This document shows positions 1-56,113 of a stretch of 56,113 nucleotides of DNA, piece after piece. The first letter of the stretch is position 1. Every line of letters begins with the position of its first letter. The position numbers were made by a program, and so were the translations under genes. Source of the stretch: Ignavibacteria bacterium (GTDB lineage Bacteria; Bacteroidota; Ignavibacteria; Ignavibacteriales; Ignavibacteriaceae); NCBI GenBank assembly GCA_030684555.1, contig JAUXVN010000094.1:1-56113 (forward strand), in the 5' to 3' direction. A model generated the notes under the pieces. The model saw only the letters and a list, made by a program, of their open reading frames with translations, searched no databases and was not told the DNA's origin.

Positions 1-96
1 TCTTATAAATATTATCTTACTACTTTGGGAAAAGAAGCTATCGTAGCAGCTCAACTTGTTAAAGATGTAATTTTGGTGCCTGCTTTCAATTACTAA
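1..96 (+). CDS. C-terminal end of an unidentified protein (partial, cut by window edge)
   Basis: The first 31 codons run open to a TAA at 94-96 and end in VILVPAFNY. The stretch YYLTTLGKEA resembles the LT..G wing of winged-helix domains, which also occurs near the C-terminus of some mobile-element proteins, but this is too little to name a family. It ends only 29 bp from the point where the convergent histidine kinase gene breaks off, so it may belong to whatever rearrangement truncated that kinase. The start lies outside the window. Confidence 0.4.
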   Translation, partial: SYKYYLTTLGKEAIVAAQLVKDVILVPAFNY

Positions 97-125
97 ATAT
101 TCTGCCAACTATTACACGAACTTTA

Positions 126-1124
126 CTAATAAGGTACTAACAATTTTTGGATAACGTTTTCCACATACGTAATGCCTTCATCCATAAGAGTAAGATATTC
201 TTTGGTTTGTTTTAGGTTTTCCGGTTCCTTTTTAATTGCATATAAACAACTTCTTAATCCGTTTAATGGATTATTAATTTCATGTGCAACACCTGAGGCA
301 AGCCGTCCGATTGAGGCAAGTTTTTCAGCGTTATAAATCTGTTTTTGTGCCTCGACAAGTTTTACTTTAGAAATTTGGAGCCGGGTTTGCAAATTCTCAA
401 ATCGTTCTATTAAAAATCCGATTTCATCGTTACGATTGGGTAATGGTATTTTTTCTGCAGTATCGAAATCCATTTTGTCCATAGCCTCAATCAATTGTCG
501 AAGAGAAGCAGTTAATTTCCCGATTATTAAATATAGTACTACAATTGTTGCTGTGATAAGTAGTACAGTAAGAGTTAATAAAAGAAAGAAAACACTCGAA
601 ATCTCATTTCGGATAGTTTCAGTATCAAAACTAATTTTAAGAATTCCAAACCGCTTTGAACCGATTTTAAGAGGTGCTACTGTTTCCGTAATCCATCCAT
701 GTTCGGGGTGATTATAGACAGCGGTAATTGTTTTATCAGTTTGTAATAATTTTTTTATTCTAAAATCAGTTAATAATAAATTGTAAAATTTGAAATTACT
801 GTGGGCAATTATTCTTCCTTCCGGATTTATTACCGCAATACTTTTTATATCATCAACTTTATCCATCAAGTCTTTGATGTGTGTTTCAATTAAATTATCC
901 GAAGAAAAACTTTTATCCTGTCCATAAATAATAGCATTAATAATAGGGGATGAAAAAGCAACTGTTATTGCCCGCGCTTTTTGTTGATGTGATTGAATTA
1001 TAATTCCACGCCAATAAATCAATATCGCAAGCGATATTACAGCCATCATAACTGCAGTTATTCCCCCGATTATGAAAATCATCTTTTGTTTTAGGCTGGT
1101 TCTATATTTGTTCGTAATTGTCAT
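126..1124 (-). CDS. Membrane sensor histidine kinase, NtrB-like, truncated before the ATPase domain
   Basis: Reads as a membrane kinase: first membrane segment at about residues 15-36, an extracytoplasmic sensor region to about 178, a second membrane segment to about 203, a HAMP linker, then a dimerisation/phosphoacceptor helix with GVAHEINNPLNGLRS. The HEINNPL box is of the NtrB type, whose usual partners are sigma-54 activators. The protein ends in IQKLLVPY where family members continue into LLDFSR and the catalytic ATPase domain, so the N, G1 and G2 boxes are missing. It cannot autophosphorylate alone. The start overlaps the stop of the PhnD-like gene by 4 bp, so the two are co-translated. 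Truncation by insertion or rearrangement is inferred; an assembly artefact is possible. Confidence 0.8.
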   Translation of the reverse strand: MTITNKYRTSLKQKMIFIIGGITAVMMAVISLAILIYWRGIIIQSHQQKARAITVAFSSPIINAIIYGQDKSFSSDNLIETHIKDLMDKVDDIKSIAVINPEGRIIAHSNFKFYNLLLTDFRIKKLLQTDKTITAVYNHPEHGWITETVAPLKIGSKRFGILKISFDTETIRNEISSVFFLLLTLTVLLITATIVVLYLIIGKLTASLRQLIEAMDKMDFDTAEKIPLPNRNDEIGFLIERFENLQTRLQISKVKLVEAQKQIYNAEKLASIGRLASGVAHEINNPLNGLRSCLYAIKKEPENLKQTKEYLTLMDEGITYVENVIQKLLVPY

Positions 1125-2098
1125 TTAGGAACTTTGATCAGACCTAAGATTTTTCTAACATTCTCGAAATCATTATCAGAAGCTTCAACAAATCCGTGTG
1201 AATACTCACTATCCCAGTCGGTTAAAATTTCTTTATAATAAGGATTATGGATGTCTATTTTAAGGAAGGCATCTTTAATGATTGATGTGATTTTCGGGTT
1301 GTCATTCTTGGGTACAACGAATGGCGGACCCGGAATCTTTTCAGAACTTTTGATAATCACAATCCCTTTTTTCTCATATTCTTTTGCAACTCTTTCTTTG
1401 ACAACACCAACATCAAAATGATTTTTCAACAACTGATAAATAACTGTTTGATGATGGTCAAAGTAGCTGATTGAGTCAAGATCGCTAAGATTCAATCCGT
1501 ATTTGTTTAGTTCATATCCGGTGAACCATTTCCCTGAAAAAGATTCCGAAGATGGAAGAGCCAATTTTTTTCCACGCAAATCTTTTATATGATTAATGCC
1601 ACTTCCTTTTTTTACAATAACCGCAGCACTTGACACAGATTCAAGATTTTCATTTAATGGTTTAAGAATGCATTTTATTCCAAATTGATCGTGTGCACGG
1701 ATGTATAAATATGTACCGAGAAAAGCTCCGGCAACTTCATTTCGGGCAAGCTGTTCAACTGTCTCTTGATAACTGCCGCTTAACTTTAGTTCAAAATTGT
1801 ATTCGGTTGAGTTATTCAAATAATCCATAATCGGTTGATAACCTTTATAGATTATTTCGGGGGGATAGCGGGAAATTATTCCTATATAAATTGTCTCTTT
1901 TGCAGAAGGAAGGATTTTGTCTGAATTATTAGCTGAAATATCAGGGAAAGGAATTGAAATATCCATCACACGCGAGTAAAATAGAAATGAAAAAACCATT
2001 AGAAAAAATAGGCTCGAAATTATAACATGAACTCGATATTTGTTGGTAAAGATTTTCATGGCAGAGTATAATTCAAAAATATTACCAGAATTTTTCAT
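1121..2098 (-). CDS. PhnD-like (phosphate/phosphite/phosphonate-type) periplasmic binding protein, membrane anchored
   Basis: A 325-residue protein with one hydrophobic segment at about residues 24-43 and a periplasmic type II binding-protein fold of the PhnD group: IYIGIISRYPPEIIYKGYQP opens the domain, followed by LRGKKLALPS and FDVGVVKERVAKEY. An uncleaved anchor and 4-bp overlap with a histidine kinase suggest a sensory rather than transport role, handing ligand state to the kinase. No ABC permease or ATPase is adjacent. The ATG at 2098 follows GGAAACC. An internal ATG at 2059 is an alternative. The ligand is unknown; the divergent phosphate operon makes an oxyanion such as phosphate or phosphite likely. 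Confidence 0.75.
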   Translation of the reverse strand: MKNSGNIFELYSAMKIFTNKYRVHVIISSLFFLMVFSFLFYSRVMDISIPFPDISANNSDKILPSAKETIYIGIISRYPPEIIYKGYQPIMDYLNNSTEYNFELKLSGSYQETVEQLARNEVAGAFLGTYLYIRAHDQFGIKCILKPLNENLESVSSAAVIVKKGSGINHIKDLRGKKLALPSSESFSGKWFTGYELNKYGLNLSDLDSISYFDHHQTVIYQLLKNHFDVGVVKERVAKEYEKKGIVIIKSSEKIPGPPFVVPKNDNPKITSIIKDAFLKIDIHNPYYKEILTDWDSEYSHGFVEASDNDFENVRKILGLIKVPK

Positions 2099-2154
2099 TT
2101 GGTTTCCAGCAGTAAATCAGTTAATTCTAAACTTGTATTGAAAAATACGACAAA

Positions 2155-2195
2155 ATATCGTCAACTCAATGTCCGAATATCGTCAGTCTGTCGGA
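2155..2195. promoter_or_regulatory. Candidate activator-binding sites (repeats upstream of a sigma-54 promoter)
   Basis: ATATCGTCA occurs at 2155-2163 and again at 2177-2185, exactly 22 bp apart (two helical turns), and TCCGA (2172-2176) faces TCGGA (2191-2195). The block lies about 90-130 bp upstream of the -24 element at 2287, the usual distance for an enhancer bound by an NtrC-type activator. The binding protein is not identified. Confidence 0.4.
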
Positions 2196-2285
2196 TTGTC
2201 GGCATGGTGGATTTAATTTAACAATTAATTAATCACATCTTGAAGAATATTTGCATAAAATTAAATGTCAGCAAATTAGTTTTTA

Positions 2286-2302
2286 TGGCACATAAATAGC
2301 AT
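2286..2302 (+). promoter_or_regulatory. Sigma-54 (-24/-12) promoter of the phosphate operon
   Basis: TGGCAC, five bases, then TAGCA: the invariant GG (2287-2288) and GC (2299-2300) have exactly the spacing required for RpoN. Transcription would begin near 2312, giving a leader of about 27 nt with AGGAG before the ATG at 2339. Only one base of the -12 box departs from TTGCA. Confidence 0.6.
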
Positions 2303-2338
2303 AAAAATGGAAGTTATTATTAACCAAAAGGAGAAAAT

Positions 2339-2923
2339 ATGGGCGGAATTATTCCACGCTGGGAATGGCGTACTTTTACAAATGATCTTGGAACTGCTGA
2401 AGCAAATATTCGCAAATTTCCCGAAGGCAAAACCCGCGAAAGTGATGAAGTTTATATACTTTCGGAAGTGAGCATGGACAATACAAAAGTTCGTGACGAT
2501 TTGATGGATATTAAAACTTTGCAGCAAGTTAATGAAGATCGCCTTGAACAATGGCTGCCGATAATGAAAGGAACATTTCCTCTTCCGGTTTCTGAAATTG
2601 AAAAAGTTTATAAATGTTTTAAAGTCGCGCTTCCTAAATTTGAAAGATCAGAATATACTTTCGATCAGTATATTGAAGAAGTAATAAAACCATCTTTTTT
2701 ATTAAAGGCGGTTAATGTTCATAAGAAAAGAACAGGTTTTACTATAAATAATACAATTGTAGAAATTGCAGAAGTTACAGTAAACGGAAATGTTATTAAG
2801 ACTGCAGCAGTTGAAATGGAAGACCCTGAATTGGTTATCAAAACTGTTCGTGAACTTGAATTAGATCAATTCCCAAACATTAATTATTTACGCGGTTTAA
2901 AAAATTTAGTCGGAATGAAATAA
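2339..2923 (+). CDS. CYTH-like domain protein (polyphosphate/phosphate-linked)
   Basis: A cytosolic protein of 194 residues starting MGGIIPRWEWRTF, with the core KVRDDLMDIKTLQQVNEDRLEQW cut short here as its recognisable part KVRDDLMDIK. I recognise this as a divergent CYTH-like group seen near polyphosphate and exopolyphosphatase genes, but the exact reaction is not established. AGGAG lies 6-7 bp before the ATG. It is first in the operon and 12 bp ahead of a canonical CYTH gene, so the two may act together on inorganic tri- or polyphosphate. Role inferred from context. Confidence 0.6.
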   Translation: MGGIIPRWEWRTFTNDLGTAEANIRKFPEGKTRESDEVYILSEVSMDNTKVRDDLMDIKTLQQVNEDRLEQWLPIMKGTFPLPVSEIEKVYKCFKVALPKFERSEYTFDQYIEEVIKPSFLLKAVNVHKKRTGFTINNTIVEIAEVTVNGNVIKTAAVEMEDPELVIKTVRELELDQFPNINYLRGLKNLVGMK

Positions 2924-2935
2924 GGAGCAATAGAG

Positions 2936-3403
2936 ATGGGAAAAGAAATAGAACGTAAGTTTTTAGTTTCCGGGGAGTTTAAACATCTAACTTCAAAAAA
3001 TACTCGAATTATTCAAGGTTATCTCTCCTCAATTCCTGAAAGAACTGTTCGTGTCAGAGTTAAAGGAGATAAAGGATTTTTAACAATTAAAGGAATCGGT
3101 AATGATTCCGGTGCAGCCCGTTTTGAATGGGAAAAAGAAATTGCAGTAACAGAAGCTGAAGACTTAATGAAAATTTGCGAACCGGGTGTAATTGACAAAA
3201 CAAGATATTTAGTTGTTTCCGGAAGCCATACTTTTGAAGTAGATGAATTCTATGGCGAAAATAAAGGCTTAACTCTTGCAGAAATAGAATTAAATTCAGA
3301 AGAGGAAGCATTTGAAAAACCTGCATGGCTTGGTGACGAAGTTACAGGGGATGTGAAATATTATAATTCAATGTTGATGAAGAATCCATTTTCAAAATGG
3401 TAA
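2936..3403 (+). CDS. CYTH domain protein, probable inorganic triphosphatase
   Basis: Starts MGKEIERKFLV, the EIERKFLV signature of CYTH/triphosphate tunnel enzymes, at 155 residues, the usual bacterial length. The tunnel-lining alternation of charged strands is visible in TVRVRVKGDKGFLTIKG, EWEKEI, KTRYLV and FEVDEFYGENKGL followed by AEIEL. Family members use divalent metal to hydrolyse PPPi or adenylate nucleotides; a single-domain bacterial form points to triphosphatase activity. GGAG precedes the ATG. It sits between the CYTH-like gene and anion transporters, consistent with handling polyphosphate breakdown products. Confidence 0.85.
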   Translation: MGKEIERKFLVSGEFKHLTSKNTRIIQGYLSSIPERTVRVRVKGDKGFLTIKGIGNDSGAARFEWEKEIAVTEAEDLMKICEPGVIDKTRYLVVSGSHTFEVDEFYGENKGLTLAEIELNSEEEAFEKPAWLGDEVTGDVKYYNSMLMKNPFSKW

Positions 3404-3442
3404 AATTAAAAAACCAATAATTTATTTTTCGAATAAGATAAT

Positions 3443-5038
3443 ATGACAAAATTTGATCCTCTCGATATGCACAATTATCGTATCGAGAAACTTCCGAAAC
3501 GTGAAAAATCAAATATTGAAAAGTGGCTGGCAATCAGCGGACCAATTTTAGCTTTAGTCGTTTTTATCCTATTTGCTTTTGTAGTCAAGCTCCCATTTCT
3601 TGAATCTGTTAACCCATCCGAATTAGTATCAGAATCTGCAAAAAAAGCTTTCGCAAAAATCGGTGCAGAAGCATTCACCAGAAATAATGAATTCATGCTT
3701 GCTGTTTTTGCAGCATCAATTATTCTCTGGATGACACAGGCAATTCCAAATTATTTAACCTCGTTGATGTTAATTATAACACTTGTGCTCACCGGAGTTC
3801 TTACTGAAAAAACTGCTTATGCTCAACTTGGTCATCCCGTAATGTGGTTGAATATTATGTCCTTCGTTCTCGCAAGTATGCTGGTAACAACAGGATTGGC
3901 AAAACGTTTTGCTCTCTGGTTAATTATCCGGTTCGGAAAAAATGCGAGTACAATATTTATAACATTCATAGTTATCAATCTCGTTTTATCTGCATTCATT
4001 TCAGCCACAACAGCCAAAGCTGCAATTTTACTACCGATATTTATGGTTATAGCTGCTATCTATGGTGCTAAACGAGATGGGCAGAAAAATAATTTTGGAA
4101 GAAGCATTGTTCTTCAAAATCTTCTAAACATCAACATTGGAGCAGGAGCTTTTGTAACGGGCTCAGGTGCTAATCTATTAGCTGCTGCTATTATAGGAGG
4201 AGCTATCGGAGGAAATATATTTTTCTCTGATTGGATGGTTGCTATGTTACCGGTGATGGTTAGTTTGATGTTTGTTGGTTATCTAGTTGCAATGAAGATA
4301 TTCTTTCCACTAAAACCGGAAGAACGATTTCCTCAAATTGAAGGAGGAATGGAACGATTAAAGGAAGAATATGCAAAACTTGGTAAGCTAAATATTCAAG
4401 AAATAAAATCAGCAATAATATTTATTGTTATCTTAGGATTCTGGGCTACAGACAGCATTCATGGTATCAGCGCAACTGCTGTTGCTTTTATCGGGGCAAT
4501 AATAGCACTATTACCAAAATTCGGTATAGTTAAATGGAATGAAGTTGACATTCCCTGGCATCTTATGTTATTCTCTGCCGGGGCTTACACTTTAGGCGCT
4601 GGATTGGATGAGACTGATCTACCGTCGATTAGTGTTAATGCGCTTTTCAATTATTTAGGTATTGGAAACGAAACTCATTTTTGGGTTTTATATATGGTGC
4701 TTACAGCCGCAATGCTTTTTAGTGCTTTACTGTTTCAATCTAAAACAATGCGAGCTATGATTTTTATTCCAATTACAATCGGTATTGCAAACAGATTCGG
4801 CTTCGATATTATTAGTCTCGCTCTACCGGTTGCATTTTTAATTGAACATGTTTATGTTCTTCCATTCAACAGCAAACCGGCAGCATTATTATATGAAACA
4901 GATCAATACAGTCTTGCAGATACTTTCAAATTCGGTATTACAATGATGATTATTTCATGGATTTTTATAATTATTGCAGGTGAAACCTGGTTTAGATATT
5001 TAGGTATTACACCGAATGGAGTTTTTGGCATATTTTAG
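3443..5038 (+). CDS. SLC13/DASS family anion permease
   Basis: A 531-residue integral membrane protein with about twelve hydrophobic segments. Features of the divalent anion/sodium symporter (SLC13) family are the first repeat FISATTAKAAILLPIFM and NIGAGAFVTGSGANLLAAAI, and the second-half segment VYVLPFNSKPAAL, corresponding to the substrate-clamp regions. The family moves sulfate, phosphate or dicarboxylates with Na+. Its place between CYTH genes and a DUF47/PiT pair argues for an inorganic anion such as phosphate, but substrate cannot be read from sequence. Gap to the next gene is 45 bp with no terminator. Confidence 0.85.
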   Translation: MTKFDPLDMHNYRIEKLPKREKSNIEKWLAISGPILALVVFILFAFVVKLPFLESVNPSELVSESAKKAFAKIGAEAFTRNNEFMLAVFAASIILWMTQAIPNYLTSLMLIITLVLTGVLTEKTAYAQLGHPVMWLNIMSFVLASMLVTTGLAKRFALWLIIRFGKNASTIFITFIVINLVLSAFISATTAKAAILLPIFMVIAAIYGAKRDGQKNNFGRSIVLQNLLNINIGAGAFVTGSGANLLAAAIIGGAIGGNIFFSDWMVAMLPVMVSLMFVGYLVAMKIFFPLKPEERFPQIEGGMERLKEEYAKLGKLNIQEIKSAIIFIVILGFWATDSIHGISATAVAFIGAIIALLPKFGIVKWNEVDIPWHLMLFSAGAYTLGAGLDETDLPSISVNALFNYLGIGNETHFWVLYMVLTAAMLFSALLFQSKTMRAMIFIPITIGIANRFGFDIISLALPVAFLIEHVYVLPFNSKPAALLYETDQYSLADTFKFGITMMIISWIFIIIAGETWFRYLGITPNGVFGIF

Positions 5039-5083
5039 TATTTAGATTTAAATTTTTAAGAAAATTAGTACAAAGAGGATTAG

Positions 5084-5728
5084 ATGTCTCTATTTTTTAC
5101 GAAAACAAAAAAACTTGAATCCGAAATGGATGAATACCTTGATCTTGTTATCAAGGGAGGGTTAATTTTTAAACTCGGGATAAAATGTTACACTGACGGT
5201 CAAATGGATGAGTTTGAAAATCATCTTAAAGATTTAAGAAAAATAGAAGACCGTGCAGACGATCTTCGACGTAATATCGAAATTAAATTATATTCAAGAA
5301 CTCTCATCCCCGAAGCTCGCGGTGATGTTTTGGGGTTGCTTGAAAGTTGTGATAAAGTCTTAAATATAACTACTGAAACTCTTCTTGAATTTTCTGTCGA
5401 GATACCCCAAGTTCTTCCTGAATTGAAGCAAGATTTCCTATACATTGCCGATAGTTCAATCTCATGTCTTGAAAATACAGTTAGTGGAATAAGAGCCTAT
5501 TTTAAGAACATTGACGCTGTCCGTGATTATGTTACTAAAGTTCAATTCTATAAAAAAGAAACAAACAAAATTGCTGAAAGAATTAAACGAACCATATTCA
5601 GGATGGATTTAGAACTCAGCCGAAAAATCCATGTCCGTTATTTCACTTTTCATATAGAAAGAATAGCGGAACAATCCGAAGATGTATGTGATCGGTTATC
5701 AATTGCAATAGTTAAAAGGTTCGAATAG
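5084..5728 (+). CDS. DUF47/PhoU-like phosphate transport accessory protein
   Basis: A 214-residue, helix-rich cytosolic protein of the DUF47 (PhoU-divergent, TIGR00153-like) family: FENHLKDLRKIEDRADDLRR carries the metal-coordinating E..xD pattern, and SISCLENTVSGIRAYFKN the second bundle. Such proteins are nearly always encoded directly before a PiT transporter and are thought to modulate it. Here the stop is 2 bp before the PiT start. AGAGG precedes the ATG. Confidence 0.88.
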   Translation: MSLFFTKTKKLESEMDEYLDLVIKGGLIFKLGIKCYTDGQMDEFENHLKDLRKIEDRADDLRRNIEIKLYSRTLIPEARGDVLGLLESCDKVLNITTETLLEFSVEIPQVLPELKQDFLYIADSSISCLENTVSGIRAYFKNIDAVRDYVTKVQFYKKETNKIAERIKRTIFRMDLELSRKIHVRYFTFHIERIAEQSEDVCDRLSIAIVKRFE

Positions 5729-5730
5729 CA

Positions 5731-7251
5731 TTGGATATATCAATCTGGTTTTTTATTAGCAGTGGTTTATTTTTAGGATGGTCGTTAGGAGCTAACAACG
5801 CAGTCGGTTTGTTTGGTACTGCTGTTTCTTCCAAAATGGTACGTTTTAAAGTAGCTGCAATTATCGGGGGAATATTTACACTGCTTGGATCGGTAATAAG
5901 CGGTGCCGGAACAACAAGTACATTGACAAATCTTGGTGGAATAAATGCCATCGCCGGAAGTTTTACCGTAGCATTATCAGTTGGAATAGCAATTACCTGG
6001 ATGACTAAAGCTCAAATGCCGGTTTCAACTTCCCAGGCTGTTGTCGGTGCAATTATCGGTTGGAATATTTTTACAGGTTCTCCTACAGATTTTGCATCGC
6101 TAACAAAAATATTAATGAGCTGGGTCGCAAGCCCTATTATTGCGGGAATATTTGGATTCTTAATTTTCAAGTTGATAAAAAATACTATCCTTAAATGGAA
6201 AATTCACATGCTAACGCTTGATAATTACACAAGGATAGGTTTGATTATTGTTGGTGCTTTGGCTTCATATTCAATGGGAGCTAATAATATTGCAAATGTT
6301 ATGGGGATGTTTGCTTCAGCTTCTCCGTTTACAGATATTCAAATAACAGAGAGTTTTAAAATAACCGGTATTGAGCAGCTTTTCTTTCTTGGTGGAACTG
6401 CAATTGCATTTGGAATTATCACATACGGTCACAATGTGATGAAAACGGTTGGGACTGATCTCTATAAGATATCTCCAATAACCGGTTTTGCGGTTGTTTT
6501 TGCCGAGTTTTTAGTTCTTACTTTATTCACTTCGCAATCTCTTGAAACATTTCTGCTGCAAAATAATCTTCCTTCAATTCCATTGGTTCCGCTCTCTGCT
6601 ACTCAATCTTTTATCGGAGCCGTAATTGGAGTTGGTTTAGCAAAAGATCCGCAATCTATAAATTTCAAAGTATTCGGTAAAATTAGTCTTGGCTGGGTTA
6701 TTGCACCGTTAACTGCCGGAGTATTATCATTTGTACTTCTATTTTTTGTTCAGAATGTTTTCGAGCAAAAAATTATACATCAAGTTCCTCATCAAATTAC
6801 ACAATCAGTTATTACAAAGTTGAATGATGAAGGCGTAGATACTACTCCCATTAGTGATATGGTTGGAATCAGATACAATAATAAAAAAGTCTTTCGAAAT
6901 GAATTGATGGATAGAAAAGAATATCAGAATCAAGAACTGTTTTCGATATTCAATTACGCAATGATTGACAGCTTCAAAATAGATTCTACTATCATAAATG
7001 AAAAAATTGATTTTGAGAAATTTAATTCTGATGAAATAACCGAACTAAAAAGGCTTCACGGCAAAGCTTTCAGTCATAAAACTGATTTTGAAAAATATAT
7101 GACCGATAATTTATCACATTGGTTTTCGAACGGTGACAGGCTTCATGATAAAATCTTAAAAGAAAAATTTCAATTTATTGAAGAGATATTCAGAGTTGAT
7201 CAAGAAGAAGTAGATAAGAAAAAGAGACCGAATAAAACACTAAACAAATAA
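5731..7251 (+). CDS. pit: PiT-family inorganic phosphate transporter with a C-terminal extension
   Basis: Both PiT signature repeats are present: GANNAVGLFGTAVSSKMV near the N-terminus and SMGANNIANVMGMF after residue 170, in a ten-or-more-segment membrane protein, so it is an H+ or Na+ driven phosphate symporter. It starts with TTG 2 bp after the DUF47 stop; AAAGG lies about 10 bp upstream. After the last membrane segment (about residue 346) there is a soluble tail of some 155 residues ending in DQEEVDKKKRPNKTLNK, longer than in compact PiT proteins. Tail function is unknown; a regulatory contact with the DUF47 partner is a guess. Confidence 0.9.
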   Translation: MDISIWFFISSGLFLGWSLGANNAVGLFGTAVSSKMVRFKVAAIIGGIFTLLGSVISGAGTTSTLTNLGGINAIAGSFTVALSVGIAITWMTKAQMPVSTSQAVVGAIIGWNIFTGSPTDFASLTKILMSWVASPIIAGIFGFLIFKLIKNTILKWKIHMLTLDNYTRIGLIIVGALASYSMGANNIANVMGMFASASPFTDIQITESFKITGIEQLFFLGGTAIAFGIITYGHNVMKTVGTDLYKISPITGFAVVFAEFLVLTLFTSQSLETFLLQNNLPSIPLVPLSATQSFIGAVIGVGLAKDPQSINFKVFGKISLGWVIAPLTAGVLSFVLLFFVQNVFEQKIIHQVPHQITQSVITKLNDEGVDTTPISDMVGIRYNNKKVFRNELMDRKEYQNQELFSIFNYAMIDSFKIDSTIINEKIDFEKFNSDEITELKRLHGKAFSHKTDFEKYMTDNLSHWFSNGDRLHDKILKEKFQFIEEIFRVDQEEVDKKKRPNKTLNK

Positions 7252-7263
7252 AAAGGTGAGATA

Positions 7264-8544
7264 ATGAAATCAATTAAATATACAATTATTCTTGTTCAAG
7301 CAGCACTAATGCTATTTGCAGCATCTTCAGTGATGGCGCAAGATTCAAAAGTGCCGGGTGGTGCTCAAAGTGTTCCGCTTGGGGCTGAAGTCAAGAACGG
7401 AAAATTGGTCTTTGAATCAGCAGATGGTGACTTCAGATGGTGGTTCGATTCTCGAATTCAGATGGATGGAGCAATGTATTTCGAGAATAAAAATGCAATG
7501 AGTAACGGTTTTCATTTTAGAAGATTAACATTTGCTATGAAAACAGTTCTATACGATAATTGGGAAACAGAATTAGATATGGACTTCGCCGAACAAGTAG
7601 ACACGAAACCTCAAACCGAATTACGAGATATGTGGATAAAATTTAGCGTACCCGATGTAAATCTATCGTTTATGGTTGGTCACTTTAAAGAACCTTTTGG
7701 AATGGAGAGATTGAATAGCTCGCGCCTCTTAATGTTTCTTGAAAGATCTTCAATCTCAAGCGCTCTACCAATGGGAAGAAGAATAGGTGCTTCTGTCAGA
7801 TATTGGTCAGACTGGTTCCAGGTAACCGGAGCGCTTATGGGGCATGAACCCGCAACTCGCATTGATAAAGGTCAGCGCGATGAAACTTTCTCTACAAATC
7901 TACGTGCTTCTGTTGCCCCTATAAACAAGTTCGGACATAATTTGCACTTTGGTTTAGCCGGCTCATATAAAATTCCTGATGTAACATCAGAGTTAAGACC
8001 AAATACCATCGATATTAGTGCAAGAACCGAATCATATGTATTTAATCCCAAGTTCTTCCATACAGGTGACATTGCAGATGTTAATTACTATACTCGTTAT
8101 GGTACTGAATTAATGTACATTAATGGTCCAATCTATTTCCAAACGGAGTTTATGGGAACAACTATCAACAGATTTTATGGAAAACCAAATGCCAACTTAT
8201 TCGGCGGCTATTTAATGGCAGCTTGGGTTTTAACCGGCGAAAACCGTTATTATTATGTAGATGAAGGAGAAGTTGGTCCAATTGAAAAACCTAAGAGAAA
8301 ATGGGGAGCACTTGAAGTAGCTGCTCGTTATACCCACACAAATCTAAATGATCTTGATGCAGGTGTTAAAGGTGGACAAGGAAATCAATATATGTTTGGC
8401 ATTAACTATTATCCAAATAACAACATTAAAATTCAATTAAATTACTCATTTGTAAATCTTGATCAATTTGCAACAAGAAAAGGAAATCTTATCGGTGATG
8501 ACGATCATTCTTTTGTTCAAATTAGATTCCAAGCATCATTCTAA
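7264..8544 (+). CDS. Phosphate-selective porin (OprO/OprP-like), outer membrane
   Basis: Signal peptide with the cleavage site near SSVMAQ, then a 426-residue beta-barrel rich in alternating aromatic strands. FRWWFDSRIQMDGAMYF, FHFRRLTFAMKTVLYDNWETE and VGHFKEPFGMERLNSSR match the OprO/OprP porin family, whose members form anion channels that concentrate phosphate or polyphosphate. The protein ends in F (RFQASF), the usual outer-membrane insertion signal. AAGGTGAG precedes the ATG. It supplies the outer-membrane step for the transporters encoded just upstream. Confidence 0.88.
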   Translation: MKSIKYTIILVQAALMLFAASSVMAQDSKVPGGAQSVPLGAEVKNGKLVFESADGDFRWWFDSRIQMDGAMYFENKNAMSNGFHFRRLTFAMKTVLYDNWETELDMDFAEQVDTKPQTELRDMWIKFSVPDVNLSFMVGHFKEPFGMERLNSSRLLMFLERSSISSALPMGRRIGASVRYWSDWFQVTGALMGHEPATRIDKGQRDETFSTNLRASVAPINKFGHNLHFGLAGSYKIPDVTSELRPNTIDISARTESYVFNPKFFHTGDIADVNYYTRYGTELMYINGPIYFQTEFMGTTINRFYGKPNANLFGGYLMAAWVLTGENRYYYVDEGEVGPIEKPKRKWGALEVAARYTHTNLNDLDAGVKGGQGNQYMFGINYYPNNNIKIQLNYSFVNLDQFATRKGNLIGDDDHSFVQIRFQASF

Positions 8545-8559
8545 ACAAGGAGAGAGAAA

Positions 8560-9483
8560 ATGAAAAAATTATTATTAGCCCTTTTTTTTATTGCCCCACT
8601 TATATTCATCTCATGTTCGAGAGATGAACCAGCAGCACCAACAACCCCTCCGGTTACGGTTGCGGAGACAATCAAAATTAATGAAGTTTATTCAAGAGGG
8701 GATGCTGCGAACCCTGATTGGATTGAAATTTATAATACAGGCTCATCTGCTGTAGATATCTCCGGTTATAAAATTTATGACAACGGGGGTGAATCAGGAA
8801 GTAAACCGAAAAAAGAATTTCCAACAGGTTCAGTTGTTCCTGCTACAGGTTTTTTGGTGATTGTTGTTGATGACACTTTAGATTCCGGTTTTGGTCTCGG
8901 CAGCGGTGGTGAAAAAGTATGGCTTGAGAAAGCTGATGGAACTGTAATTGACACAATAACTTTTCCTGCTCTCGGTGTTGATACATCATACGGAAGAAGA
9001 CCTGATGGTTCAGCGAACTGGGAGAAAATTACTCCAACTACTAAAGGTGTTACTAACGGAACAGGAAATGTTACTATTGTTCCTGTTGTATTGAATGAAA
9101 TCTTTTCACGCGGTGCCGATCCTGATTTCGATTGGATTGAAATATATAATCCTAATCCTGTTGCAGTTGATCTCTCCGGATACCTGATTTACGATGGCGG
9201 TGGAAATGCCGGAACAAAGCCTAAGTTAGCATTTGCGGCTGGTTCTGTTGTTCCCGCAAACGGATATTTTGTTATCGTTGTAGATATTCAAGATCCAGCA
9301 GGATTTGGTATTGGCAGCGGTGGTGATGAAGTTTGGTTAGAAAATGTATCAGGTACAGTTATTGATAATCAAGTTATCCCTGCGATGCCTGTAACAACTT
9401 CATCTTATTGCAGAATTCCTGATGGAAGTACGAATTGGCAAATCTCAAATACAATTACTAAGGGTGCTTCTAATCAACCTTAA
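8560..9483 (+). CDS. Lipoprotein with two lamin-tail (LTD) domains
   Basis: Lipoprotein signal: LLLALFFIAPLIFISC gives a lipobox with Cys at about residue 19. Two LTD repeats follow, each opening with a variant of INEVYSRG and PDWIEIYN and containing the GYKIYD and VPATGFLVIVVDD strands (about residues 40-165 and 175-300). LTD domains are extracellular immunoglobulin-like folds often attached to secreted nucleases and phosphatases; no catalytic domain is present here. AAGGAG precedes the ATG. It is the last gene of the phosphate operon and is followed by a hairpin, which suggests a surface role tied to phosphate acquisition (inference). Confidence 0.8.
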   Translation: MKKLLLALFFIAPLIFISCSRDEPAAPTTPPVTVAETIKINEVYSRGDAANPDWIEIYNTGSSAVDISGYKIYDNGGESGSKPKKEFPTGSVVPATGFLVIVVDDTLDSGFGLGSGGEKVWLEKADGTVIDTITFPALGVDTSYGRRPDGSANWEKITPTTKGVTNGTGNVTIVPVVLNEIFSRGADPDFDWIEIYNPNPVAVDLSGYLIYDGGGNAGTKPKLAFAAGSVVPANGYFVIVVDIQDPAGFGIGSGGDEVWLENVSGTVIDNQVIPAMPVTTSSYCRIPDGSTNWQISNTITKGASNQP

Positions 9484-9496
9484 AACAAATTAAGCA

Positions 9497-9524
9497 AAAG
9501 GGTTCAGATAACACTGAACCCTTT
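9497..9524 (+). terminator. Hairpin closing the phosphate operon
   Basis: Perfect 11-bp stem (9497-9507 with 9514-9524) around a 6-nt loop, starting 13 bp after the LTD lipoprotein stop. AAAGGGTTCAG pairs with CTGAACCCTTT. The downstream T-run is weak, so efficiency is uncertain. Confidence 0.65.
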
Positions 9525-9547
9525 AAGTTATCTAAGTGAGTTCAATA

Positions 9548-10303
9548 ATGAAATTGTTCGAATTAATTTTTAGTGTAATGATTCTTTCTCTCGTCGGTTG
9601 TAAAAGAGATGACCCGAGTGTGAACTCTAATAACAATTTGCCCGGATTAACGACTCTCACACCTATCGAAGTAATCAATCTTGGACTAAATATTGTCGAG
9701 CCTTCCGGTATAGCATATAACAAAAATACAAACTCATTATTTGTTGTTTCGGATGAACGTACAGATATCTACGAAATTGATTTTACCGGAAGAATAATTC
9801 GAACTATACCTACAGACGGTGATGATTTTGAGGGAATTGCATTCACAAAAAATTTCGATACGATTTATGTAGTCGAAGAAACCCGGCAATTAGTAACTTC
9901 TTATTTACTAACAGGACAAAAAATAAATTCCTTTTCTGTTAACGTAGCCACCAATCCTACGAAAGCTTTGGAAGGTATAACAATCGACAAAAACGGTTTA
10001 CTTTTTGTTCTGAATGAAAAAGACCCCAAAATGATTCTCGAATTTAAAGGAACAACTGAAGTCTCTCGAAAACTAATAAATGAAACAAAAGATATTTCAG
10101 ATATCTGCTATGACGAGACTGACGACTCGTTTTGGATTGTAAGTGATGAATCATCTAAAGTGATTAAAACGAACAGAGCAGGCCAAGTTTTAAAAGAATG
10201 GCTGCTGACTTATGACAAAGGAGAAGGAATCACTTTTGCAAATAATAAGATGTACATTGTACGGGATAGTGATGCTAAAATGTACGTTTACAATAAACCA
10301 TAA
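9548..10303 (+). CDS. SdiA-regulated-domain-like lipoprotein (beta-propeller)
   Basis: Lipoprotein signal with LSLVGC. The mature part has propeller strands of the SdiA-regulated/YjiK type: VEPSGIAYNKNTNSLFVVSD, then DDFEGIAF, ALEGITID, DISDICYDETDDSFWIVSDE and KGEGITF. These proteins form a beta-propeller on the cell surface or in the periplasm; no enzyme activity is established. An in-frame GTG at 9536 is an alternative start, but the ATG at 9548 opens the signal peptide cleanly. It has its own unit, since a hairpin precedes it. Confidence 0.7.
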   Translation: MKLFELIFSVMILSLVGCKRDDPSVNSNNNLPGLTTLTPIEVINLGLNIVEPSGIAYNKNTNSLFVVSDERTDIYEIDFTGRIIRTIPTDGDDFEGIAFTKNFDTIYVVEETRQLVTSYLLTGQKINSFSVNVATNPTKALEGITIDKNGLLFVLNEKDPKMILEFKGTTEVSRKLINETKDISDICYDETDDSFWIVSDESSKVIKTNRAGQVLKEWLLTYDKGEGITFANNKMYIVRDSDAKMYVYNKP

Positions 10304-10441
10304 AATTCTATTTTGAAGCGCATAAAATATGTTTGTTGAGATAAAGGTTAATATTAATAGCATGGATACATGCAAATAATAATAGTTAATTTTGAAATAT
10401 GAAATTTGAAAAGTCTACTTATTTAATAACCTGGAGTTAAT

Positions 10442-12016
10442 ATGAAAAAAAATACGAATCTTTTATTAGTTGTAGTTTTATCATTCGCCTGGTTGGGTAT
10501 CAACTATGCTCAATCAGTTGTGATGAATGAAATCTATTCAAGAGGTGTTGTTGATAATCCTGATTGGATTGAAATATACAACGGCACTTCATCATCGGTT
10601 GATTTAACCGGATACAAAATCTACGATAGTGGCGGACAAGCAGGTACAAAACCTAAAAAAGAATTTCCAGCAGGAACAACAATTCCAGCCGGTGGATTTT
10701 ATGTGATTGTAACAGATGATGCTGATGCAAGCGGTTTTGGGTTATCTAGTGCGGGTGAAACTGTATGGCTCGAAAATGCGTCAAGTACAGTTATCGATGA
10801 AGTTGCATTCACTGCAATGGATCTTACACAATCGTACGGCAGAATTCCTGACGGCGGTTCGTGGCAATTATTGAACACAATTACAAGAGGTGTGTCGAAT
10901 TTGTCTGGAATTGACTTTTCAGCAAAGTTAAATGAAATTTATTCTAGAGGAACAGTTGACGCTCCTGATTGGATTGAAATTTACAACTCATCTTCAGCAC
11001 AAATTGATATAAGTGGTTATAAAATTTATGATAGCGGCGGACAAGCCGGAACAAAACCAAAAAAAGAATTTGCAGCAGGAACAACAATTCCGGCTAATGG
11101 TTATTCAGTAATTGTAACCGATGATACATCAGCAAGTGGATTTGGTTTATCAAGTGGTGGTGAAACTGTTTGGTTTGAAAATGCTCAAGGTGTACTTCTT
11201 GACAGTATTGCTTTTACTGCAATGGATGTTACACAGTCATATGGAAGATACCCTGACGGATCTGCAAATCTTGCTCTATTAGACAGCATTACTCGCGGTT
11301 CATCAAATTATTTTATAGTCCCATCACACGTTAAAATGAATGAAATCTATTCAAGGGGAACAACTGATGCTCCTGATTGGATTGAAATTCACAACTCCGC
11401 TATATTTAATATGGATTTATCAGGTTATAAAATTTATGATAGTGGTGGAAATGCCGGGACAAAACCAAAGAAAGAATTTCCTTCAGGTGCAACTATTCCG
11501 GCAAACGGATTTTATGTTATAGTTACAGATGATGCTGATGCAAGCGGTTTCGGTTTATCAAGTGCAGGTGAAGAAGTTTGGTTCGAAGACCCCACAGGGG
11601 TTGTAGTTGATAATGTTGTTTTTACTGCAATGGAAACAACCCAATCTTATTCAAGAATTCCTGATGGCTCAGGTGATTGGCAGTTAGTAAATACTATTAC
11701 AAGAGGGGAAAGTAATAATCCTTCAGGTGTCGAAGATGAAAGTCTTAACGTTACAAATTTTGAATTATCACAAAATTATCCAAATCCCTTTAATCCATCA
11801 ACTTTGATTAAGTTCAGTATCCCGGAACAATCTCATGTAAAATTAACGATTTATAATGTTCTTGGTAATGAAGTTAAAACACTGATGAACGGATTCAAAA
11901 AAGCTGGAAATTATGTTGTCGAATTCAATGCTGGCGGTTTATCAAGCGGTGTTTATTTCTATACGCTATACGCGGGTAAATTTGTTGAGACAAAAAAATT
12001 AAACTTAATTAAGTAA
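10442..12016 (+). CDS. Secreted protein with three LTD domains and a T9SS sorting domain
   Basis: Signal peptide ending near INYAQS, three LTD repeats each starting KMNEIYSRG-like and PDWIEI (about residues 27-155, 160-290, 295-425), then a C-terminal type IX sorting domain from about residue 440 with SQNYPNPFNPSTLIKFSIPE and a final KKLNLIK. The cargo should be exported by Sec, then moved to the surface or medium by T9SS. The three repeats are closely similar to each other and to the neighbouring LTD genes, so unequal recombination is likely. No enzymatic motif is visible. GGAG precedes the ATG. Confidence 0.85.
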   Translation: MKKNTNLLLVVVLSFAWLGINYAQSVVMNEIYSRGVVDNPDWIEIYNGTSSSVDLTGYKIYDSGGQAGTKPKKEFPAGTTIPAGGFYVIVTDDADASGFGLSSAGETVWLENASSTVIDEVAFTAMDLTQSYGRIPDGGSWQLLNTITRGVSNLSGIDFSAKLNEIYSRGTVDAPDWIEIYNSSSAQIDISGYKIYDSGGQAGTKPKKEFAAGTTIPANGYSVIVTDDTSASGFGLSSGGETVWFENAQGVLLDSIAFTAMDVTQSYGRYPDGSANLALLDSITRGSSNYFIVPSHVKMNEIYSRGTTDAPDWIEIHNSAIFNMDLSGYKIYDSGGNAGTKPKKEFPSGATIPANGFYVIVTDDADASGFGLSSAGEEVWFEDPTGVVVDNVVFTAMETTQSYSRIPDGSGDWQLVNTITRGESNNPSGVEDESLNVTNFELSQNYPNPFNPSTLIKFSIPEQSHVKLTIYNVLGNEVKTLMNGFKKAGNYVVEFNAGGLSSGVYFYTLYAGKFVETKKLNLIK

Positions 12017-12108
12017 TCTTTACAATTTCTTAACATAAGTTCTGTTCTGATTAGAGTAAATTTATGTTGAAGAAATTAATTGTTATCTAAGTAAATAAAG
12101 GAGTAATA

Positions 12109-13962
12109 ATGAGAAAAGTATTATTCTCATGTATGCTAATTCTAAGTCAGTTCGCTATTAGCGGGTTAACTTATGCTCAAACTGTTCTTATGAATGAAAC
12201 ATTTTCAAGAGGTACTGTCGATAATCTTGATTGGATTGAAATCTATAACCCTACTAGTGCTGCCATTGATATAAGTGGTTACAAGATTTATGATAGTGGT
12301 GGTCAAGCCGGAACAAAACCTAAAAAAGAATTCCCTGCAGCTACATCGATTCCTGCTTATGGATATTTTGTGATTGTTACCGATGATACTTCTGAAAGCG
12401 GATTCGGTATTTCTAATAGCGGTGAATGGGTTTGGTTGGAGAATGCCTCCGGTACAGTTATAGATAGCTTTTTGATTCCTGCTCTCGCTGCCGGACAAAC
12501 TGCTGCCAGAACTCCTGATGGTGGTACTTTATGGAAAGTTGTTACTACAATTACAAGAGGAAAATCAAATGTTGTGTTAACATCACTTTTATTACCTCAA
12601 TTCATTCAAGGGGCATCTACAACAAATAATAATAGAACTCCGTATGCATTCAGAGTAAAAATTGATAACCTTGCCCCTAATACTACCTATAGATATATTA
12701 ATCAAGTTGTAACATACGCTGACGGTGCAACTACAAGCGGAGCGGGAAACGTAGTTTTTGTTTATTCTGATTCATTAGTTCGTTCATCCGGACCATCACT
12801 CAATAATTCAGGTCCTTTCGGAATACTTACTACCGATGCAGACGGAAGTCACACAGGCTGGTATATTACAGAACCGACAGGTAATGCTCGTTTTACATCC
12901 GGTAATTATATTTCAATGCGTATCAGATTAAATAATGGTGCAGATGGAACAGTTGCTGTTACATGGGTTACATCAGATTCAGTAAAAGTTATCGATTATG
13001 GTACAGATGCCGGGACAACTAAAGGAACAGGTATTTATGGACCTTCCGGTGCAGCCCCAAAAGATTTCGTTTTTTTATATGATAATGTTGATGGAGACGG
13101 AAGACCATTAGCTGGTGTAATTGTAGAAAACGATGGTATTGCTCTATCTAGCGTAACAAGCATCGCATTGTTTTATCGTGATAGTGTTGATGCAAAAGAT
13201 GGTTATTGGGGAACAATAATTCCCAACGATTTGGCGGGTGGTGTAAAAAGAATTGAACGAAGATTATTCGCTGATGGTTCATTACATCCGGTTGTAGGAA
13301 CTGATGTTGATGGCATTTGGCCAAGTGGTGCTAATACAGTTAATCCGTTAGGCGGTTTAACCGCAATCAGAATTGATTTTGATGACGCTCCTGTTCCGGT
13401 TGAATTAACATCCTTTACCGCTCAAACAATTGATAACAATGTTGTATTAAACTGGTCAACTGCTACTGAAATAAATAATTCAGGTTTTGATGTTGAAAGA
13501 AAATCCGGTAATTCTGAATTTTCAAAAATAGGATTTGTTTCCGGCCATGGAACTACTGCAAATATTAGCAGCTACACATTTACCGATAACAATATTGATG
13601 CAACTTCATATACTTACCGCTTAAAACAAATCGATTTTGACGGAAGTTCTACTTATTACAATGAAATAGTTGTTAATGCTGATGGTATTTTGACTCCAAC
13701 TCAATTTTCACTCGGACAAAATTATCCCAATCCATTTAATCCATCTACAAAAATTGAGTTTAGTGTTCCTTTCCAAACTCAAGTGACTTTGAAGATTTAT
13801 GATGTTCATGGCTCTGAAGTAAGAACATTGGTTAATGAAGTTAAATCTGCCGGTAATCATCAGATTCAATTTAATGCATCTGACCTTGCAAGTGGAATTT
13901 ATTTCTACAAGATGAATGCAGGTGGTTTTGTTAGCAGCAAAAAGTTAATACTGATAAAATAA
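12109..13962 (+). CDS. Secreted protein with one LTD domain and a T9SS sorting domain
   Basis: Signal peptide ending near GLTYAQT, an LTD domain (about residues 28-155), a middle region of unknown beta-rich character (about 160-425), a segment PVPVELTSFTAQTIDNNVVL leading into a common FnIII-like linker of T9SS cargo, and the sorting domain GQNYPNPFNPSTKIEFSVP with a terminal KKLILIK. AAGGAG precedes the ATG. No catalytic residues are recognised. Its LTD is close to those of the two upstream genes, so the three probably arose by local duplication. Confidence 0.85.
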   Translation: MRKVLFSCMLILSQFAISGLTYAQTVLMNETFSRGTVDNLDWIEIYNPTSAAIDISGYKIYDSGGQAGTKPKKEFPAATSIPAYGYFVIVTDDTSESGFGISNSGEWVWLENASGTVIDSFLIPALAAGQTAARTPDGGTLWKVVTTITRGKSNVVLTSLLLPQFIQGASTTNNNRTPYAFRVKIDNLAPNTTYRYINQVVTYADGATTSGAGNVVFVYSDSLVRSSGPSLNNSGPFGILTTDADGSHTGWYITEPTGNARFTSGNYISMRIRLNNGADGTVAVTWVTSDSVKVIDYGTDAGTTKGTGIYGPSGAAPKDFVFLYDNVDGDGRPLAGVIVENDGIALSSVTSIALFYRDSVDAKDGYWGTIIPNDLAGGVKRIERRLFADGSLHPVVGTDVDGIWPSGANTVNPLGGLTAIRIDFDDAPVPVELTSFTAQTIDNNVVLNWSTATEINNSGFDVERKSGNSEFSKIGFVSGHGTTANISSYTFTDNNIDATSYTYRLKQIDFDGSSTYYNEIVVNADGILTPTQFSLGQNYPNPFNPSTKIEFSVPFQTQVTLKIYDVHGSEVRTLVNEVKSAGNHQIQFNASDLASGIYFYKMNAGGFVSSKKLILIK

Positions 13963-13991
13963 AATCTTATAATTAATAACTACTTAAAAGC

Positions 13992-14017
13992 AGAGGCGTC
14001 ACAACCTCTCCTTTTTT
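13992..14017 (+). terminator. Probable rho-independent terminator after the LTD/T9SS gene
   Basis: AGAGG (13992-13996) pairs with CCTCT (14005-14009) across an 8-nt loop and is followed by CCTTTTTT. The stem is short, so this is a modest candidate. Confidence 0.5.
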
Positions 14018-14117
14018 ATGACTATTCTATAAGCTCTTTTTTTCTTACTTCATAATTATATTATTCTTAATTTTGTTCAGCTAAATTAATAATGCTCAAC
14101 TGAACGGAACTATCAAC

Positions 14118-16508
14118 ATGAAAAAAATTATTTTACTTCTTCTTTTAACATTCTCATTAACCTTGTCTCAAACGACCATCCCGAAATATGAAATGCGGGG
14201 AGTGTGGATCGCATCACTCGGGATTGATTGGCCAAGCAATACCGGCACTACTACCACGGTAATGAATGAGCAAAAAAATCAACTTCAAACTATTCTTAAT
14301 TCACACAGAAGTTACGGTTTGAATGCAGTCTATTTTCATATTCGTCCATTGTGTGATGCTGCATATAAAAGCTCAATTGAACCATGGTCAAGATTTATTA
14401 CCGGGCAACAAGGTGCCGCACCAACAGACCCAACTTATGATCCGTTACAATTTGCAATTGAAGAATCGCACAAACGTGGAATGGAACTTCATGCATGGTT
14501 AAATCCTTACAGAGCATTACAAACATCTGGAAGTGTGAGTAGTTTGTCGCCTAATCATGTTATAAATACTCATCCGGAGTGGATAATAAAATGTAATGGA
14601 ACTGAATATCGATTTTTAAATCCGGGACTTCCTGAAGTAAGAAATTATGTAACTTCAATTGTTATGGATATAGCAAGACGATATAATGTTGATGGAATTC
14701 ACTTTGATGATTACTTTTATCCCTATTCTGAATATGGGGCTTTTAATGATGACGCAGCTTTTCAACTTTATCCAAATGGATTTACAGATAAAGCCTCATG
14801 GCGAAAAAACAATGTTAATCTTTTGTTAAAAATGCTAAACGACAGTTTAAAAGCAGTTAAACCGTATGTTAAATTTGGAGTAAGTCCTTCCGGTAATCCT
14901 TCAGTTAATAATAGTATTTTTATTACTCCGGCTGATTGGTTAAAAGGGCAATATCGTGATGTAAATGGTATCCTTCAACAAGGGGATCCATATATCGACT
15001 ATATTATGCCGCAGCTTTACTGGGTTTCTTATAATAATCAACTTGGAAATTGGTCGGGCACAACATTTTTGAATGGAAGAGATTTATACATAGGACTGCC
15101 TGCTTATCGTTATGTAGAATCAGGGTGGTCGCCTAGCGAAATCTCATGGGAAATGAAAACTAACAGGTCAACTCCAACAATAAAAGGGGGAGTATTTTTT
15201 AGTTCGAGAAGTCTTATAAGTAATTTAGCAGGATGTAATGATTCACTCGAATATAATTATCATTCTCAACCTTCAATTACGCCGAAAATGGCATGGCTGC
15301 CGGGGAGTAATACTCAACCGAATGCACCAACTAATCTGCGTTATGAATATAATTTATCGACAAGTAACTACGAACTTCTCTGGGATAAACCAACTGCAAC
15401 ATTAAACGGTGATACAGCAGTCTCGTATCTTGTTTATAGATTTACTTCATCACAAGGAAATGTGAATGAACAAAAAAATATTTTCGGTCATACAGGCGTT
15501 GAATCTCTAGAACCAACTTACGCCAGATTTTCTGTTACAGAAGGAAATTATTATGGAGTAACTGCATTCGATAGATATTCAAATGAAAGCAGTTTAAGCA
15601 ACATAATTTTGTTTGATACAACCGGATTAATTCCCGGTTCACCTAATTTGTTAACACCGGCAAACGGAGCCAATAATTTGACATCAACAACTACATTGAG
15701 TTGGAGTGCTGTTCCTAACACTTTACGATATAGAGTTCAAGTTGCTAAGGATTTGCTTTTTACTGACATTATCTACGACTTGAGAGAATATCGATCAACA
15801 TCAGCCGTTTTTTCAAAAATTGCAGCAAGTAATACTTACTATTGGCGAGTAAGAGCTTACGGTTTTGGCGGCGGTGGTGAATATTCTGCAATACATACTT
15901 TTAAATCGGGTATTCCTTCTACACCAACATTACTCGAACCGACACATGCTAATTTGAATGTTCCATTAAATCCGACATTTAAATGGACATCAATTGATAA
16001 TGCAGCTAACTATAAATTTCAACTTGCCACAAATAGTAATTTTTCTACCGGCGTGATCAAAGATACTACTGTTAATGATACAACAATTTATGTGGAAAAT
16101 CTTGAACCTCTCAAAAATCATTTTTGGAGAGTTGCTGCTTCAAACCCAATTGGTACAAGTGCATGGACTCAATACTTTGGCTTTAAAACCGGAACTACAA
16201 TTGTTGGAACAGATGAAGAAAAAGTAAATCCAGCGAACTTTAAACTTGATCAGAACTATCCTAATCCATTTAATCCTTCAACTCTAATTAATTATGAAGT
16301 ACCCGCAGCAGGCTTAATTAGGCTAAGTGTCTTTGATGTTATGGGACGTGAGGTAGCTGAACTTGTTAATGAGATGAAAACACCGGGGAAATATTCCGTT
16401 GAGTTTAATACATCTGCTTACGGTGAAAATTTTTCAAGTGGAGTTTATTTTGTTGAATTAAGAAGCGGAACTTTCCGTTCGGTGAAAAAACTTATGTTCC
16501 TTAAATAA
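14118..16508 (+). CDS. GH10-like (GHL10/DUF187) glycoside hydrolase with T9SS sorting domain
   Basis: Signal peptide, then a TIM-barrel domain of the glycosyl-hydrolase-like 10 family: MRGVWIASLGIDWPS, LNAVYFHIRPLCDAAY, HAWLNPYRAL, VDGIHFDDYFYP and DYIMPQLYWVS (about residues 25-370). Acidic residues in GIHFDDY are probable catalytic candidates. Two fibronectin-like domains follow (about 500-690), with ANTYYWRVRAYG and LKNHFWRVAASN, and then the sorting domain DQNYPNPFNPSTLINYEVP. Family members act on peptidoglycan or other glycans outside the cell; the substrate here is not known. The gene stands alone between a terminator and the YdjC-type gene. Confidence 0.88.
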   Translation: MKKIILLLLLTFSLTLSQTTIPKYEMRGVWIASLGIDWPSNTGTTTTVMNEQKNQLQTILNSHRSYGLNAVYFHIRPLCDAAYKSSIEPWSRFITGQQGAAPTDPTYDPLQFAIEESHKRGMELHAWLNPYRALQTSGSVSSLSPNHVINTHPEWIIKCNGTEYRFLNPGLPEVRNYVTSIVMDIARRYNVDGIHFDDYFYPYSEYGAFNDDAAFQLYPNGFTDKASWRKNNVNLLLKMLNDSLKAVKPYVKFGVSPSGNPSVNNSIFITPADWLKGQYRDVNGILQQGDPYIDYIMPQLYWVSYNNQLGNWSGTTFLNGRDLYIGLPAYRYVESGWSPSEISWEMKTNRSTPTIKGGVFFSSRSLISNLAGCNDSLEYNYHSQPSITPKMAWLPGSNTQPNAPTNLRYEYNLSTSNYELLWDKPTATLNGDTAVSYLVYRFTSSQGNVNEQKNIFGHTGVESLEPTYARFSVTEGNYYGVTAFDRYSNESSLSNIILFDTTGLIPGSPNLLTPANGANNLTSTTTLSWSAVPNTLRYRVQVAKDLLFTDIIYDLREYRSTSAVFSKIAASNTYYWRVRAYGFGGGGEYSAIHTFKSGIPSTPTLLEPTHANLNVPLNPTFKWTSIDNAANYKFQLATNSNFSTGVIKDTTVNDTTIYVENLEPLKNHFWRVAASNPIGTSAWTQYFGFKTGTTIVGTDEEKVNPANFKLDQNYPNPFNPSTLINYEVPAAGLIRLSVFDVMGREVAELVNEMKTPGKYSVEFNTSAYGENFSSGVYFVELRSGTFRSVKKLMFLK

Positions 16509-16567
16509 GAATAGATTGATTGCTATTAAAGTTCTAAGACACTATGAAATATTTATTGGAAATTTAT

Positions 16568-17455
16568 ATGTTAAAGTTTCGCATTATTATTTTGGCTTTT
16601 ATTTTTTGCGGTTTTAGTAATGCTCAGACAATTGATGAAAATCCCACAGCTCTTTTAATTAGGTGTGATGATGCCGGAATGTCAAACTCTACTAATCTTG
16701 CTTTGGAGAAAATGATAAAAACCGGAATTCCATTTTCAACTTCAGTAATGTTTGTTTGTCCATGGTATCAACAGACTGTCGATATTTTAAAAGAAAATCC
16801 ACAAGTTTCTGTTGGTGTTCACTTAACTCTTAATGCCGAATGGAAAAATTTCAGATGGGGACCAATTTTAGGAAAAGAAGTTTTTTCACTTACCGATAAA
16901 GAAGGATTCTTTTTCCCTTCACGCAAATTATTCTATGAAAATAATCCAACTCTAATTGATATTGAAAAAGAATTAAGAGCACAAATTGAAAGAGCGGTTA
17001 ATTCCGGTATCCGTATTGATTATATCGATTACCACATGGGAACCGCAGTTGACAAACCCGAATCCAGAGCTATTGTTGAAAAGTTGGCAAAAGAATTTAA
17101 ACTGGGAATCTCCCGTTACTTTGCTGAGGTGGATGTTGATAATATGTACTCGGCTCCTATTGATAAAAAGAAAGAGAGCTTGATAGAAATAGTTTCTGAC
17201 AAATTGAATAAAGATAATATCAATCTTATCGTCTGTCACATCGGAATTGATAACGATGAATTGCGAGCAATGATTGATCTTAATCCGTCTGGTCCCCCTG
17301 AAATGAGTCGTCACAGACAAGGAGAATTAGATGCATTAACTTCTACCGAATTTCGTGAATTGCTGAAAATTAAAAACATCAAACCAATTACTTATCGTGA
17401 CCTTATCTTACAACATGGACTTGAGAATATGAAAAGTAATCAAAGTGGTTATTGA
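16568..17455 (+). CDS. Secreted ChbG/YdjC-family carbohydrate deacetylase
   Basis: YdjC/ChbG fold: LLIRCDDAGMSNSTN carries the metal-binding Asp pair, SVGVHLTLN and DYIDYHMGTA the metal-binding His residues, and LIVCHIGIDNDELRA the C-terminal conserved site. The family removes acetyl groups from small sugars such as chitin disaccharide. A signal peptide (MLKFRIIILAFIFCGFSNAQ) is only sensible from the ATG at 16568, which has TTGGAA upstream, rather than the in-frame ATG at 16544. Closely behind the GH10-like gene, so both may handle the same extracellular glycan. Confidence 0.85.
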   Translation: MLKFRIIILAFIFCGFSNAQTIDENPTALLIRCDDAGMSNSTNLALEKMIKTGIPFSTSVMFVCPWYQQTVDILKENPQVSVGVHLTLNAEWKNFRWGPILGKEVFSLTDKEGFFFPSRKLFYENNPTLIDIEKELRAQIERAVNSGIRIDYIDYHMGTAVDKPESRAIVEKLAKEFKLGISRYFAEVDVDNMYSAPIDKKKESLIEIVSDKLNKDNINLIVCHIGIDNDELRAMIDLNPSGPPEMSRHRQGELDALTSTEFRELLKIKNIKPITYRDLILQHGLENMKSNQSGY

Positions 17456-17463
17456 AGATAGTT

Positions 17464-17681
17464 TCATCTGATTAAATTGAAATTAATTTTTCCGTTCTCA
17501 TCGCTTATAACCGTGATATACTGGTGTAATTGCTTATAACTCTTTTCGCGATGTAGACTTCCTTAATCAGACTTTTCCTATCGGGCTGTATGATGTTACT
17601 ATTCTCTGTAAATCTTACTTCATATACTTCCCATTCGGGCGTTAATTGTAAAATTTGGTTTATAAATTCTGTATTCTCCAT
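17464..17681 (-). pseudogene. Frameshifted remnant of a small unidentified gene
   Basis: From an ATG at 17681 the minus strand reads MENTEFINQILQLTPEWEVY and on to a stop at 17505. A second frame takes over after roughly 17580 and reads SYKQLHQYITVISDENGKIN to a TGA at 17464. The two halves look like one protein of about 70-80 residues broken by a frameshift. The N-terminus is faintly like ISL3-type transposase starts, but that is not firm. The remaining gap 17682-17996 is AT-rich with no gene seen. Confidence 0.35.
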
Positions 17682-17996
17682 ATAACAAAATTAATTACTT
17701 TTCACACCATTAGCGGTAGAACTATAAAAATTTAATACGTAAATCAGTTTATAAGTTTATTTTACTAAAGTAATAACGCTATTAATCCGGGGGTAGATAG
17801 AAGAGTATATTTAAAACAATTTTAACAGTTAAAAAAAAGCATTTGAGCAAATTAAAATAATTGTAAGCATTTTAAGACAGATTTAATAATCAACTGTCGC
17901 AGCAAGAAGACAAATTACAAGATATTTAAATAGATTCTTATTTTTTTTAAAGGCATAATCTTTGAATAATATTTGAAAAACATAAAGGATTATACT

Positions 17997-19262
17997 ATGT
18001 ATAAAATTTTTCGGCTCTTTCTTTTTCTTTTAATTTCGTCATCATCTTTTGCACAATGGCAGATGGTAAGTAATGGTCTTTGGCCGGATAACTCAAATCA
18101 ATTTTTAAGACAAATTAAAGCTATCTGTAATTATAACGGTACTTTATTTGTTGCCAATACTTATGGACATCTGGCAAAGTCATCCGATGATGGTGCAAAC
18201 TGGATTACGTTTTCTCCTCCTGGTTTCCCGACAGATACATATATAAACTCTTTAGCAACTTTAAATAACCGATTATTTTTTGGTGCTCTAAGTACCGGTT
18301 CTTTTTATGGAATTTATTATACTGAAGATAACGGGGCTACCGTTGTAGAAGCTAATAATGGTATCCCGGTAAGTTCAACAATTGTTTGTCTTGCAGTGAA
18401 AGACAGTAAGGTATATGCCGGGGGGCTTTCATTTTATGTTTCTTCTGATCAAGGTAATTCATGGGTTACTAAAGCCAATGGACTACCGACTTTCCTTTTC
18501 GGTGTTAATGTAATTGCATTTGATGATGCCGGAGCAATTTATATTGGAAGCAACAATAGGAAAATCTATAAATCTACAAATGAGGGTGATGACTGGACTC
18601 AGCTTGGCACAAACGGGTTGCCTACTTCTGGAAGCGGTGTTGGTGCGCTGATTTATTCTAACGGTGCTCTAATTGTAAGCGTAGGTGCAGATGGAATTTT
18701 TACTTCAAGTGATGATGGGGCAAATTGGACAGCGTCAACCGGGATTACTGCAACCAACCATAAACCTGCAAATGATTTTATAACCGTAGGTTTAAATGTT
18801 ATTGCAGCATCGGCAGGGGGTGGAGCTTTTATATCTTCGGATAACGGCTCTTCATGGTCTGTATATAATGAAGGAGCGACATCAGGTCTGCTCTGCTTTA
18901 CCTTAAAAGACAATTTCATTTTTGCCGGAGGGAATGGCAAAGGTGTATTTAAAAGGGAAAATACTGCAGTTTCGATTTATGACGAAAATCTAAATGAAAT
19001 GAAATTCGAATTATCTCAGAATTATCCGAACCCATTTAATCCAAATACCAAAATTAAGTATACCGTAAGCAACAGGCAGTATGGAACACTAAAAGTGTAT
19101 GATGTTTTAGGTAATGAAATATCAATACTTGTTAATGAAGTAAAAGAACCCGGTGAGTATGAAGTGGAATTTAATGCCGGTAATTTATCAAGCGGAGTCT
19201 ATTTATATCACTTATCCATAAATGGCTTAACACAAACAAGAAAAATGTTATTGATGAAATAA
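17997..19262 (+). CDS. Secreted beta-propeller (BNR/photosystem-stability-like) protein with T9SS sorting domain
   Basis: Signal peptide ending near SSFAQW. Repeated blades carry the Asp-box style SSDDGANW, YTEDNG, SSDQGNSWV, STNEGDDWT, SSDDGANWT and SSDNGSSWS, so a six- or seven-bladed propeller is expected. The C-terminus has SQNYPNPFNPNTKIKYTVS and a final MLLMK, the T9SS sorting domain. The ATG at 17997 is preferred over the in-frame TTG at 17973 because AAAGGA lies just before it and it opens the signal peptide. Function beyond surface display or binding is unknown. Confidence 0.85.
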   Translation: MYKIFRLFLFLLISSSSFAQWQMVSNGLWPDNSNQFLRQIKAICNYNGTLFVANTYGHLAKSSDDGANWITFSPPGFPTDTYINSLATLNNRLFFGALSTGSFYGIYYTEDNGATVVEANNGIPVSSTIVCLAVKDSKVYAGGLSFYVSSDQGNSWVTKANGLPTFLFGVNVIAFDDAGAIYIGSNNRKIYKSTNEGDDWTQLGTNGLPTSGSGVGALIYSNGALIVSVGADGIFTSSDDGANWTASTGITATNHKPANDFITVGLNVIAASAGGGAFISSDNGSSWSVYNEGATSGLLCFTLKDNFIFAGGNGKGVFKRENTAVSIYDENLNEMKFELSQNYPNPFNPNTKIKYTVSNRQYGTLKVYDVLGNEISILVNEVKEPGEYEVEFNAGNLSSGVYLYHLSINGLTQTRKMLLMK

Positions 19263-19395
19263 GTTCCAGGTAATTCGTATTTTTTGTTTCAAAAATCTTT
19301 TAAGTATTTAAAATTATGGTACTGAATTTTTGTGTCATTCTCTTTTTATCAAGGAGAAATTTGTAATCCCAGATTAGCTACTCGAGATTTTCAAA

Positions 19396-19947
19396 ATGAA
19401 ATTAATAAATCTTTGTATTATTGGATTGATTTTAGTCGCTTCCTCAAACTTAGTTCGTGCGCAAATTACATCGGTAAATGTTCAATCGGGTTTTGGAATT
19501 ATCGAAGGAAATATTCCTTCGACATATAGTTGGAATGTTTCTGCCGCTGTTGATTTGCGAGTCATTCTAATTAAAGAAATTAATCTTCGGGTTTCTTTTT
19601 TATTTGGTCAAGATATTAATGGACTTTTACCGGATGATAGAATTTCTAAGTATTATCCCTCAATTAAAGGAGCTTCAGTAAAAATTTTAGCCGAGCAGCT
19701 TTTAACAGAATTTTTCTTTATTGAAGAAGGAATCGGAGTTTTAATGTTGAATGATAAAACTTTTATTGACAGGGATGAAATTGCGTATGGAGTTATTTTC
19801 TCGGGTATCATCGGCTACAAATTGAGTAAAGAAACTGAAGATAAAAGTGGTTTTAGTATCGGTATCGGAGGGGAGTATGGAATTACACTTACTAATACTA
19901 CCCCGAGTATAGGAAGCACTTTCTTTTTCTTAAAATATTCATTTTAA
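19396..19947 (+). CDS. Outer-membrane beta-barrel-like protein, function unknown
   Basis: Signal peptide (about 22 residues, cleavage near LVRAQ) followed by 160 residues with alternating hydrophobic strands typical of small outer-membrane barrels, ending in FFFLKYSF with a terminal Phe. No family recognised. The ribosome site is weak. It converges on the GT9 gene with only 8 bp between stops. Confidence 0.6.
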   Translation: MKLINLCIIGLILVASSNLVRAQITSVNVQSGFGIIEGNIPSTYSWNVSAAVDLRVILIKEINLRVSFLFGQDINGLLPDDRISKYYPSIKGASVKILAEQLLTEFFFIEEGIGVLMLNDKTFIDRDEIAYGVIFSGIIGYKLSKETEDKSGFSIGIGGEYGITLTNTTPSIGSTFFFLKYSF

Positions 19948-19955
19948 TTTAACTT

Positions 19956-21035
19956 CTACGTCCGGTCAGTTTCTAATAAACTTTTAGATAATTCCAAAAC
20001 TGCTTCAACCTTAATATCATTTATATTATCACTTACTCGAATAAACTTTTTATTCTCTTTCAATGGTCTCCACATATGAGGATTTGTGGAACCAAATAAT
20101 GAGATGACCGGTTTACTTGAGGCTGCTGCAACGTGCATAGGTCCTGTGTCGTTTGTTATGAATAAGTCAGAATGCTCAATAAGAGCATACAATTTCGAGA
20201 TTCCTCTTTGATCAAAAATTGCTGTTTGAACATTCAATTTTTGTTGGACTAATTTTATTAATTCGAAATCTTCTTTTCCGCCGGTTGTAAAATAAATTCG
20301 ATAATTATTTTTAGCACATAATAGATTAATCAATTCAGAAAAATTATTATAATGCCATCGGTTTTGTGGTTTGCCCGCCCCGATATGAAATCCGATTATC
20401 TTAGTGGATTTATTTCCTGGAATAGAATTTATAAAATTTTGTATATCATTATACTCAACTTTAGAGTATGAAATTTGAGGATGAAGTTCTGAAGTTGTTA
20501 ATCCAAGCGGTTTTAAAATATCAAGAGTTCTTTCAGCTACATGTTTATCGGGTGTATTACGCCAATCAAGGTCGACTCTTTTATCAAAGAAAAAGTTTGA
20601 CTCATTAGCAATTCCATTTAGCGAATTCGGTCCAATTTTAAACTTTGCTTTTGATAAACCCGCCAAAAAATTACTTGTAAATGAAATTGAGACTACGGAC
20701 GGTACTATTACGACATCATAGTTGTTACGTAAAATGGATTTTAATTCTTTCAGATAAGAAAATGATTTTAAGTTCCGCTTGTCAAATACAAATAATTTGT
20801 CGATGTATTGACAAGTTTCTAATCCGCGGTAATTAGCCGGGCTCAAGATAACCGTAAGGGAAACCCCGGGAAAATTTTCTTTAATTGCTCGATACAAAGG
20901 GTAACTAACAATCAAATCACCAAGTTGATTATGCTGCCAGATGATAAGAACCTTTTTTATGTCAGTTGGTTCGGATAGTATTTCCTTTCTTCTCCGGGAA
21001 AAAGATTTTAATAATAATGTTGTAAAGAAATTCAT
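19956..21035 (-). CDS. Glycosyltransferase family 9 (heptosyltransferase-like)
   Basis: GT9/ADP-heptose transferase pattern: VLIIWQHNQLGDLIVSYPL near the N-terminus, IGFHIGAGKPQNRWHYNNFSE in the middle (shown in part as IGFHIGAGKPQNRW), and DLFITNDTGPMHVAAASSKP plus ISLFGSTNPHMW in the nucleotide-sugar half. These enzymes add heptose-like sugars to lipopolysaccharide core or related surface glycans at the inner membrane. I take the ATG at 21035; an in-frame TTG at 21086 would add 17 residues. No other polysaccharide genes adjoin it, so the acceptor is unknown. Confidence 0.85.
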   Translation of the reverse strand: MNFFTTLLLKSFSRRRKEILSEPTDIKKVLIIWQHNQLGDLIVSYPLYRAIKENFPGVSLTVILSPANYRGLETCQYIDKLFVFDKRNLKSFSYLKELKSILRNNYDVVIVPSVVSISFTSNFLAGLSKAKFKIGPNSLNGIANESNFFFDKRVDLDWRNTPDKHVAERTLDILKPLGLTTSELHPQISYSKVEYNDIQNFINSIPGNKSTKIIGFHIGAGKPQNRWHYNNFSELINLLCAKNNYRIYFTTGGKEDFELIKLVQQKLNVQTAIFDQRGISKLYALIEHSDLFITNDTGPMHVAAASSKPVISLFGSTNPHMWRPLKENKKFIRVSDNINDIKVEAVLELSKSLLETDRT

Positions 21036-21086
21036 CTCACCACGAATTTTCTCAGAAAAATCAGTTTTACTTTTAGGAAAATACAA

Positions 21087-21375
21087 CTATTTTGCAATTC
21101 GTTCAATCAGTCTACTCTTAAATCTTGTTTATGACTGTTTGTCCTAAATATTAAATCCGATTTATTTGTAACTAAACTATTTGTTATTAGTTTCGATTAT
21201 TATCTTAATAATCATCCGGAAAACTCCGTGATTCTTATCATGAATTCTAAAAATAGATTCAATTTAAGGCTGAAAAGAACTTTGAATAGGATTCAGCTTC
21301 AAATTTGCTCGGGTTAACCATGAGATTCTTGTACGCCCGGGATACTAATTCTTATTATTTAAATTTGGAAGGGAT
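21087..21375. other. Intergenic region between GT9 gene and regulatory trio
   Basis: AT-rich spacer carrying the divergent promoters of the GT9 gene and the HDOD operon. No RNA gene, strong hairpin or recognised riboswitch was seen. GGAAGGGA precedes the ATG at 21376. Confidence 0.4.
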
Positions 21376-21708
21376 ATGACAAAAACCACTCACATTGATA
21401 GCCTTTTAATTGGAATGCAGCTAGGAGCTCCCGTTAAAAATAAATTTAACCAGGTGCTCTGCTCCGGAAATATTATTATTGAAGAGAAGCACCTAAAATT
21501 ATTTAAAACTTGGGGCATCCAAAATGTAGAAATAGTCGAAGGTGATGTTAACGAAGATGGGAAAGAGAATAAATCTGTTTTGAATGAAGACCTAAAACAA
21601 CTAAGTAAATACTTTAATTGGGAACCGGCAAACGATGTTGAATTGGATCTATTTGAAATAGCAAGAAGGCGATTTTCCGAACTAAATATTTGGGATGAGA
21701 AGAAATGA
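21376..21708 (+). CDS. Small HDOD-partner protein (HD-GYP N-terminal-like)
   Basis: A 110-residue cytosolic protein whose centre reads IDSLLIGMQLGAPVKNK then NIIIEEKHLKLFKTWGIQNV. This is the pattern found at the N-terminus of HD-GYP phosphodiesterases and in stand-alone small proteins beside HDOD genes. Its last 4 bp overlap the HDOD start, so it is probably made in step with that protein. No catalytic residues; likely a signalling adaptor. Confidence 0.65.
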   Translation: MTKTTHIDSLLIGMQLGAPVKNKFNQVLCSGNIIIEEKHLKLFKTWGIQNVEIVEGDVNEDGKENKSVLNEDLKQLSKYFNWEPANDVELDLFEIARRRFSELNIWDEKK

Positions 21709-22553
21709 CAATATCAGAAAAGATATTAAATCGTGTAAACAATATTCCAACCTTACCTACAATTTTTGAAACTTTAACAGAAGCTCTTAACGATCCGCGA
21801 GTTACTAATCAGAAAATTGCCAACATAATATCTTCGGATCAATCTTCTGCTTTTAAGGTTCTTAAAGTTGCAAATTCTCCTTTTTTTGGATTCAGAGGTG
21901 GTGTAGATACCATATCTCAAGCAATCATGTATTTGGGGACTACGGAAATAAAGAATATCGTTTTTTCTTTAACTATAATGAAAATGTTCTCGAAGGAAAA
22001 GAAAATTTCAGGATTTAGTCCGATTGAATTATGGGCTCACTCTATTGGGGTAGGAATTTTAACACGAGCAATCGGTAGAGTGATTTCTGAACAGAAGGTG
22101 GAGAATTATTTCCTTGCCGGAATACTACACGATATCGGCAAAATTATTTTATTACAATTTGCCCACGAAGAATATCAAGAAGTATTAAAATATGTTGAAG
22201 AGAATAATTGTTTAATAATGAAGGCAGAGCAAGAAATATTTGGTTTCGATCACTCACGCATAGGCTATCTTCTTGCTGAGAAGTGGAGACTTCCTCAGCC
22301 TATTAAAGATGTAATTCTATATCACTCTTCAGGGATAACAAATGAAGATAATCAAAAACTGGTAACATCTGTTCATCTTGCGGATATTGCAGCCCGGATT
22401 CTTAAATTCGGTTATGCAGGAGACCCGCTTATACCGCAGCCAAATCCAAAAATTTGGGAGAATTTTAATCTGCCAAATAACTTTTTCAGTTCAAACTATG
22501 AAAAATTTCTTGAAGATTTCAATCAGACCGTTAATACAATTTTGGTTGAATGA
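21705..22553 (+). CDS. HDOD domain signalling protein
   Basis: HDOD family: LPTLPTIFETLTEALNDP-type opening (here NIPTLPTIFETL), SSDQSSAFKVLKVANSPFFG, ISQAIMYLGTTEIKNIVFS and FLAGILHDIGKIILLQF, which keeps an HD pair. HDOD proteins are regulatory relatives of HD phosphohydrolases and work in signalling. Overlaps both neighbours by 4 bp, tying it to the small partner and the downstream hybrid sensor kinase in one unit. Confidence 0.88.
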   Translation: MTISEKILNRVNNIPTLPTIFETLTEALNDPRVTNQKIANIISSDQSSAFKVLKVANSPFFGFRGGVDTISQAIMYLGTTEIKNIVFSLTIMKMFSKEKKISGFSPIELWAHSIGVGILTRAIGRVISEQKVENYFLAGILHDIGKIILLQFAHEEYQEVLKYVEENNCLIMKAEQEIFGFDHSRIGYLLAEKWRLPQPIKDVILYHSSGITNEDNQKLVTSVHLADIAARILKFGYAGDPLIPQPNPKIWENFNLPNNFFSSNYEKFLEDFNQTVNTILVE

Positions 22554-24658
22554 GAAATTCCATGAACACAATAAATAATAAAATAATTCAATCCATTTTC
22601 TCATTCAATCATCTCAATTTTCAGAATGATTCTCTTGATCAGATTATAAATAAAGGACTTAATATCTATTCCGAGTTGACAAATTGCGATAATGCCTCAA
22701 TCTTTTTAGTTGATAATACAAGTTTTGAATTTAATTTTTATAGTTCTACAAGTTTTGAATCCGTAAGAGAAATAACATCACTATTTGATAAATTTACTGA
22801 TGACGGAACAATTTCAGAAGTAATAATCAACTCGGAACCGGTTTTTCGTGAAGTTGAAATTAACTCACATTTACAATTATTTCATATCATTCCTCTAAAT
22901 CTGCCAAATAGTTTAATAGGTATTATTATGTTGAGGAATGCATGCTCACTTAATAATGATGAATCGATTAAGTTTTATTTAACGGGTTTCTCAATCAATT
23001 ATGCTTTGATAATCGAGAGAAGTTTTCACACCAATAACAATCTTAACAAAGAAAGAAATTTGCACAGCCCGCTTCATGATATTGTGGGTATAAATTTAAC
23101 TTTATTAAAATCTCTTTTTGATTCTTTACAGTGTGGCGTATTAATAGTCGATAAATCCACATCAAAAATTATTTTAAGCAATAGTACTGCCATGAGGCTT
23201 ATCGAATTAGATGAGCAAGCAATTTTAAACAATACAATGAATTCTTTTTTCCTAATTCATAGCTCAATCCAAAACTCTATGGAGGGGACGTCCGGTTATG
23301 AAACTCTTATTCATAGAAATAATGGAACACTTCTTCCGGTTTTAATGACTGAATCCCATCTTATAAATAAAGAAGATCGATTTATTGTTTTTAGCTTTTT
23401 AGATATTTCCGCAAAGAAAAAAAGTGAAGATGAATTACAGAAAGCTCATTTTCTTTTAGAACAACGGATAGAGTTAAGGACAGAGCAGTTGATTGGTAAC
23501 AATGCAACTCTGATTAGTGAAATTCGAAATCGACAAAAGGCAGAAGAACAACTCCTTAAATTTATGTGGGCGGTTGAACAAAGCCCTACTGCAATATTAG
23601 TTTTAGAGATTGATGGAAAAATACAGTATGCGAACAAAAAGTATTTTGAATTAACCGGTTATACTACTGATGAAGTTATTGGTTTGAAACCAAAATTTAT
23701 CGATTCTGATAAATTGGATTTGGATGAATCCATGATTCTTGGTAAAGTTAAACAGAGCAGTCAGTTATGGAAATCAGAACTTAAAAACAGGAAGAAAAAC
23801 GGAGAGGAATTCTGGACATCACTTTATATAACGCCAATCACAAATCTAAACGGAGAAATTACCAATTTCCTTTGTGTTCAAGAGGATATTACCGAAAAGA
23901 AAAAAGTGATGGAGGAATTAGTTCTAGAAAAAATCAATGCAGAACAATCTAATAATCTTAAGACATATTTACTTGCGAATATGAGTCATGAATTTCGCAC
24001 TCCGTTAATTGGAATTCTTGGGTTTACCCAAATTTTAAGCACCGAAATTACAGACGAAGAAAATTCATCTATGGTTGATTTTATTCATCAATCCGGAGAA
24101 AGATTATTAAAAACTCTTGACGGAATGCTGCAATTATCTGATCTCGAAACCCAAAAGCTATTAAATAAACCTGTCAAAATAGATTTTGAACAAATTGTAA
24201 ATTCTTTGGCTGACAAATATTTAGATCAAATTCAAGAGAAAGGTTTGGACTTTAAGCTGGATCTGATTTTCGAGCAAATATATTTCTACTCAGACCCTCA
24301 ATTATTAGAATTATGTCTTACTAATCTTCTTGATAATGCTCTTAAATTTACAAATTCAGGTTCTATCACTATCAGTGCTCATATAATAAATGCAAAAGAA
24401 AATAAATTTGTTCAAATAAAAATTGCAGATACAGGAATCGGTATAGAAGAAGATAAAATAGATTATATATTTAAAGCTTTTAGCCAGGTAGATGAAGGAA
24501 TGAGCCGAAGATATGAAGGAACTGGATTGGGTTTGACAATCGCTAAAAGAATTATTGAATTATTGGAAGGTGAAATATCAGTAAGAAGTAAAATTTCTAA
24601 GGGATCAGAATTCACAATTAGACTGCCGTTAATTCCGTCTTCTTTTCGTAATAAATAG
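22550..24658 (+). CDS. Cytosolic sensor histidine kinase (GAF-PAS-PAS-HisKA-HATPase)
   Basis: A 702-residue soluble kinase. A GAF-like domain spans about residues 25-160, two PAS domains about 190-285 and 335-450 (QSPTAILVLEIDGKIQYANK, FWTSLYITPI), then HisKA with LLANMSHEFRTPLIGILGF (phosphoacceptor His near 479) and an intact ATPase domain: LTNLLDNALKFTN (N box), DTGIGIEEDKIDYIFKAF (G1/F) and GTGLGLTIAKRI (G2). No membrane segment. No response regulator is adjacent, so the partner is elsewhere. Starts at the ATG overlapping the HDOD stop; ATG 22562 is an alternative. Confidence 0.9.
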   Translation: MRNSMNTINNKIIQSIFSFNHLNFQNDSLDQIINKGLNIYSELTNCDNASIFLVDNTSFEFNFYSSTSFESVREITSLFDKFTDDGTISEVIINSEPVFREVEINSHLQLFHIIPLNLPNSLIGIIMLRNACSLNNDESIKFYLTGFSINYALIIERSFHTNNNLNKERNLHSPLHDIVGINLTLLKSLFDSLQCGVLIVDKSTSKIILSNSTAMRLIELDEQAILNNTMNSFFLIHSSIQNSMEGTSGYETLIHRNNGTLLPVLMTESHLINKEDRFIVFSFLDISAKKKSEDELQKAHFLLEQRIELRTEQLIGNNATLISEIRNRQKAEEQLLKFMWAVEQSPTAILVLEIDGKIQYANKKYFELTGYTTDEVIGLKPKFIDSDKLDLDESMILGKVKQSSQLWKSELKNRKKNGEEFWTSLYITPITNLNGEITNFLCVQEDITEKKKVMEELVLEKINAEQSNNLKTYLLANMSHEFRTPLIGILGFTQILSTEITDEENSSMVDFIHQSGERLLKTLDGMLQLSDLETQKLLNKPVKIDFEQIVNSLADKYLDQIQEKGLDFKLDLIFEQIYFYSDPQLLELCLTNLLDNALKFTNSGSITISAHIINAKENKFVQIKIADTGIGIEEDKIDYIFKAFSQVDEGMSRRYEGTGLGLTIAKRIIELLEGEISVRSKISKGSEFTIRLPLIPSSFRNK

Positions 24659-24705
24659 GTGCTTCTGAACGGATATTCTTTAATTTTTTTTTTTCTTAAA
24701 TAATG

Positions 24706-24735
24706 AAGTCCGCACACTTTTAAATGTGCGGACTT
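24706..24735. terminator. Bidirectional terminator hairpin
   Basis: Perfect 11-bp stem: AAGTCCGCACA (24706-24716) pairs with TGTGCGGACTT (24725-24735) around 8 nt. It sits between the convergent kinase and peroxiredoxin genes. T/A runs flank both sides (poly-T on the left at 24682-24694), so it can serve both. Confidence 0.8.
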
Positions 24736-24750
24736 ATTTATTAAAATGAC

Positions 24751-25461
24751 TTACGGTTTTTTCAAAATAGTACTAAGTACTTTTTCCTTATCAATTGGTT
24801 TGGTACAGAAGAACCAATCATAACATTTCATATCTTCTTTTCCTTCCATACGATCTTTAGCTGTTCCGCATGAACCTGCCGGAGGAACAATAACATCATC
24901 TCCGGGCTGCCAATCAGCAGGTGTAGCCACTGAAAATGCATCTGCAGTTTGAAGAGCAATTAATACACGGTATAATTCTTCAAAATTGCGTCCTAAGCTT
25001 AACGGATAATAAATTGTCGCTCGAATTATTCCTTTGGGATCGATAAAGAAAACAGCGCGAACGGCTTTGGTTGAGCTTTCACCCGGTTGAATCATTCCAT
25101 ATTTTTTTGCCACTTCCATTGTTATATCTTCAATCAATGGGAAATTGACTTCAACATTTTTCATCCCTTTGTATTCGATTTTTTCTTTGATAGTTCTTAA
25201 CCATGCGATGTGGCTGTATAATCCATCAACTGAGAGACCGACTAACTTACAATTTGCTTGATTAAATTTTTCTTCCATTGAAGCAAAGGTCATAAACTCT
25301 GATGTACAAACAGGTGTAAAATCAGCAGGATGGCTGAACAGGATTACCCAATCGCCTGTATAATCTTGAGGGAAATTAATATCGCCTTGAGTTGTAACTG
25401 CTTTAAAAGGGGGGGCTTGATCGCCGATTCTCGGCATGGAGACTTGATTTATATTTTCCAT
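24751..25461 (-). CDS. Peroxiredoxin (AhpC/TSA, Prx6-like)
   Basis: Thiol peroxidase reducing hydrogen peroxide and organic hydroperoxides in the cytosol. The peroxidatic cysteine is Cys52 in FSHPADFTPVCTSEF, and the Prx6-like C-terminal domain includes YYPLSLGRNFEELYRVL and ATPADWQPGDDVIVPP. Extra cysteines near the C-terminus (GSCGTAKDR, MKCYDWFFC) match the longer archaeal/bacterial type where a resolving Cys sits late in the chain. At 236 residues it is of normal length for that group. Confidence 0.92.
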   Translation of the reverse strand: MENINQVSMPRIGDQAPPFKAVTTQGDINFPQDYTGDWVILFSHPADFTPVCTSEFMTFASMEEKFNQANCKLVGLSVDGLYSHIAWLRTIKEKIEYKGMKNVEVNFPLIEDITMEVAKKYGMIQPGESSTKAVRAVFFIDPKGIIRATIYYPLSLGRNFEELYRVLIALQTADAFSVATPADWQPGDDVIVPPAGSCGTAKDRMEGKEDMKCYDWFFCTKPIDKEKVLSTILKKP

Positions 25462-25548
25462 TTTTATTCTTTCATTATTGTTTAAAATTGATATTTATTT
25501 AACATCAGTTTGATGTATTTAATTTACATTAGTTGCTAATGAGTTTAG

Positions 25549-26367
25549 TTATTTTTTAAATTCTGAATTGATAATATAATCATCCATAATCTTGTAGACG
25601 ATTTCTTTTCTTGCATTCAAGAAATTATTACTTCTGTTGCCGTCTGTTAGTAAACAGTTAACAAAAAGGTAAACATTATTCCGAGTTTGATAATACCCAA
25701 TATACCAGCCGACATCTTTACCGTTAAGGTCGTTCCAGCCGGTTTTTGCTCTAATCGTATAAATTGAATCTGAATGAGCTATCATAATATTTTTGACAAT
25801 TTCATAACTCCGTTTAGAAAAAGGAAGTTCTTCATTATAAAATTTGAATAAAAATTTCATTTGTTCGTTTGGTGTTATTGTTAAACTTCCGTCAAGCCAA
25901 AATTTATCAACATTGCCATTTGTTTCTTTATTCCCAAAAGTAGATTCATTCAGATAATATTTCATTTTATCAAGTCCAACACGGCGTGCTAATTCTTGAT
26001 AATACCAAACAGTAGAAAACTTAAATGCTGACTTTAATGAATTATCCTCATTCCATCCGGGGAATCTGCGTTCGACTTTATCCCAGGGGATAATATAATT
26101 TTCATCTTTAATTAATCCCGTTTCTAATCCAATCAATGAATTAAGAATTTTAAAAGTTGAAGCGGGCGTTAAACTTGAATCTGCATATTGTGGGTTATGA
26201 TAATAGTATTTATTCTTTTTCAAATCATATAGAATAAAAACACCAGTTTCACCATATTCATCAAAATACTTTTTAATGGTTTGTTCAGAAAAGTGGCTTT
26301 GTGAGATTGAGGAAGTACTGAAAACCAGTATCAAAGTTAAAAATAAAAGTAGAAGTTTATTCGGCAT
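25549..26367 (-). CDS. Class D (OXA-type) beta-lactamase
   Basis: Serine beta-lactamase of class D with signal peptide. Motifs: S70-T-F-K73 in TPASTFKILNSLIG, an S-x-V motif in FKFSTVWYYQELARRVG, FGN (replacing the commoner YGN) in STFGNKETNG, and KTGWN near the C-terminus. LTITPNEQMKFL is also typical. I use the ATG at 26367, which opens the signal peptide with AGG upstream, rather than the TTG at 26397. Environmental members are often chromosomal; the substrate range cannot be told. It is divergent from the ars genes. Confidence 0.9.
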   Translation of the reverse strand: MPNKLLLLFLTLILVFSTSSISQSHFSEQTIKKYFDEYGETGVFILYDLKKNKYYYHNPQYADSSLTPASTFKILNSLIGLETGLIKDENYIIPWDKVERRFPGWNEDNSLKSAFKFSTVWYYQELARRVGLDKMKYYLNESTFGNKETNGNVDKFWLDGSLTITPNEQMKFLFKFYNEELPFSKRSYEIVKNIMIAHSDSIYTIRAKTGWNDLNGKDVGWYIGYYQTRNNVYLFVNCLLTDGNRSNNFLNARKEIVYKIMDDYIINSEFKK

Positions 26368-26466
26368 TGTGAACAACCTAATTGTGAAAATTAACAAAAT
26401 AAATATCGGTTAATGCCTGACAAAAATCCATAAAATTGAATTTGTTTTTGTTTCTCAATTATTTAT

Positions 26467-26486
26467 ATTTCGGCAGTTAACGAAAT
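26467..26486 (+). promoter_or_regulatory. ArsR operator candidate 1
   Basis: ATTTCG, 8 bp, CGAAAT: a perfect 6-bp inverted repeat 24 bp before the arsR start. The same motif with the same 8-bp spacer recurs before the permease gene, which argues that it is the ArsR site. Confidence 0.6.
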
Positions 26487-26509
26487 GATACCCCAAAATA
26501 GGAGTGTAT

Positions 26510-26854
26510 GTGGAAGAGAAAGTAAAATTTTTTAAGGCATTATCCGATTCTAATCGGCTTCGTATTTTGAAAATGCTGCAGACAAAACCGTTGTGCGTTT
26601 GCGAAATAACGAATGTATTGGAGTTGGCTACATCAACTGTTTCTCAACATCTTAAGTTGCTCAAAGAAGCCGGATTCATTATAGAGGAAAAAGAAGGTAA
26701 ATGGGTTAATTATTATATTAATCCGAAACCCGCCGATACTCGAGTTACGTCACTATTAACTTCACTTGATTTTTGGATTGCTGATCAAGATATAATTATC
26801 AGCGATAAAATGAAAGTTGTTGATTCAGATAGAAATGTAATTTGTGCAAAATAA
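26510..26854 (+). CDS. arsR: ArsR-family arsenite-responsive repressor
   Basis: Winged-helix repressor of the ArsR/SmtB family: FFKALSDSNRLRILKML, then PLCVCEITNVL whose Cys-Val-Cys in the alpha-3 position is the classic arsenite/antimonite site, and LATSTVSQHLKLLKEAGFI as the recognition helix. A further Cys lies at the C-terminus (VICAK). Binding of As(III) should release it from DNA. AGGAG at 26500-26504 fits the GTG at 26510 and would overlap the GTG at 26504, so I choose 26510. Operator-like repeats flank the gene. Confidence 0.88.
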   Translation: MEEKVKFFKALSDSNRLRILKMLQTKPLCVCEITNVLELATSTVSQHLKLLKEAGFIIEEKEGKWVNYYINPKPADTRVTSLLTSLDFWIADQDIIISDKMKVVDSDRNVICAK

Positions 26855-26865
26855 TTTAAATTAAT

Positions 26866-26885
26866 ATTTCGGTAAATAACGAATT
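26866..26885 (+). promoter_or_regulatory. ArsR operator candidate 2
   Basis: ATTTCG, 8 bp, CGAATT, one mismatch from the perfect repeat at 26467-26486 and with the same preceding ATAT context. It lies 6 bp before the permease ATG and could allow separate control of the permease onward. Confidence 0.5.
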
Positions 26886-26891
26886 AATATC

Positions 26892-28193
26892 ATGGAATGG
26901 AAAGAACAATATAAATCATTTTTGTGGATACTCGGAGTTTTTATTTTCGCATACTTTATGCCAATTGAAGAGGAATCCTTCTCTGCCGCAATAATAGCCG
27001 CATTTGATCTCGCAAAATGGTATGCCCAGGAACATGTGCTACTTTGTTTGATCCCAGCATTTTTTATTGCGGGTGTAATTGCTGTTTTTGTAAGTCAAGC
27101 AGCGGTTGTAAAATACTTTGGCGCAAAAGCAAAGCGGTGGGTAGCATATTCAGTAGCTGCGGTATCCGGAACTATACTTGCAGTCTGCTCATGCACAATA
27201 CTTCCACTTTTTTCAAGCATTCATAAACGTGGGGCAGGACTTGGACCGGCAATCGCATTTCTTTATTCAGGTCCGGCAATAAATATTTTGGCGATTATTC
27301 TAACGGCAAGAATTTTAGGTTTTGAGCTTGGAATTGCAAGAGTAATTGGAGCGGTTTTATTTAGTGTAATTATCGGTTTAATCATGGCATTCATTTATCG
27401 TAAAGAAGAAAAAGAGAGAGCTGTTTCTCAGCTTGCAATGCCGGATGTACCGGAAACAAGACCGATGTGGCAAACCGGACTTCACTTTTTTATTTTAGTA
27501 GCTATTTTAATTTTTGTCAATTGGGGAAAACCATCCGATACAACTGAAGGATTCTGGTATCTTATCTTTGCGAATAAATGGTTTATCACTGCTCTATTCG
27601 GAATCGGTTTTACATTTTCTATGATTTACATTATCGGTGTAAAAAAACTTTACGCAATACTTGGAGCCGCTGCTGTAATTATTTCTGCCATTATATTTTA
27701 TAGTAATCCCACAATACCGTTTATTACCGCTATTGTCGCAACAACTATAATTTTAACTTATACTGATGGAGAAGCGAATCAATGGCTTGGCGAAACCTGG
27801 GGATTTACAAAGCAGATTATGCCACTTCTCGGTGCGGGAGTATTAGTCGCCGGATTTTTACTCGGTTCCGGAAATAACAATAATGGAATTATACCTAATG
27901 AATGGATATCAAATTTAGTTGGTGGAAACTCATTATTCGCTAATTTCTTTGCTTCAATAACCGGTGCGTTTATGTATTTCGCAACTCTAACTGAAATTCC
28001 AATTCTTCAAGGATTAATTAACAGCGGAATGGGAAAGGGACCGGCGTTAGCATTATTACTTGCGGGACCCGCGTTATCATTACCTAATATGCTTGTTATA
28101 AGAGGAGTTATTGGTACCGAAAAAACCGTTGTTTATGTCTCTCTTGTTATTGTAATGGCAACAATAAGCGGTATGATTTATGGCGCAATTTAA
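26892..28193 (+). CDS. ArsP-like permease (PF03773 family)
   Basis: A 433-residue membrane protein with about ten hydrophobic segments. VCSCTILPLFSSIHKRGAGL then YSGPAINILAIILTARI, repeated in the second half as TEIPILQGLINSGMGKGPAL and LAGPALSLPNM, mark the ArsP_1/DUF318 permease family. Some members export organoarsenicals; others have unknown substrates. The conserved CSC in the first motif is typical. Follows arsR by 37 bp, so efflux of an arsenic compound is likely here. The in-frame operon is interrupted downstream by the GxxExxY unit. Confidence 0.85.
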   Translation: MEWKEQYKSFLWILGVFIFAYFMPIEEESFSAAIIAAFDLAKWYAQEHVLLCLIPAFFIAGVIAVFVSQAAVVKYFGAKAKRWVAYSVAAVSGTILAVCSCTILPLFSSIHKRGAGLGPAIAFLYSGPAINILAIILTARILGFELGIARVIGAVLFSVIIGLIMAFIYRKEEKERAVSQLAMPDVPETRPMWQTGLHFFILVAILIFVNWGKPSDTTEGFWYLIFANKWFITALFGIGFTFSMIYIIGVKKLYAILGAAAVIISAIIFYSNPTIPFITAIVATTIILTYTDGEANQWLGETWGFTKQIMPLLGAGVLVAGFLLGSGNNNNGIIPNEWISNLVGGNSLFANFFASITGAFMYFATLTEIPILQGLINSGMGKGPALALLLAGPALSLPNMLVIRGVIGTEKTVVYVSLVIVMATISGMIYGAI

Positions 28194-28215
28194 GTGTGAG
28201 TCACTTAAGGAAAAA

Positions 28216-28256
28216 TTACACGGAGAAACACGGAGAAGTCACAGAGAACCACGGAG
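28216..28256 (+). repeat. Left inverted repeat of GxxExxY unit
   Basis: Starts TTACACGGAGAAACACGGAG and pairs with the right arm at 28634-28674. The following GGAGGGG acts as the ribosome site for the enclosed gene. Confidence 0.7.
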
Positions 28257-28261
28257 GGGAA

Positions 28262-28633
28262 ATGATATATGAAGATTTAACTAAAATTATTATTGGTTGT
28301 GCAATTGATGTTCACAAAGAATTAGGTCCGGGTTTATTGGAGTCAGCGTATGAAGAATGTCTTGCTTTTGATTTAACAAATAGAGGACTGAAAATTGAAC
28401 GACAAAAGCCTGTTCCCATTAAATACAAGGAAATCAAATTAGAGTGTGGGTATAGGATTGACATCTTGGTTGAAGATAAAATTGTATTAGAACTTAAATC
28501 AGTTGAAGCTTTTAATCCGGTACACGAAGCTCAAATCCTCACATACTTAAAATTCGCAGAAAAGAAGATTGGATTACTGATTAACTTCAATGTTTTGAGA
28601 CTAAAAGAAGGTATTAAAAGATACATCAAATAA
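28262..28633 (+). CDS. GxxExxY protein (PD-(D/E)XK nuclease-like)
   Basis: About 123 residues with the name motif GLLESAYEECL and the fold's catalytic signature YRIDILVEDKIVLELKSVE (Asp, then E-L-K), so it belongs to the PDDEXK_3/GxxExxY group of the PD-(D/E)XK nuclease superfamily. Substrate unknown. The ATG at 28262 sits 2-3 bp after GGAGGGG; the longer frame from GTG 28196 would translate the inverted repeat and is rejected. It has no evident link to arsenic chemistry and appears to be a passenger in the island. Confidence 0.88.
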   Translation: MIYEDLTKIIIGCAIDVHKELGPGLLESAYEECLAFDLTNRGLKIERQKPVPIKYKEIKLECGYRIDILVEDKIVLELKSVEAFNPVHEAQILTYLKFAEKKIGLLINFNVLRLKEGIKRYIK

Positions 28634-28674
28634 CTCTGTGGTTCTCCGTGCCTTCTCGGAGGTTCTCTGTGTAA
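28634..28674 (-). repeat. Right inverted repeat of GxxExxY unit
   Basis: Read on the minus strand it starts TTACACAGAGAACCTCCGAG and matches the left arm with seven mismatches in 41. It begins at the base after the GxxExxY stop codon. Confidence 0.7.
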
Positions 28675-28702
28675 CTCAAATAAATTAGAAAGGAATAAGA
28701 GA

Positions 28703-29125
28703 ATGAAGAAAAAAATATTAATTCTCTGCACCGGTAATAGCTGCCGAAGCCAGATGGCTGAAGGATTTTTAAAATCATTTGATTCTGAGCTTGAAGTATT
28801 TTCAGCCGGGACTAAACCATCAAACCAAGTTCATCCTAAAGCCGTTCAAGTGATGAATGAAATTGGAATAGATCTAAGTGCAAATTATCCAAAGCATTCA
28901 GATGAATTTATTAACGATGAATTAGATTTTGTAATTACGGTTTGTGATAACGCTAAAGAGACTTGTCCCATTTTTCTCGGAAAAGTAGGTAAACAACTTC
29001 ACATTGGTTTTGAAGACCCTGCAGATGCGGAAGGAACTGAAGAAGAAGTGCTTGAAGTTTTCAGAAGAATCAGAGATGAAATTAAAACGGACTTCTACAA
29101 ATTCTATTTAGAACAAGTAAAGTAG
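28703..29125 (+). CDS. arsC: Arsenate reductase ArsC, thioredoxin-coupled (LMW phosphatase type)
   Basis: Reduces arsenate to arsenite in the cytosol. Low-molecular-weight phosphatase loop ILCTGNSCRSQMAEG supplies the nucleophilic Cys, and the second redox pair is in VITVCDNAKETCPIF (Cys-x6-Cys), the arrangement of S. aureus pI258-type ArsC. GFEDPADAEG provides the catalytic Asp. 140 residues is normal. AAAGGAAT precedes the ATG. Several thioredoxin-fold genes follow and could recycle it. Confidence 0.93.
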   Translation: MKKKILILCTGNSCRSQMAEGFLKSFDSELEVFSAGTKPSNQVHPKAVQVMNEIGIDLSANYPKHSDEFINDELDFVITVCDNAKETCPIFLGKVGKQLHIGFEDPADAEGTEEEVLEVFRRIRDEIKTDFYKFYLEQVK

Positions 29126-29209
29126 GTAAGTGTGAATGAATTTACTTTTTGAATAAAAGATAAAAATCTTTTTTCGGAAATACAGAGAGAATAATTAGAA
29201 AGGATAAAT

Positions 29210-29452
29210 ATGTTAGAAATTAAAGTGTTAGGACCCGGTTGCGCTAACTGCATTAAGTTAGAAAACCTGGTTAGAGAGATTGTTACTGAAAATAATTTTT
29301 CAGCTAATATTGAAAAGATAACTGATCGTGAGAAATTTTTAGATTTTGGAATAATGCTTACACCCGGATTAATAGTGAACGGTAAAATTCTTTCCAGTGG
29401 TAAAATACCAACAAAAAGTACACTCGAACATTGGTTAAAAGAAATTAATTAA
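29210..29452 (+). CDS. Small thioredoxin-fold protein (TM0996/MTH895 type)
   Basis: An 80-residue redox protein with active site GPGCANCIKLE and the cis-Pro region MLTPGLIVNGKILSSGKIP. This short family is common beside arsenic and CcdA genes and may transfer electrons to ArsC or act as a thiol disulfide carrier. It lies 10 bp before the YeeE-type gene. A second, related copy sits at 33303. Confidence 0.88.
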   Translation: MLEIKVLGPGCANCIKLENLVREIVTENNFSANIEKITDREKFLDFGIMLTPGLIVNGKILSSGKIPTKSTLEHWLKEIN

Positions 29453-29462
29453 AGGACTAACT

Positions 29463-30017
29463 ATGGAAAATGAAAAATCAAACGAATGGCATTGGTTTAA
29501 AGGTGGACTGCTTGTATCACTTTTATCGGTAGCTACATATTTTATTTTCGCAGCAATTGCAGATCGTAACTATCCCTTTGGTGTTACCGCAGGTTTTGGA
29601 TTTATCGCAGCAAAATTTGGTTCACTATTTAGTGGATTAAATGAAAATCCTGTTATCAAAAGATTTGGTGAAAAACCTGATGCTTTCATCGAGTTTTTCT
29701 TAATAATCGGTTTAATTATTGGAGGATATACTGCTTCAAAATTGTCCGGAAATTTTAAGTCAGAAACTATTCCGGCAGAGTGGGTAAAGTACCACGGAAA
29801 AAGTATTGTCAAACGGTACGTTTTCGTTTTTGTAGGAAGTCTTCTGCTCGGTTATGGTGCTGCTTTAAGCTCGGGTTGTACCACGGGAAATATTTTACAA
29901 GGTTGGGCACACCTTTCACTCGGAAGTATGGTCGCGGGAGCTTCTTTCTTTGTAGCGGGAATTATAACCGCAAAAATATTATATCCAAAGGTAGGGGGTA
30001 GTGATGGCACTAATTAA
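29463..30017 (+). CDS. YeeE/YedE-type sulfur transport half-protein A
   Basis: A 184-residue membrane protein with about five hydrophobic segments. The motif LLGYGAALSSGCTTGNILQG is the conserved Cys-containing signature of YeeE/YedE, which carry thiosulfate or other sulfur species across the membrane through conserved cysteines. It overlaps the following half-protein, and together they match the length of one full YeeE. Its place in an arsenic island suggests supply of reduced sulfur or transport of a thiolated compound (inference). Confidence 0.85.
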   Translation: MENEKSNEWHWFKGGLLVSLLSVATYFIFAAIADRNYPFGVTAGFGFIAAKFGSLFSGLNENPVIKRFGEKPDAFIEFFLIIGLIIGGYTASKLSGNFKSETIPAEWVKYHGKSIVKRYVFVFVGSLLLGYGAALSSGCTTGNILQGWAHLSLGSMVAGASFFVAGIITAKILYPKVGGSDGTN

Positions 30018-30546
30018 TATTGTATTCGGATTGGTGGTCGGTTTTATTTTTGGATTTATTCTAAGTAAAACCGGTATAACTAAGTATAATCGAGTAATGG
30101 GGATGCTGCTCTTGAAAGATTTCAAAATATTGAAATTTATGTTAACGGCTGTAACTTTTTCTATGATTCTATTCTATCTACTTGGTGATTTTGGGCTTCT
30201 TAAAGTTGTTTCTAAAAATCTTGATTGGGGAAAACTGGTCGGAGGATTAATATTCGGAACGGGAATGGGTTTACTTGGTTATTGTCCCGGTACAATGGCA
30301 GCAAGAATTGGTGAAGGGAAAAAGGAAGCAATATTCGCATTATTTGGTATGTCTTTGGGCATTTTAATTTATGCTTTATCAATTAAATATGTGAAAACCG
30401 CCTTTCTATCAAGCGAGATAAGTGGTGACATTTTTTCGCTATTTGGATTAAACAAATGGCTTATAATAATTCCGGCAGCACTGATATTTGTCGGTATAAT
30501 TTATTTCGTAAATAAAAAATTTAGTGATAATGAAAAAATATTTTAA
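30004..30546 (+). CDS. YeeE/YedE-type sulfur transport half-protein B
   Basis: About 180 residues, membrane-embedded, with GTGMGLLGYCPGTMAARIGEG, the second-half Cys motif of the YeeE/YedE family. The ATG at 30004 is placed 5 nt after GGGGG (29994-29998) and overlaps the end of half-protein A by 14 bp, so the two are translationally coupled and probably form one transporter. The GTG at 30001 is less likely. Confidence 0.82.
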   Translation: MALINIVFGLVVGFIFGFILSKTGITKYNRVMGMLLLKDFKILKFMLTAVTFSMILFYLLGDFGLLKVVSKNLDWGKLVGGLIFGTGMGLLGYCPGTMAARIGEGKKEAIFALFGMSLGILIYALSIKYVKTAFLSSEISGDIFSLFGLNKWLIIIPAALIFVGIIYFVNKKFSDNEKIF

Positions 30547-30554
30547 ACATTAGA

Positions 30555-30857
30555 ATGAAATCAGTAAAAATAGAAATACAATATTTTAATGGTTGTCCAA
30601 ATTCTCAGACGATGATAGACCGAGTTAAAGAGGCAATTACAAATTCAAAAATTAAAATTGATTATAAAGAAATTTTGGTTGAATCGTCGGAGTATGCAGA
30701 TAAAATTAAATTCAGAGGTTCACCTACACTATTAATAAATAATATTGATTTTGAAGAGTTACCTGAGCCGGTACAAGGAAGTCTCTCGTGCAGATACTAT
30801 CCGAATGGTATTCCGGATATGCAACTGATTTTAAAAAGAATAAAGGAGTTCAAATGA
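30555..30857 (+). CDS. Thioredoxin-fold protein with CPNS motif
   Basis: A 100-residue protein with [20 protein letters not shown] and [19 protein letters not shown], then a Cys in [11 protein letters not shown]. The pattern is that of a thioredoxin-like group sometimes mislabelled alkylmercury lyase. Only one Cys is present in the active-site position (CPNS), so it is more likely a thiol carrier or metal(loid) binder than a two-Cys reductase. Its stop overlaps the Acr3 start (ATGA). Confidence 0.75.
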
Positions 30858-31939
30858 GTTCACTAACTAAAAAACTTTCATTTTTAGATAGATACTTAAC
30901 ACTATGGATTTTTCTTGCTATGTTTATCGGAGTTTTCTCCGGTTATCTTTTCCCACAAGTAGTTGATTTCTGGAATTCATTTCAAAGCGGCACAACTAAT
31001 ATTCCGATTGCAATCGGTTTAATTTTGATGATGTATCCTCCGCTTGCAAAAGTTAAATATGAAGAGTTGGGTGATGTTTTCAGAAATACAAAAATTTTAA
31101 TCTTATCACTTGTCCAAAATTGGATTATCGGTCCAATACTAATGTTTGTGCTTGCAGTTGTTTTTCTACCTGATTATCCTGAATACATGGCGGGACTAAT
31201 AATGATAGGACTTGCACGATGCATAGCAATGGTCATCGTTTGGAACGAACTTGCAAAAGGAGATACTGAGTATGCCGCAGGATTGGTCGCGTTCAATTCC
31301 ATATTCCAAGTTTTATTTTTCTCTGTTTATGCTTACGTCTTTTTGACGGTTCTACCTTCATGGCTCGGACTTCAGACATTTGCTGTTGACATAACAATCG
31401 GACAGATTGCTGAATCAGTTTTAATCTATCTCGGGATTCCTTTTATTGCGGGAATGATAACCCGATTCACATTACTAAAACTCAAATCAAAAGAATGGTA
31501 TGAGAAGAAATTCATTCCCAAAATCTCACCGATAACATTAATTGCATTATTGTTTACAATTGTTGTAATGTTTTCATTAAAAGGTGAATACATTGTAAAA
31601 ATTCCGTTGGATGTTGTAAGAATAGCTATTCCGCTTCTCCTTTACTTTGTGATAATGTTTCTAGTTTCTTTCTATATGGGAAAGAAGGTGGGAGCAGATT
31701 ATTCAAAAACCGCTACTCTTTCATTCACGGCGGCAAGTAACAATTTTGAGTTGGCGATTGCTGTTGCTATTGCAGTATTCGGTATTAATAGTGGTGAAGC
31801 ATTTGCTGCAGTAATTGGACCTTTAGTTGAAGTACCGGTTCTCATTGCTTTAGTTAATGTGGCGTTGTTCTTTCAGAGAAAATATTTTAAAGGCGAAGTT
31901 GAAAAAGGTGATGTAAAAGCGCCGGATGTTTGTCCTTAA
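30854..31939 (+). CDS. acr3: Acr3-family arsenite efflux permease
   Basis: Ten-segment arsenite exporter of the Acr3 (BASS-related) family: [20 protein letters not shown], then [20 protein letters not shown] with the conserved Cys needed for As(III) transport, and [21 protein letters not shown] near the end. The ATG at 30854 overlaps the preceding stop and has AAAGGAG in front; the longer frame from 30788 is rejected. Exports the arsenite produced by ArsC. Confidence 0.94.
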
Positions 31940-32070
31940 TTGTAGTGGTGCATATAATGATGGGTTGAAGAACATATCATTATCTTGTACTTGTTTCAAA
32001 TATGGAAACTTGTTAATAGCAGGTTGATTTATATGTTGGAAAAAATAAATTTAATAGAAAAAGTAGTCCA

Positions 32071-32697
32071 ATGATAAAATATTTAATTTTAATAATGTTA
32101 ACATTTGTTACTCATAACAGTGCTCAAGATCATTCAGCAGATATTCGAGGGTTAATAAGTAAAATTAATATTGGTCTTCAAAATTCAAATTTGCCCGATG
32201 AAAGTACGCTCAATTTAATTGATAGCTCAATCAGTTTAATCGAATCAAATTTCAGAGGAAAAATAGATATATCAGAATTTAAGGAAGAGTATTTGGGTTT
32301 TAAAGAATTCTCTAAGCTCAATCCAAGAATTGATACACTTAAAAAAGTATTTCGTTCTGTTAACAATAAATTCAACTCTCTGTTTGGGACTGTTTTTTTT
32401 AACGCCATTTTAAATTCTTCAAAGCAAAAAATCATCGTATTCTCAACCTCTATGTCATGCGAATGTACTCTTGATATGTGCTACGAACAAGAAGTGGTTG
32501 TCCAAAATCTGTTGGAGGATAAAAATCTAAATACTGATTATGTGGTGATTGATTGCTTTTCAAATACTGAATTACAAGCTGAATATCAGGTTGGTTTTAT
32601 TCCGACAGTTCTGATTCTTGATTCAGCTAATAAAGAAGTAAAAAGCTTTGTGAGAGATGAAAATTTGTTAGTCAATTTATCAGAAATAATAAAATAG
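32071..32697 (+). CDS. Exported thioredoxin-fold-like protein, Cys-rich
   Basis: Signal peptide ending near VTHNSAQD, a helical stretch, then a thioredoxin-like half from about residue 120: KQKIIVFSTSMSCECTLDMC followed by NTDYVVIDCFSNTELQAEYQ and GFIPTVLILDS, where IPT matches the cis-Pro loop. The Cys pattern CEC-x4-C departs from CxxC, so its chemistry is uncertain. Gap 31940-32070 holds no gene. Lies at the head of a second tight gene run. Confidence 0.6.
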   Translation: MIKYLILIMLTFVTHNSAQDHSADIRGLISKINIGLQNSNLPDESTLNLIDSSISLIESNFRGKIDISEFKEEYLGFKEFSKLNPRIDTLKKVFRSVNNKFNSLFGTVFFNAILNSSKQKIIVFSTSMSCECTLDMCYEQEVVVQNLLEDKNLNTDYVVIDCFSNTELQAEYQVGFIPTVLILDSANKEVKSFVRDENLLVNLSEIIK

Positions 32698-32704
32698 AGG
32701 AATT

Positions 32705-33031
32705 ATGAACCCCAAAACACCAATGGAACTATTAAAACACTTTGCCCCTGAATTTGCTGAAAACCAAATGCAGGAAAAGTCTCTCATAATGGAGAATAAA
32801 AAAAATCAGAAAGTGCCAAATAAGTACAAAATGTTAATTGGAATAGGAGTTGCGGCTACATTAGGAAGTGATACTTGCACACAAATGTGGACTAAAATGG
32901 CAAAGCAAAACGGCGTAACAAACGAAGAAATTGTTGAGGCAATGCAAGTCGCACGTTATATGAAACAAGCAACCGTAAATGATACAATTGCGAACTCTTT
33001 AAATCTTCTAATAGAAAAGGATAACCTATGA
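32705..33031 (+). CDS. Carboxymuconolactone-decarboxylase/AhpD-like small protein
   Basis: A 108-residue helical protein of the AhpD/CMD type: KYKMLIGIGVAATLGSDTC with TQMWTKMAKQNGVTNEEIVE and AMQVARYM. Family redox members have CxxC (then H); here only one Cys (SDTCTQMW) remains at that place, so a disulfide reductase role is doubtful. It overlaps the next small gene by 4 bp and belongs to the thiol cluster. Confidence 0.7.
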   Translation: MNPKTPMELLKHFAPEFAENQMQEKSLIMENKKNQKVPNKYKMLIGIGVAATLGSDTCTQMWTKMAKQNGVTNEEIVEAMQVARYMKQATVNDTIANSLNLLIEKDNL

Positions 33032-33306
33032 AATTTGAAGTAAATAACTCCGGGAGTGATTTAATAATTAACATAGAGATACCCGATAAATACAAAGAAA
33101 AATTGCTGGAAGAATTCAGTAATTGCCAACAAGGAAAATGTTCTTGCCCGACTGAAGAGTATAAGAAGTTAGAATCTTTAACTGTCGAGACAGATGAGAA
33201 CAAAGTATCTTTAACATTGAAGTCAAGATTAGGTCAAAGTATTGATATCAGTGAAATAAATAAATGCCTTAATTACACATCAAATAAAATCGAGGAAGAC
33301 AGATGA
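33028..33306 (+). CDS. Small Cys-rich protein of the arsenic/thiol island, function unknown
   Basis: A 92-residue soluble protein whose central feature is FSNCQQGKCSCPTEEYKKLE, three closely placed cysteines, plus one later Cys (NKCLNY). I recall similar CQxGxCSCPT proteins in other metalloid islands but know no function; a metal(loid) binding or chaperone role is a guess. Overlaps its neighbours on both sides by 4 bp, so it is made with the AhpD-like and thioredoxin-like proteins. Confidence 0.6.
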   Translation: MKFEVNNSGSDLIINIEIPDKYKEKLLEEFSNCQQGKCSCPTEEYKKLESLTVETDENKVSLTLKSRLGQSIDISEINKCLNYTSNKIEEDR

Positions 33307-33539
33307 CTTCAGTAAAAATACTTGGTACAGGTTGCAAAAAATGTCAAACACTCGAACAAAGAGTTAGAGACTTAGTTTCTCAAAATAATATTGATGTTGT
33401 CATTGAAAAAGTGACGGATATTAATGAGATGATGAACTACGGAATTATGATGACACCGGGTCTCGTTGTAAACGAAAAAGTTGTCAGCTCGGGAATCATA
33501 CCTAAAGATGATCAAATTTTAAATTGGTTAAGGAGTTAA
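33303..33539 (+). CDS. Small thioredoxin-fold protein (TM0996/MTH895 type), second copy
   Basis: A 78-residue redox protein with active site GTGCKKCQTLEQRVRDL and the loop MMTPGLVVNEKVVSSGIIP, clearly related to the protein at 29210-29452. The sequence around the second half is very similar (TPGLxVNxKxxSSGxIP), so it arose by duplication. Lies 3 bp before the exported thioredoxin gene. Confidence 0.88.
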   Translation: MTSVKILGTGCKKCQTLEQRVRDLVSQNNIDVVIEKVTDINEMMNYGIMMTPGLVVNEKVVSSGIIPKDDQILNWLRS

Positions 33540-33542
33540 ACT

Positions 33543-33938
33543 ATGAAAAAGGGGATTTTATTTTTATCTGTTCTGTTGATTTTAACTTTCAGTCTATCTG
33601 CCTTTAAGTTTGATGAAACAAAAGATGCTAAAAAAAATTCGGTCAAACCAAAAGTTACTTTCGTTGAACTCGGCTCAGTAAATTGTATTCCATGCAAACA
33701 AATGCAGCCGGTTATGAAAGCTATTGAACGAAAATATGGTGATCAAGTAAAAGTTATCTTTTATGATGTATGGACACAAGAACAAAAAAAATACGCAAAT
33801 CTATACAAGATTAAACTGATTCCCACTCAAGTCTTTTTGGATGAAAACGGAAAAGAATTTCATCGGCATGAAGGGTTTTATCCGGAAACTGAAATCGACA
33901 AAATCCTTACTAGTAAAGGATTAAAAGCGAAAAAGTAA
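33543..33938 (+). CDS. Exported thioredoxin-like protein
   Basis: A signal peptide or anchor (LFLSVLLILTFSLSAFKF) precedes a thioredoxin domain with ELGSVNCIPCKQMQPVMKAI and KLIPTQVFLDENGKEFHRHE. The active site CIPC and the following CcdA suggest that it receives electrons from CcdA and acts on disulfides in the periplasm. RBS AGGAG lies before the ATG. Confidence 0.9.
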   Translation: MKKGILFLSVLLILTFSLSAFKFDETKDAKKNSVKPKVTFVELGSVNCIPCKQMQPVMKAIERKYGDQVKVIFYDVWTQEQKKYANLYKIKLIPTQVFLDENGKEFHRHEGFYPETEIDKILTSKGLKAKK

Positions 33939-33969
33939 TCTTTTCTTAAATTGCACTCAGGGGTGAATA

Positions 33970-34671
33970 ATGTTCGAAGGCCTTTTTAATTATTTATATG
34001 AATCGATGATGGGAGCTTTCTGGCTCGCTACTATTACATCATTTGTTTGGGGAGTTTTATCAATTCTATTATCTCCTTGTCACCTATCAAGTATTCCTTT
34101 AGTTGTTGGTTATATAAGTTCACAAGGAAAAATTTCGTTATCACGGACTTTCTACATCTCATTAGTTTTTTCACTTGGAATTTTAATTACGATTGCAGCA
34201 ATTGGAATCATAACCGCATCGTTGGGAAGATTGATGGGGGATGTAGGGGAGATTGGTAATTATCTTGTCGCCGGAATTTTCTTTATCGTTGGACTTTATT
34301 TGTTAGATATTATAAAGTTCGACTGGAATACTTCAGGTCTAAAAAGAACAAAATCGAAGGGATTGGTTGCTGCACTTGTTCTGGGACTTCTATTTGGAAT
34401 AGCTTTGGGACCTTGTACTTTTGCATATATGGCTCCGGTTCTCGGAATTGTATTTCAAACGGCACAGACCGATTATTTTTCGGCAATGATTCTTTTAATT
34501 GCTTTTGGTGTTGGACATTGTGCGGTTATTGTCGGAGCCGGAACTTTGGCAGGAAAAGTTCAGAAGTACTTAGATTGGTCGGAAGAATCTAAAACTTTAA
34601 TTTGGATTAAAAGAGTTTGCGGAATTTTAGTAATATTGGGTGGATTTTATTTAATCTTAACGGTAGCATAA
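33970..34671 (+). CDS. ccdA: CcdA-type transmembrane thiol-disulfide carrier
   Basis: Six-segment membrane protein of the CcdA/DsbD-beta family. The paired conserved cysteines are visible in SILLSPCHLSSIPLVVGYI and GIALGPCTFAYMAPVLGIV. It passes reducing equivalents from cytosolic thioredoxins to periplasmic ones, linking the small cytosolic thioredoxins of the island to the exported thioredoxin encoded just upstream. At 233 residues it is a normal CcdA. Confidence 0.92.
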   Translation: MFEGLFNYLYESMMGAFWLATITSFVWGVLSILLSPCHLSSIPLVVGYISSQGKISLSRTFYISLVFSLGILITIAAIGIITASLGRLMGDVGEIGNYLVAGIFFIVGLYLLDIIKFDWNTSGLKRTKSKGLVAALVLGLLFGIALGPCTFAYMAPVLGIVFQTAQTDYFSAMILLIAFGVGHCAVIVGAGTLAGKVQKYLDWSEESKTLIWIKRVCGILVILGGFYLILTVA

Positions 34672-34674
34672 AAA

Positions 34675-35997
34675 TTGGAAGAACAAAAAACAGACATAAT
34701 ATTAAATTCCTTAGCTGAAGGAGTAATAACAGTTGATAGGGAATTTAAGATTACATTTATAAATCAGGCGGCCTCCTTTATGACGGGTTTTCAAAAGGAT
34801 GAAGTAATTGGAAAGATTTGTAAAAATATTTTTAAGTCGGACTACTGTGCTGATAATTGTCCGATTGCACGAATATTGAAGTATGGAAAAAGTATTTTTG
34901 ATTACGATAGTAAAATTGAATGTAAAGATGCAAGTCCAATTCCAATTCGATTAAACGCTGCGCTACTAAAAGATGAATTGGATAATCCGGCAGGCGGTGT
35001 GATCACTTTCAGGGATTTATCCATTCTAAAAAAAATTGAGGGTATGCTTAAGCAGGATTCTAACTTTCACGGAATAATATCTAATTCTAAAAGTATGAAA
35101 GAGATATTTACACTAATTGAGCAAATTTCTGATTCCGATGCCCCGGTTCTGATTACTGGTGAAACAGGAACCGGAAAGGAACTTATAGCCGACGCTATCC
35201 GAAATTTGAGTAGAAGAAAAAATAATAAATATGTAAAGGTAAACTGCTCGGTTATTCCAGATAATTTATTAACAAGCGAGTTATTTGGGCACGCTAAAGG
35301 AGCATTCACTGATGCACACAAGGAAAGAGTTGGACGTTTTGAACTTGCAGATGGCGGAACAATATTTTTAGATGAGATAGGAGAAATGCCTCTCCAAATG
35401 CAGCCGCAAATCTTAAGAGTAATACAAGATGGAACATTTGAGAGACTTGGTGAATCACTTACAAAATACGTTGATGTTAGAATAATTACTGCAACAAATA
35501 CTAATTTGGAAAAAGCGATTGCTGATGGTAAGTTCAGAGAGGATTTATTTTATCGATTAAACGTAATTCACATCAACCTGCCCCCTTTAAGAAAACGGAT
35601 GGATGATATCCCCCTTCTTGCAAATCATTTCTTAAAAAAGTTTACGATTATTTATAAAAAAAATATCCCATTTATTGAAAATGAATGTTTAGAACATTTA
35701 ACAAGAAGCTATTGGCATGGTAACATCCGTGAACTTGAAAATGCAATAGAGTATGCGGTAATTAGAAATAAGCCTGATAAGAGCTTGTGCATTTGTGCTT
35801 TTCCTTCTAAGATAAGAGAAAACATTTTTTGCAGTCAAAAAAACAATGTTATTCCGAATACTGTTTTACCGTTTGAAAATGCTTCTCTACTCGAGTTATT
35901 GAATCAGCATAAATGGAATAAAACAAAAGTTGCTCAAATTTTAGGTATTGATAGAACAACACTCTGGCGTAAGTTAAAAGCTATGGGAGTAAAATAG
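34675..35997 (+). CDS. PAS-domain sigma-54-dependent activator (NtrC-type, Fis HTH)
   Basis: Domains in order: PAS (about 8-118) with a Cys group (Cys49, 58, 62, 83 in NIFKSDYCADNCPIARILKY), AAA+ (about 130-365) with Walker A GETGTGKE (162-169), the RpoN-contact loop GAFTDA (209-214; usual GAFTGA) and Walker B IFLDEIGE (230-237), and a Fis-type helix-turn-helix ending NKTKVAQILGIDRTTLWRKL. No receiver domain, so it is not phosphorylated by a kinase; it should sense through PAS, maybe redox or metal(loid) via the cysteines. Starts with TTG 3 bp after ccdA. Two sigma-54-like promoters with palindromic sites lie just downstream and are its probable targets. Confidence 0.92.
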   Translation: MEEQKTDIILNSLAEGVITVDREFKITFINQAASFMTGFQKDEVIGKICKNIFKSDYCADNCPIARILKYGKSIFDYDSKIECKDASPIPIRLNAALLKDELDNPAGGVITFRDLSILKKIEGMLKQDSNFHGIISNSKSMKEIFTLIEQISDSDAPVLITGETGTGKELIADAIRNLSRRKNNKYVKVNCSVIPDNLLTSELFGHAKGAFTDAHKERVGRFELADGGTIFLDEIGEMPLQMQPQILRVIQDGTFERLGESLTKYVDVRIITATNTNLEKAIADGKFREDLFYRLNVIHINLPPLRKRMDDIPLLANHFLKKFTIIYKKNIPFIENECLEHLTRSYWHGNIRELENAIEYAVIRNKPDKSLCICAFPSKIRENIFCSQKNNVIPNTVLPFENASLLELLNQHKWNKTKVAQILGIDRTTLWRKLKAMGVK

Positions 35998-36032
35998 AAT
36001 TCAGAAGTCTAAATCGTTACTCTCAACGAATA

Positions 36033-36108
36033 GTTGCAGAGATTCTAACTTAATAACATTGAATAAATCATAAGACAATAGCACATAATGTTGCAATAAC
36101 TGTACAAC
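36033..36108 (+). promoter_or_regulatory. GTTGCA motif cluster upstream of first sigma-54 promoter
   Basis: GTTGCA occurs at 36033-36038 and 36090-36095, the latter opposed by TACAAC at 36103-36108. They lie 42-117 bp before the -24 box at 36149, matching the position of activator sites. The same half-site recurs upstream of the second promoter. Confidence 0.4.
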
Positions 36109-36145
36109 AGTAACTCTCAATTTTTCCACAAGAACCCAATATTTA

Positions 36146-36164
36146 TTAGGCAGGCTATTTGCAT
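36146..36164 (+). promoter_or_regulatory. Sigma-54-like promoter 1
   Basis: AGGCAG, five bases, TTTGCA: GG at 36149-36150 and GC at 36161-36162 have the fixed 12-base offset, with a perfect TTGCA -12 box. Predicted start near 36173. It drives a stub ORF that copies the start of the TPR gene (29 bp from GG to ATG in both). Confidence 0.55.
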
Positions 36165-36177
36165 AAGTTATTGCACT

Positions 36178-36234
36178 ATGAGTGAAATGTTAGTTAATCA
36201 TTATTTTTATCGAGTGAGTTCTCCTCAGCTGTAA
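36178..36234 (+). pseudogene. Stub copy of the TPR gene N-terminus
   Basis: Reads MSEMLVNHYFYRVSSPQL then TAA. The intact gene at 36651 starts MSEMLGNHYFQLRNF. Similarity at DNA level spans the first 11 codons, then stops. It is either the remnant of a duplicated operon start or a short ORF within a small regulatory RNA. A hairpin and T-run end the possible transcript at 36346-36388. Confidence 0.5.
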
Positions 36235-36345
36235 AGCTTTAAACCGACCCTGCGTAAATTTAAGCGAATGCAAAAAATGGTTTTCCTCATGAAATATCTT
36301 GGTCCAAAATTAACTCAATAGTAGTTAGTTAATTTCATAAGTGAT

Positions 36346-36388
36346 ATCCAGTAAATCTCTGAGAACTAAATACTGGATGGTGCTTTTT
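36346..36388 (+). terminator. Candidate terminator/attenuator
   Basis: ATCCAGTA (36346-36353) pairs with TACTGGAT (36371-36378), loop 17 nt, followed by GGTGC and TTTTT (36384-36388). Placed about 215 bp after the first sigma-54-like start site. The rest of the 36000-36650 gap holds only the listed promoters and palindromes. Confidence 0.45.
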
Positions 36389-36487
36389 ATTATTATAAAA
36401 CGTACCTATAATCCATCAGAATTTCCCCTTTTTAAACTCATTCTTACGTTAGTCTACAATTGGCACAAAGCTGTTTCTGTTGCGAAT

Positions 36488-36501
36488 GTTGCAATTGCAA
36501 C
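36488..36501 (+). promoter_or_regulatory. Palindromic activator site (distal)
   Basis: GTTGCAATTGCAAC is a perfect 14-bp palindrome about 120 bp before the second -24 box. A related GTTGCG lies at 36479-36484. Probably bound by the adjacent sigma-54 activator. Confidence 0.5.
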
Positions 36502-36563
36502 AATTTATTGCATTTGAATAATTGATTGATATTTAATCTATTTTCAATTAAATCTCAAAGTAG

Positions 36564-36580
36564 TGCAACAGTTTGTTGCA
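36564..36580 (+). promoter_or_regulatory. Palindromic activator site (proximal)
   Basis: TGCAAC, five bases, GTTGCA: perfect 6-bp arms, about 42 bp before the second -24 box. Same half-site as the distal palindrome. Confidence 0.5.
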
Positions 36581-36620
36581 ATTTATATTTTAATTTTATC
36601 AAAAATCGAAGGATTATTTT

Positions 36621-36637
36621 TGGCAAAATAATTGATT
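36621..36637 (+). promoter_or_regulatory. Sigma-54-like promoter 2
   Basis: TGGCA with TTGAT 12 bases on: GG at 36622-36623, GA instead of GC at 36634-36635, so a slightly weak -12 box. GG to ATG (36651) is 29 bp, the same as in promoter 1. The untranslated leader would be only a few bases long. Confidence 0.45.
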
Positions 36638-36650
36638 ACTAAACTGAATG

Positions 36651-37121
36651 ATGAGCGAAATGTTAGGCAACCACTACTTTCAATTAAGAAATTTTGTACT
36701 TGCAGAAAGTACATACGAAAAGTTATCCCAAAATCAATTAAGCGATGTTAACATTTTAAAAAGATTAATAATTTGTTACACCCAAACCAACAAATTAGAT
36801 AAAGCCTTAGAGCTGCTAATCCTCCTGATTAAAAAAGATATTAACACAATTCTAAACAGCAATCGTAAAGACGAAGATTGCCCATGCAATGATTTAATAA
36901 CAAAAATAGAAACCGGTGAAATAACTTATTCAAATAGGTATGAAACATTGACCGCATTGGGAATTCTTCATCTATACAGTAATTATAAAAACTCAATAAA
37001 ATATTTTAAAATGGCTATAAAGCAAAATTCAAATAAACAATTGTTAAATGAAGCTTTCAAAATTCTAAAAATAACAGTTCAAAAAAATATAGTACAAACA
37101 AAAAAAATGGAGCTAAAATGA
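36651..37121 (+). CDS. Small TPR-type helical repeat protein
   Basis: About 156 residues with TPR-like helices: NHYFQLRNFVLAESTYEKL, ILKRLIICYTQTNKLDKALE and ETLTALGILHLYSNYKNSIK with YFKMAIKQNS. No signal peptide, so cytosolic; one Cys pair in KDEDCPCND. The stop overlaps the start of the exported protein (ATGA), so the two are coupled; it may act as an export chaperone or assembly factor for that protein (inference). Start is ATG 36651, matching the stub copy, or ATG 36648 just before. Confidence 0.6.
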   Translation: MSEMLGNHYFQLRNFVLAESTYEKLSQNQLSDVNILKRLIICYTQTNKLDKALELLILLIKKDINTILNSNRKDEDCPCNDLITKIETGEITYSNRYETLTALGILHLYSNYKNSIKYFKMAIKQNSNKQLLNEAFKILKITVQKNIVQTKKMELK

Positions 37122-38236
37122 AAAAGAACGTTACACGAAAAGACTTTTTAATGAATACTGGAAGAGCTGCTGTCGGAATAACTGCTGTTGCCGGGCTTTC
37201 AAGCATTGTTACATTCGCAAATACTCAGGCTAAAACAAAAATAACTGCCTGGCCCTGGTCTTATGCACAGTTAGATGTTGAAGCTGTTAGGATCCAAGCG
37301 CATAATCTTTACTGGAATGATAAAGATTGTGCTTCCGGTGTATTTGGTGCGCTTGTAAATGCTCTTTCTACTTCTATTGGAGATCCATGGACAAATATGC
37401 CAATGGAAGTGATGCTTTTTGGCAGAGGTGGTGGAAATGCATGGGGTACATTGTGCGGCTGTTTAAATGGAGGTGCTGCTTTAATTAGTTTAGTAACAAC
37501 TAAAGCTCAATCAGGGGCACTCATAAATGAGTTATGGGGGTGGTACACTCAAGCCGAATTACCAACTGACCAAGCAAACCAGGTCGCAATAAATGGGCAG
37601 TATCTTGTACATAACTATGATCAGGATTTACTTCAGAATATTTCTGGAAGCCCACTTTGCCACACCTCTGTAACTGAATGGTGTATTGTTGCTAATAAAA
37701 AAGTTAGTGACGTTGAAAGAAAAGAAAGATGTGCTCGTATAACAGGTGACATTGCAGCAAAAACTGCAGAAATACTTAATGCCTTCTTTGCAAACTCATT
37801 TGTATCAACATATGTTGATCCAGCCTCTGTTACTGCTTGCCTTAGCTGTCACGGTAGCGCCGTATTTAATAATGTAATGACAAAAATGGAGTGCGCTCCT
37901 TGTCATTTAACAGCACATGGTGGTTTGGCAGTTGAGCCGGTTGCTGGAATCGCAACAACATTTGCACTTAGCCAAAATTATCCTAATCCTTTTAACCCTA
38001 GTACAAAAATTCAATTTTCAGTTCCAAATACAGAAAAGGTTAAAGTTGAGGTTTATGATATTCAAGGATCGCTTATTAAAACCCTTGTTGATTATGATTT
38101 GTATCAACAAGGTAATTATGAAGTGATGTGGGATGGTACAGATAATAACGGAAAGCGTGTATCAAGTGGAATTTATTTTACAAAGATGCAGGCTGGTAAA
38201 TTTGCTCAGACGAAAAAGATGAATCTTGTAAAATAA
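37118..38236 (+). CDS. Exported C_GCAxxG_C_C-type redox protein with two CxxCH motifs and T9SS sorting domain
   Basis: N-terminus TRKDFLMNTGRAAVGITAVA is a Tat-like leader with RK for RR. The body fits the C_GCAxxG_C_C family: Cys71 (DCASGVFGAL), Cys113/115 (TLCGCLNGGAALISL), Cys181, Cys189 and Cys205. Then come CLSCH (241-245) and CAPCH (259-263), possible haem c or metal sites, and a T9SS domain from about 283 (SQNYPNPFNPSTKIQFSVPN) ending KMNLVK. The mix of Tat-like leader, multi-Cys core, CxxCH pair and T9SS tail is unusual. Probably a surface redox or metal(loid)-handling protein under sigma-54 control; exact role unknown. Confidence 0.75.
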   Translation: MKKNVTRKDFLMNTGRAAVGITAVAGLSSIVTFANTQAKTKITAWPWSYAQLDVEAVRIQAHNLYWNDKDCASGVFGALVNALSTSIGDPWTNMPMEVMLFGRGGGNAWGTLCGCLNGGAALISLVTTKAQSGALINELWGWYTQAELPTDQANQVAINGQYLVHNYDQDLLQNISGSPLCHTSVTEWCIVANKKVSDVERKERCARITGDIAAKTAEILNAFFANSFVSTYVDPASVTACLSCHGSAVFNNVMTKMECAPCHLTAHGGLAVEPVAGIATTFALSQNYPNPFNPSTKIQFSVPNTEKVKVEVYDIQGSLIKTLVDYDLYQQGNYEVMWDGTDNNGKRVSSGIYFTKMQAGKFAQTKKMNLVK

Positions 38237-38267
38237 AAAAATCTATAAAAGTTAAATTGGGGAGTAG

Positions 38268-38304
38268 GGCTGTCTCTTGAGTAATTTCTGAGACAGCCTT
38301 TTTT
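38268..38304. terminator. Strong terminator between convergent genes
   Basis: GGCTGTCTC (38268-38276) pairs with GAGACAGCC (38290-38298), loop 13 nt, then TTTTTT (38299-38304). Ends the sigma-54 locus; may also serve the M1 peptidase gene coming from the other side. Confidence 0.85.
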
Positions 38305-38316
38305 ATTCCATCAATA

Positions 38317-40281
38317 TTACTTAATCAAAACAAGTTTTTTTGTTGAGACTAAATCATCTGCTTTAAGTTCGTAGAAATAAATTCCGCTTGTTAAATCAGA
38401 TGCATCAAACTCAGTTTTATAAGTCCCTTGATTTTTATATTCACTAACTAATGTTTGAACTTCTTTTCCCAGAAAGTCATAAACTTTTAATGTTACAAAT
38501 GAATTGTTAACGATCTGCCAGCTTATTGTAGTTATCGGGTTAAACGGGTTCGGATAGTTTTGTCCCAAATAAAATTCCGAAGGGATATCTTTAATATCAT
38601 CTATATTAGTTACAGTTGCATTCTTCAAAATATAATTATTCGGATCAAGAATTAATTGTTGAGGGGTTCCTCTTACAATCAACTCAAAATTTTGGATTTG
38701 GTTGTCATTAAATACTGTGATTATCGTATCTGTTATCGAGGTGAGTATTTTTATCTGAATCGGCATTGTAAAATATGTCGGATTATTATGACTACTTTGT
38801 GTTATTGAGAGATTAATTTTATTCAACTCACCACCGGCAGGGATGTAATTCCAATTAACATTATAAGTCGGATAACCGGTTCCATAAATCCATTGTTGAA
38901 AGAAATAATCCATCGGTTTCATCAATATTGCTTCTGTTGCAATTTGGAAGTCTTCAGTTGTTGCAACATTATATGCTAAATGAGGCTGACTATTATAATG
39001 TTTCATTATTTGAAAAAATAAACTATCACCCGTAATCCCTCTTAGCATATGTAAAATCATTGCTCCTTTTGCGTAAGTTCGGTTGTAGTTAAAAATACTA
39101 GATACGCTGCTTATATCTTGCGCATAAACCGAACCTGATGCCAACTTTGCCTGATTCATTTTTCCGGTTATATATTGATCAAATCGTGTTTCCCCATAAT
39201 AATTTTGTAAAAATATTCCTTCCGAATAAGTTGCAAAACCTTCATTGAGCCAAATATTTTGCCAATCTTTACATGTAACCTTATCTCCAAACCATTGATG
39301 AGCAAGCTCGTGCGCAATAATTGTCTCTGAAAACGCACCCATTGATGAAATAGTTTGATGTTCCATTCCGCCGCTAAAACCACATTCAGCGTGACCATAT
39401 TTTTCTCTTATGAATGGATATTCACCATAGGTACCCGTAAAAATTTCAAGTATTGAAATTGTTTTATCAAGATTAGTTTTGTAGGACGTGAAGTTTTCGG
39501 GATAAATGTAATGTACAACGGGCATTGAATCTGATTGTGAATAGTTGAAGTGAGTAAGATATTCGTGATAGTTGGAGATTGCTACCGAAATTAAATAATG
39601 AGCAATCGGATATGAGTTTTTCCATTTATAAGTTTTTGTTAAATCACCATTATCAATAACATCAATTAATTTCCCGTTAGAAACTGCAAACAATGTTGAA
39701 GGAACTCTTACATACACATCAGAAGAATCTGCTTTATCTGCCGGAGTATCTTTGCATGGAAACCATTCGCTTGTTCCATAAGGTTCACTCAATGACCAAA
39801 TAACCGGTTCACCATTATGCTGGCTAAATACAAAACTTCCAAATCCACTTGTTCCGGGGACACCCGCATACTCGATGTCAGTTGTAAACTGTTCCAACAT
39901 TGTATAAACTCGATCAAGTTGAATTTGCAGCTTATTATTTGAATGAGTAAATGATACGTTGTTATCATTAATCTTAACTGAAGATACAGTGAATGAATTA
40001 TTCAAATCAAAAAAAACAGATAACAAGTCCGGCATTACCACGGATGAAATTATTCTGACTTTTCCGGTGATAGAATTGGGTTGAAGAAATGTTTGAAGTT
40101 CGAGTCCGTAATATTTGATATCAATGGATTCATCCCCGGGATAATTTACATTTTTAGCAAGTAATGCTTTTATGTAACTCCCTTTTCTTGAGCATTCAGA
40201 TTCTTCCAGTTCATTTTGACTATAAGAAAAGGATGTAAAAAAAAGTACGGTGGTTAAAAGAGTGAAGTGAAAAAATTTCAT
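38317..40281 (-). CDS. Secreted M1-family zinc aminopeptidase with T9SS sorting domain
   Basis: Signal peptide ending near FSYSQ. M1 signature: GGMEH (304-308; a variant of GAMEN), HELAH (324-328) and the third zinc ligand Glu347 in WLNEGFATY, 19 residues on. The C-terminus has GQNYPNPFNPITTISWQIV and KKLVLIK, the T9SS sorting domain. It should remove N-terminal residues from peptides outside the cell. 654 residues is short for M1 because the long C-terminal helical domain is replaced by the sorting domain. Confidence 0.92.
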   Translation of the reverse strand: MKFFHFTLLTTVLFFTSFSYSQNELEESECSRKGSYIKALLAKNVNYPGDESIDIKYYGLELQTFLQPNSITGKVRIISSVVMPDLLSVFFDLNNSFTVSSVKINDNNVSFTHSNNKLQIQLDRVYTMLEQFTTDIEYAGVPGTSGFGSFVFSQHNGEPVIWSLSEPYGTSEWFPCKDTPADKADSSDVYVRVPSTLFAVSNGKLIDVIDNGDLTKTYKWKNSYPIAHYLISVAISNYHEYLTHFNYSQSDSMPVVHYIYPENFTSYKTNLDKTISILEIFTGTYGEYPFIREKYGHAECGFSGGMEHQTISSMGAFSETIIAHELAHQWFGDKVTCKDWQNIWLNEGFATYSEGIFLQNYYGETRFDQYITGKMNQAKLASGSVYAQDISSVSSIFNYNRTYAKGAMILHMLRGITGDSLFFQIMKHYNSQPHLAYNVATTEDFQIATEAILMKPMDYFFQQWIYGTGYPTYNVNWNYIPAGGELNKINLSITQSSHNNPTYFTMPIQIKILTSITDTIITVFNDNQIQNFELIVRGTPQQLILDPNNYILKNATVTNIDDIKDIPSEFYLGQNYPNPFNPITTISWQIVNNSFVTLKVYDFLGKEVQTLVSEYKNQGTYKTEFDASDLTSGIYFYELKADDLVSTKKLVLIK

Positions 40282-40352
40282 ATTTGGTCTATCATTTGTT
40301 ATTGAGAGACCAAATATGCTAATAAAATAAACTAATTTGAAATGTGAGGAAT

Positions 40353-41066
40353 TTAGAAATTCCCGAATGAACTAAAGTATGCAACAACACCTAAGTTTGC
40401 GGTAATCAAGTCAGTTTTTGAACGGGAAGTATAGTATGTAACTCTTCCTGTGGATGGGTTAACCTCAACCGAACCTTCCTTAAGATATTCTGCGGTTGAG
40501 CCTTTTAACATTCTAACTTTTAGATCAACATAAATTTTCCCGAGGTTTTCATCAGGATTTTCGTAGACTTTAAACATGATTCCGCCACCAAAACCATAAC
40601 TCCAAGCCCAGTCATCAAAGTTGGTTGAACTTGTAACTTCTTCACCTTTATTTGTTGAGATAACTTTAGTTTCGGTGAAAAGATATGAACCACCAAAAAG
40701 TAAATCAACATACGGTCTGACCACATTCATTGTCGGAGCTATTCTAAACAGAAGGTGAAATTGCATGATGTTATAGCTTCTATCAACATCAACAGTTACA
40801 TCCGGTATTGTGTGACTCCATGGAGCTCTTCGGCTTTCATTACCGTAATTTAAAAAACTGAAATTTGCTCCGATTCCAAAAGGAGAGTATTCATTTGGTC
40901 CTAAAAAAAGTCCTTCTACACTTAATCCTAAACCGGTTTGTTTGAGTTGATCCTTGAATTCTCCATCCGGAAAAGCAAGTGTAAAATTCAATCCGCCTGA
41001 TTGTCCAAATGTTGATGAAGATATTACAAATATTATTATGATTAAAAAGTATTTTCTTACGAACAT
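40353..41066 (-). CDS. Outer-membrane beta-barrel protein, function unknown
   Basis: Signal peptide ending near SSTFGQSG; the rest is strand-rich with Gly/aromatic alternation (LNFTLAFPDGEFKDQLKQTG, WSYGFGGGIMFKVYENPDEN) typical of outer-membrane beta-barrel domains (OMP_b-brl type). Terminal segment VVAYFSSFGNF ends in Phe. No partner gene is evident. Confidence 0.65.
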   Translation of the reverse strand: MFVRKYFLIIIIFVISSSTFGQSGGLNFTLAFPDGEFKDQLKQTGLGLSVEGLFLGPNEYSPFGIGANFSFLNYGNESRRAPWSHTIPDVTVDVDRSYNIMQFHLLFRIAPTMNVVRPYVDLLFGGSYLFTETKVISTNKGEEVTSSTNFDDWAWSYGFGGGIMFKVYENPDENLGKIYVDLKVRMLKGSTAEYLKEGSVEVNPSTGRVTYYTSRSKTDLITANLGVVAYFSSFGNF

Positions 41067-41457
41067 GATATTCCCTTATTATTTTGAAAAATTGAGTTGT
41101 TAAGATAATGAAAACAAAAAAGACTTTTGGGTGTAAATGATGGAAATATGTACTTTTAGGATGAAAAGTATTTATGGATTTTTAACGGTCACAGGAATAA
41201 ATTTCTTTTTGAAATGCTAATTCTACATACTAACAAAATAGCATACATAAATTAAGTGAAGAAGAATATTTATGGGAGCAATAACCTATTGGGGATTTAT
41301 TCTATGGAATTATCTGATAAACTTTTAGAACAGTTATAGAAAAATTTCTCGACTATCAAGTCCTTCAATATCATAATAAGAAAAGAGGGTGAAATTAAAA
41401 AACTGATGAAAGCATCCATAGAAAAAGAAACGGTCGTTTAATTCAATGGTTTTCCAT
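41067..41457. other. Gene-free interval
   Basis: No intact gene. On the plus strand 41304-41444 there are short in-phase pieces (MELSDKLLEQL, later EGEIKKLMKASIEKETVV) that might be a decayed small gene, but no clear homology was recognised. Confidence 0.3.
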
Positions 41458-42039
41458 TTAGATTCTTAGAGATAGAATAAAATTCATACTTTCATTAGTT
41501 ACATCATAATTACTGTTACCAATTGTTATTTCACCATAAGTAGTACTGTACAATAATTTTACCTGGATTCGCCTGTTTATCTCGGTAGTTAAGCCTATTG
41601 CATGATATATCCCATGTCCTTTCTTATCAATTTTACCGTCAGTTTGTAAGAATGAAGGACCTAACCTGAATGAGAGTTGAAGCGGAAAACTTTCTCTATT
41701 AGTCAACGGAAAATCGATGTAAGTATATATTGGTAAATTCCCGAGTTTTCCCTCTAATGCATTTATAGAACTTGGGAACTGGTAAAGAAATCCGATTCCA
41801 TAGTTCATACTGTTTTTATATCTTACAACCCATTCTAAACCTGCTGCAATACTATTATTCTTAAAATAATGATTCTTACCGGTAGAATGAGCTAAACTAA
41901 AAGTCTGTTCAGTATTTACTTGTAAGTTTATGCGAAGATTTCTGAATATTATACTTCTGCTTGCAAATGTACTATCAGCATCTTGAGAATAAATAACAAC
42001 TGCATTTAATAACATTATGAATAATAATAACCTTTTCAA
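41458..42039 (-). CDS. Exported strand-rich protein, function unknown
   Basis: Signal peptide ending near AVVIYSQD, then 170 residues with alternating strands (NSMNYGIGFLYQFPSSIN, LQLSFRLGPSFLQTDGK, RRIQVKLLYSTTYGEITIG) ending NFILSLRI. Likely an outer-membrane barrel. No family recognised. The gap 42040-42224 holds no gene. Confidence 0.55.
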   Translation of the reverse strand: MKRLLLFIMLLNAVVIYSQDADSTFASRSIIFRNLRINLQVNTEQTFSLAHSTGKNHYFKNNSIAAGLEWVVRYKNSMNYGIGFLYQFPSSINALEGKLGNLPIYTYIDFPLTNRESFPLQLSFRLGPSFLQTDGKIDKKGHGIYHAIGLTTEINRRIQVKLLYSTTYGEITIGNSNYDVTNESMNFILSLRI

Positions 42040-42224
42040 ATTGTCTCCCTTTAATTGCTTATGGTTTTGGTTAGCCCTATTAAATGATCAAAAAAACATT
42101 TTGTGTAGATGATTTTTTCTTTTATCAAAACTATCATAAAAAGTATAGTTTGTCAACATTAGATTATAATTACATAAATTCCTTATTGAAACATTGTCTG
42201 GTCCAAGTTTGGTTACATGAAACC

Positions 42225-43094
42225 TCATTGTGGAACAATATTTAAGACAGATTTTGAATACGAAAAAATATCGTATTGTGTTATTGCATTTTTCTTCAAA
42301 TCATAATTAGAAATGAATAGTTCTTTACCAATCCGATTCGATTCCTTATTAACGTTACGCATTCCATAAGTTAAGTTCCAAGGTAGTATGTTGGCAAATG
42401 AAAAAAGGTTTTTAATATAATCGCTATCGTCATATGTAATCAACCATTTATGCTTAGTCCCTTTCATGACATTTGCAAATCTTTCGTGATCAAATGTTTT
42501 GTGAAGTGTCCCATTTTTGCCATATAATGCAGATTTTGTAGCTGAGTAATAAGGTGGGTCGAGGAATAAAAAAACATCTTCGCCCTCTTTTGAAACTACT
42601 TCTTCATAGTCATAGTTAGAAATTTTTGTATTCACTAAAATATTTGATAGAGATTTTACTCTTTCGATGCTTGATTGAGTAAACCGTTTTTGAAAAGCTG
42701 CATTTGAAAAACCTCCACTTTCAGTTGTACCGGAAAATGTAATCCTATTGAAAATAAAAAAAGCTGTTGCTTTTTTTATACTGTCAAATGAATCTATATT
42801 GTTTGATAAAAACCTATACAATTCTTTGCCATCAGGATATTTAACTCGAAGTTCAAGAATTGAATCAATAAGTACTTTCGGATTTTCTTTACACTCATTC
42901 CAAAAATGAAAAAGATTTTTATAAATATCATTTATCCAAAAATCCTTCCGGGGAAATTTTTGTTTTAAATGAATGAAAACTGAACCTCCTCCGACAAAAG
43001 GCTCTCTAAATTCCTTAAAATCTGGAACTAATCTTGAAATTGAATCTATTGCTCTGCTCTTTCCACCGGGATATCTAAGAGGACTTTTAATCAT
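42225..43094 (-). CDS. D12-class DNA adenine methyltransferase (Dam-like) of an R-M system
   Basis: N6-adenine methyltransferase, alpha class (D12/MethyltransfD12): SPLRYPGGKSRAIDSI at the N-terminus, REPFVGGGSVFIHLK (SAM site), the catalytic LFLDPPYYSATK (DPPY), and GKELFISNYDL at the end. It overlaps the restriction gene stop by 4 bp, so it is the last gene of a three-gene R-M operon read right to left. Its sequence specificity cannot be read from the sequence. Confidence 0.9.
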   Translation of the reverse strand: MIKSPLRYPGGKSRAIDSISRLVPDFKEFREPFVGGGSVFIHLKQKFPRKDFWINDIYKNLFHFWNECKENPKVLIDSILELRVKYPDGKELYRFLSNNIDSFDSIKKATAFFIFNRITFSGTTESGGFSNAAFQKRFTQSSIERVKSLSNILVNTKISNYDYEEVVSKEGEDVFLFLDPPYYSATKSALYGKNGTLHKTFDHERFANVMKGTKHKWLITYDDSDYIKNLFSFANILPWNLTYGMRNVNKESNRIGKELFISNYDLKKNAITQYDIFSYSKSVLNIVPQ

Positions 43095-44194
43095 TTTCTT
43101 ACCCCTTCAATAATAACTTCAAAATTATTTGTATTGGCTTCCGAAAAAAGTTTATCAATAAACTCTTTACTGTTCTTACTAAAACCAACACGGGATTTGA
43201 ACTCTTCGATTTCTGAAGCCAAACTAAGTGAAGTAATCTTCCCTAAAATATTCGTCGAAGTTAACCTCAGAACTGGCTTTGGAGTATATACGGAATCATT
43301 TATTTTCACATCTGTTAAATTACAGTATAAAACCATTTTCAATAAGCCGTCTTTGATATCTCCGATACTTGGCAATTTAGAATTGCCAGAATGTTTGCCC
43401 TCAATTAAACACAAATTTTTGTCAGATAGGGAAATTTCATCAGTAGTAAAATAGTACTTGCCACCAAGATAGTTTTCGATTGTGATAGTCGCTTTTGTTG
43501 ATGTGGATAAAAACTCTTTCGGCTGTATAGTTTGTATTTCTCTATTCTGAGCTTCTCTTGCTTTATTTCTTGAAGCAGTCATAAATTCAGCTACACCCTT
43601 TTGGAATTGGTCTTTAAAGCGTACTATTCCTTGCGAATTATGAAATTTAACTTGCAATTCTTTTTCAAGACGGGTATATGCTTCTTGAACTCTATCAATT
43701 AGTAATGGAAGGGTCTCAGATATTTCTTTCAAATTCCAATGTAATGCTGAACTATGATAATTACTGATTTCCAATATCTTTTTCTTTACATAATCATTGT
43801 CAAACTGTTGCCTGGTAATCTTGTGCTCTCTAGAACGGTGTCTTGCTGCATTATTGTAAAAGGCAAAGATAACATAGACATCCAGGAGACTCATCAACGA
43901 AACGGTATCCCATTGGATAAAGTCGCGGTCTCCATTTAATCCTTCATCTTTAATAATTGGTATTACTGTAATTCTTTTGGGAACATTCAGTGAATTATAA
44001 ACCCTTTCGAAGGGATAAGAGCGGGTTCGTTTTGGTGAAACCCATTTCGAAATTCCATAGTTATACTGTTTGTAGTTTATTAAAGAACAAGAAGGGGCAA
44101 AATTAATATCGAAATCGTCAAATTCAATATCAGTTAATTCATCTGTGCATTTTACAGCATATGAAATTCCGATGATTTTGGCAGAGATGTTCAT
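43091..44194 (-). CDS. Probable type II restriction endonuclease (PD-(D/E)XK-like)
   Basis: About 367 residues, soluble. A possible nuclease core is YYFTTDEISLSDKNLCLIEG followed by KH, giving D-x(n)-E-G-K (Asp252, Glu265, Lys267 from this start). Lying between two DNA methyltransferases and overlapping one by 4 bp, it is almost certainly the restriction enzyme. I place the start at ATG 44194, 4 bp after the upstream methyltransferase stop with AAGGAA ahead of it; the longer frame from 44275 would overlap that gene by 77 bp. Family not recognised. Confidence 0.65.
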   Translation of the reverse strand: MNISAKIIGISYAVKCTDELTDIEFDDFDINFAPSCSLINYKQYNYGISKWVSPKRTRSYPFERVYNSLNVPKRITVIPIIKDEGLNGDRDFIQWDTVSLMSLLDVYVIFAFYNNAARHRSREHKITRQQFDNDYVKKKILEISNYHSSALHWNLKEISETLPLLIDRVQEAYTRLEKELQVKFHNSQGIVRFKDQFQKGVAEFMTASRNKAREAQNREIQTIQPKEFLSTSTKATITIENYLGGKYYFTTDEISLSDKNLCLIEGKHSGNSKLPSIGDIKDGLLKMVLYCNLTDVKINDSVYTPKPVLRLTSTNILGKITSLSLASEIEEFKSRVGFSKNSKEFIDKLFSEANTNNFEVIIEGVRK

Positions 44195-44198
44195 ATCA

Positions 44199-45098
44199 TT
44201 AAATTTCCTTAGTCTTCTTCTTTTCGATATACTCAAGTGTAACAGACTTAAATTTCCCCGTATTTCTTTCGACAATTTCTAGATGGTCTTCATTATTGAA
44301 AATTTCTGAATTCCCATCAAAACCAGTTTTCTTTCTAATAACTTTTTCTAAGTCTCTAATTATTTCAATCCCCACTGAATTTCTCTTTAATGAACGGGCA
44401 ACCTTCATAGTTGTTCCGCTGCCTAAAAACGGATCTAAAATGGTTTCACCAACATATGAATACAATTTGATAATTCTATATGGTAATTGTTCTGGGAAAG
44501 CAGCAACATTTTTTTCGAGTGGAGAACCGGGTAATACATTCGTCATTTCCCAAAGGGTTTTATGCCAATTATTGTTTTGAAATTCTTTTGTATCAATTTC
44601 AGAAAGTTCACGGATTTCTTTAGAGATTGAACGGTAATCAAATTTTCCTTTCTGAAAAATTACTATACTTTCTAATAGATTATCAGGATAATAGTACATC
44701 GGAAATGGATTCTGAAGTAATACACCACTTCTTTTGCTTATTCTTAAATAACCATCCGGTTTCTTCCAAATAATTCTATCGCGGTAACGAAAGCCCGCTT
44801 CTTGAAATATTTTTATTGCATCCGCAACTATAGGATATTTTGTACCATTCACCAGCATATCATCAATATTCAGTGCTACAATTCGTCCTTCGTTCAAAAC
44901 ACGAAAAGATTCTTTAGAAAATCGTTTTAATACACCGAGGTATTGAGCATAATTACTGAAAAGTCCGTCATAGTCGAAGGGTGCATTATAATATGGCGGT
45001 GAAGTCACAATTAATTGGATGCTTGAATCGGATATTTCATGCATATCCATACAATTGCCAAAAATTACCTTGTGATTTGTTCTCAAACTATCTTTCAA
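44199..45098 (-). CDS. Site-specific DNA methyltransferase (TSPPY type, beta class)
   Basis: Methyltransferase of the N4-cytosine/N6-adenine beta group: catalytic motif IV comes first (LIVTSPPYYNAPFDYDG), and the SAM site last (ETILDPFLGSGTTMKVARSL), with KRNSVGIEII. IWKKPDGYLRISKRSGV lies between. SPPY leans toward N4-cytosine, but some adenine enzymes share it. First gene of the R-M operon; its stop is 4 bp before the restriction gene. Confidence 0.9.
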   Translation of the reverse strand: MKDSLRTNHKVIFGNCMDMHEISDSSIQLIVTSPPYYNAPFDYDGLFSNYAQYLGVLKRFSKESFRVLNEGRIVALNIDDMLVNGTKYPIVADAIKIFQEAGFRYRDRIIWKKPDGYLRISKRSGVLLQNPFPMYYYPDNLLESIVIFQKGKFDYRSISKEIRELSEIDTKEFQNNNWHKTLWEMTNVLPGSPLEKNVAAFPEQLPYRIIKLYSYVGETILDPFLGSGTTMKVARSLKRNSVGIEIIRDLEKVIRKKTGFDGNSEIFNNEDHLEIVERNTGKFKSVTLEYIEKKKTKEI

Positions 45099-45289
45099 TA
45101 ATATAATTTTTAATGTAACAATTTGTTTTAAATGAACTTTAAATCCGTCGCATATATTTTAAACATAATGGTTATTAATGTCAAAATGTGGTGCTGTGTC
45201 CTGATGAGAAATCGTTCATATGCAAATGTTAAGAATCAATGATTTTTATTGAGTTTTAACTTCTGCATAAAAAAGACTTTAATCTTTCA

Positions 45290-46273
45290 TCATAAAGGAT
45301 ACTCTATTAACATCGGCTGCCATTTCCAATAATTGCATGTTCGGCAAGCATCAATCTCATTTTCTTCTTTATTTATATGACGCAGTCTAAGTTCTTTAAG
45401 TGTTTCATCAGACCAGATTTCTTTTATTCTCCTGTTATATACATTGCCGATAACTAATTCTTGCTTCCAATCAATACAACATGCAGTAACCAATCCGTTC
45501 GAATTAATATTGAATGAATTCCATAACGAGTAACACGGATATCGATAAGGGAAAGTGCCGTCATTTTCAAAAACTCCCCATGTAAGTTTTTTCCAGACTG
45601 CAATTTCAACGTCAAAATTTTTCCAATACTTTTTAAAAGCTTTAATCTCTTTACTCATTTCTTGATGTTCGGGTAATTCGATAATTTGTACAATAACTTT
45701 CGGTTTCCATTTTGATTCTGAAACCATATTAAGAAAATCATGAACATTCTTTATTAGCTTATGAAATCCTTTTCCCCTAACTTTCTCATAAAATTCCCCG
45801 CTGCCTGCACCTATACTAAAGTTGACAATATCGATTCTATTAGCTAATATCAAATCACATAACTTTCGGTTTAGAGTAAGCCCGTTTGTTGATAAATATA
45901 CTTCGTGTGGAACATTTTTTTTAACCCGTTCCAGAATATCAACAATTCGAGGATGTATGAGGGGTTCCCCATCTTTGTGTAAGGCTATTTGACGTTTTCC
46001 GTACAGATCAATCTCATCCATAAGACTCATAAAAAGATCATAGTTTATATGTTCATGTTTTCTTGTTACGCCGGCAAACTCACTATTATGTGATGGGCAA
46101 TGGATGCAAGTTAAATTACAAATACTTGATAATTCCAAACTTAATAATTCGGGAAATTCCAGGTCGGGAATGGGATTCTTTCCAAGCTTATCTTTTAACA
46201 GATAAAACTGTCGATTTCCAAACTCAGTTAGCTTTATTGCGGAAATAATTTTTTCTTTTATGTTACTAAACAT
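45290..46273 (-). CDS. Radical SAM protein with SPASM-like C-terminal cluster
   Basis: Radical SAM signature SSICNLTCIHCPSHNSEFAG (CxxxCxxC) starts the core barrel; HKDGEPLIHPRIVDILERV and YLSTNGLTLN continue it. The C-terminus has ACCIDWKQELVIGNV and DACRTCNYWKWQP, fitting a SPASM-type auxiliary Fe-S domain, with IKEIWSDETLKELR between. The substrate is not known; SPASM members modify peptides, sugars or cofactors. The gene is separate from the methyltransferase upstream. Confidence 0.88.
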   Translation of the reverse strand: MFSNIKEKIISAIKLTEFGNRQFYLLKDKLGKNPIPDLEFPELLSLELSSICNLTCIHCPSHNSEFAGVTRKHEHINYDLFMSLMDEIDLYGKRQIALHKDGEPLIHPRIVDILERVKKNVPHEVYLSTNGLTLNRKLCDLILANRIDIVNFSIGAGSGEFYEKVRGKGFHKLIKNVHDFLNMVSESKWKPKVIVQIIELPEHQEMSKEIKAFKKYWKNFDVEIAVWKKLTWGVFENDGTFPYRYPCYSLWNSFNINSNGLVTACCIDWKQELVIGNVYNRRIKEIWSDETLKELRLRHINKEENEIDACRTCNYWKWQPMLIEYPL

Positions 46274-46419
46274 ATCAACTTAAATGATTTTGTCCCGTTT
46301 TCGAAAACAGCATCACACTTAATCCGATATCAAGGGATTTCTGATTTTATCTTCTCTCAAAATTCTGCGGAAAGGTTATTAATTTTTGATTAAATTTTCA
46401 TTGCTTTTTTCAATAGATG

Positions 46420-47322
46420 TTAGTTAGTTTTTTTTGAAATCAATAATTCATAATAAACGTCTTTATTAAACATATTGCCAATGAATTCAATAGGCAGTAA
46501 GAAAAAAAGTCCGATCCAATATCCCCTTTGGTTTGGTGTATGGCTTAGGAAATCAAATTTCCTTCCAAAATTTCTCAGATACACTATTTCTAAATCTAAC
46601 TCATTTAGAATATATTTTAAAGATTTCTCATTAAATCCAATAATATGATATGGGTTATCGAAGGGTTTTATCTTTACTGAAAAATCATTTCGTCCGAGTA
46701 GAGTAAACACAATTTTTCTTATTATGTTAAATAAACTATCTTCATTCGGAACACCTATATAACAAACACCACCAATTTTTAATATTTCTTTTATTTTTAA
46801 TAAATATTCTTTCGGGTTAAGGACATGCTCAAGCACCGAATCTAAATAAATGAAATCAAAATGATTTTTAGGAAATTTCTGATCGATAAAATTTCCGACA
46901 ATAAAATTTCCGTTCCCGGTTTTCGCTGCTTCAATTCTATTATCAACTATATCAATTCCTGTAACTTCCCAGTCTCTTTTAAACCCTTCGATCAACGATT
47001 TTCCTTCACCACAACCCACATCTAAAAACGATATTTGATCCCCCTTTAAGTATTTTGATGCTTTGTCAAATCTTTGCGATAATTCTTCCGCACGTTTCTT
47101 AATTAACCAATCAGATTGAGATGAAAAGTATTCATTATTATATAATTTACTCCATTGTTCTTCACTAAATGATATCCGGGGCGAAACATAATAGACGTCA
47201 CAATTTAAACATTGGACTACTTTATAGTCATTATCAATAAAATTTTTTGAAATCGAATTAGTTTTTGGTCTGCCAACGGACTTATTTTTTGAACTATCAC
47301 ACAATGGACAAATTGAATTCAT
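46420..47322 (-). CDS. Class I SAM methyltransferase with N-terminal zinc ribbon
   Basis: Starts with a Cys4 zinc ribbon (CPLC near residue 5, CLNC near 38), followed by a class I methyltransferase: ISFLDVGCGEGKSLIEGFKR, VTGIDIVDNRIEAAK and FDFIYLDSVLEHVLNPKEYL, then LKIGGVCYIGVPNEDSL. This architecture is common in methyltransferases encoded near glycan and surface polysaccharide genes. Substrate unknown. It and the radical SAM gene lie on the same strand but 146 bp apart. Confidence 0.85.
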   Translation of the reverse strand: MNSICPLCDSSKNKSVGRPKTNSISKNFIDNDYKVVQCLNCDVYYVSPRISFSEEQWSKLYNNEYFSSQSDWLIKKRAEELSQRFDKASKYLKGDQISFLDVGCGEGKSLIEGFKRDWEVTGIDIVDNRIEAAKTGNGNFIVGNFIDQKFPKNHFDFIYLDSVLEHVLNPKEYLLKIKEILKIGGVCYIGVPNEDSLFNIIRKIVFTLLGRNDFSVKIKPFDNPYHIIGFNEKSLKYILNELDLEIVYLRNFGRKFDFLSHTPNQRGYWIGLFFLLPIEFIGNMFNKDVYYELLISKKTN

Positions 47323-47635
47323 AACCTTACCTTATAGGAATAATTTTATTAATATTTAACGACTTAATATATTAAAAACCGACACCACCGTATAAACTAT
47401 TTGTAAATTTCAATCATCGTTTAATTGTGGAAAACGAGAGGTTAATTCTAAAAACATTTGCCACCCTAAGCCAAGTAGTTTTGAGATTTAATAAACATAT
47501 TCTTGCTGCATTTTAAGTTTTCCTTTTTGATTTTAACTCAAATTATAACTAAGCCAACTCGAATACTGAAACTTTTATTTTAGACTTCAATTCACCGGCT
47601 GTATTAATCAGTTGCTTAAGTTTTATTGTAAGATT
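47323..47635. other. Gene-free interval
   Basis: AT-rich spacer of 313 bp between the methyltransferase start and the anti-sigma stop. No gene, strong hairpin or repeat was seen. Confidence 0.4.
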
Positions 47636-47998
47636 TCAGCAAAAGAATACCCAGCGGACAATATAGATTGGATATTTTTCATAAAGTAGCATTTCCGTTT
47701 TTTTGTCGATATGACATTTATGCAAACTATTCATTGCAACAATTTTAAATATATCTTTAAGTAAATCGGGCAAACATATTTTTTTCTTTCCAATTTTAGT
47801 TAATCTAGTTAACAAAGCATCACTAATATTGACTGGTTGTAGCTTAGTAAATTGAATCCTTAAAGAAGTTAAGAATTCTAACTCTTCACAACAGTTTTTA
47901 CAATGCTTTATATGATGGATTACCTTTTCTTTATCTTCAGTATTTAGTTCCTCATCGATAAACAAATGGAGTTTTATTTCATTTATTTCACATTTCAT
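47636..47998 (-). CDS. Putative zinc-binding anti-sigma factor
   Basis: N-terminal zf-HC2 domain: FIDEELNTEDKEKVIHHIKH followed by CKNCCEEL gives the H-x3-C-x2-C zinc site of ECF anti-sigma factors. Overlaps the sigma gene by 11 bp. At 120 residues it has no clear membrane segment, unlike most members, and ends in an odd hydrophobic piece (YPIYIVRWVFFC), so it is either a soluble anti-sigma factor or a truncated one. Confidence 0.75.
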   Translation of the reverse strand: MKCEINEIKLHLFIDEELNTEDKEKVIHHIKHCKNCCEELEFLTSLRIQFTKLQPVNISDALLTRLTKIGKKKICLPDLLKDIFKIVAMNSLHKCHIDKKTEMLLYEKYPIYIVRWVFFC

Positions 47999-48497
47999 AT
48001 TTTAATTCCTGAAGCATTTTTTTTAATTCTCTTCTCGCTCTATATAATTTTGTGCAGATTGTCCCGATTGGCAGATCTAATACTACAGCAATTTCTTTAT
48101 AACTTAGTTCTTCAATATAGAATAGTAACAGTATTTGTCGGTACTCACTTGAGAGTTCATTTAATGCAATTTCAAGTGTGGATTTATCTTCTTCTAAAAT
48201 AAAGTTTTTTTCCGGGTGATTTACTGAGTCAAGAGTATTCACGTTTAATTCGGAGGATTGATTACGAAACTCTCTAAATTGCTTTGAATTCAATTTCGAA
48301 ATACAAGTATTTACAGTGATCCTATAAATCCAAGTTTTAAGCTGAGATTCACCCCTGAAGTCTGATAACCCATTGTATATTTTGACAAATATATCTTGTG
48401 TCAGTTCTTCAGCCTCCTCTCTGTTTTTAATCATTTTTAAGCAATGATTAAATACAACAGTTGAGTAGTTTTTTACGATATCTTTGAAATTATTCAA
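47988..48497 (-). CDS. ECF-type RNA polymerase sigma factor
   Basis: 169 residues with region 2 (NREEAEELTQDIFVKIYNGL, SQLKTWIYRITVNTCISKL) and region 4 (LNELSSEYRQILLLFYIEEL, YKEIAVVLDLPIGTICTKLY with RARRELK). It begins with TTG at 48497; region 1.2/2 homology begins at once, so an internal ATG would cut the fold. Paired with the overlapping zinc-finger anti-sigma gene. The upstream concentric palindrome may hold its own promoter. Confidence 0.9.
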   Translation of the reverse strand: MNNFKDIVKNYSTVVFNHCLKMIKNREEAEELTQDIFVKIYNGLSDFRGESQLKTWIYRITVNTCISKLNSKQFREFRNQSSELNVNTLDSVNHPEKNFILEEDKSTLEIALNELSSEYRQILLLFYIEELSYKEIAVVLDLPIGTICTKLYRARRELKKMLQELKYEM

Positions 48498-48520
48498 GTA
48501 GTTCTATTGACATTTTTAAT

Positions 48521-48583
48521 ATTAGACTAAGATTTAGTTTTTTTATTTCAATGTGAAATAAAAACTCGATTATTTAGTCTAAT
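48521..48583. repeat. Concentric double palindrome between sigma gene and micro-ORF
   Basis: Outer arms ATTAGACTAA (48521-48530) and TTAGTCTAAT (48574-48583) and inner arms TTTATTTCA (48542-48550) and TGAAATAAA (48554-48562) share exactly the same centre (48552). The bases between the two layers are not symmetric. It lies in a divergent promoter region and may be a regulatory site or RNA hairpin. Confidence 0.6.
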
Positions 48584-48606
48584 CCATTAAACAAATTGAG
48601 GATACA

Positions 48607-48777
48607 ATGATGAACGAATTGTTTATTGAATTTCCGATCCTAGCATTAGTATTGAACATTCTAAATATAATTTTCTTCTTATACATTCTCTGGATTTTCG
48701 GAAGAATGGGAGATAATATTAACAAAATCCGAAAATTGCTTGAAAACGAATTTCACAATAAAAATGAAAATCTTTAA
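48607..48777 (+). CDS. Single-span membrane micro-protein (56 residues)
   Basis: ATG at 48607 (or 48610) after TTGAGGAT, to TAA at 48777. Translation begins MMNELFIEFPILALVLNILN, continues with the hydrophobic IIFFLYILWIF, and ends with a charged amphipathic tail (GDNINKIRKLLENEFHNKNE). It has a good ribosome site and a sensible membrane topology, divergent from the ECF sigma gene. No family recognised; could be part of the sigma/anti-sigma response. Confidence 0.55.
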   Translation: MMNELFIEFPILALVLNILNIIFFLYILWIFGRMGDNINKIRKLLENEFHNKNENL

Positions 48778-48883
48778 ACTGTTTGATTTTCGAACTCGTT
48801 TGTTTTAGGGTTTCCTTTTAACACTCTTTCTAATTGGTATGTCTATTGACTTGCAGCCCGTCAAATTTTACGGTTTAGGTTGT

Positions 48884-49477
48884 TTAAAATTTACCAACAT
48901 ATAAATTAAAATTTAAACCGGAGTAATTTTTTACTTCGTTAAAATTTGCATAAACAGAAAATCCCATTCCTACAAAGTTAGTAATTTCTTCTCTTACTTC
49001 TATTTCTATAGGGAAACCAAATCCGGTTTTAACTTTTGAAGCATAACTATGATCCAACAATTCATATTTTATTAATAATGTCCTTTCTCGACCTTCATTA
49101 TATGATATCCCGGCTTTAACAATCAAAGAATAGTTAAAATCTTTATTTATAAATAATAAAAATGGAAATGGAAAAATCAATCCCCGTATTGTAAAATCTA
49201 TCGATCTTCCATATTTCAATTCTATTGATTTAATATATTCTTCGGGATGGGTAAACATTGAGAACTCATTTGATCGTAAATAACTTATGCTGAAATTATT
49301 ATTTTGAATTTCATAATTCAGAGAGGCTAATAAATTAAATCCGACATCGGTATCAGATAATTTCATAAAACTAATACCGGTTCCAAATTGTCCCCAAAAT
49401 GAACTGTTGATTTCTTCTTGTGCAAATGAAAATCTATTTGATAGAATCAGTAGAGTAAATAACAATAAATATTTCAT
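48884..49477 (-). CDS. Exported beta-barrel-like protein, function unknown
   Basis: Signal peptide ending near FSFAQEE; the mature part is strand-rich (WGQFGTGISFMKLSDTDVGF, NNFSISYLRSNEFSMF) and ends FNLYVGKF with terminal Phe, pointing to the outer membrane. No relatives recognised. It flanks the repeat-separated gene array on its left and may be the last gene outside it. Confidence 0.55.
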   Translation of the reverse strand: MKYLLLFTLLILSNRFSFAQEEINSSFWGQFGTGISFMKLSDTDVGFNLLASLNYEIQNNNFSISYLRSNEFSMFTHPEEYIKSIELKYGRSIDFTIRGLIFPFPFLLFINKDFNYSLIVKAGISYNEGRERTLLIKYELLDHSYASKVKTGFGFPIEIEVREEITNFVGMGFSVYANFNEVKNYSGLNFNLYVGKF

Positions 49478-49510
49478 AAGATTCCCTTTTTTGTATCAAT
49501 AACCTAAAGA

Positions 49511-49640
49511 CTGTTATCCCGAACTGCAGGAACGGGTTGTTAAAACAGAAGCGCCGTGATAATTATTATTTATAAATTTCTGTTTTCGTTTTATCTTACC
49601 AAAACGATTTGTTAATTATTAAAATTCTTAATACACAAGT
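49511..49640 (+). repeat. attC-like repeat copy 1 (partial)
   Basis: Carries the left half of the repeat family: GTTATCCCGAACTGCAGGAA, TTGTTAAAACAGAAG, GCCGTGATAATTATTATTTA, and the hairpin CGTTTT/AAAACG (about 49591-49611). The right half with TTCAATCTCATTCC is missing, so it is truncated or recombined. Confidence 0.55.
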
Positions 49641-49749
49641 CTTATTAACTCATAAAACCTATTGTGCTATTAACTTTTTAGATTTTCAAGAACAGTTGGC
49701 AGCTCTGTTTTTATATTGACTTCTACATTATTTTATTTTAACATTGTAT

Positions 49750-49765
49750 TGTAATTGTCATTACA
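49750..49765 (+). promoter_or_regulatory. Autoregulatory operator candidate of the RelB/YafQ-type pair
   Basis: TGTAAT, 4 bp, ATTACA: perfect arms, 19 bp before the antitoxin ATG, after a TTGACT -35-like box at 49717. Such palindromes are usual targets of the antitoxin. Confidence 0.5.
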
Positions 49766-49783
49766 TAAAAAGGGTTTAATAAA

Positions 49784-50044
49784 ATGAATAGATCGGCAAC
49801 AATTCAAGCGCGAATTGATCCAAGCACAAAGAAAAAAGCTCAGAGAATATTTGATAAATTAAATATCTCTATGTCTGAAGCCATTTCACTTTTTCTTACT
49901 CAAGTTTCTTTAACTAAAGGCATTCCTTTTGATATTAAGATTCCAAATGAACTGACTGAAGAAACTATGTTAAAATCTGAAAATGGTGAAGAGCTTCATC
50001 AAGTTTCTGATACTGAGAAGCTTTTCGAGGAACTCAATAATTGA
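49784..50044 (+). CDS. RelB/DinJ-family antitoxin
   Basis: 86 residues with N-terminal ribbon-helix-helix: NRSATIQARIDPSTKKKAQR, then LNISMSEAISLFLTQVSLTK and GIPFDIKIPNE, all typical of DinJ/RelB. The acidic C-terminal tail binds the toxin. Stop overlaps the toxin start. AAGGG precedes the ATG. Plus-strand, unlike every other gene in the repeat-separated array. Confidence 0.9.
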   Translation: MNRSATIQARIDPSTKKKAQRIFDKLNISMSEAISLFLTQVSLTKGIPFDIKIPNELTEETMLKSENGEELHQVSDTEKLFEELNN

Positions 50045-50307
50045 ATTTAATTTATACTTCACAATTTAAAAAAGATTTTAAGAAAATTTCAAAACAAGAT
50101 AAAGATATCTCTAAACTTGAATTTGTTATTAAAGCACTTTTGGATAGTCAAGTATTAGAACTAAAATATAAAGATCATTCATTATCCGGGAAATGGAAAA
50201 ATCATAGAGATTGTCACATTGAACCGGATTGGCTGCTTATTTTTAGAATTACTTCTGATTCTCTAATTTTAGAAAGAACAGGTTCCCACTCGGATTTATT
50301 CAAATAA
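50041..50307 (+). CDS. YafQ/RelE-family mRNA interferase toxin
   Basis: 88 residues: YTSQFKKDFKKISKQDKDIS at the start, then LKYKDHSLSGKWKNHRDCHI and EPDWLLIFRITSDSLIL, ERTGSHSDLF. His, Asp and Arg positions fit the YafQ active site (H..CHIEPDW, R.GSHSDLF). It starts with TTG overlapping the antitoxin stop. Cuts mRNA on the ribosome in known relatives. Confidence 0.9.
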   Translation: MNLIYTSQFKKDFKKISKQDKDISKLEFVIKALLDSQVLELKYKDHSLSGKWKNHRDCHIEPDWLLIFRITSDSLILERTGSHSDLFK

Positions 50308-50320
50308 TCTTTTCGATACA

Positions 50321-50517
50321 ACCAACAATCTGTCCTGATAAAACAAAAGTGGACGCATGAATTAATTGAATTTTCCATTCCCGTTTCAGCTTGCCAAAAC
50401 GAGATGTTAATTATTGGAACTCTAAAAAAGAACAACTGAAATCTAAAAAAAAATTTACTCATGGTTTCAATCTCATTCCCCAACTTTAATGAGTTAATTA
50501 GAATTGGCGGGTTAGGA
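50321..50517. repeat. attC-like repeat copy 2
   Basis: Bounded by ACCAAC on the left and GTTAGGA (50511-50517) on the right. Contains CCCGTTT/AAAACG hairpin (about 50373-50392), GTTAATTATTGGAACTCTAA, TTTCAATCTCATTCC and TTAATGAGTTAATTAG. Follows the serine hydrolase stop when read on the minus strand. Confidence 0.7.
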
Positions 50518-50564
50518 TTTTTTTAGCTCGCATTATTTCCTGCATTAAGTTTTAATGACTATTA

Positions 50565-51716
50565 CTAATATCCTAGAGCCTTAGCAAATTGTTGAAACGC
50601 ATAGCTAGCCGGTTTATCATCTATTGAGTTTGTCTGTGTAATTATTGTGATCTTTTTTGTTTTGTCATAGAATACCATACTATTCCATCCTATAATTCCA
50701 CCGGAATGCCCAAACAAATCCAGAATCATTTCAACTCCAAATCCATAACCAGAACCTGCTGCTCCCATTAGATACCTTTCATTTTTTGAGTTTGCGGAAA
50801 GTAAATTTCCCTCGGCTATTTCTTTAGCCCATATCTTTAAGTCTGCAAGATTAGAAACTAGAATACCTGCTGCATTACCCCATGAGTTTCCCCAATATGT
50901 TACATCTTGATTTATTGTACCTAATAAACTTGTGTAAGCATGATGATAAGGAGACGGTAAATAATTTGTTTCGGGCCAAAATGTGTGTATCAATCCTAAC
51001 GGTTGGAAAATCTTTTCAACAAAAACATCTTTAAGTGCTTGTCCCGTTACTTTTTTGATTATTAATCCCAACAAAATAGTATTTGAGTTACAGTAATTAA
51101 ATTGTGAACCGGGTATAAATTGCAACTGAGACGTGAAGAGTGGAGCTATTAATTCTTCTGGAGTAAATTTAATTGTTCCCAAACTACCATAATAAGATGC
51201 ACCGAGAGCTGAGTCGCCGAGAACCTCAATTAATCCGCTTGTCATATTCCCAAGCATCCTAATTGTTATCGTGTCTCTTCCCGGAATAGCGTATTCCGGC
51301 AGATAAAAAGAGATTGTTTTGTTAAGATCAATTTTGCCTTCATCAACTAAAATAAGAGCAGCTTCCGTTGTAAAAGTTTTTGTAACACTTGCCATTCTAA
51401 AGTAGTTGGTTTTATTCATCGGTTCACTTGTAGTCAAATTACCGACCCCACGGGTTATAAATAATTCACCTTCACCTTCAACTGCTATATAAGCAATCAT
51501 ACCGGGTGCTTGCTTTTCCATCATCACTTTATCTGCCGCAGCTTCCAGCTTAGCGATAGTTCCAGTAGTTAATATTTTTTTTTGCGGTTCAATAGGTGAA
51601 GACTCTTCTTTACACGATTGATTAATAAACGAGAGAGAAGTAATTATAAGTAAAGGGAAGAAGTAATGAATTTTGAGAGCGAAGATCGAAACCAAGTTCA
51701 TAACTGAAGTTTTCAT
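50565..51716 (-). CDS. Serine hydrolase of the beta-lactamase/penicillin-binding family, lipoprotein
   Basis: About 383 residues. Lipobox FINQSC in a hydrophobic leader. Active-site motifs: MASVTKTFTTEAAL (S-x-x-K), FNYCNSNTILLGL (Y-x-N) and DLFGHSGGIIGWNS (H-S-G). This is the Beta-lactamase (PF00144, class C-like/esterase) family; real members include D-peptidases and esterases, so antibiotic cleavage is not implied. ATG 51716 follows AGGAG by 6 bp; TTG 51722 rejected. Sits in the repeat-separated array as a single-gene unit. Confidence 0.88.
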   Translation of the reverse strand: MKTSVMNLVSIFALKIHYFFPLLIITSLSFINQSCKEESSPIEPQKKILTTGTIAKLEAAADKVMMEKQAPGMIAYIAVEGEGELFITRGVGNLTTSEPMNKTNYFRMASVTKTFTTEAALILVDEGKIDLNKTISFYLPEYAIPGRDTITIRMLGNMTSGLIEVLGDSALGASYYGSLGTIKFTPEELIAPLFTSQLQFIPGSQFNYCNSNTILLGLIIKKVTGQALKDVFVEKIFQPLGLIHTFWPETNYLPSPYHHAYTSLLGTINQDVTYWGNSWGNAAGILVSNLADLKIWAKEIAEGNLLSANSKNERYLMGAAGSGYGFGVEMILDLFGHSGGIIGWNSMVFYDKTKKITIITQTNSIDDKPASYAFQQFAKALGY

Positions 51717-52020
51717 AACCAACTCCTAATTTAATTTGAAAATGATTACAAAATAAAAATCTGATAAAAATTGATTAACTGACGAGGCGTGAAATGAAGT
51801 CTCCTGTGAAAGGGAATTACTCAAACAAATGAGATTTACTATTGAATGAACTATTTTTAACAAAGAAAATACCAACACTGAATATTTTCCCTTTATGTTG
51901 ATCCAAACATAGTTATTAACATATTAAATCCAAAAGATAATGTAATAACAATTATGAAATACTTCACACCAATCAATATTTGCAGGTGGTTATGTGGATA
52001 ATTAAGAGTAATGATACTTG
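51717..52020. other. Gene-free interval upstream of the serine hydrolase
   Basis: About 300 bp of AT-rich sequence with no gene; should contain the promoter of the serine hydrolase. No member of the repeat family is visible until 52021. Confidence 0.4.
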
Positions 52021-52099
52021 TAGGGAAAGATCGCGACCGTTCCCTATTTTAGCAAATGCCGCAACGTTTAAAGCAGACGCTTTGAGTTGCATGTTATAT
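52021..52099. repeat. Divergent attC-like site 3
   Basis: Two nested hairpins: TAGGGAA (52021-52027) with TTCCCTA (52040-52046), and GCAAC/AAAGC (52061-52074) with GCTTT/GTTGC (52079-52090), then GTTATAT at 52093-52099. The BKACE stop codon lies inside the last element (52094-52096), as is common for integron cassette genes. Its sequence differs from the other copies. Confidence 0.6.
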
Positions 52100-52816
52100 A
52101 GCGGTTAATATTTTATTAGCGCATTGAATAAGTTCTAAATTACTTTTTACCATCTCTCCATTTTCTAAATATATTGTATCTTCCATCCCCATTCTGCTAT
52201 CATAACCCCGTCTTTTTGCTTCTCTTAAAATATCCCAGGAGACTGAGTTAAAACCGTGTAGTAATCTTGATATTTTTACATCGCTTGCATCAAGAACCTT
52301 TTCAATTTCAATTATAACTTGAATTGCAGAATATAATTCTTCAGGTTCCGGTTCAATTAATATTCTGCAGCAATCCTTTTCTAAATTACTTTTTACAAAT
52401 ATTTCTGCTGCTTTCTTCTCATTCAATCCGGCTTCAATTTTTACTCCTTTTGAAATCAATAATTTTGATATTTCAATTGAATCATCTTCAATCATATTTA
52501 CTGAAATAAAATCTGGTATGTTTTTCCAAGATTTTATATAGCCTTTTCTCTTTTCTAAATCCGGCTCAATCCAATCACCGGAGCTTATCCCAATTTGTAT
52601 TTCTGGAGATATATTTTTTACTAATAAAACCAAATTATTTACATCGTTAGGTTTTAGACTTTCATTTCCATTCTTATCATAACAATGAATATGAAAAACT
52701 TTACAACCATAGTTGTATAATAAATCAACTTCTTTCTCAATCTCAGCAAGAGAATGTGGGAGATATTTGTTTTGCTCTTTTGGTCGAGCACCGTTTAATG
52801 CAATTTTTATGAACAT
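52094..52816 (-). CDS. BKACE-family (beta-keto acid cleavage enzyme, DUF849) protein
   Basis: TIM-barrel enzyme family that condenses beta-keto acids with acetyl-CoA. Seen: FIKIALNGARPKEQN at the start, KVFHIHCYDKNGNESLKP (metal-binding His-x-His), GISSGDWIEP, and GYDSRMGMEDTIYLENGE near the end, all family landmarks. 240 residues is a little short. Substrate unknown. The start codon is 1 bp from GTTGGAA of the next repeat, and the stop lies inside another repeat, so the gene fills the whole unit like an integron cassette. Confidence 0.88.
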   Translation of the reverse strand: MFIKIALNGARPKEQNKYLPHSLAEIEKEVDLLYNYGCKVFHIHCYDKNGNESLKPNDVNNLVLLVKNISPEIQIGISSGDWIEPDLEKRKGYIKSWKNIPDFISVNMIEDDSIEISKLLISKGVKIEAGLNEKKAAEIFVKSNLEKDCCRILIEPEPEELYSAIQVIIEIEKVLDASDVKISRLLHGFNSVSWDILREAKRRGYDSRMGMEDTIYLENGEMVKSNLELIQCANKILTAI

Positions 52817-52817
52817 T

Positions 52818-52944
52818 TTCCAACACCGTGATAATTATTTATAATCTTCAAAAAGAACAGCTCAAATAATTAAAAAAGTTCTCTCTCATAGCTTCAATCT
52901 TATTCCCTAACTTGAATGAGTTGATTAGCATTTACTTGTTAGGG
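52818..52944. repeat. attC-like repeat copy 4
   Basis: Bounded by TTCCAAC (52818-52824) and GTTAGGG (52938-52944). Contains CCGTGATAATTATTTATAAT, GCTTCAATCTTATTCCCTAA and TTGAATGAGTTGATTAGC, where CTTATTCCC and TGAATGAG form the family hairpin. The HigA stop is 5 bp from the right end. Confidence 0.72.
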
Positions 52945-52949
52945 ACATT

Positions 52950-53249
52950 TTAAGCTATCTGAAGTTTCTTAACCTCCCTTTGTAATCTCTCTTTTAATTT
53001 ATCTTTTGTTATTTCTAAATTATACTTCATTTGTAAGTTCAACCAAAATCTTTCGGATAATCCAAAATATTCTGATAATCTTAATGCCGTATCTGCTGTT
53101 ATTGTTCTTTTGCCCAAAACAATTTCATTTATTCGTCTCGCCGGAACACTTATATCTTTTGCCAACCTGTATTGACTTATTTCCATTGGATTAAGAAATT
53201 CTTCAAGTAATATTTCTCCGGGATGAATTGGTTCTAATCTTCTATTCAT
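52950..53249 (-). CDS. higA: HigA-type antitoxin (HTH)
   Basis: 99 residues: IHPGEILLEEFLNPMEISQY then RLAKDISVPARRINEIVLGK with RTITADTALRLSEYFGLSER and FWLNLQMKYNLE, the hallmark of HigA antitoxins. Second in the operon, after the toxin gene, the order usual for HigBA. 6 bp gap. Confidence 0.93.
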   Translation of the reverse strand: MNRRLEPIHPGEILLEEFLNPMEISQYRLAKDISVPARRINEIVLGKRTITADTALRLSEYFGLSERFWLNLQMKYNLEITKDKLKERLQREVKKLQIA

Positions 53250-53255
53250 TTTAAT

Positions 53256-53543
53256 TTATCCTTTATGATAATCTATTATTTCAACTTCACAAGCATTATT
53301 TTCTTTCCAACTAAAAATTATTCTCCATTGATCATTTATTCGAATACTATACTTCCCTAAAAAATCACCGGATAATTTTTCTAATCTATTTCCTGGAGGA
53401 ATTCTTAAATCTTCAATTTTATCGGCTGCGTCAATCAATAAAAGTTTTCGATAAGTTACTTTTAAAATAGAGGGAGGAAGTTTGCTTCCTCTTTCACGAT
53501 TGAATAGCTGTTCGGTATATTTGTCTGCAAAACTTTTAATCAT
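53256..53543 (-). CDS. higB: HigB-type toxin (RelE superfamily)
   Basis: 95 residues: SFADKYTEQLFNRERGSKLP, then LLLIDAADKIEDLRIPPGNR with LEKLSGDFLGKYSIRINDQW and RIIFSWKENNACEVEIIDYH. This is the HigB/plasmid maintenance killer family, a ribosome-dependent mRNase. First in the pair; a palindrome lies before it. Confidence 0.93.
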   Translation of the reverse strand: MIKSFADKYTEQLFNRERGSKLPPSILKVTYRKLLLIDAADKIEDLRIPPGNRLEKLSGDFLGKYSIRINDQWRIIFSWKENNACEVEIIDYHKG

Positions 53544-53554
53544 AATCGATATAA

Positions 53555-53569
53555 TAACGCATTACGTTA
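53555..53569 (-). promoter_or_regulatory. HigBA operator candidate
   Basis: TAACG, 5 bp, CGTTA: perfect arms 12 bp upstream of the toxin start and overlapping a TATTATAT -10-like box on the minus strand. Probably bound by HigA. Confidence 0.5.
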
Positions 53570-53600
53570 ACATCTGCAAATTATTTTTGTGTGTATATCG

Positions 53601-53759
53601 GCGTGTTATCCCCAACAGTCGGGACAAGTGGTTAAAACTGAAACGTCGTTTTAATTCTTAAACTCTTACAAAAGAACATCTCAAATATCTAAAAAAGTCC
53701 TGGCTCATGGCTTCAATCTTATTTCCCAAATTGAATGAGTTAATTAGCGTTGGCGGGCT
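53601..53759. repeat. attC-like repeat copy 5
   Basis: Begins GCGTGTTATCCCCAACAGTC, continues GGGACAAGTGGTTAAAACTG, AAACTCTTACAAAAGAACAT, GGCTTCAATCTTATTTCCCA and ends TGAGTTAATTAGCGTTGGCG. The CTTATTTCCC and TTGAATGAG arms are kept. The VapC stop is 11 bp from its end. Similar throughout to copy 6. Confidence 0.72.
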
Positions 53760-53770
53760 TTGTGCTGCAA

Positions 53771-54163
53771 TTACTTTCGTATTCTCAGATTTAAGTACAA
53801 CCCCATCGGTTCAAAGTCTCTATCATTGTGTAACAATTCAATGTCGTTTTCAATACAGAATGTCCCTATAATTAAATCTACCGTCTTTCTAATGGTTATT
53901 CCCTTTGTTCTAAGATATCTAAAGTTGTCAGCACTCTTTATTGCTAATTCTTCGTTACAAACATTAAAACAGGGAAAAGAGTGCATTATTTCTTTAGCAA
54001 TCTTATAATCTTTATCATTTCTGAAACCTTGTAAAACCTCTGCTAATATATAATCTCCGGTGATTACTAATTCGTTACCGAGCAAAGCATTTAATTCATC
54101 AGTGTGCCAATTATTTATTCCATTGAAGTAATCAATTAAGACTGAAGAATCTACAAGAATCAT
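53771..54163 (-). CDS. vapC: VapC-type PIN-domain toxin
   Basis: 130-residue PIN domain: MILVDSSVLIDYFNG (first Asp), GDYILAEVLQGFRNDKDY (Glu), TVDLIIGTFCIENDIELLHN and DRDFEPM (later Asp residues). Ribonuclease toxin; overlaps the VapB stop by 4 bp. The targets, often tRNA, are not known here. Confidence 0.92.
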   Translation of the reverse strand: MILVDSSVLIDYFNGINNWHTDELNALLGNELVITGDYILAEVLQGFRNDKDYKIAKEIMHSFPCFNVCNEELAIKSADNFRYLRTKGITIRKTVDLIIGTFCIENDIELLHNDRDFEPMGLYLNLRIRK

Positions 54164-54354
54164 TTGGTTGTTCTCATTTCATCAAGATCACCTTCCCATT
54201 TCAATTTACCTCGTAATTTCTTGAGCCTACTCTGCTTTTTAACTTGCACAAGCAGCTTTAACGCTTCTTCTACGACATCTTTTTTTGTCGAAAGACCGGA
54301 AATTTTAAGAGCAGCATTCATTAATTTATCGTCGATAGCAATATTTGTTCTCAT
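54160..54354 (-). CDS. vapB: VapB-type antitoxin
   Basis: 64 residues from the ATG at 54354: MRTNIAIDDKLMNAALKISG then LSTKKDVVEEALKLLVQ, the VapB/DUF2191 ribbon-helix-helix pattern. AAGGAAAAAC precedes this ATG; the longer frame from 54399 would read through the operator and is rejected. Overlaps VapC by 4 bp. Confidence 0.9.
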   Translation of the reverse strand: MRTNIAIDDKLMNAALKISGLSTKKDVVEEALKLLVQVKKQSRLKKLRGKLKWEGDLDEMRTTK

Positions 54355-54370
54355 TTGTTTTTCCTTATGA

Positions 54371-54398
54371 TGTGTATTATCTACTGTTATTATACACA
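54371..54398 (-). promoter_or_regulatory. VapBC operator candidate
   Basis: TGTGTAT (54371-54377) and ATACACA (54392-54398) form perfect 7-bp arms around 14 bp, just upstream of VapB. Typical place for binding by the VapBC complex. Confidence 0.55.
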
Positions 54399-54451
54399 TT
54401 CAATTTCAATTAATCAACTAATAATTTTGCATAGCACGTATCGGCGTGTTA

Positions 54452-54663
54452 TCCCAACAGTCGGGACAAGTAGTTAAAACAGAAGTGTCGCGATAATTAT
54501 TATTTAACAATTTCCATTCCCGTTTTAGTATTCCAAAACGGGTTGTTAATTATTAAAACTCTAAAAGAACAACGCCTTAAATCTCTAAAAAAACAAACAT
54601 TATCTCATGATTTCAATCTCATTCCTCAAATGGAGTGAATTCATTAGCAGCAGTGGGTTAGGT
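54452..54663. repeat. attC-like repeat copy 6 (longest)
   Basis: Bounded by TCCCAAC (54452-54458) and GTTAGGT (54657-54663), a perfect GTTRRRY. Holds TTAAAACAGAAGTGTCGCGA, the hairpin CCCGTTTT/AAAACGGG (54528-54551), GTTAATTATTAAAACTCTAA, TTTCAATCTCATTCC and TTCATTAGCAG. Shared sequence extends left to 54441. The lipoprotein stop is 3 bp to its right. Confidence 0.75.
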
Positions 54664-54666
54664 GGC

Positions 54667-55494
54667 TTACTGAATAACGTATATATTTTTCATAAAGATA
54701 TTAAACTCTTCCCATTTGATTTGCTCACCAGTTCCAAAAAAATCTTTCGGCGTGTGAACTATTTCATTTATAATAGGGTAAATAGCAAAATTAAAATCAG
54801 GCAGCATATGAATTCTATATTGAAATGTATTTTTATTTTCTATGCGGAAAAAATTAACAGGTAAAAAGTATGTGCTATCAACTTTGAAATATTGTTCTTC
54901 AGTTGCACCGTGAAACCAGATACCAAAAAAACTAACTTTTAAAGTATCGTTTATCTTAAAATATTCTTTCCCTTTTATTATGTCCTCTATTTTAACAACC
55001 ATATCTGTTTGTCTTATGTTACTATTTAAATTTTTTAAGTAATAAGTAGATTCATCAAATCTTATTACTTTTATTCTAAATAAATATGGAACTTGCAACA
55101 AATCTGTAAAAGCAGAAGGATAATACTCTGACAATTTCTCTCTTATTATTCTAAGTTTTACAGCAGGTTTTTTATTAATAATTTTATAATCGTTATTAAT
55201 AACTTCTTCTTCCCACTGCTTATGTAACTTTTTAAAGTAGAAGTAATAATCAATAGAATACCTGTATATTACGTTGTAATATTTAATTGCTAAATCCTCA
55301 ATTTCTTTGAAAGTGAAATCTTTTTTCCATCCAAGTGAGTCATCATAAAAGGAAATGAATCTTTCAGCATCGTTGAAAAAATCAATGATAGCCTTAGAAT
55401 ATTGTTCGTCTTGTTGCATACTTGCATTAGCTGAATTTACATTGCAGCCAAAAGAAAAAAGTAATATTATTGTAAACAGCTTATAGTTTATCAT
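54667..55494 (-). CDS. Putative lipoprotein of unknown function
   Basis: 275 residues; leader LFTIILLFSFGC is a lipobox. The mature part is a mix of charged helices (DEQYSKAIIDFFNDAERFIS, DLAIKYYNVIYRYSIDYYFY) and strands. No family recognised. It is a single-gene unit of the array: its ATG is 4 bp from GTTAGGT of copy 7, and its stop 3 bp from the ACCTAAC end of copy 6 (minus-strand reading). Confidence 0.6.
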   Translation of the reverse strand: MINYKLFTIILLFSFGCNVNSANASMQQDEQYSKAIIDFFNDAERFISFYDDSLGWKKDFTFKEIEDLAIKYYNVIYRYSIDYYFYFKKLHKQWEEEVINNDYKIINKKPAVKLRIIREKLSEYYPSAFTDLLQVPYLFRIKVIRFDESTYYLKNLNSNIRQTDMVVKIEDIIKGKEYFKINDTLKVSFFGIWFHGATEEQYFKVDSTYFLPVNFFRIENKNTFQYRIHMLPDFNFAIYPIINEIVHTPKDFFGTGEQIKWEEFNIFMKNIYVIQ

Positions 55495-55498
55495 ATCT

Positions 55499-55675
55499 AC
55501 CTAACGATGTTACCGATAAGCGGTGCCCCAGAACAAGATTGCCGCATAAAACACAACTACCAATGATTTAGCAAACTGTGTGCAAATCTCTTCAAACACA
55601 TCCCTAAATCTTTCGGGACTGGCTTCAATCTCATTCCTTAATTGGAATGAGTTCATTAGCATTGGCTGGTTATAC
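55499..55675. repeat. attC-like repeat copy 7
   Basis: Bounded by ACCTAAC (55499-55505), a perfect RYYYAAC, and GTTATAC (55669-55675). Contains GGCTTCAATCTCATTCCTTA, ATTGGAATGAGTTCATTAGC and ATTGGCTGGTTATAC; CTCATTCC and GGAATGAG give an 8-bp hairpin. The left half differs from copies 1-6, having GATAAGCGGTGCCCCAGAAC. Confidence 0.75.
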
Positions 55676-55689
55676 CTTGTTTGATTTTG

Positions 55690-56028
55690 CTAAATTAAAA
55701 CTAAATTTATTTCACTAACTTCAATAAAATCTTTTTTATTTACTGTAGCTATATTTTTAATATTATTTGAAAGTGAAATGCTAATTATTTCAAAATCATG
55801 AATTCTGAGTCCATTTGGTGAATACTTTTTCAATAAATCTATAAATATTGAATGGGATTTTTCGGTTGGGTATAAAATTGTAAATATTTTTTTAAAATCT
55901 CTTACAACAGTTAAAGCTTCTTTTATTGATATACTTGATTTAGGATTTCTTGTAACAACTGATAAAAATTCTGGGTCTATGTTGTTTATAGTGGGTAAAT
56001 AGGAAAATGGGATTAATTTTGGGGCCAA
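55690..56028 (-). pseudogene. PIN-domain toxin remnant lacking its N-terminus
   Basis: The C-terminal part matches PIN domains: EFLSVVTRNPKSSISIKEAL, GLRIHDFEIISISLSNNIK and IATVNKKDF. The N-terminal MILVDTN-type block with the first catalytic Asp is missing; upstream codons (about 56029-56090) read as low-complexity FFYSSYFYWLI and reach a stop. A TTG at 56028 is the only near start. I take it as a decayed VapC-like gene, or one frameshifted beyond the window edge. Confidence 0.6.
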
Positions 56029-56113
56029 AATTAACCAATAAAAATAACTGGAATAAAAAAAATTGAACTCAGTAGAATTATTTAAAATGGCATTAGGACT
56101 TCAATCACCTTGG

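Follow-up and report, generated by a model that had tools for sequence, protein, structure and literature searches.

Why do a promoter and the start of a gene appear twice ahead of one TPR gene in this genome? In the window, as we call the whole stretch of 56,113 nucleotides analysed here (Ignavibacteria bacterium, contig JAUXVN010000094.1), the region 36146-36388 carries a promoter, a short reading frame and a hairpin, and a second promoter with a complete TPR gene is found downstream. The preliminary description saw in it either a stub operon, i.e. a duplication scar, or a sigma-54-dependent small RNA. We conclude that 36146-36388 is, with high probability, the functionless scar of a deleted operon. 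The idea of a scar is thus retained on account of the homology found at both ends, but its origin has to be changed: the tree and the cytochrome tail described below point to the deletion of an old sister operon instead of an abortive duplication.

The upstream promoter, P1 (TTAGGCAGGCTATTTGCAT, 36147-36163, plus strand), is of the -24/-12 type, with GG at 36149-36150 and GC at 36161-36162 (GG-N10-GC), and would have belonged to the lost operon; 14 of its 17 positions are the same in the closest relative found, genome G022 (locus L032). The ATG of the stub (36178) lies 29 nt past the first G of the GG, and the frame that it opens (MSEMLVNHYFYRVSSPQL, 36178-36234, plus strand) has 18 codons, as previously described, and a TAA stop at 36232-36234. 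The alignment with G022 assigns about ten codons at the head of this frame to the start of a TPR gene, TPR1. The resemblance of the two gene starts was also confirmed, MSEMLVNHYF in the stub and MSEMLGNHYF downstream, the latter reading MMSEMLGNHYF with an extra ATG. After the TPR1 codons come a deletion joint of about 40 nt (36213-36253, plus strand), a 3' remnant of a multihaem cytochrome gene that lacks the stop codon (36254-36294, plus strand) and the 3' flank of the same lost gene, which includes a hairpin and a T5 run (36346-36388, plus strand; 41 of 50 positions match G022 over 36341-36390). The hairpin, ATCCAGTA-(17 nt)-TACTGGAT at 36346-36378, has an 8-bp stem and a 17-nt loop. Together with the TTTTT it had been taken as the end of the stub; both elements are present (T5 at 36384-36388), but five nucleotides (GGTGC) stand between them, and a terminator consensus scan of 35900-36750 listed two terminator-like sites, neither of them this hairpin, for which reason we consider it a weak terminator candidate. 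Before P1 the alignment reveals a candidate site for the activator (36090-36108), to which binding is predicted: it is a dyad, GTTGCA-N7-TGCAAC, in G022, and its second arm reads TACAAC in the window.

The surviving operon has the same kind of elements. The activator gene (34675-35997, plus strand) codes for PAS, sigma-54 interaction (AAA+) and Fis-type HTH domains (Pfam PF13426, PF00158 and PF02954). P2, the -24/-12-type promoter of this operon (TTGGCAAAATAATTGATT, 36620-36637, plus strand), has its GG at 36622-36623 and is identical to G022 in all 19 positions of 36620-36638. Its -12 element, previously given as TTGC, is TTGA in the sequence; A has a frequency of 0.24 at that position in the matrix built from 38 promoters of the family. 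The TPR2 gene (36648-37121, plus strand; Pfam TPR_1) has two adjacent in-frame ATGs, at 36648 and 36651, located 26 and 29 nt from the P2 GG. The equal 29-nt distance claimed for both promoters therefore applies to P1 and to the second ATG behind P2, but not to the first. Two palindromes before P2 (36496-36580) are candidate activator sites: TGCAACAGTTTGTTGCA (36564-36580) is identical in G022 and TGCAACAATTTATTGCA (36496-36512) is not. The next gene (37118-38236, plus strand) codes for a split-Soret-like cytochrome c with a C_GCAxxG_C_C domain (Pfam) and a T9SS tail. The protein resembles split-Soret cytochrome c (NCBIfam NF047622) in a match across its residues 6-265, and differs from it by the T9SS tail and by a score of 163.3 bits that does not reach the cut-off of 400. 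A structure predicted for TPR2 with four sequences as input (mean pLDDT 79.0) retrieved no matches at E 0.001 or better in a fold search, the best matches being TPR proteins with E 0.02 and TM of about 0.3-0.4, and the model tells no more than a predicted TPR-like fold. Before the activator gene, 32705-34671 contains thioredoxin-like genes and the gene of a DsbD-TM/ArsG-like membrane protein, and similar genes occupy the corresponding place in G022.

G022 is the sole relative that spans the scar, and there an operon is found where the window has the stub. The order in G022 is P1, TPR1, a multihaem T9SS-tailed cytochrome, P2, TPR2 and the split-Soret-like cytochrome. Window positions 33284-36229 and 36254-38236 align to G022; the two segments are 24 bp from each other in the window, and their G022 counterparts 1758 bp. 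The 1758-bp interval contains TPR1 and a cytochrome of 469 aa with eight CXXCH matches and the T9SS tail. Homology was computed on either side of the joint. On the left, 36178-36212 matches G022 TPR1 at 33 of 35 positions with a 3-nt gap on the window side, and the stub is closer to this gene than to TPR2 of the window itself. On the right, 36254-36294 matches the last 13 or so codons of the G022 cytochrome gene at 35 of 41 positions, and the match runs on through the 3' flank to 36404 (87% over 151 nt, E 1.2e-46). The joint (41 nt), compared with the TPR1-cytochrome region of G022 and with window 30001-44000, gave a best local match equalled by 68 of 200 shuffles. The lost genes are absent from the assembly: the window genome, a draft of 152 contigs, has one TPR gene only, and an orthologue of the lost cytochrome was not found in it, the best match after removal of the tail being 29% over 163 residues. 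The spacing also fits, as the stub ATG is 183 nt from the activator, the same as for G022 TPR1 and equal to the family median, and TPR2 of the window is at 653 nt, the largest of 40 values. TPR1 of G022 has an apparent frameshift, which counts against the reading as a scar.

In the tree, TPR1 and TPR2 have separate ancestries. G022 TPR1 groups with TPRs found beside the same cytochrome type (L077 and L116, support 100/99), and the window TPR and G022 TPR2 group with TPRs paired with split-Soret-like cytochromes (L033 and L034, support 100/99). Since the two are on different supported branches, there was no fresh local duplication, and the two starts resemble each other as members of the same gene family do. 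In another genome, G046, a contig with an activator and a TPR gene breaks off within the split-Soret-like gene behind them, and a second contig starts inside such a gene, followed by a TPR gene and a cytochrome; this fits a tandem in the opposite order.

In the ancestor, then, a single activator gene would have stood ahead of two operons in tandem, P1-TPR1-multihaem cytochrome and P2-TPR2-split-Soret-like cytochrome. The window lineage would later have lost about 1.7 kb by deletion, most of TPR1 and nearly the whole cytochrome gene with it, leaving P1, some ten codons of TPR1, the joint of about 40 nt, the final cytochrome codons and the 3' flank of the cytochrome. Whenever the activator is active, transcription from P1 may still take place and would yield an RNA of about 215 nt that serves no purpose. 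Gene remnants arise by deletions within or between operons, and this scar shares with other remnants made in this way the homology to both ends, the lost frame and the absence of the genes elsewhere. It differs in that a promoter and a hairpin survived, which is why the remnant mimics a small-RNA gene.

Sequence conservation was compared along the locus. The P1 block (36111-36163) has 43 of 53 positions identical to G022 and the P2 block (36581-36638) 56 of 57 (Fisher p 0.003), for blocks that were picked once the alignment had been seen and compared in a single relative; 8 of 12 positions are identical in the stretch from P2 to the ATG. Identity at four-fold sites is 0.81 (108/133) in the activator gene and 0.85 (29/34) in TPR2. 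In the split-Soret-like gene (37118-38233) the corresponding value drops to 0.50 (63/127), mostly past codon 60, where a recombination boundary is possible. In the P1 region the base before the GG and one arm of the candidate dyad differ between the window and G022. Furthermore, the stub has V where 44 of the 62 TPR family rows have G and 17 have A, the last row, MSLMLGN, also having G. Counting against decay, P1 outscores P2 (17.4 and 16.9 bits, in a family range of 7.1-21.3 for 38 promoters), the stub keeps its 33 of 35 identical positions, and the segment directly after the activator gene (35998-36060) is 61/63 identical to G022, above the four-fold sites of the activator (p 0.0002). Since one relative covers the scar, loss of constraint is poorly measurable and the direction of the changes rests on the family consensus.

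The conserved segment 35998-36060 could be taken to mean that the surroundings of P1 are kept as regulatory DNA, serving P2 or the activator gene as a further place for the activator to bind, or acting as a decoy, or that the stub is the gene of a leaderless 18-codon peptide. We consider this improbable, given that the candidate dyad before P1 has an altered arm compared with the perfect one in G022, that P2 has palindromes of its own, and that the stub has V in place of the family G or A and a shifted frame. Even less probable is that the stub yields a small RNA of about 215 nt that depends on sigma-54 and has a function, with the TPR2 mRNA as a possible target, although P1 still looks like an active promoter and a hairpin with T5 lies downstream. 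Conservation of the stub in relatives had been proposed as a check. A second promoter-like site (at least 9/12) and a second M(S/N)EM(L/I) start were looked for in the 40 loci whose activator lies at most 800 nt away; the window was the one locus with both, and L069 had one extra 9/12 site and no second start. The RNA folds like its shuffles (z-score -0.49, with 60 of 200 folding at least equally well), and Rfam gave a single match in 35900-37200, below the threshold and beyond the stub, at 36447-36555. Pairing with the start of the TPR mRNA, another check proposed, was weak: with the TPR2 start as the target tried and 200 mononucleotide shuffles as control, the duplex reached -21.7 kcal/mol against a shuffle mean of -29.9, and 199 of the 200 shuffles were as low or lower. 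The look-alike sequences are of the same sense and not complementary. With P1 less conserved than P2 in addition, the proposal of a small RNA is left unsupported.

A local duplication of the promoter and start of TPR2 that was never a whole gene would account for the resemblance of both promoters and both starts. Its probability is minimal: the stub is closer to G022 TPR1 than to the TPR2 next to it, the 3' half of the stub region derives from a cytochrome gene, a full operon occupies this place in G022, and the tree parts TPR1 from TPR2. We regard local duplication as ruled out by the tree together with the cytochrome tail. An error of assembly is conceivable in a draft of 152 contigs and is credited by us with next to no weight, as the joint is located off repeats and links the start of a TPR gene to the end of a cytochrome gene through some 40 nt of unrelated sequence, the differences between the remnants and G022 are scattered, and no other part of the assembly was found to contain the lost genes. 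The deleted-operon scar is therefore the reading that we keep.

The comparison also revealed a module shared by many relatives. We searched 97 genomes and found the TPR gene in 45, the window genome included; 62 TPR genes were used out of 63 HMM hits, excluding the second piece of G022 TPR1, which lacks its own start. The activator ORF ends at most 800 nt upstream in 40 of the 62 (median 183). A promoter-like site, defined as GG plus at least 7 of 12 consensus positions, is found 25-29 nt before the ATG in 40/40 of these TPR genes directly behind the activator, which are not 40 independent cases because some rows are near-copies. Such a site was seen in 1 of 17 TPR genes with a farther activator (G022 TPR2) and in 2 of 5 where no activator was seen. 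When the last 50 nt were scanned with the distance left free, 38 of 59 upstream regions (window P1 included, and without four TPR genes of longer N-terminus that the start pattern missed) reached at least 8/12, all of them at 25-29 nt from the ATG, compared with 11 of 354 control tiles of 50 nt farther upstream. GTTGCA/TGCAAC, a candidate site for the activator, is present in 28 of the 40 gaps between activator and TPR gene; shuffles gave a mean of 5.3 and at most 11.

Like sigma-54 promoters served by an enhancer-binding activator, the module has GG-N10-G(C) and an adjacent PAS/AAA+/HTH activator gene, and from this we infer the use of sigma-54. It differs from them in the fixed position, 25-29 nt before the ATG throughout the directly linked TPR genes, and in a -12 element whose C is frequently replaced by a different base (0.46). 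The TPR family has four conserved cysteine columns (59, 60, 62 and 59 of 62 rows); at the fourth of them TPR2 of the window has Ser (36978-36980), a position with Cys in 59/62 rows and in G022 TPR2. A survey of 395 genomes of the phylum, in which up to nine candidates per genome were scored, detected the family in 30 (E 1e-8 or better), 29 in the order of the window and one, a weak match, outside it. From gene order one might guess that the TPR protein acts in cytochrome maturation or regulation. A second arrangement was observed in L084, L087, L090, L092, L096, L098, L099 and others, with the activator and a ten-haem cytochrome 2-5 kb upstream of the TPR gene; there the TPR gene lacks the sigma-54-type promoter and a terminator-like hairpin is often found shortly before its ATG.

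By convention the first G of the GG is position -25. With the GG located 25-29 nt before the ATG, the predicted leaders of the TPR mRNAs would be 0-4 nt long. We propose tentatively, and at somewhat less than even chances, that the TPR-cytochrome operons of Ignavibacteriales are under the control of a PAS/sigma-54 activator and have promoters fixed 25-29 nt before the AUG, that these mRNAs are leaderless or nearly so, and that the TPR protein, with its Cys...CPC...Cys, may work together with the cytochrome or the activator through thiols or a metal. The TPR family would resemble known leaderless mRNAs in having the AUG at or near the 5' end, and would differ in that the prediction concerns a single gene family whose promoters are of the sigma-54 type.

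Sinorhizobium meliloti is reported to have 171 leaderless mRNAs (PMC3616915), and in Flavobacterium psychrophilum 5.5% of the examined mRNAs are leaderless (PMC9723704). Excerpts of the literature on leaderless mRNAs, sigma-54, split-Soret cytochrome and Ignavibacteria, these two papers and PMC5243855 among them, did not yield a description of the module.

Elsewhere in the window genome the pattern TGGCAN6TTGC is found at 25 places, compared with 13 for the reversed-pattern control, so that about half of the sites may be due to chance. Among 23 of the 25, four have an ATG-started ORF at most 60 nt away that is not inside a longer ORF started upstream; the ATG lies 47, 50, 58 and 25 nt after the GG, and in the 25-nt case a longer in-frame start is found just before the site. 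Four cases are not enough to call the near-leaderless spacing a peculiarity of the TPR genes. At L147 (G000:C141:31567-31581) the pattern stands 25 nt before the ATG of a T9SS-tailed protein of 400-odd residues that is kelch-like by eye.

A deletion can thus leave a promoter, a start codon and a hairpin that mimic a small-RNA gene, and a single relative can be enough to distinguish the two. As a scar the region is ordinary, and the module that it revealed is more interesting. If the proposed design is true, P1 of the window would still yield a leaderless message of 18 codons, and the expression of these cytochromes would be tied to both sigma-54 and leaderless translation. The module makes this coupling testable in a defined set of genes.
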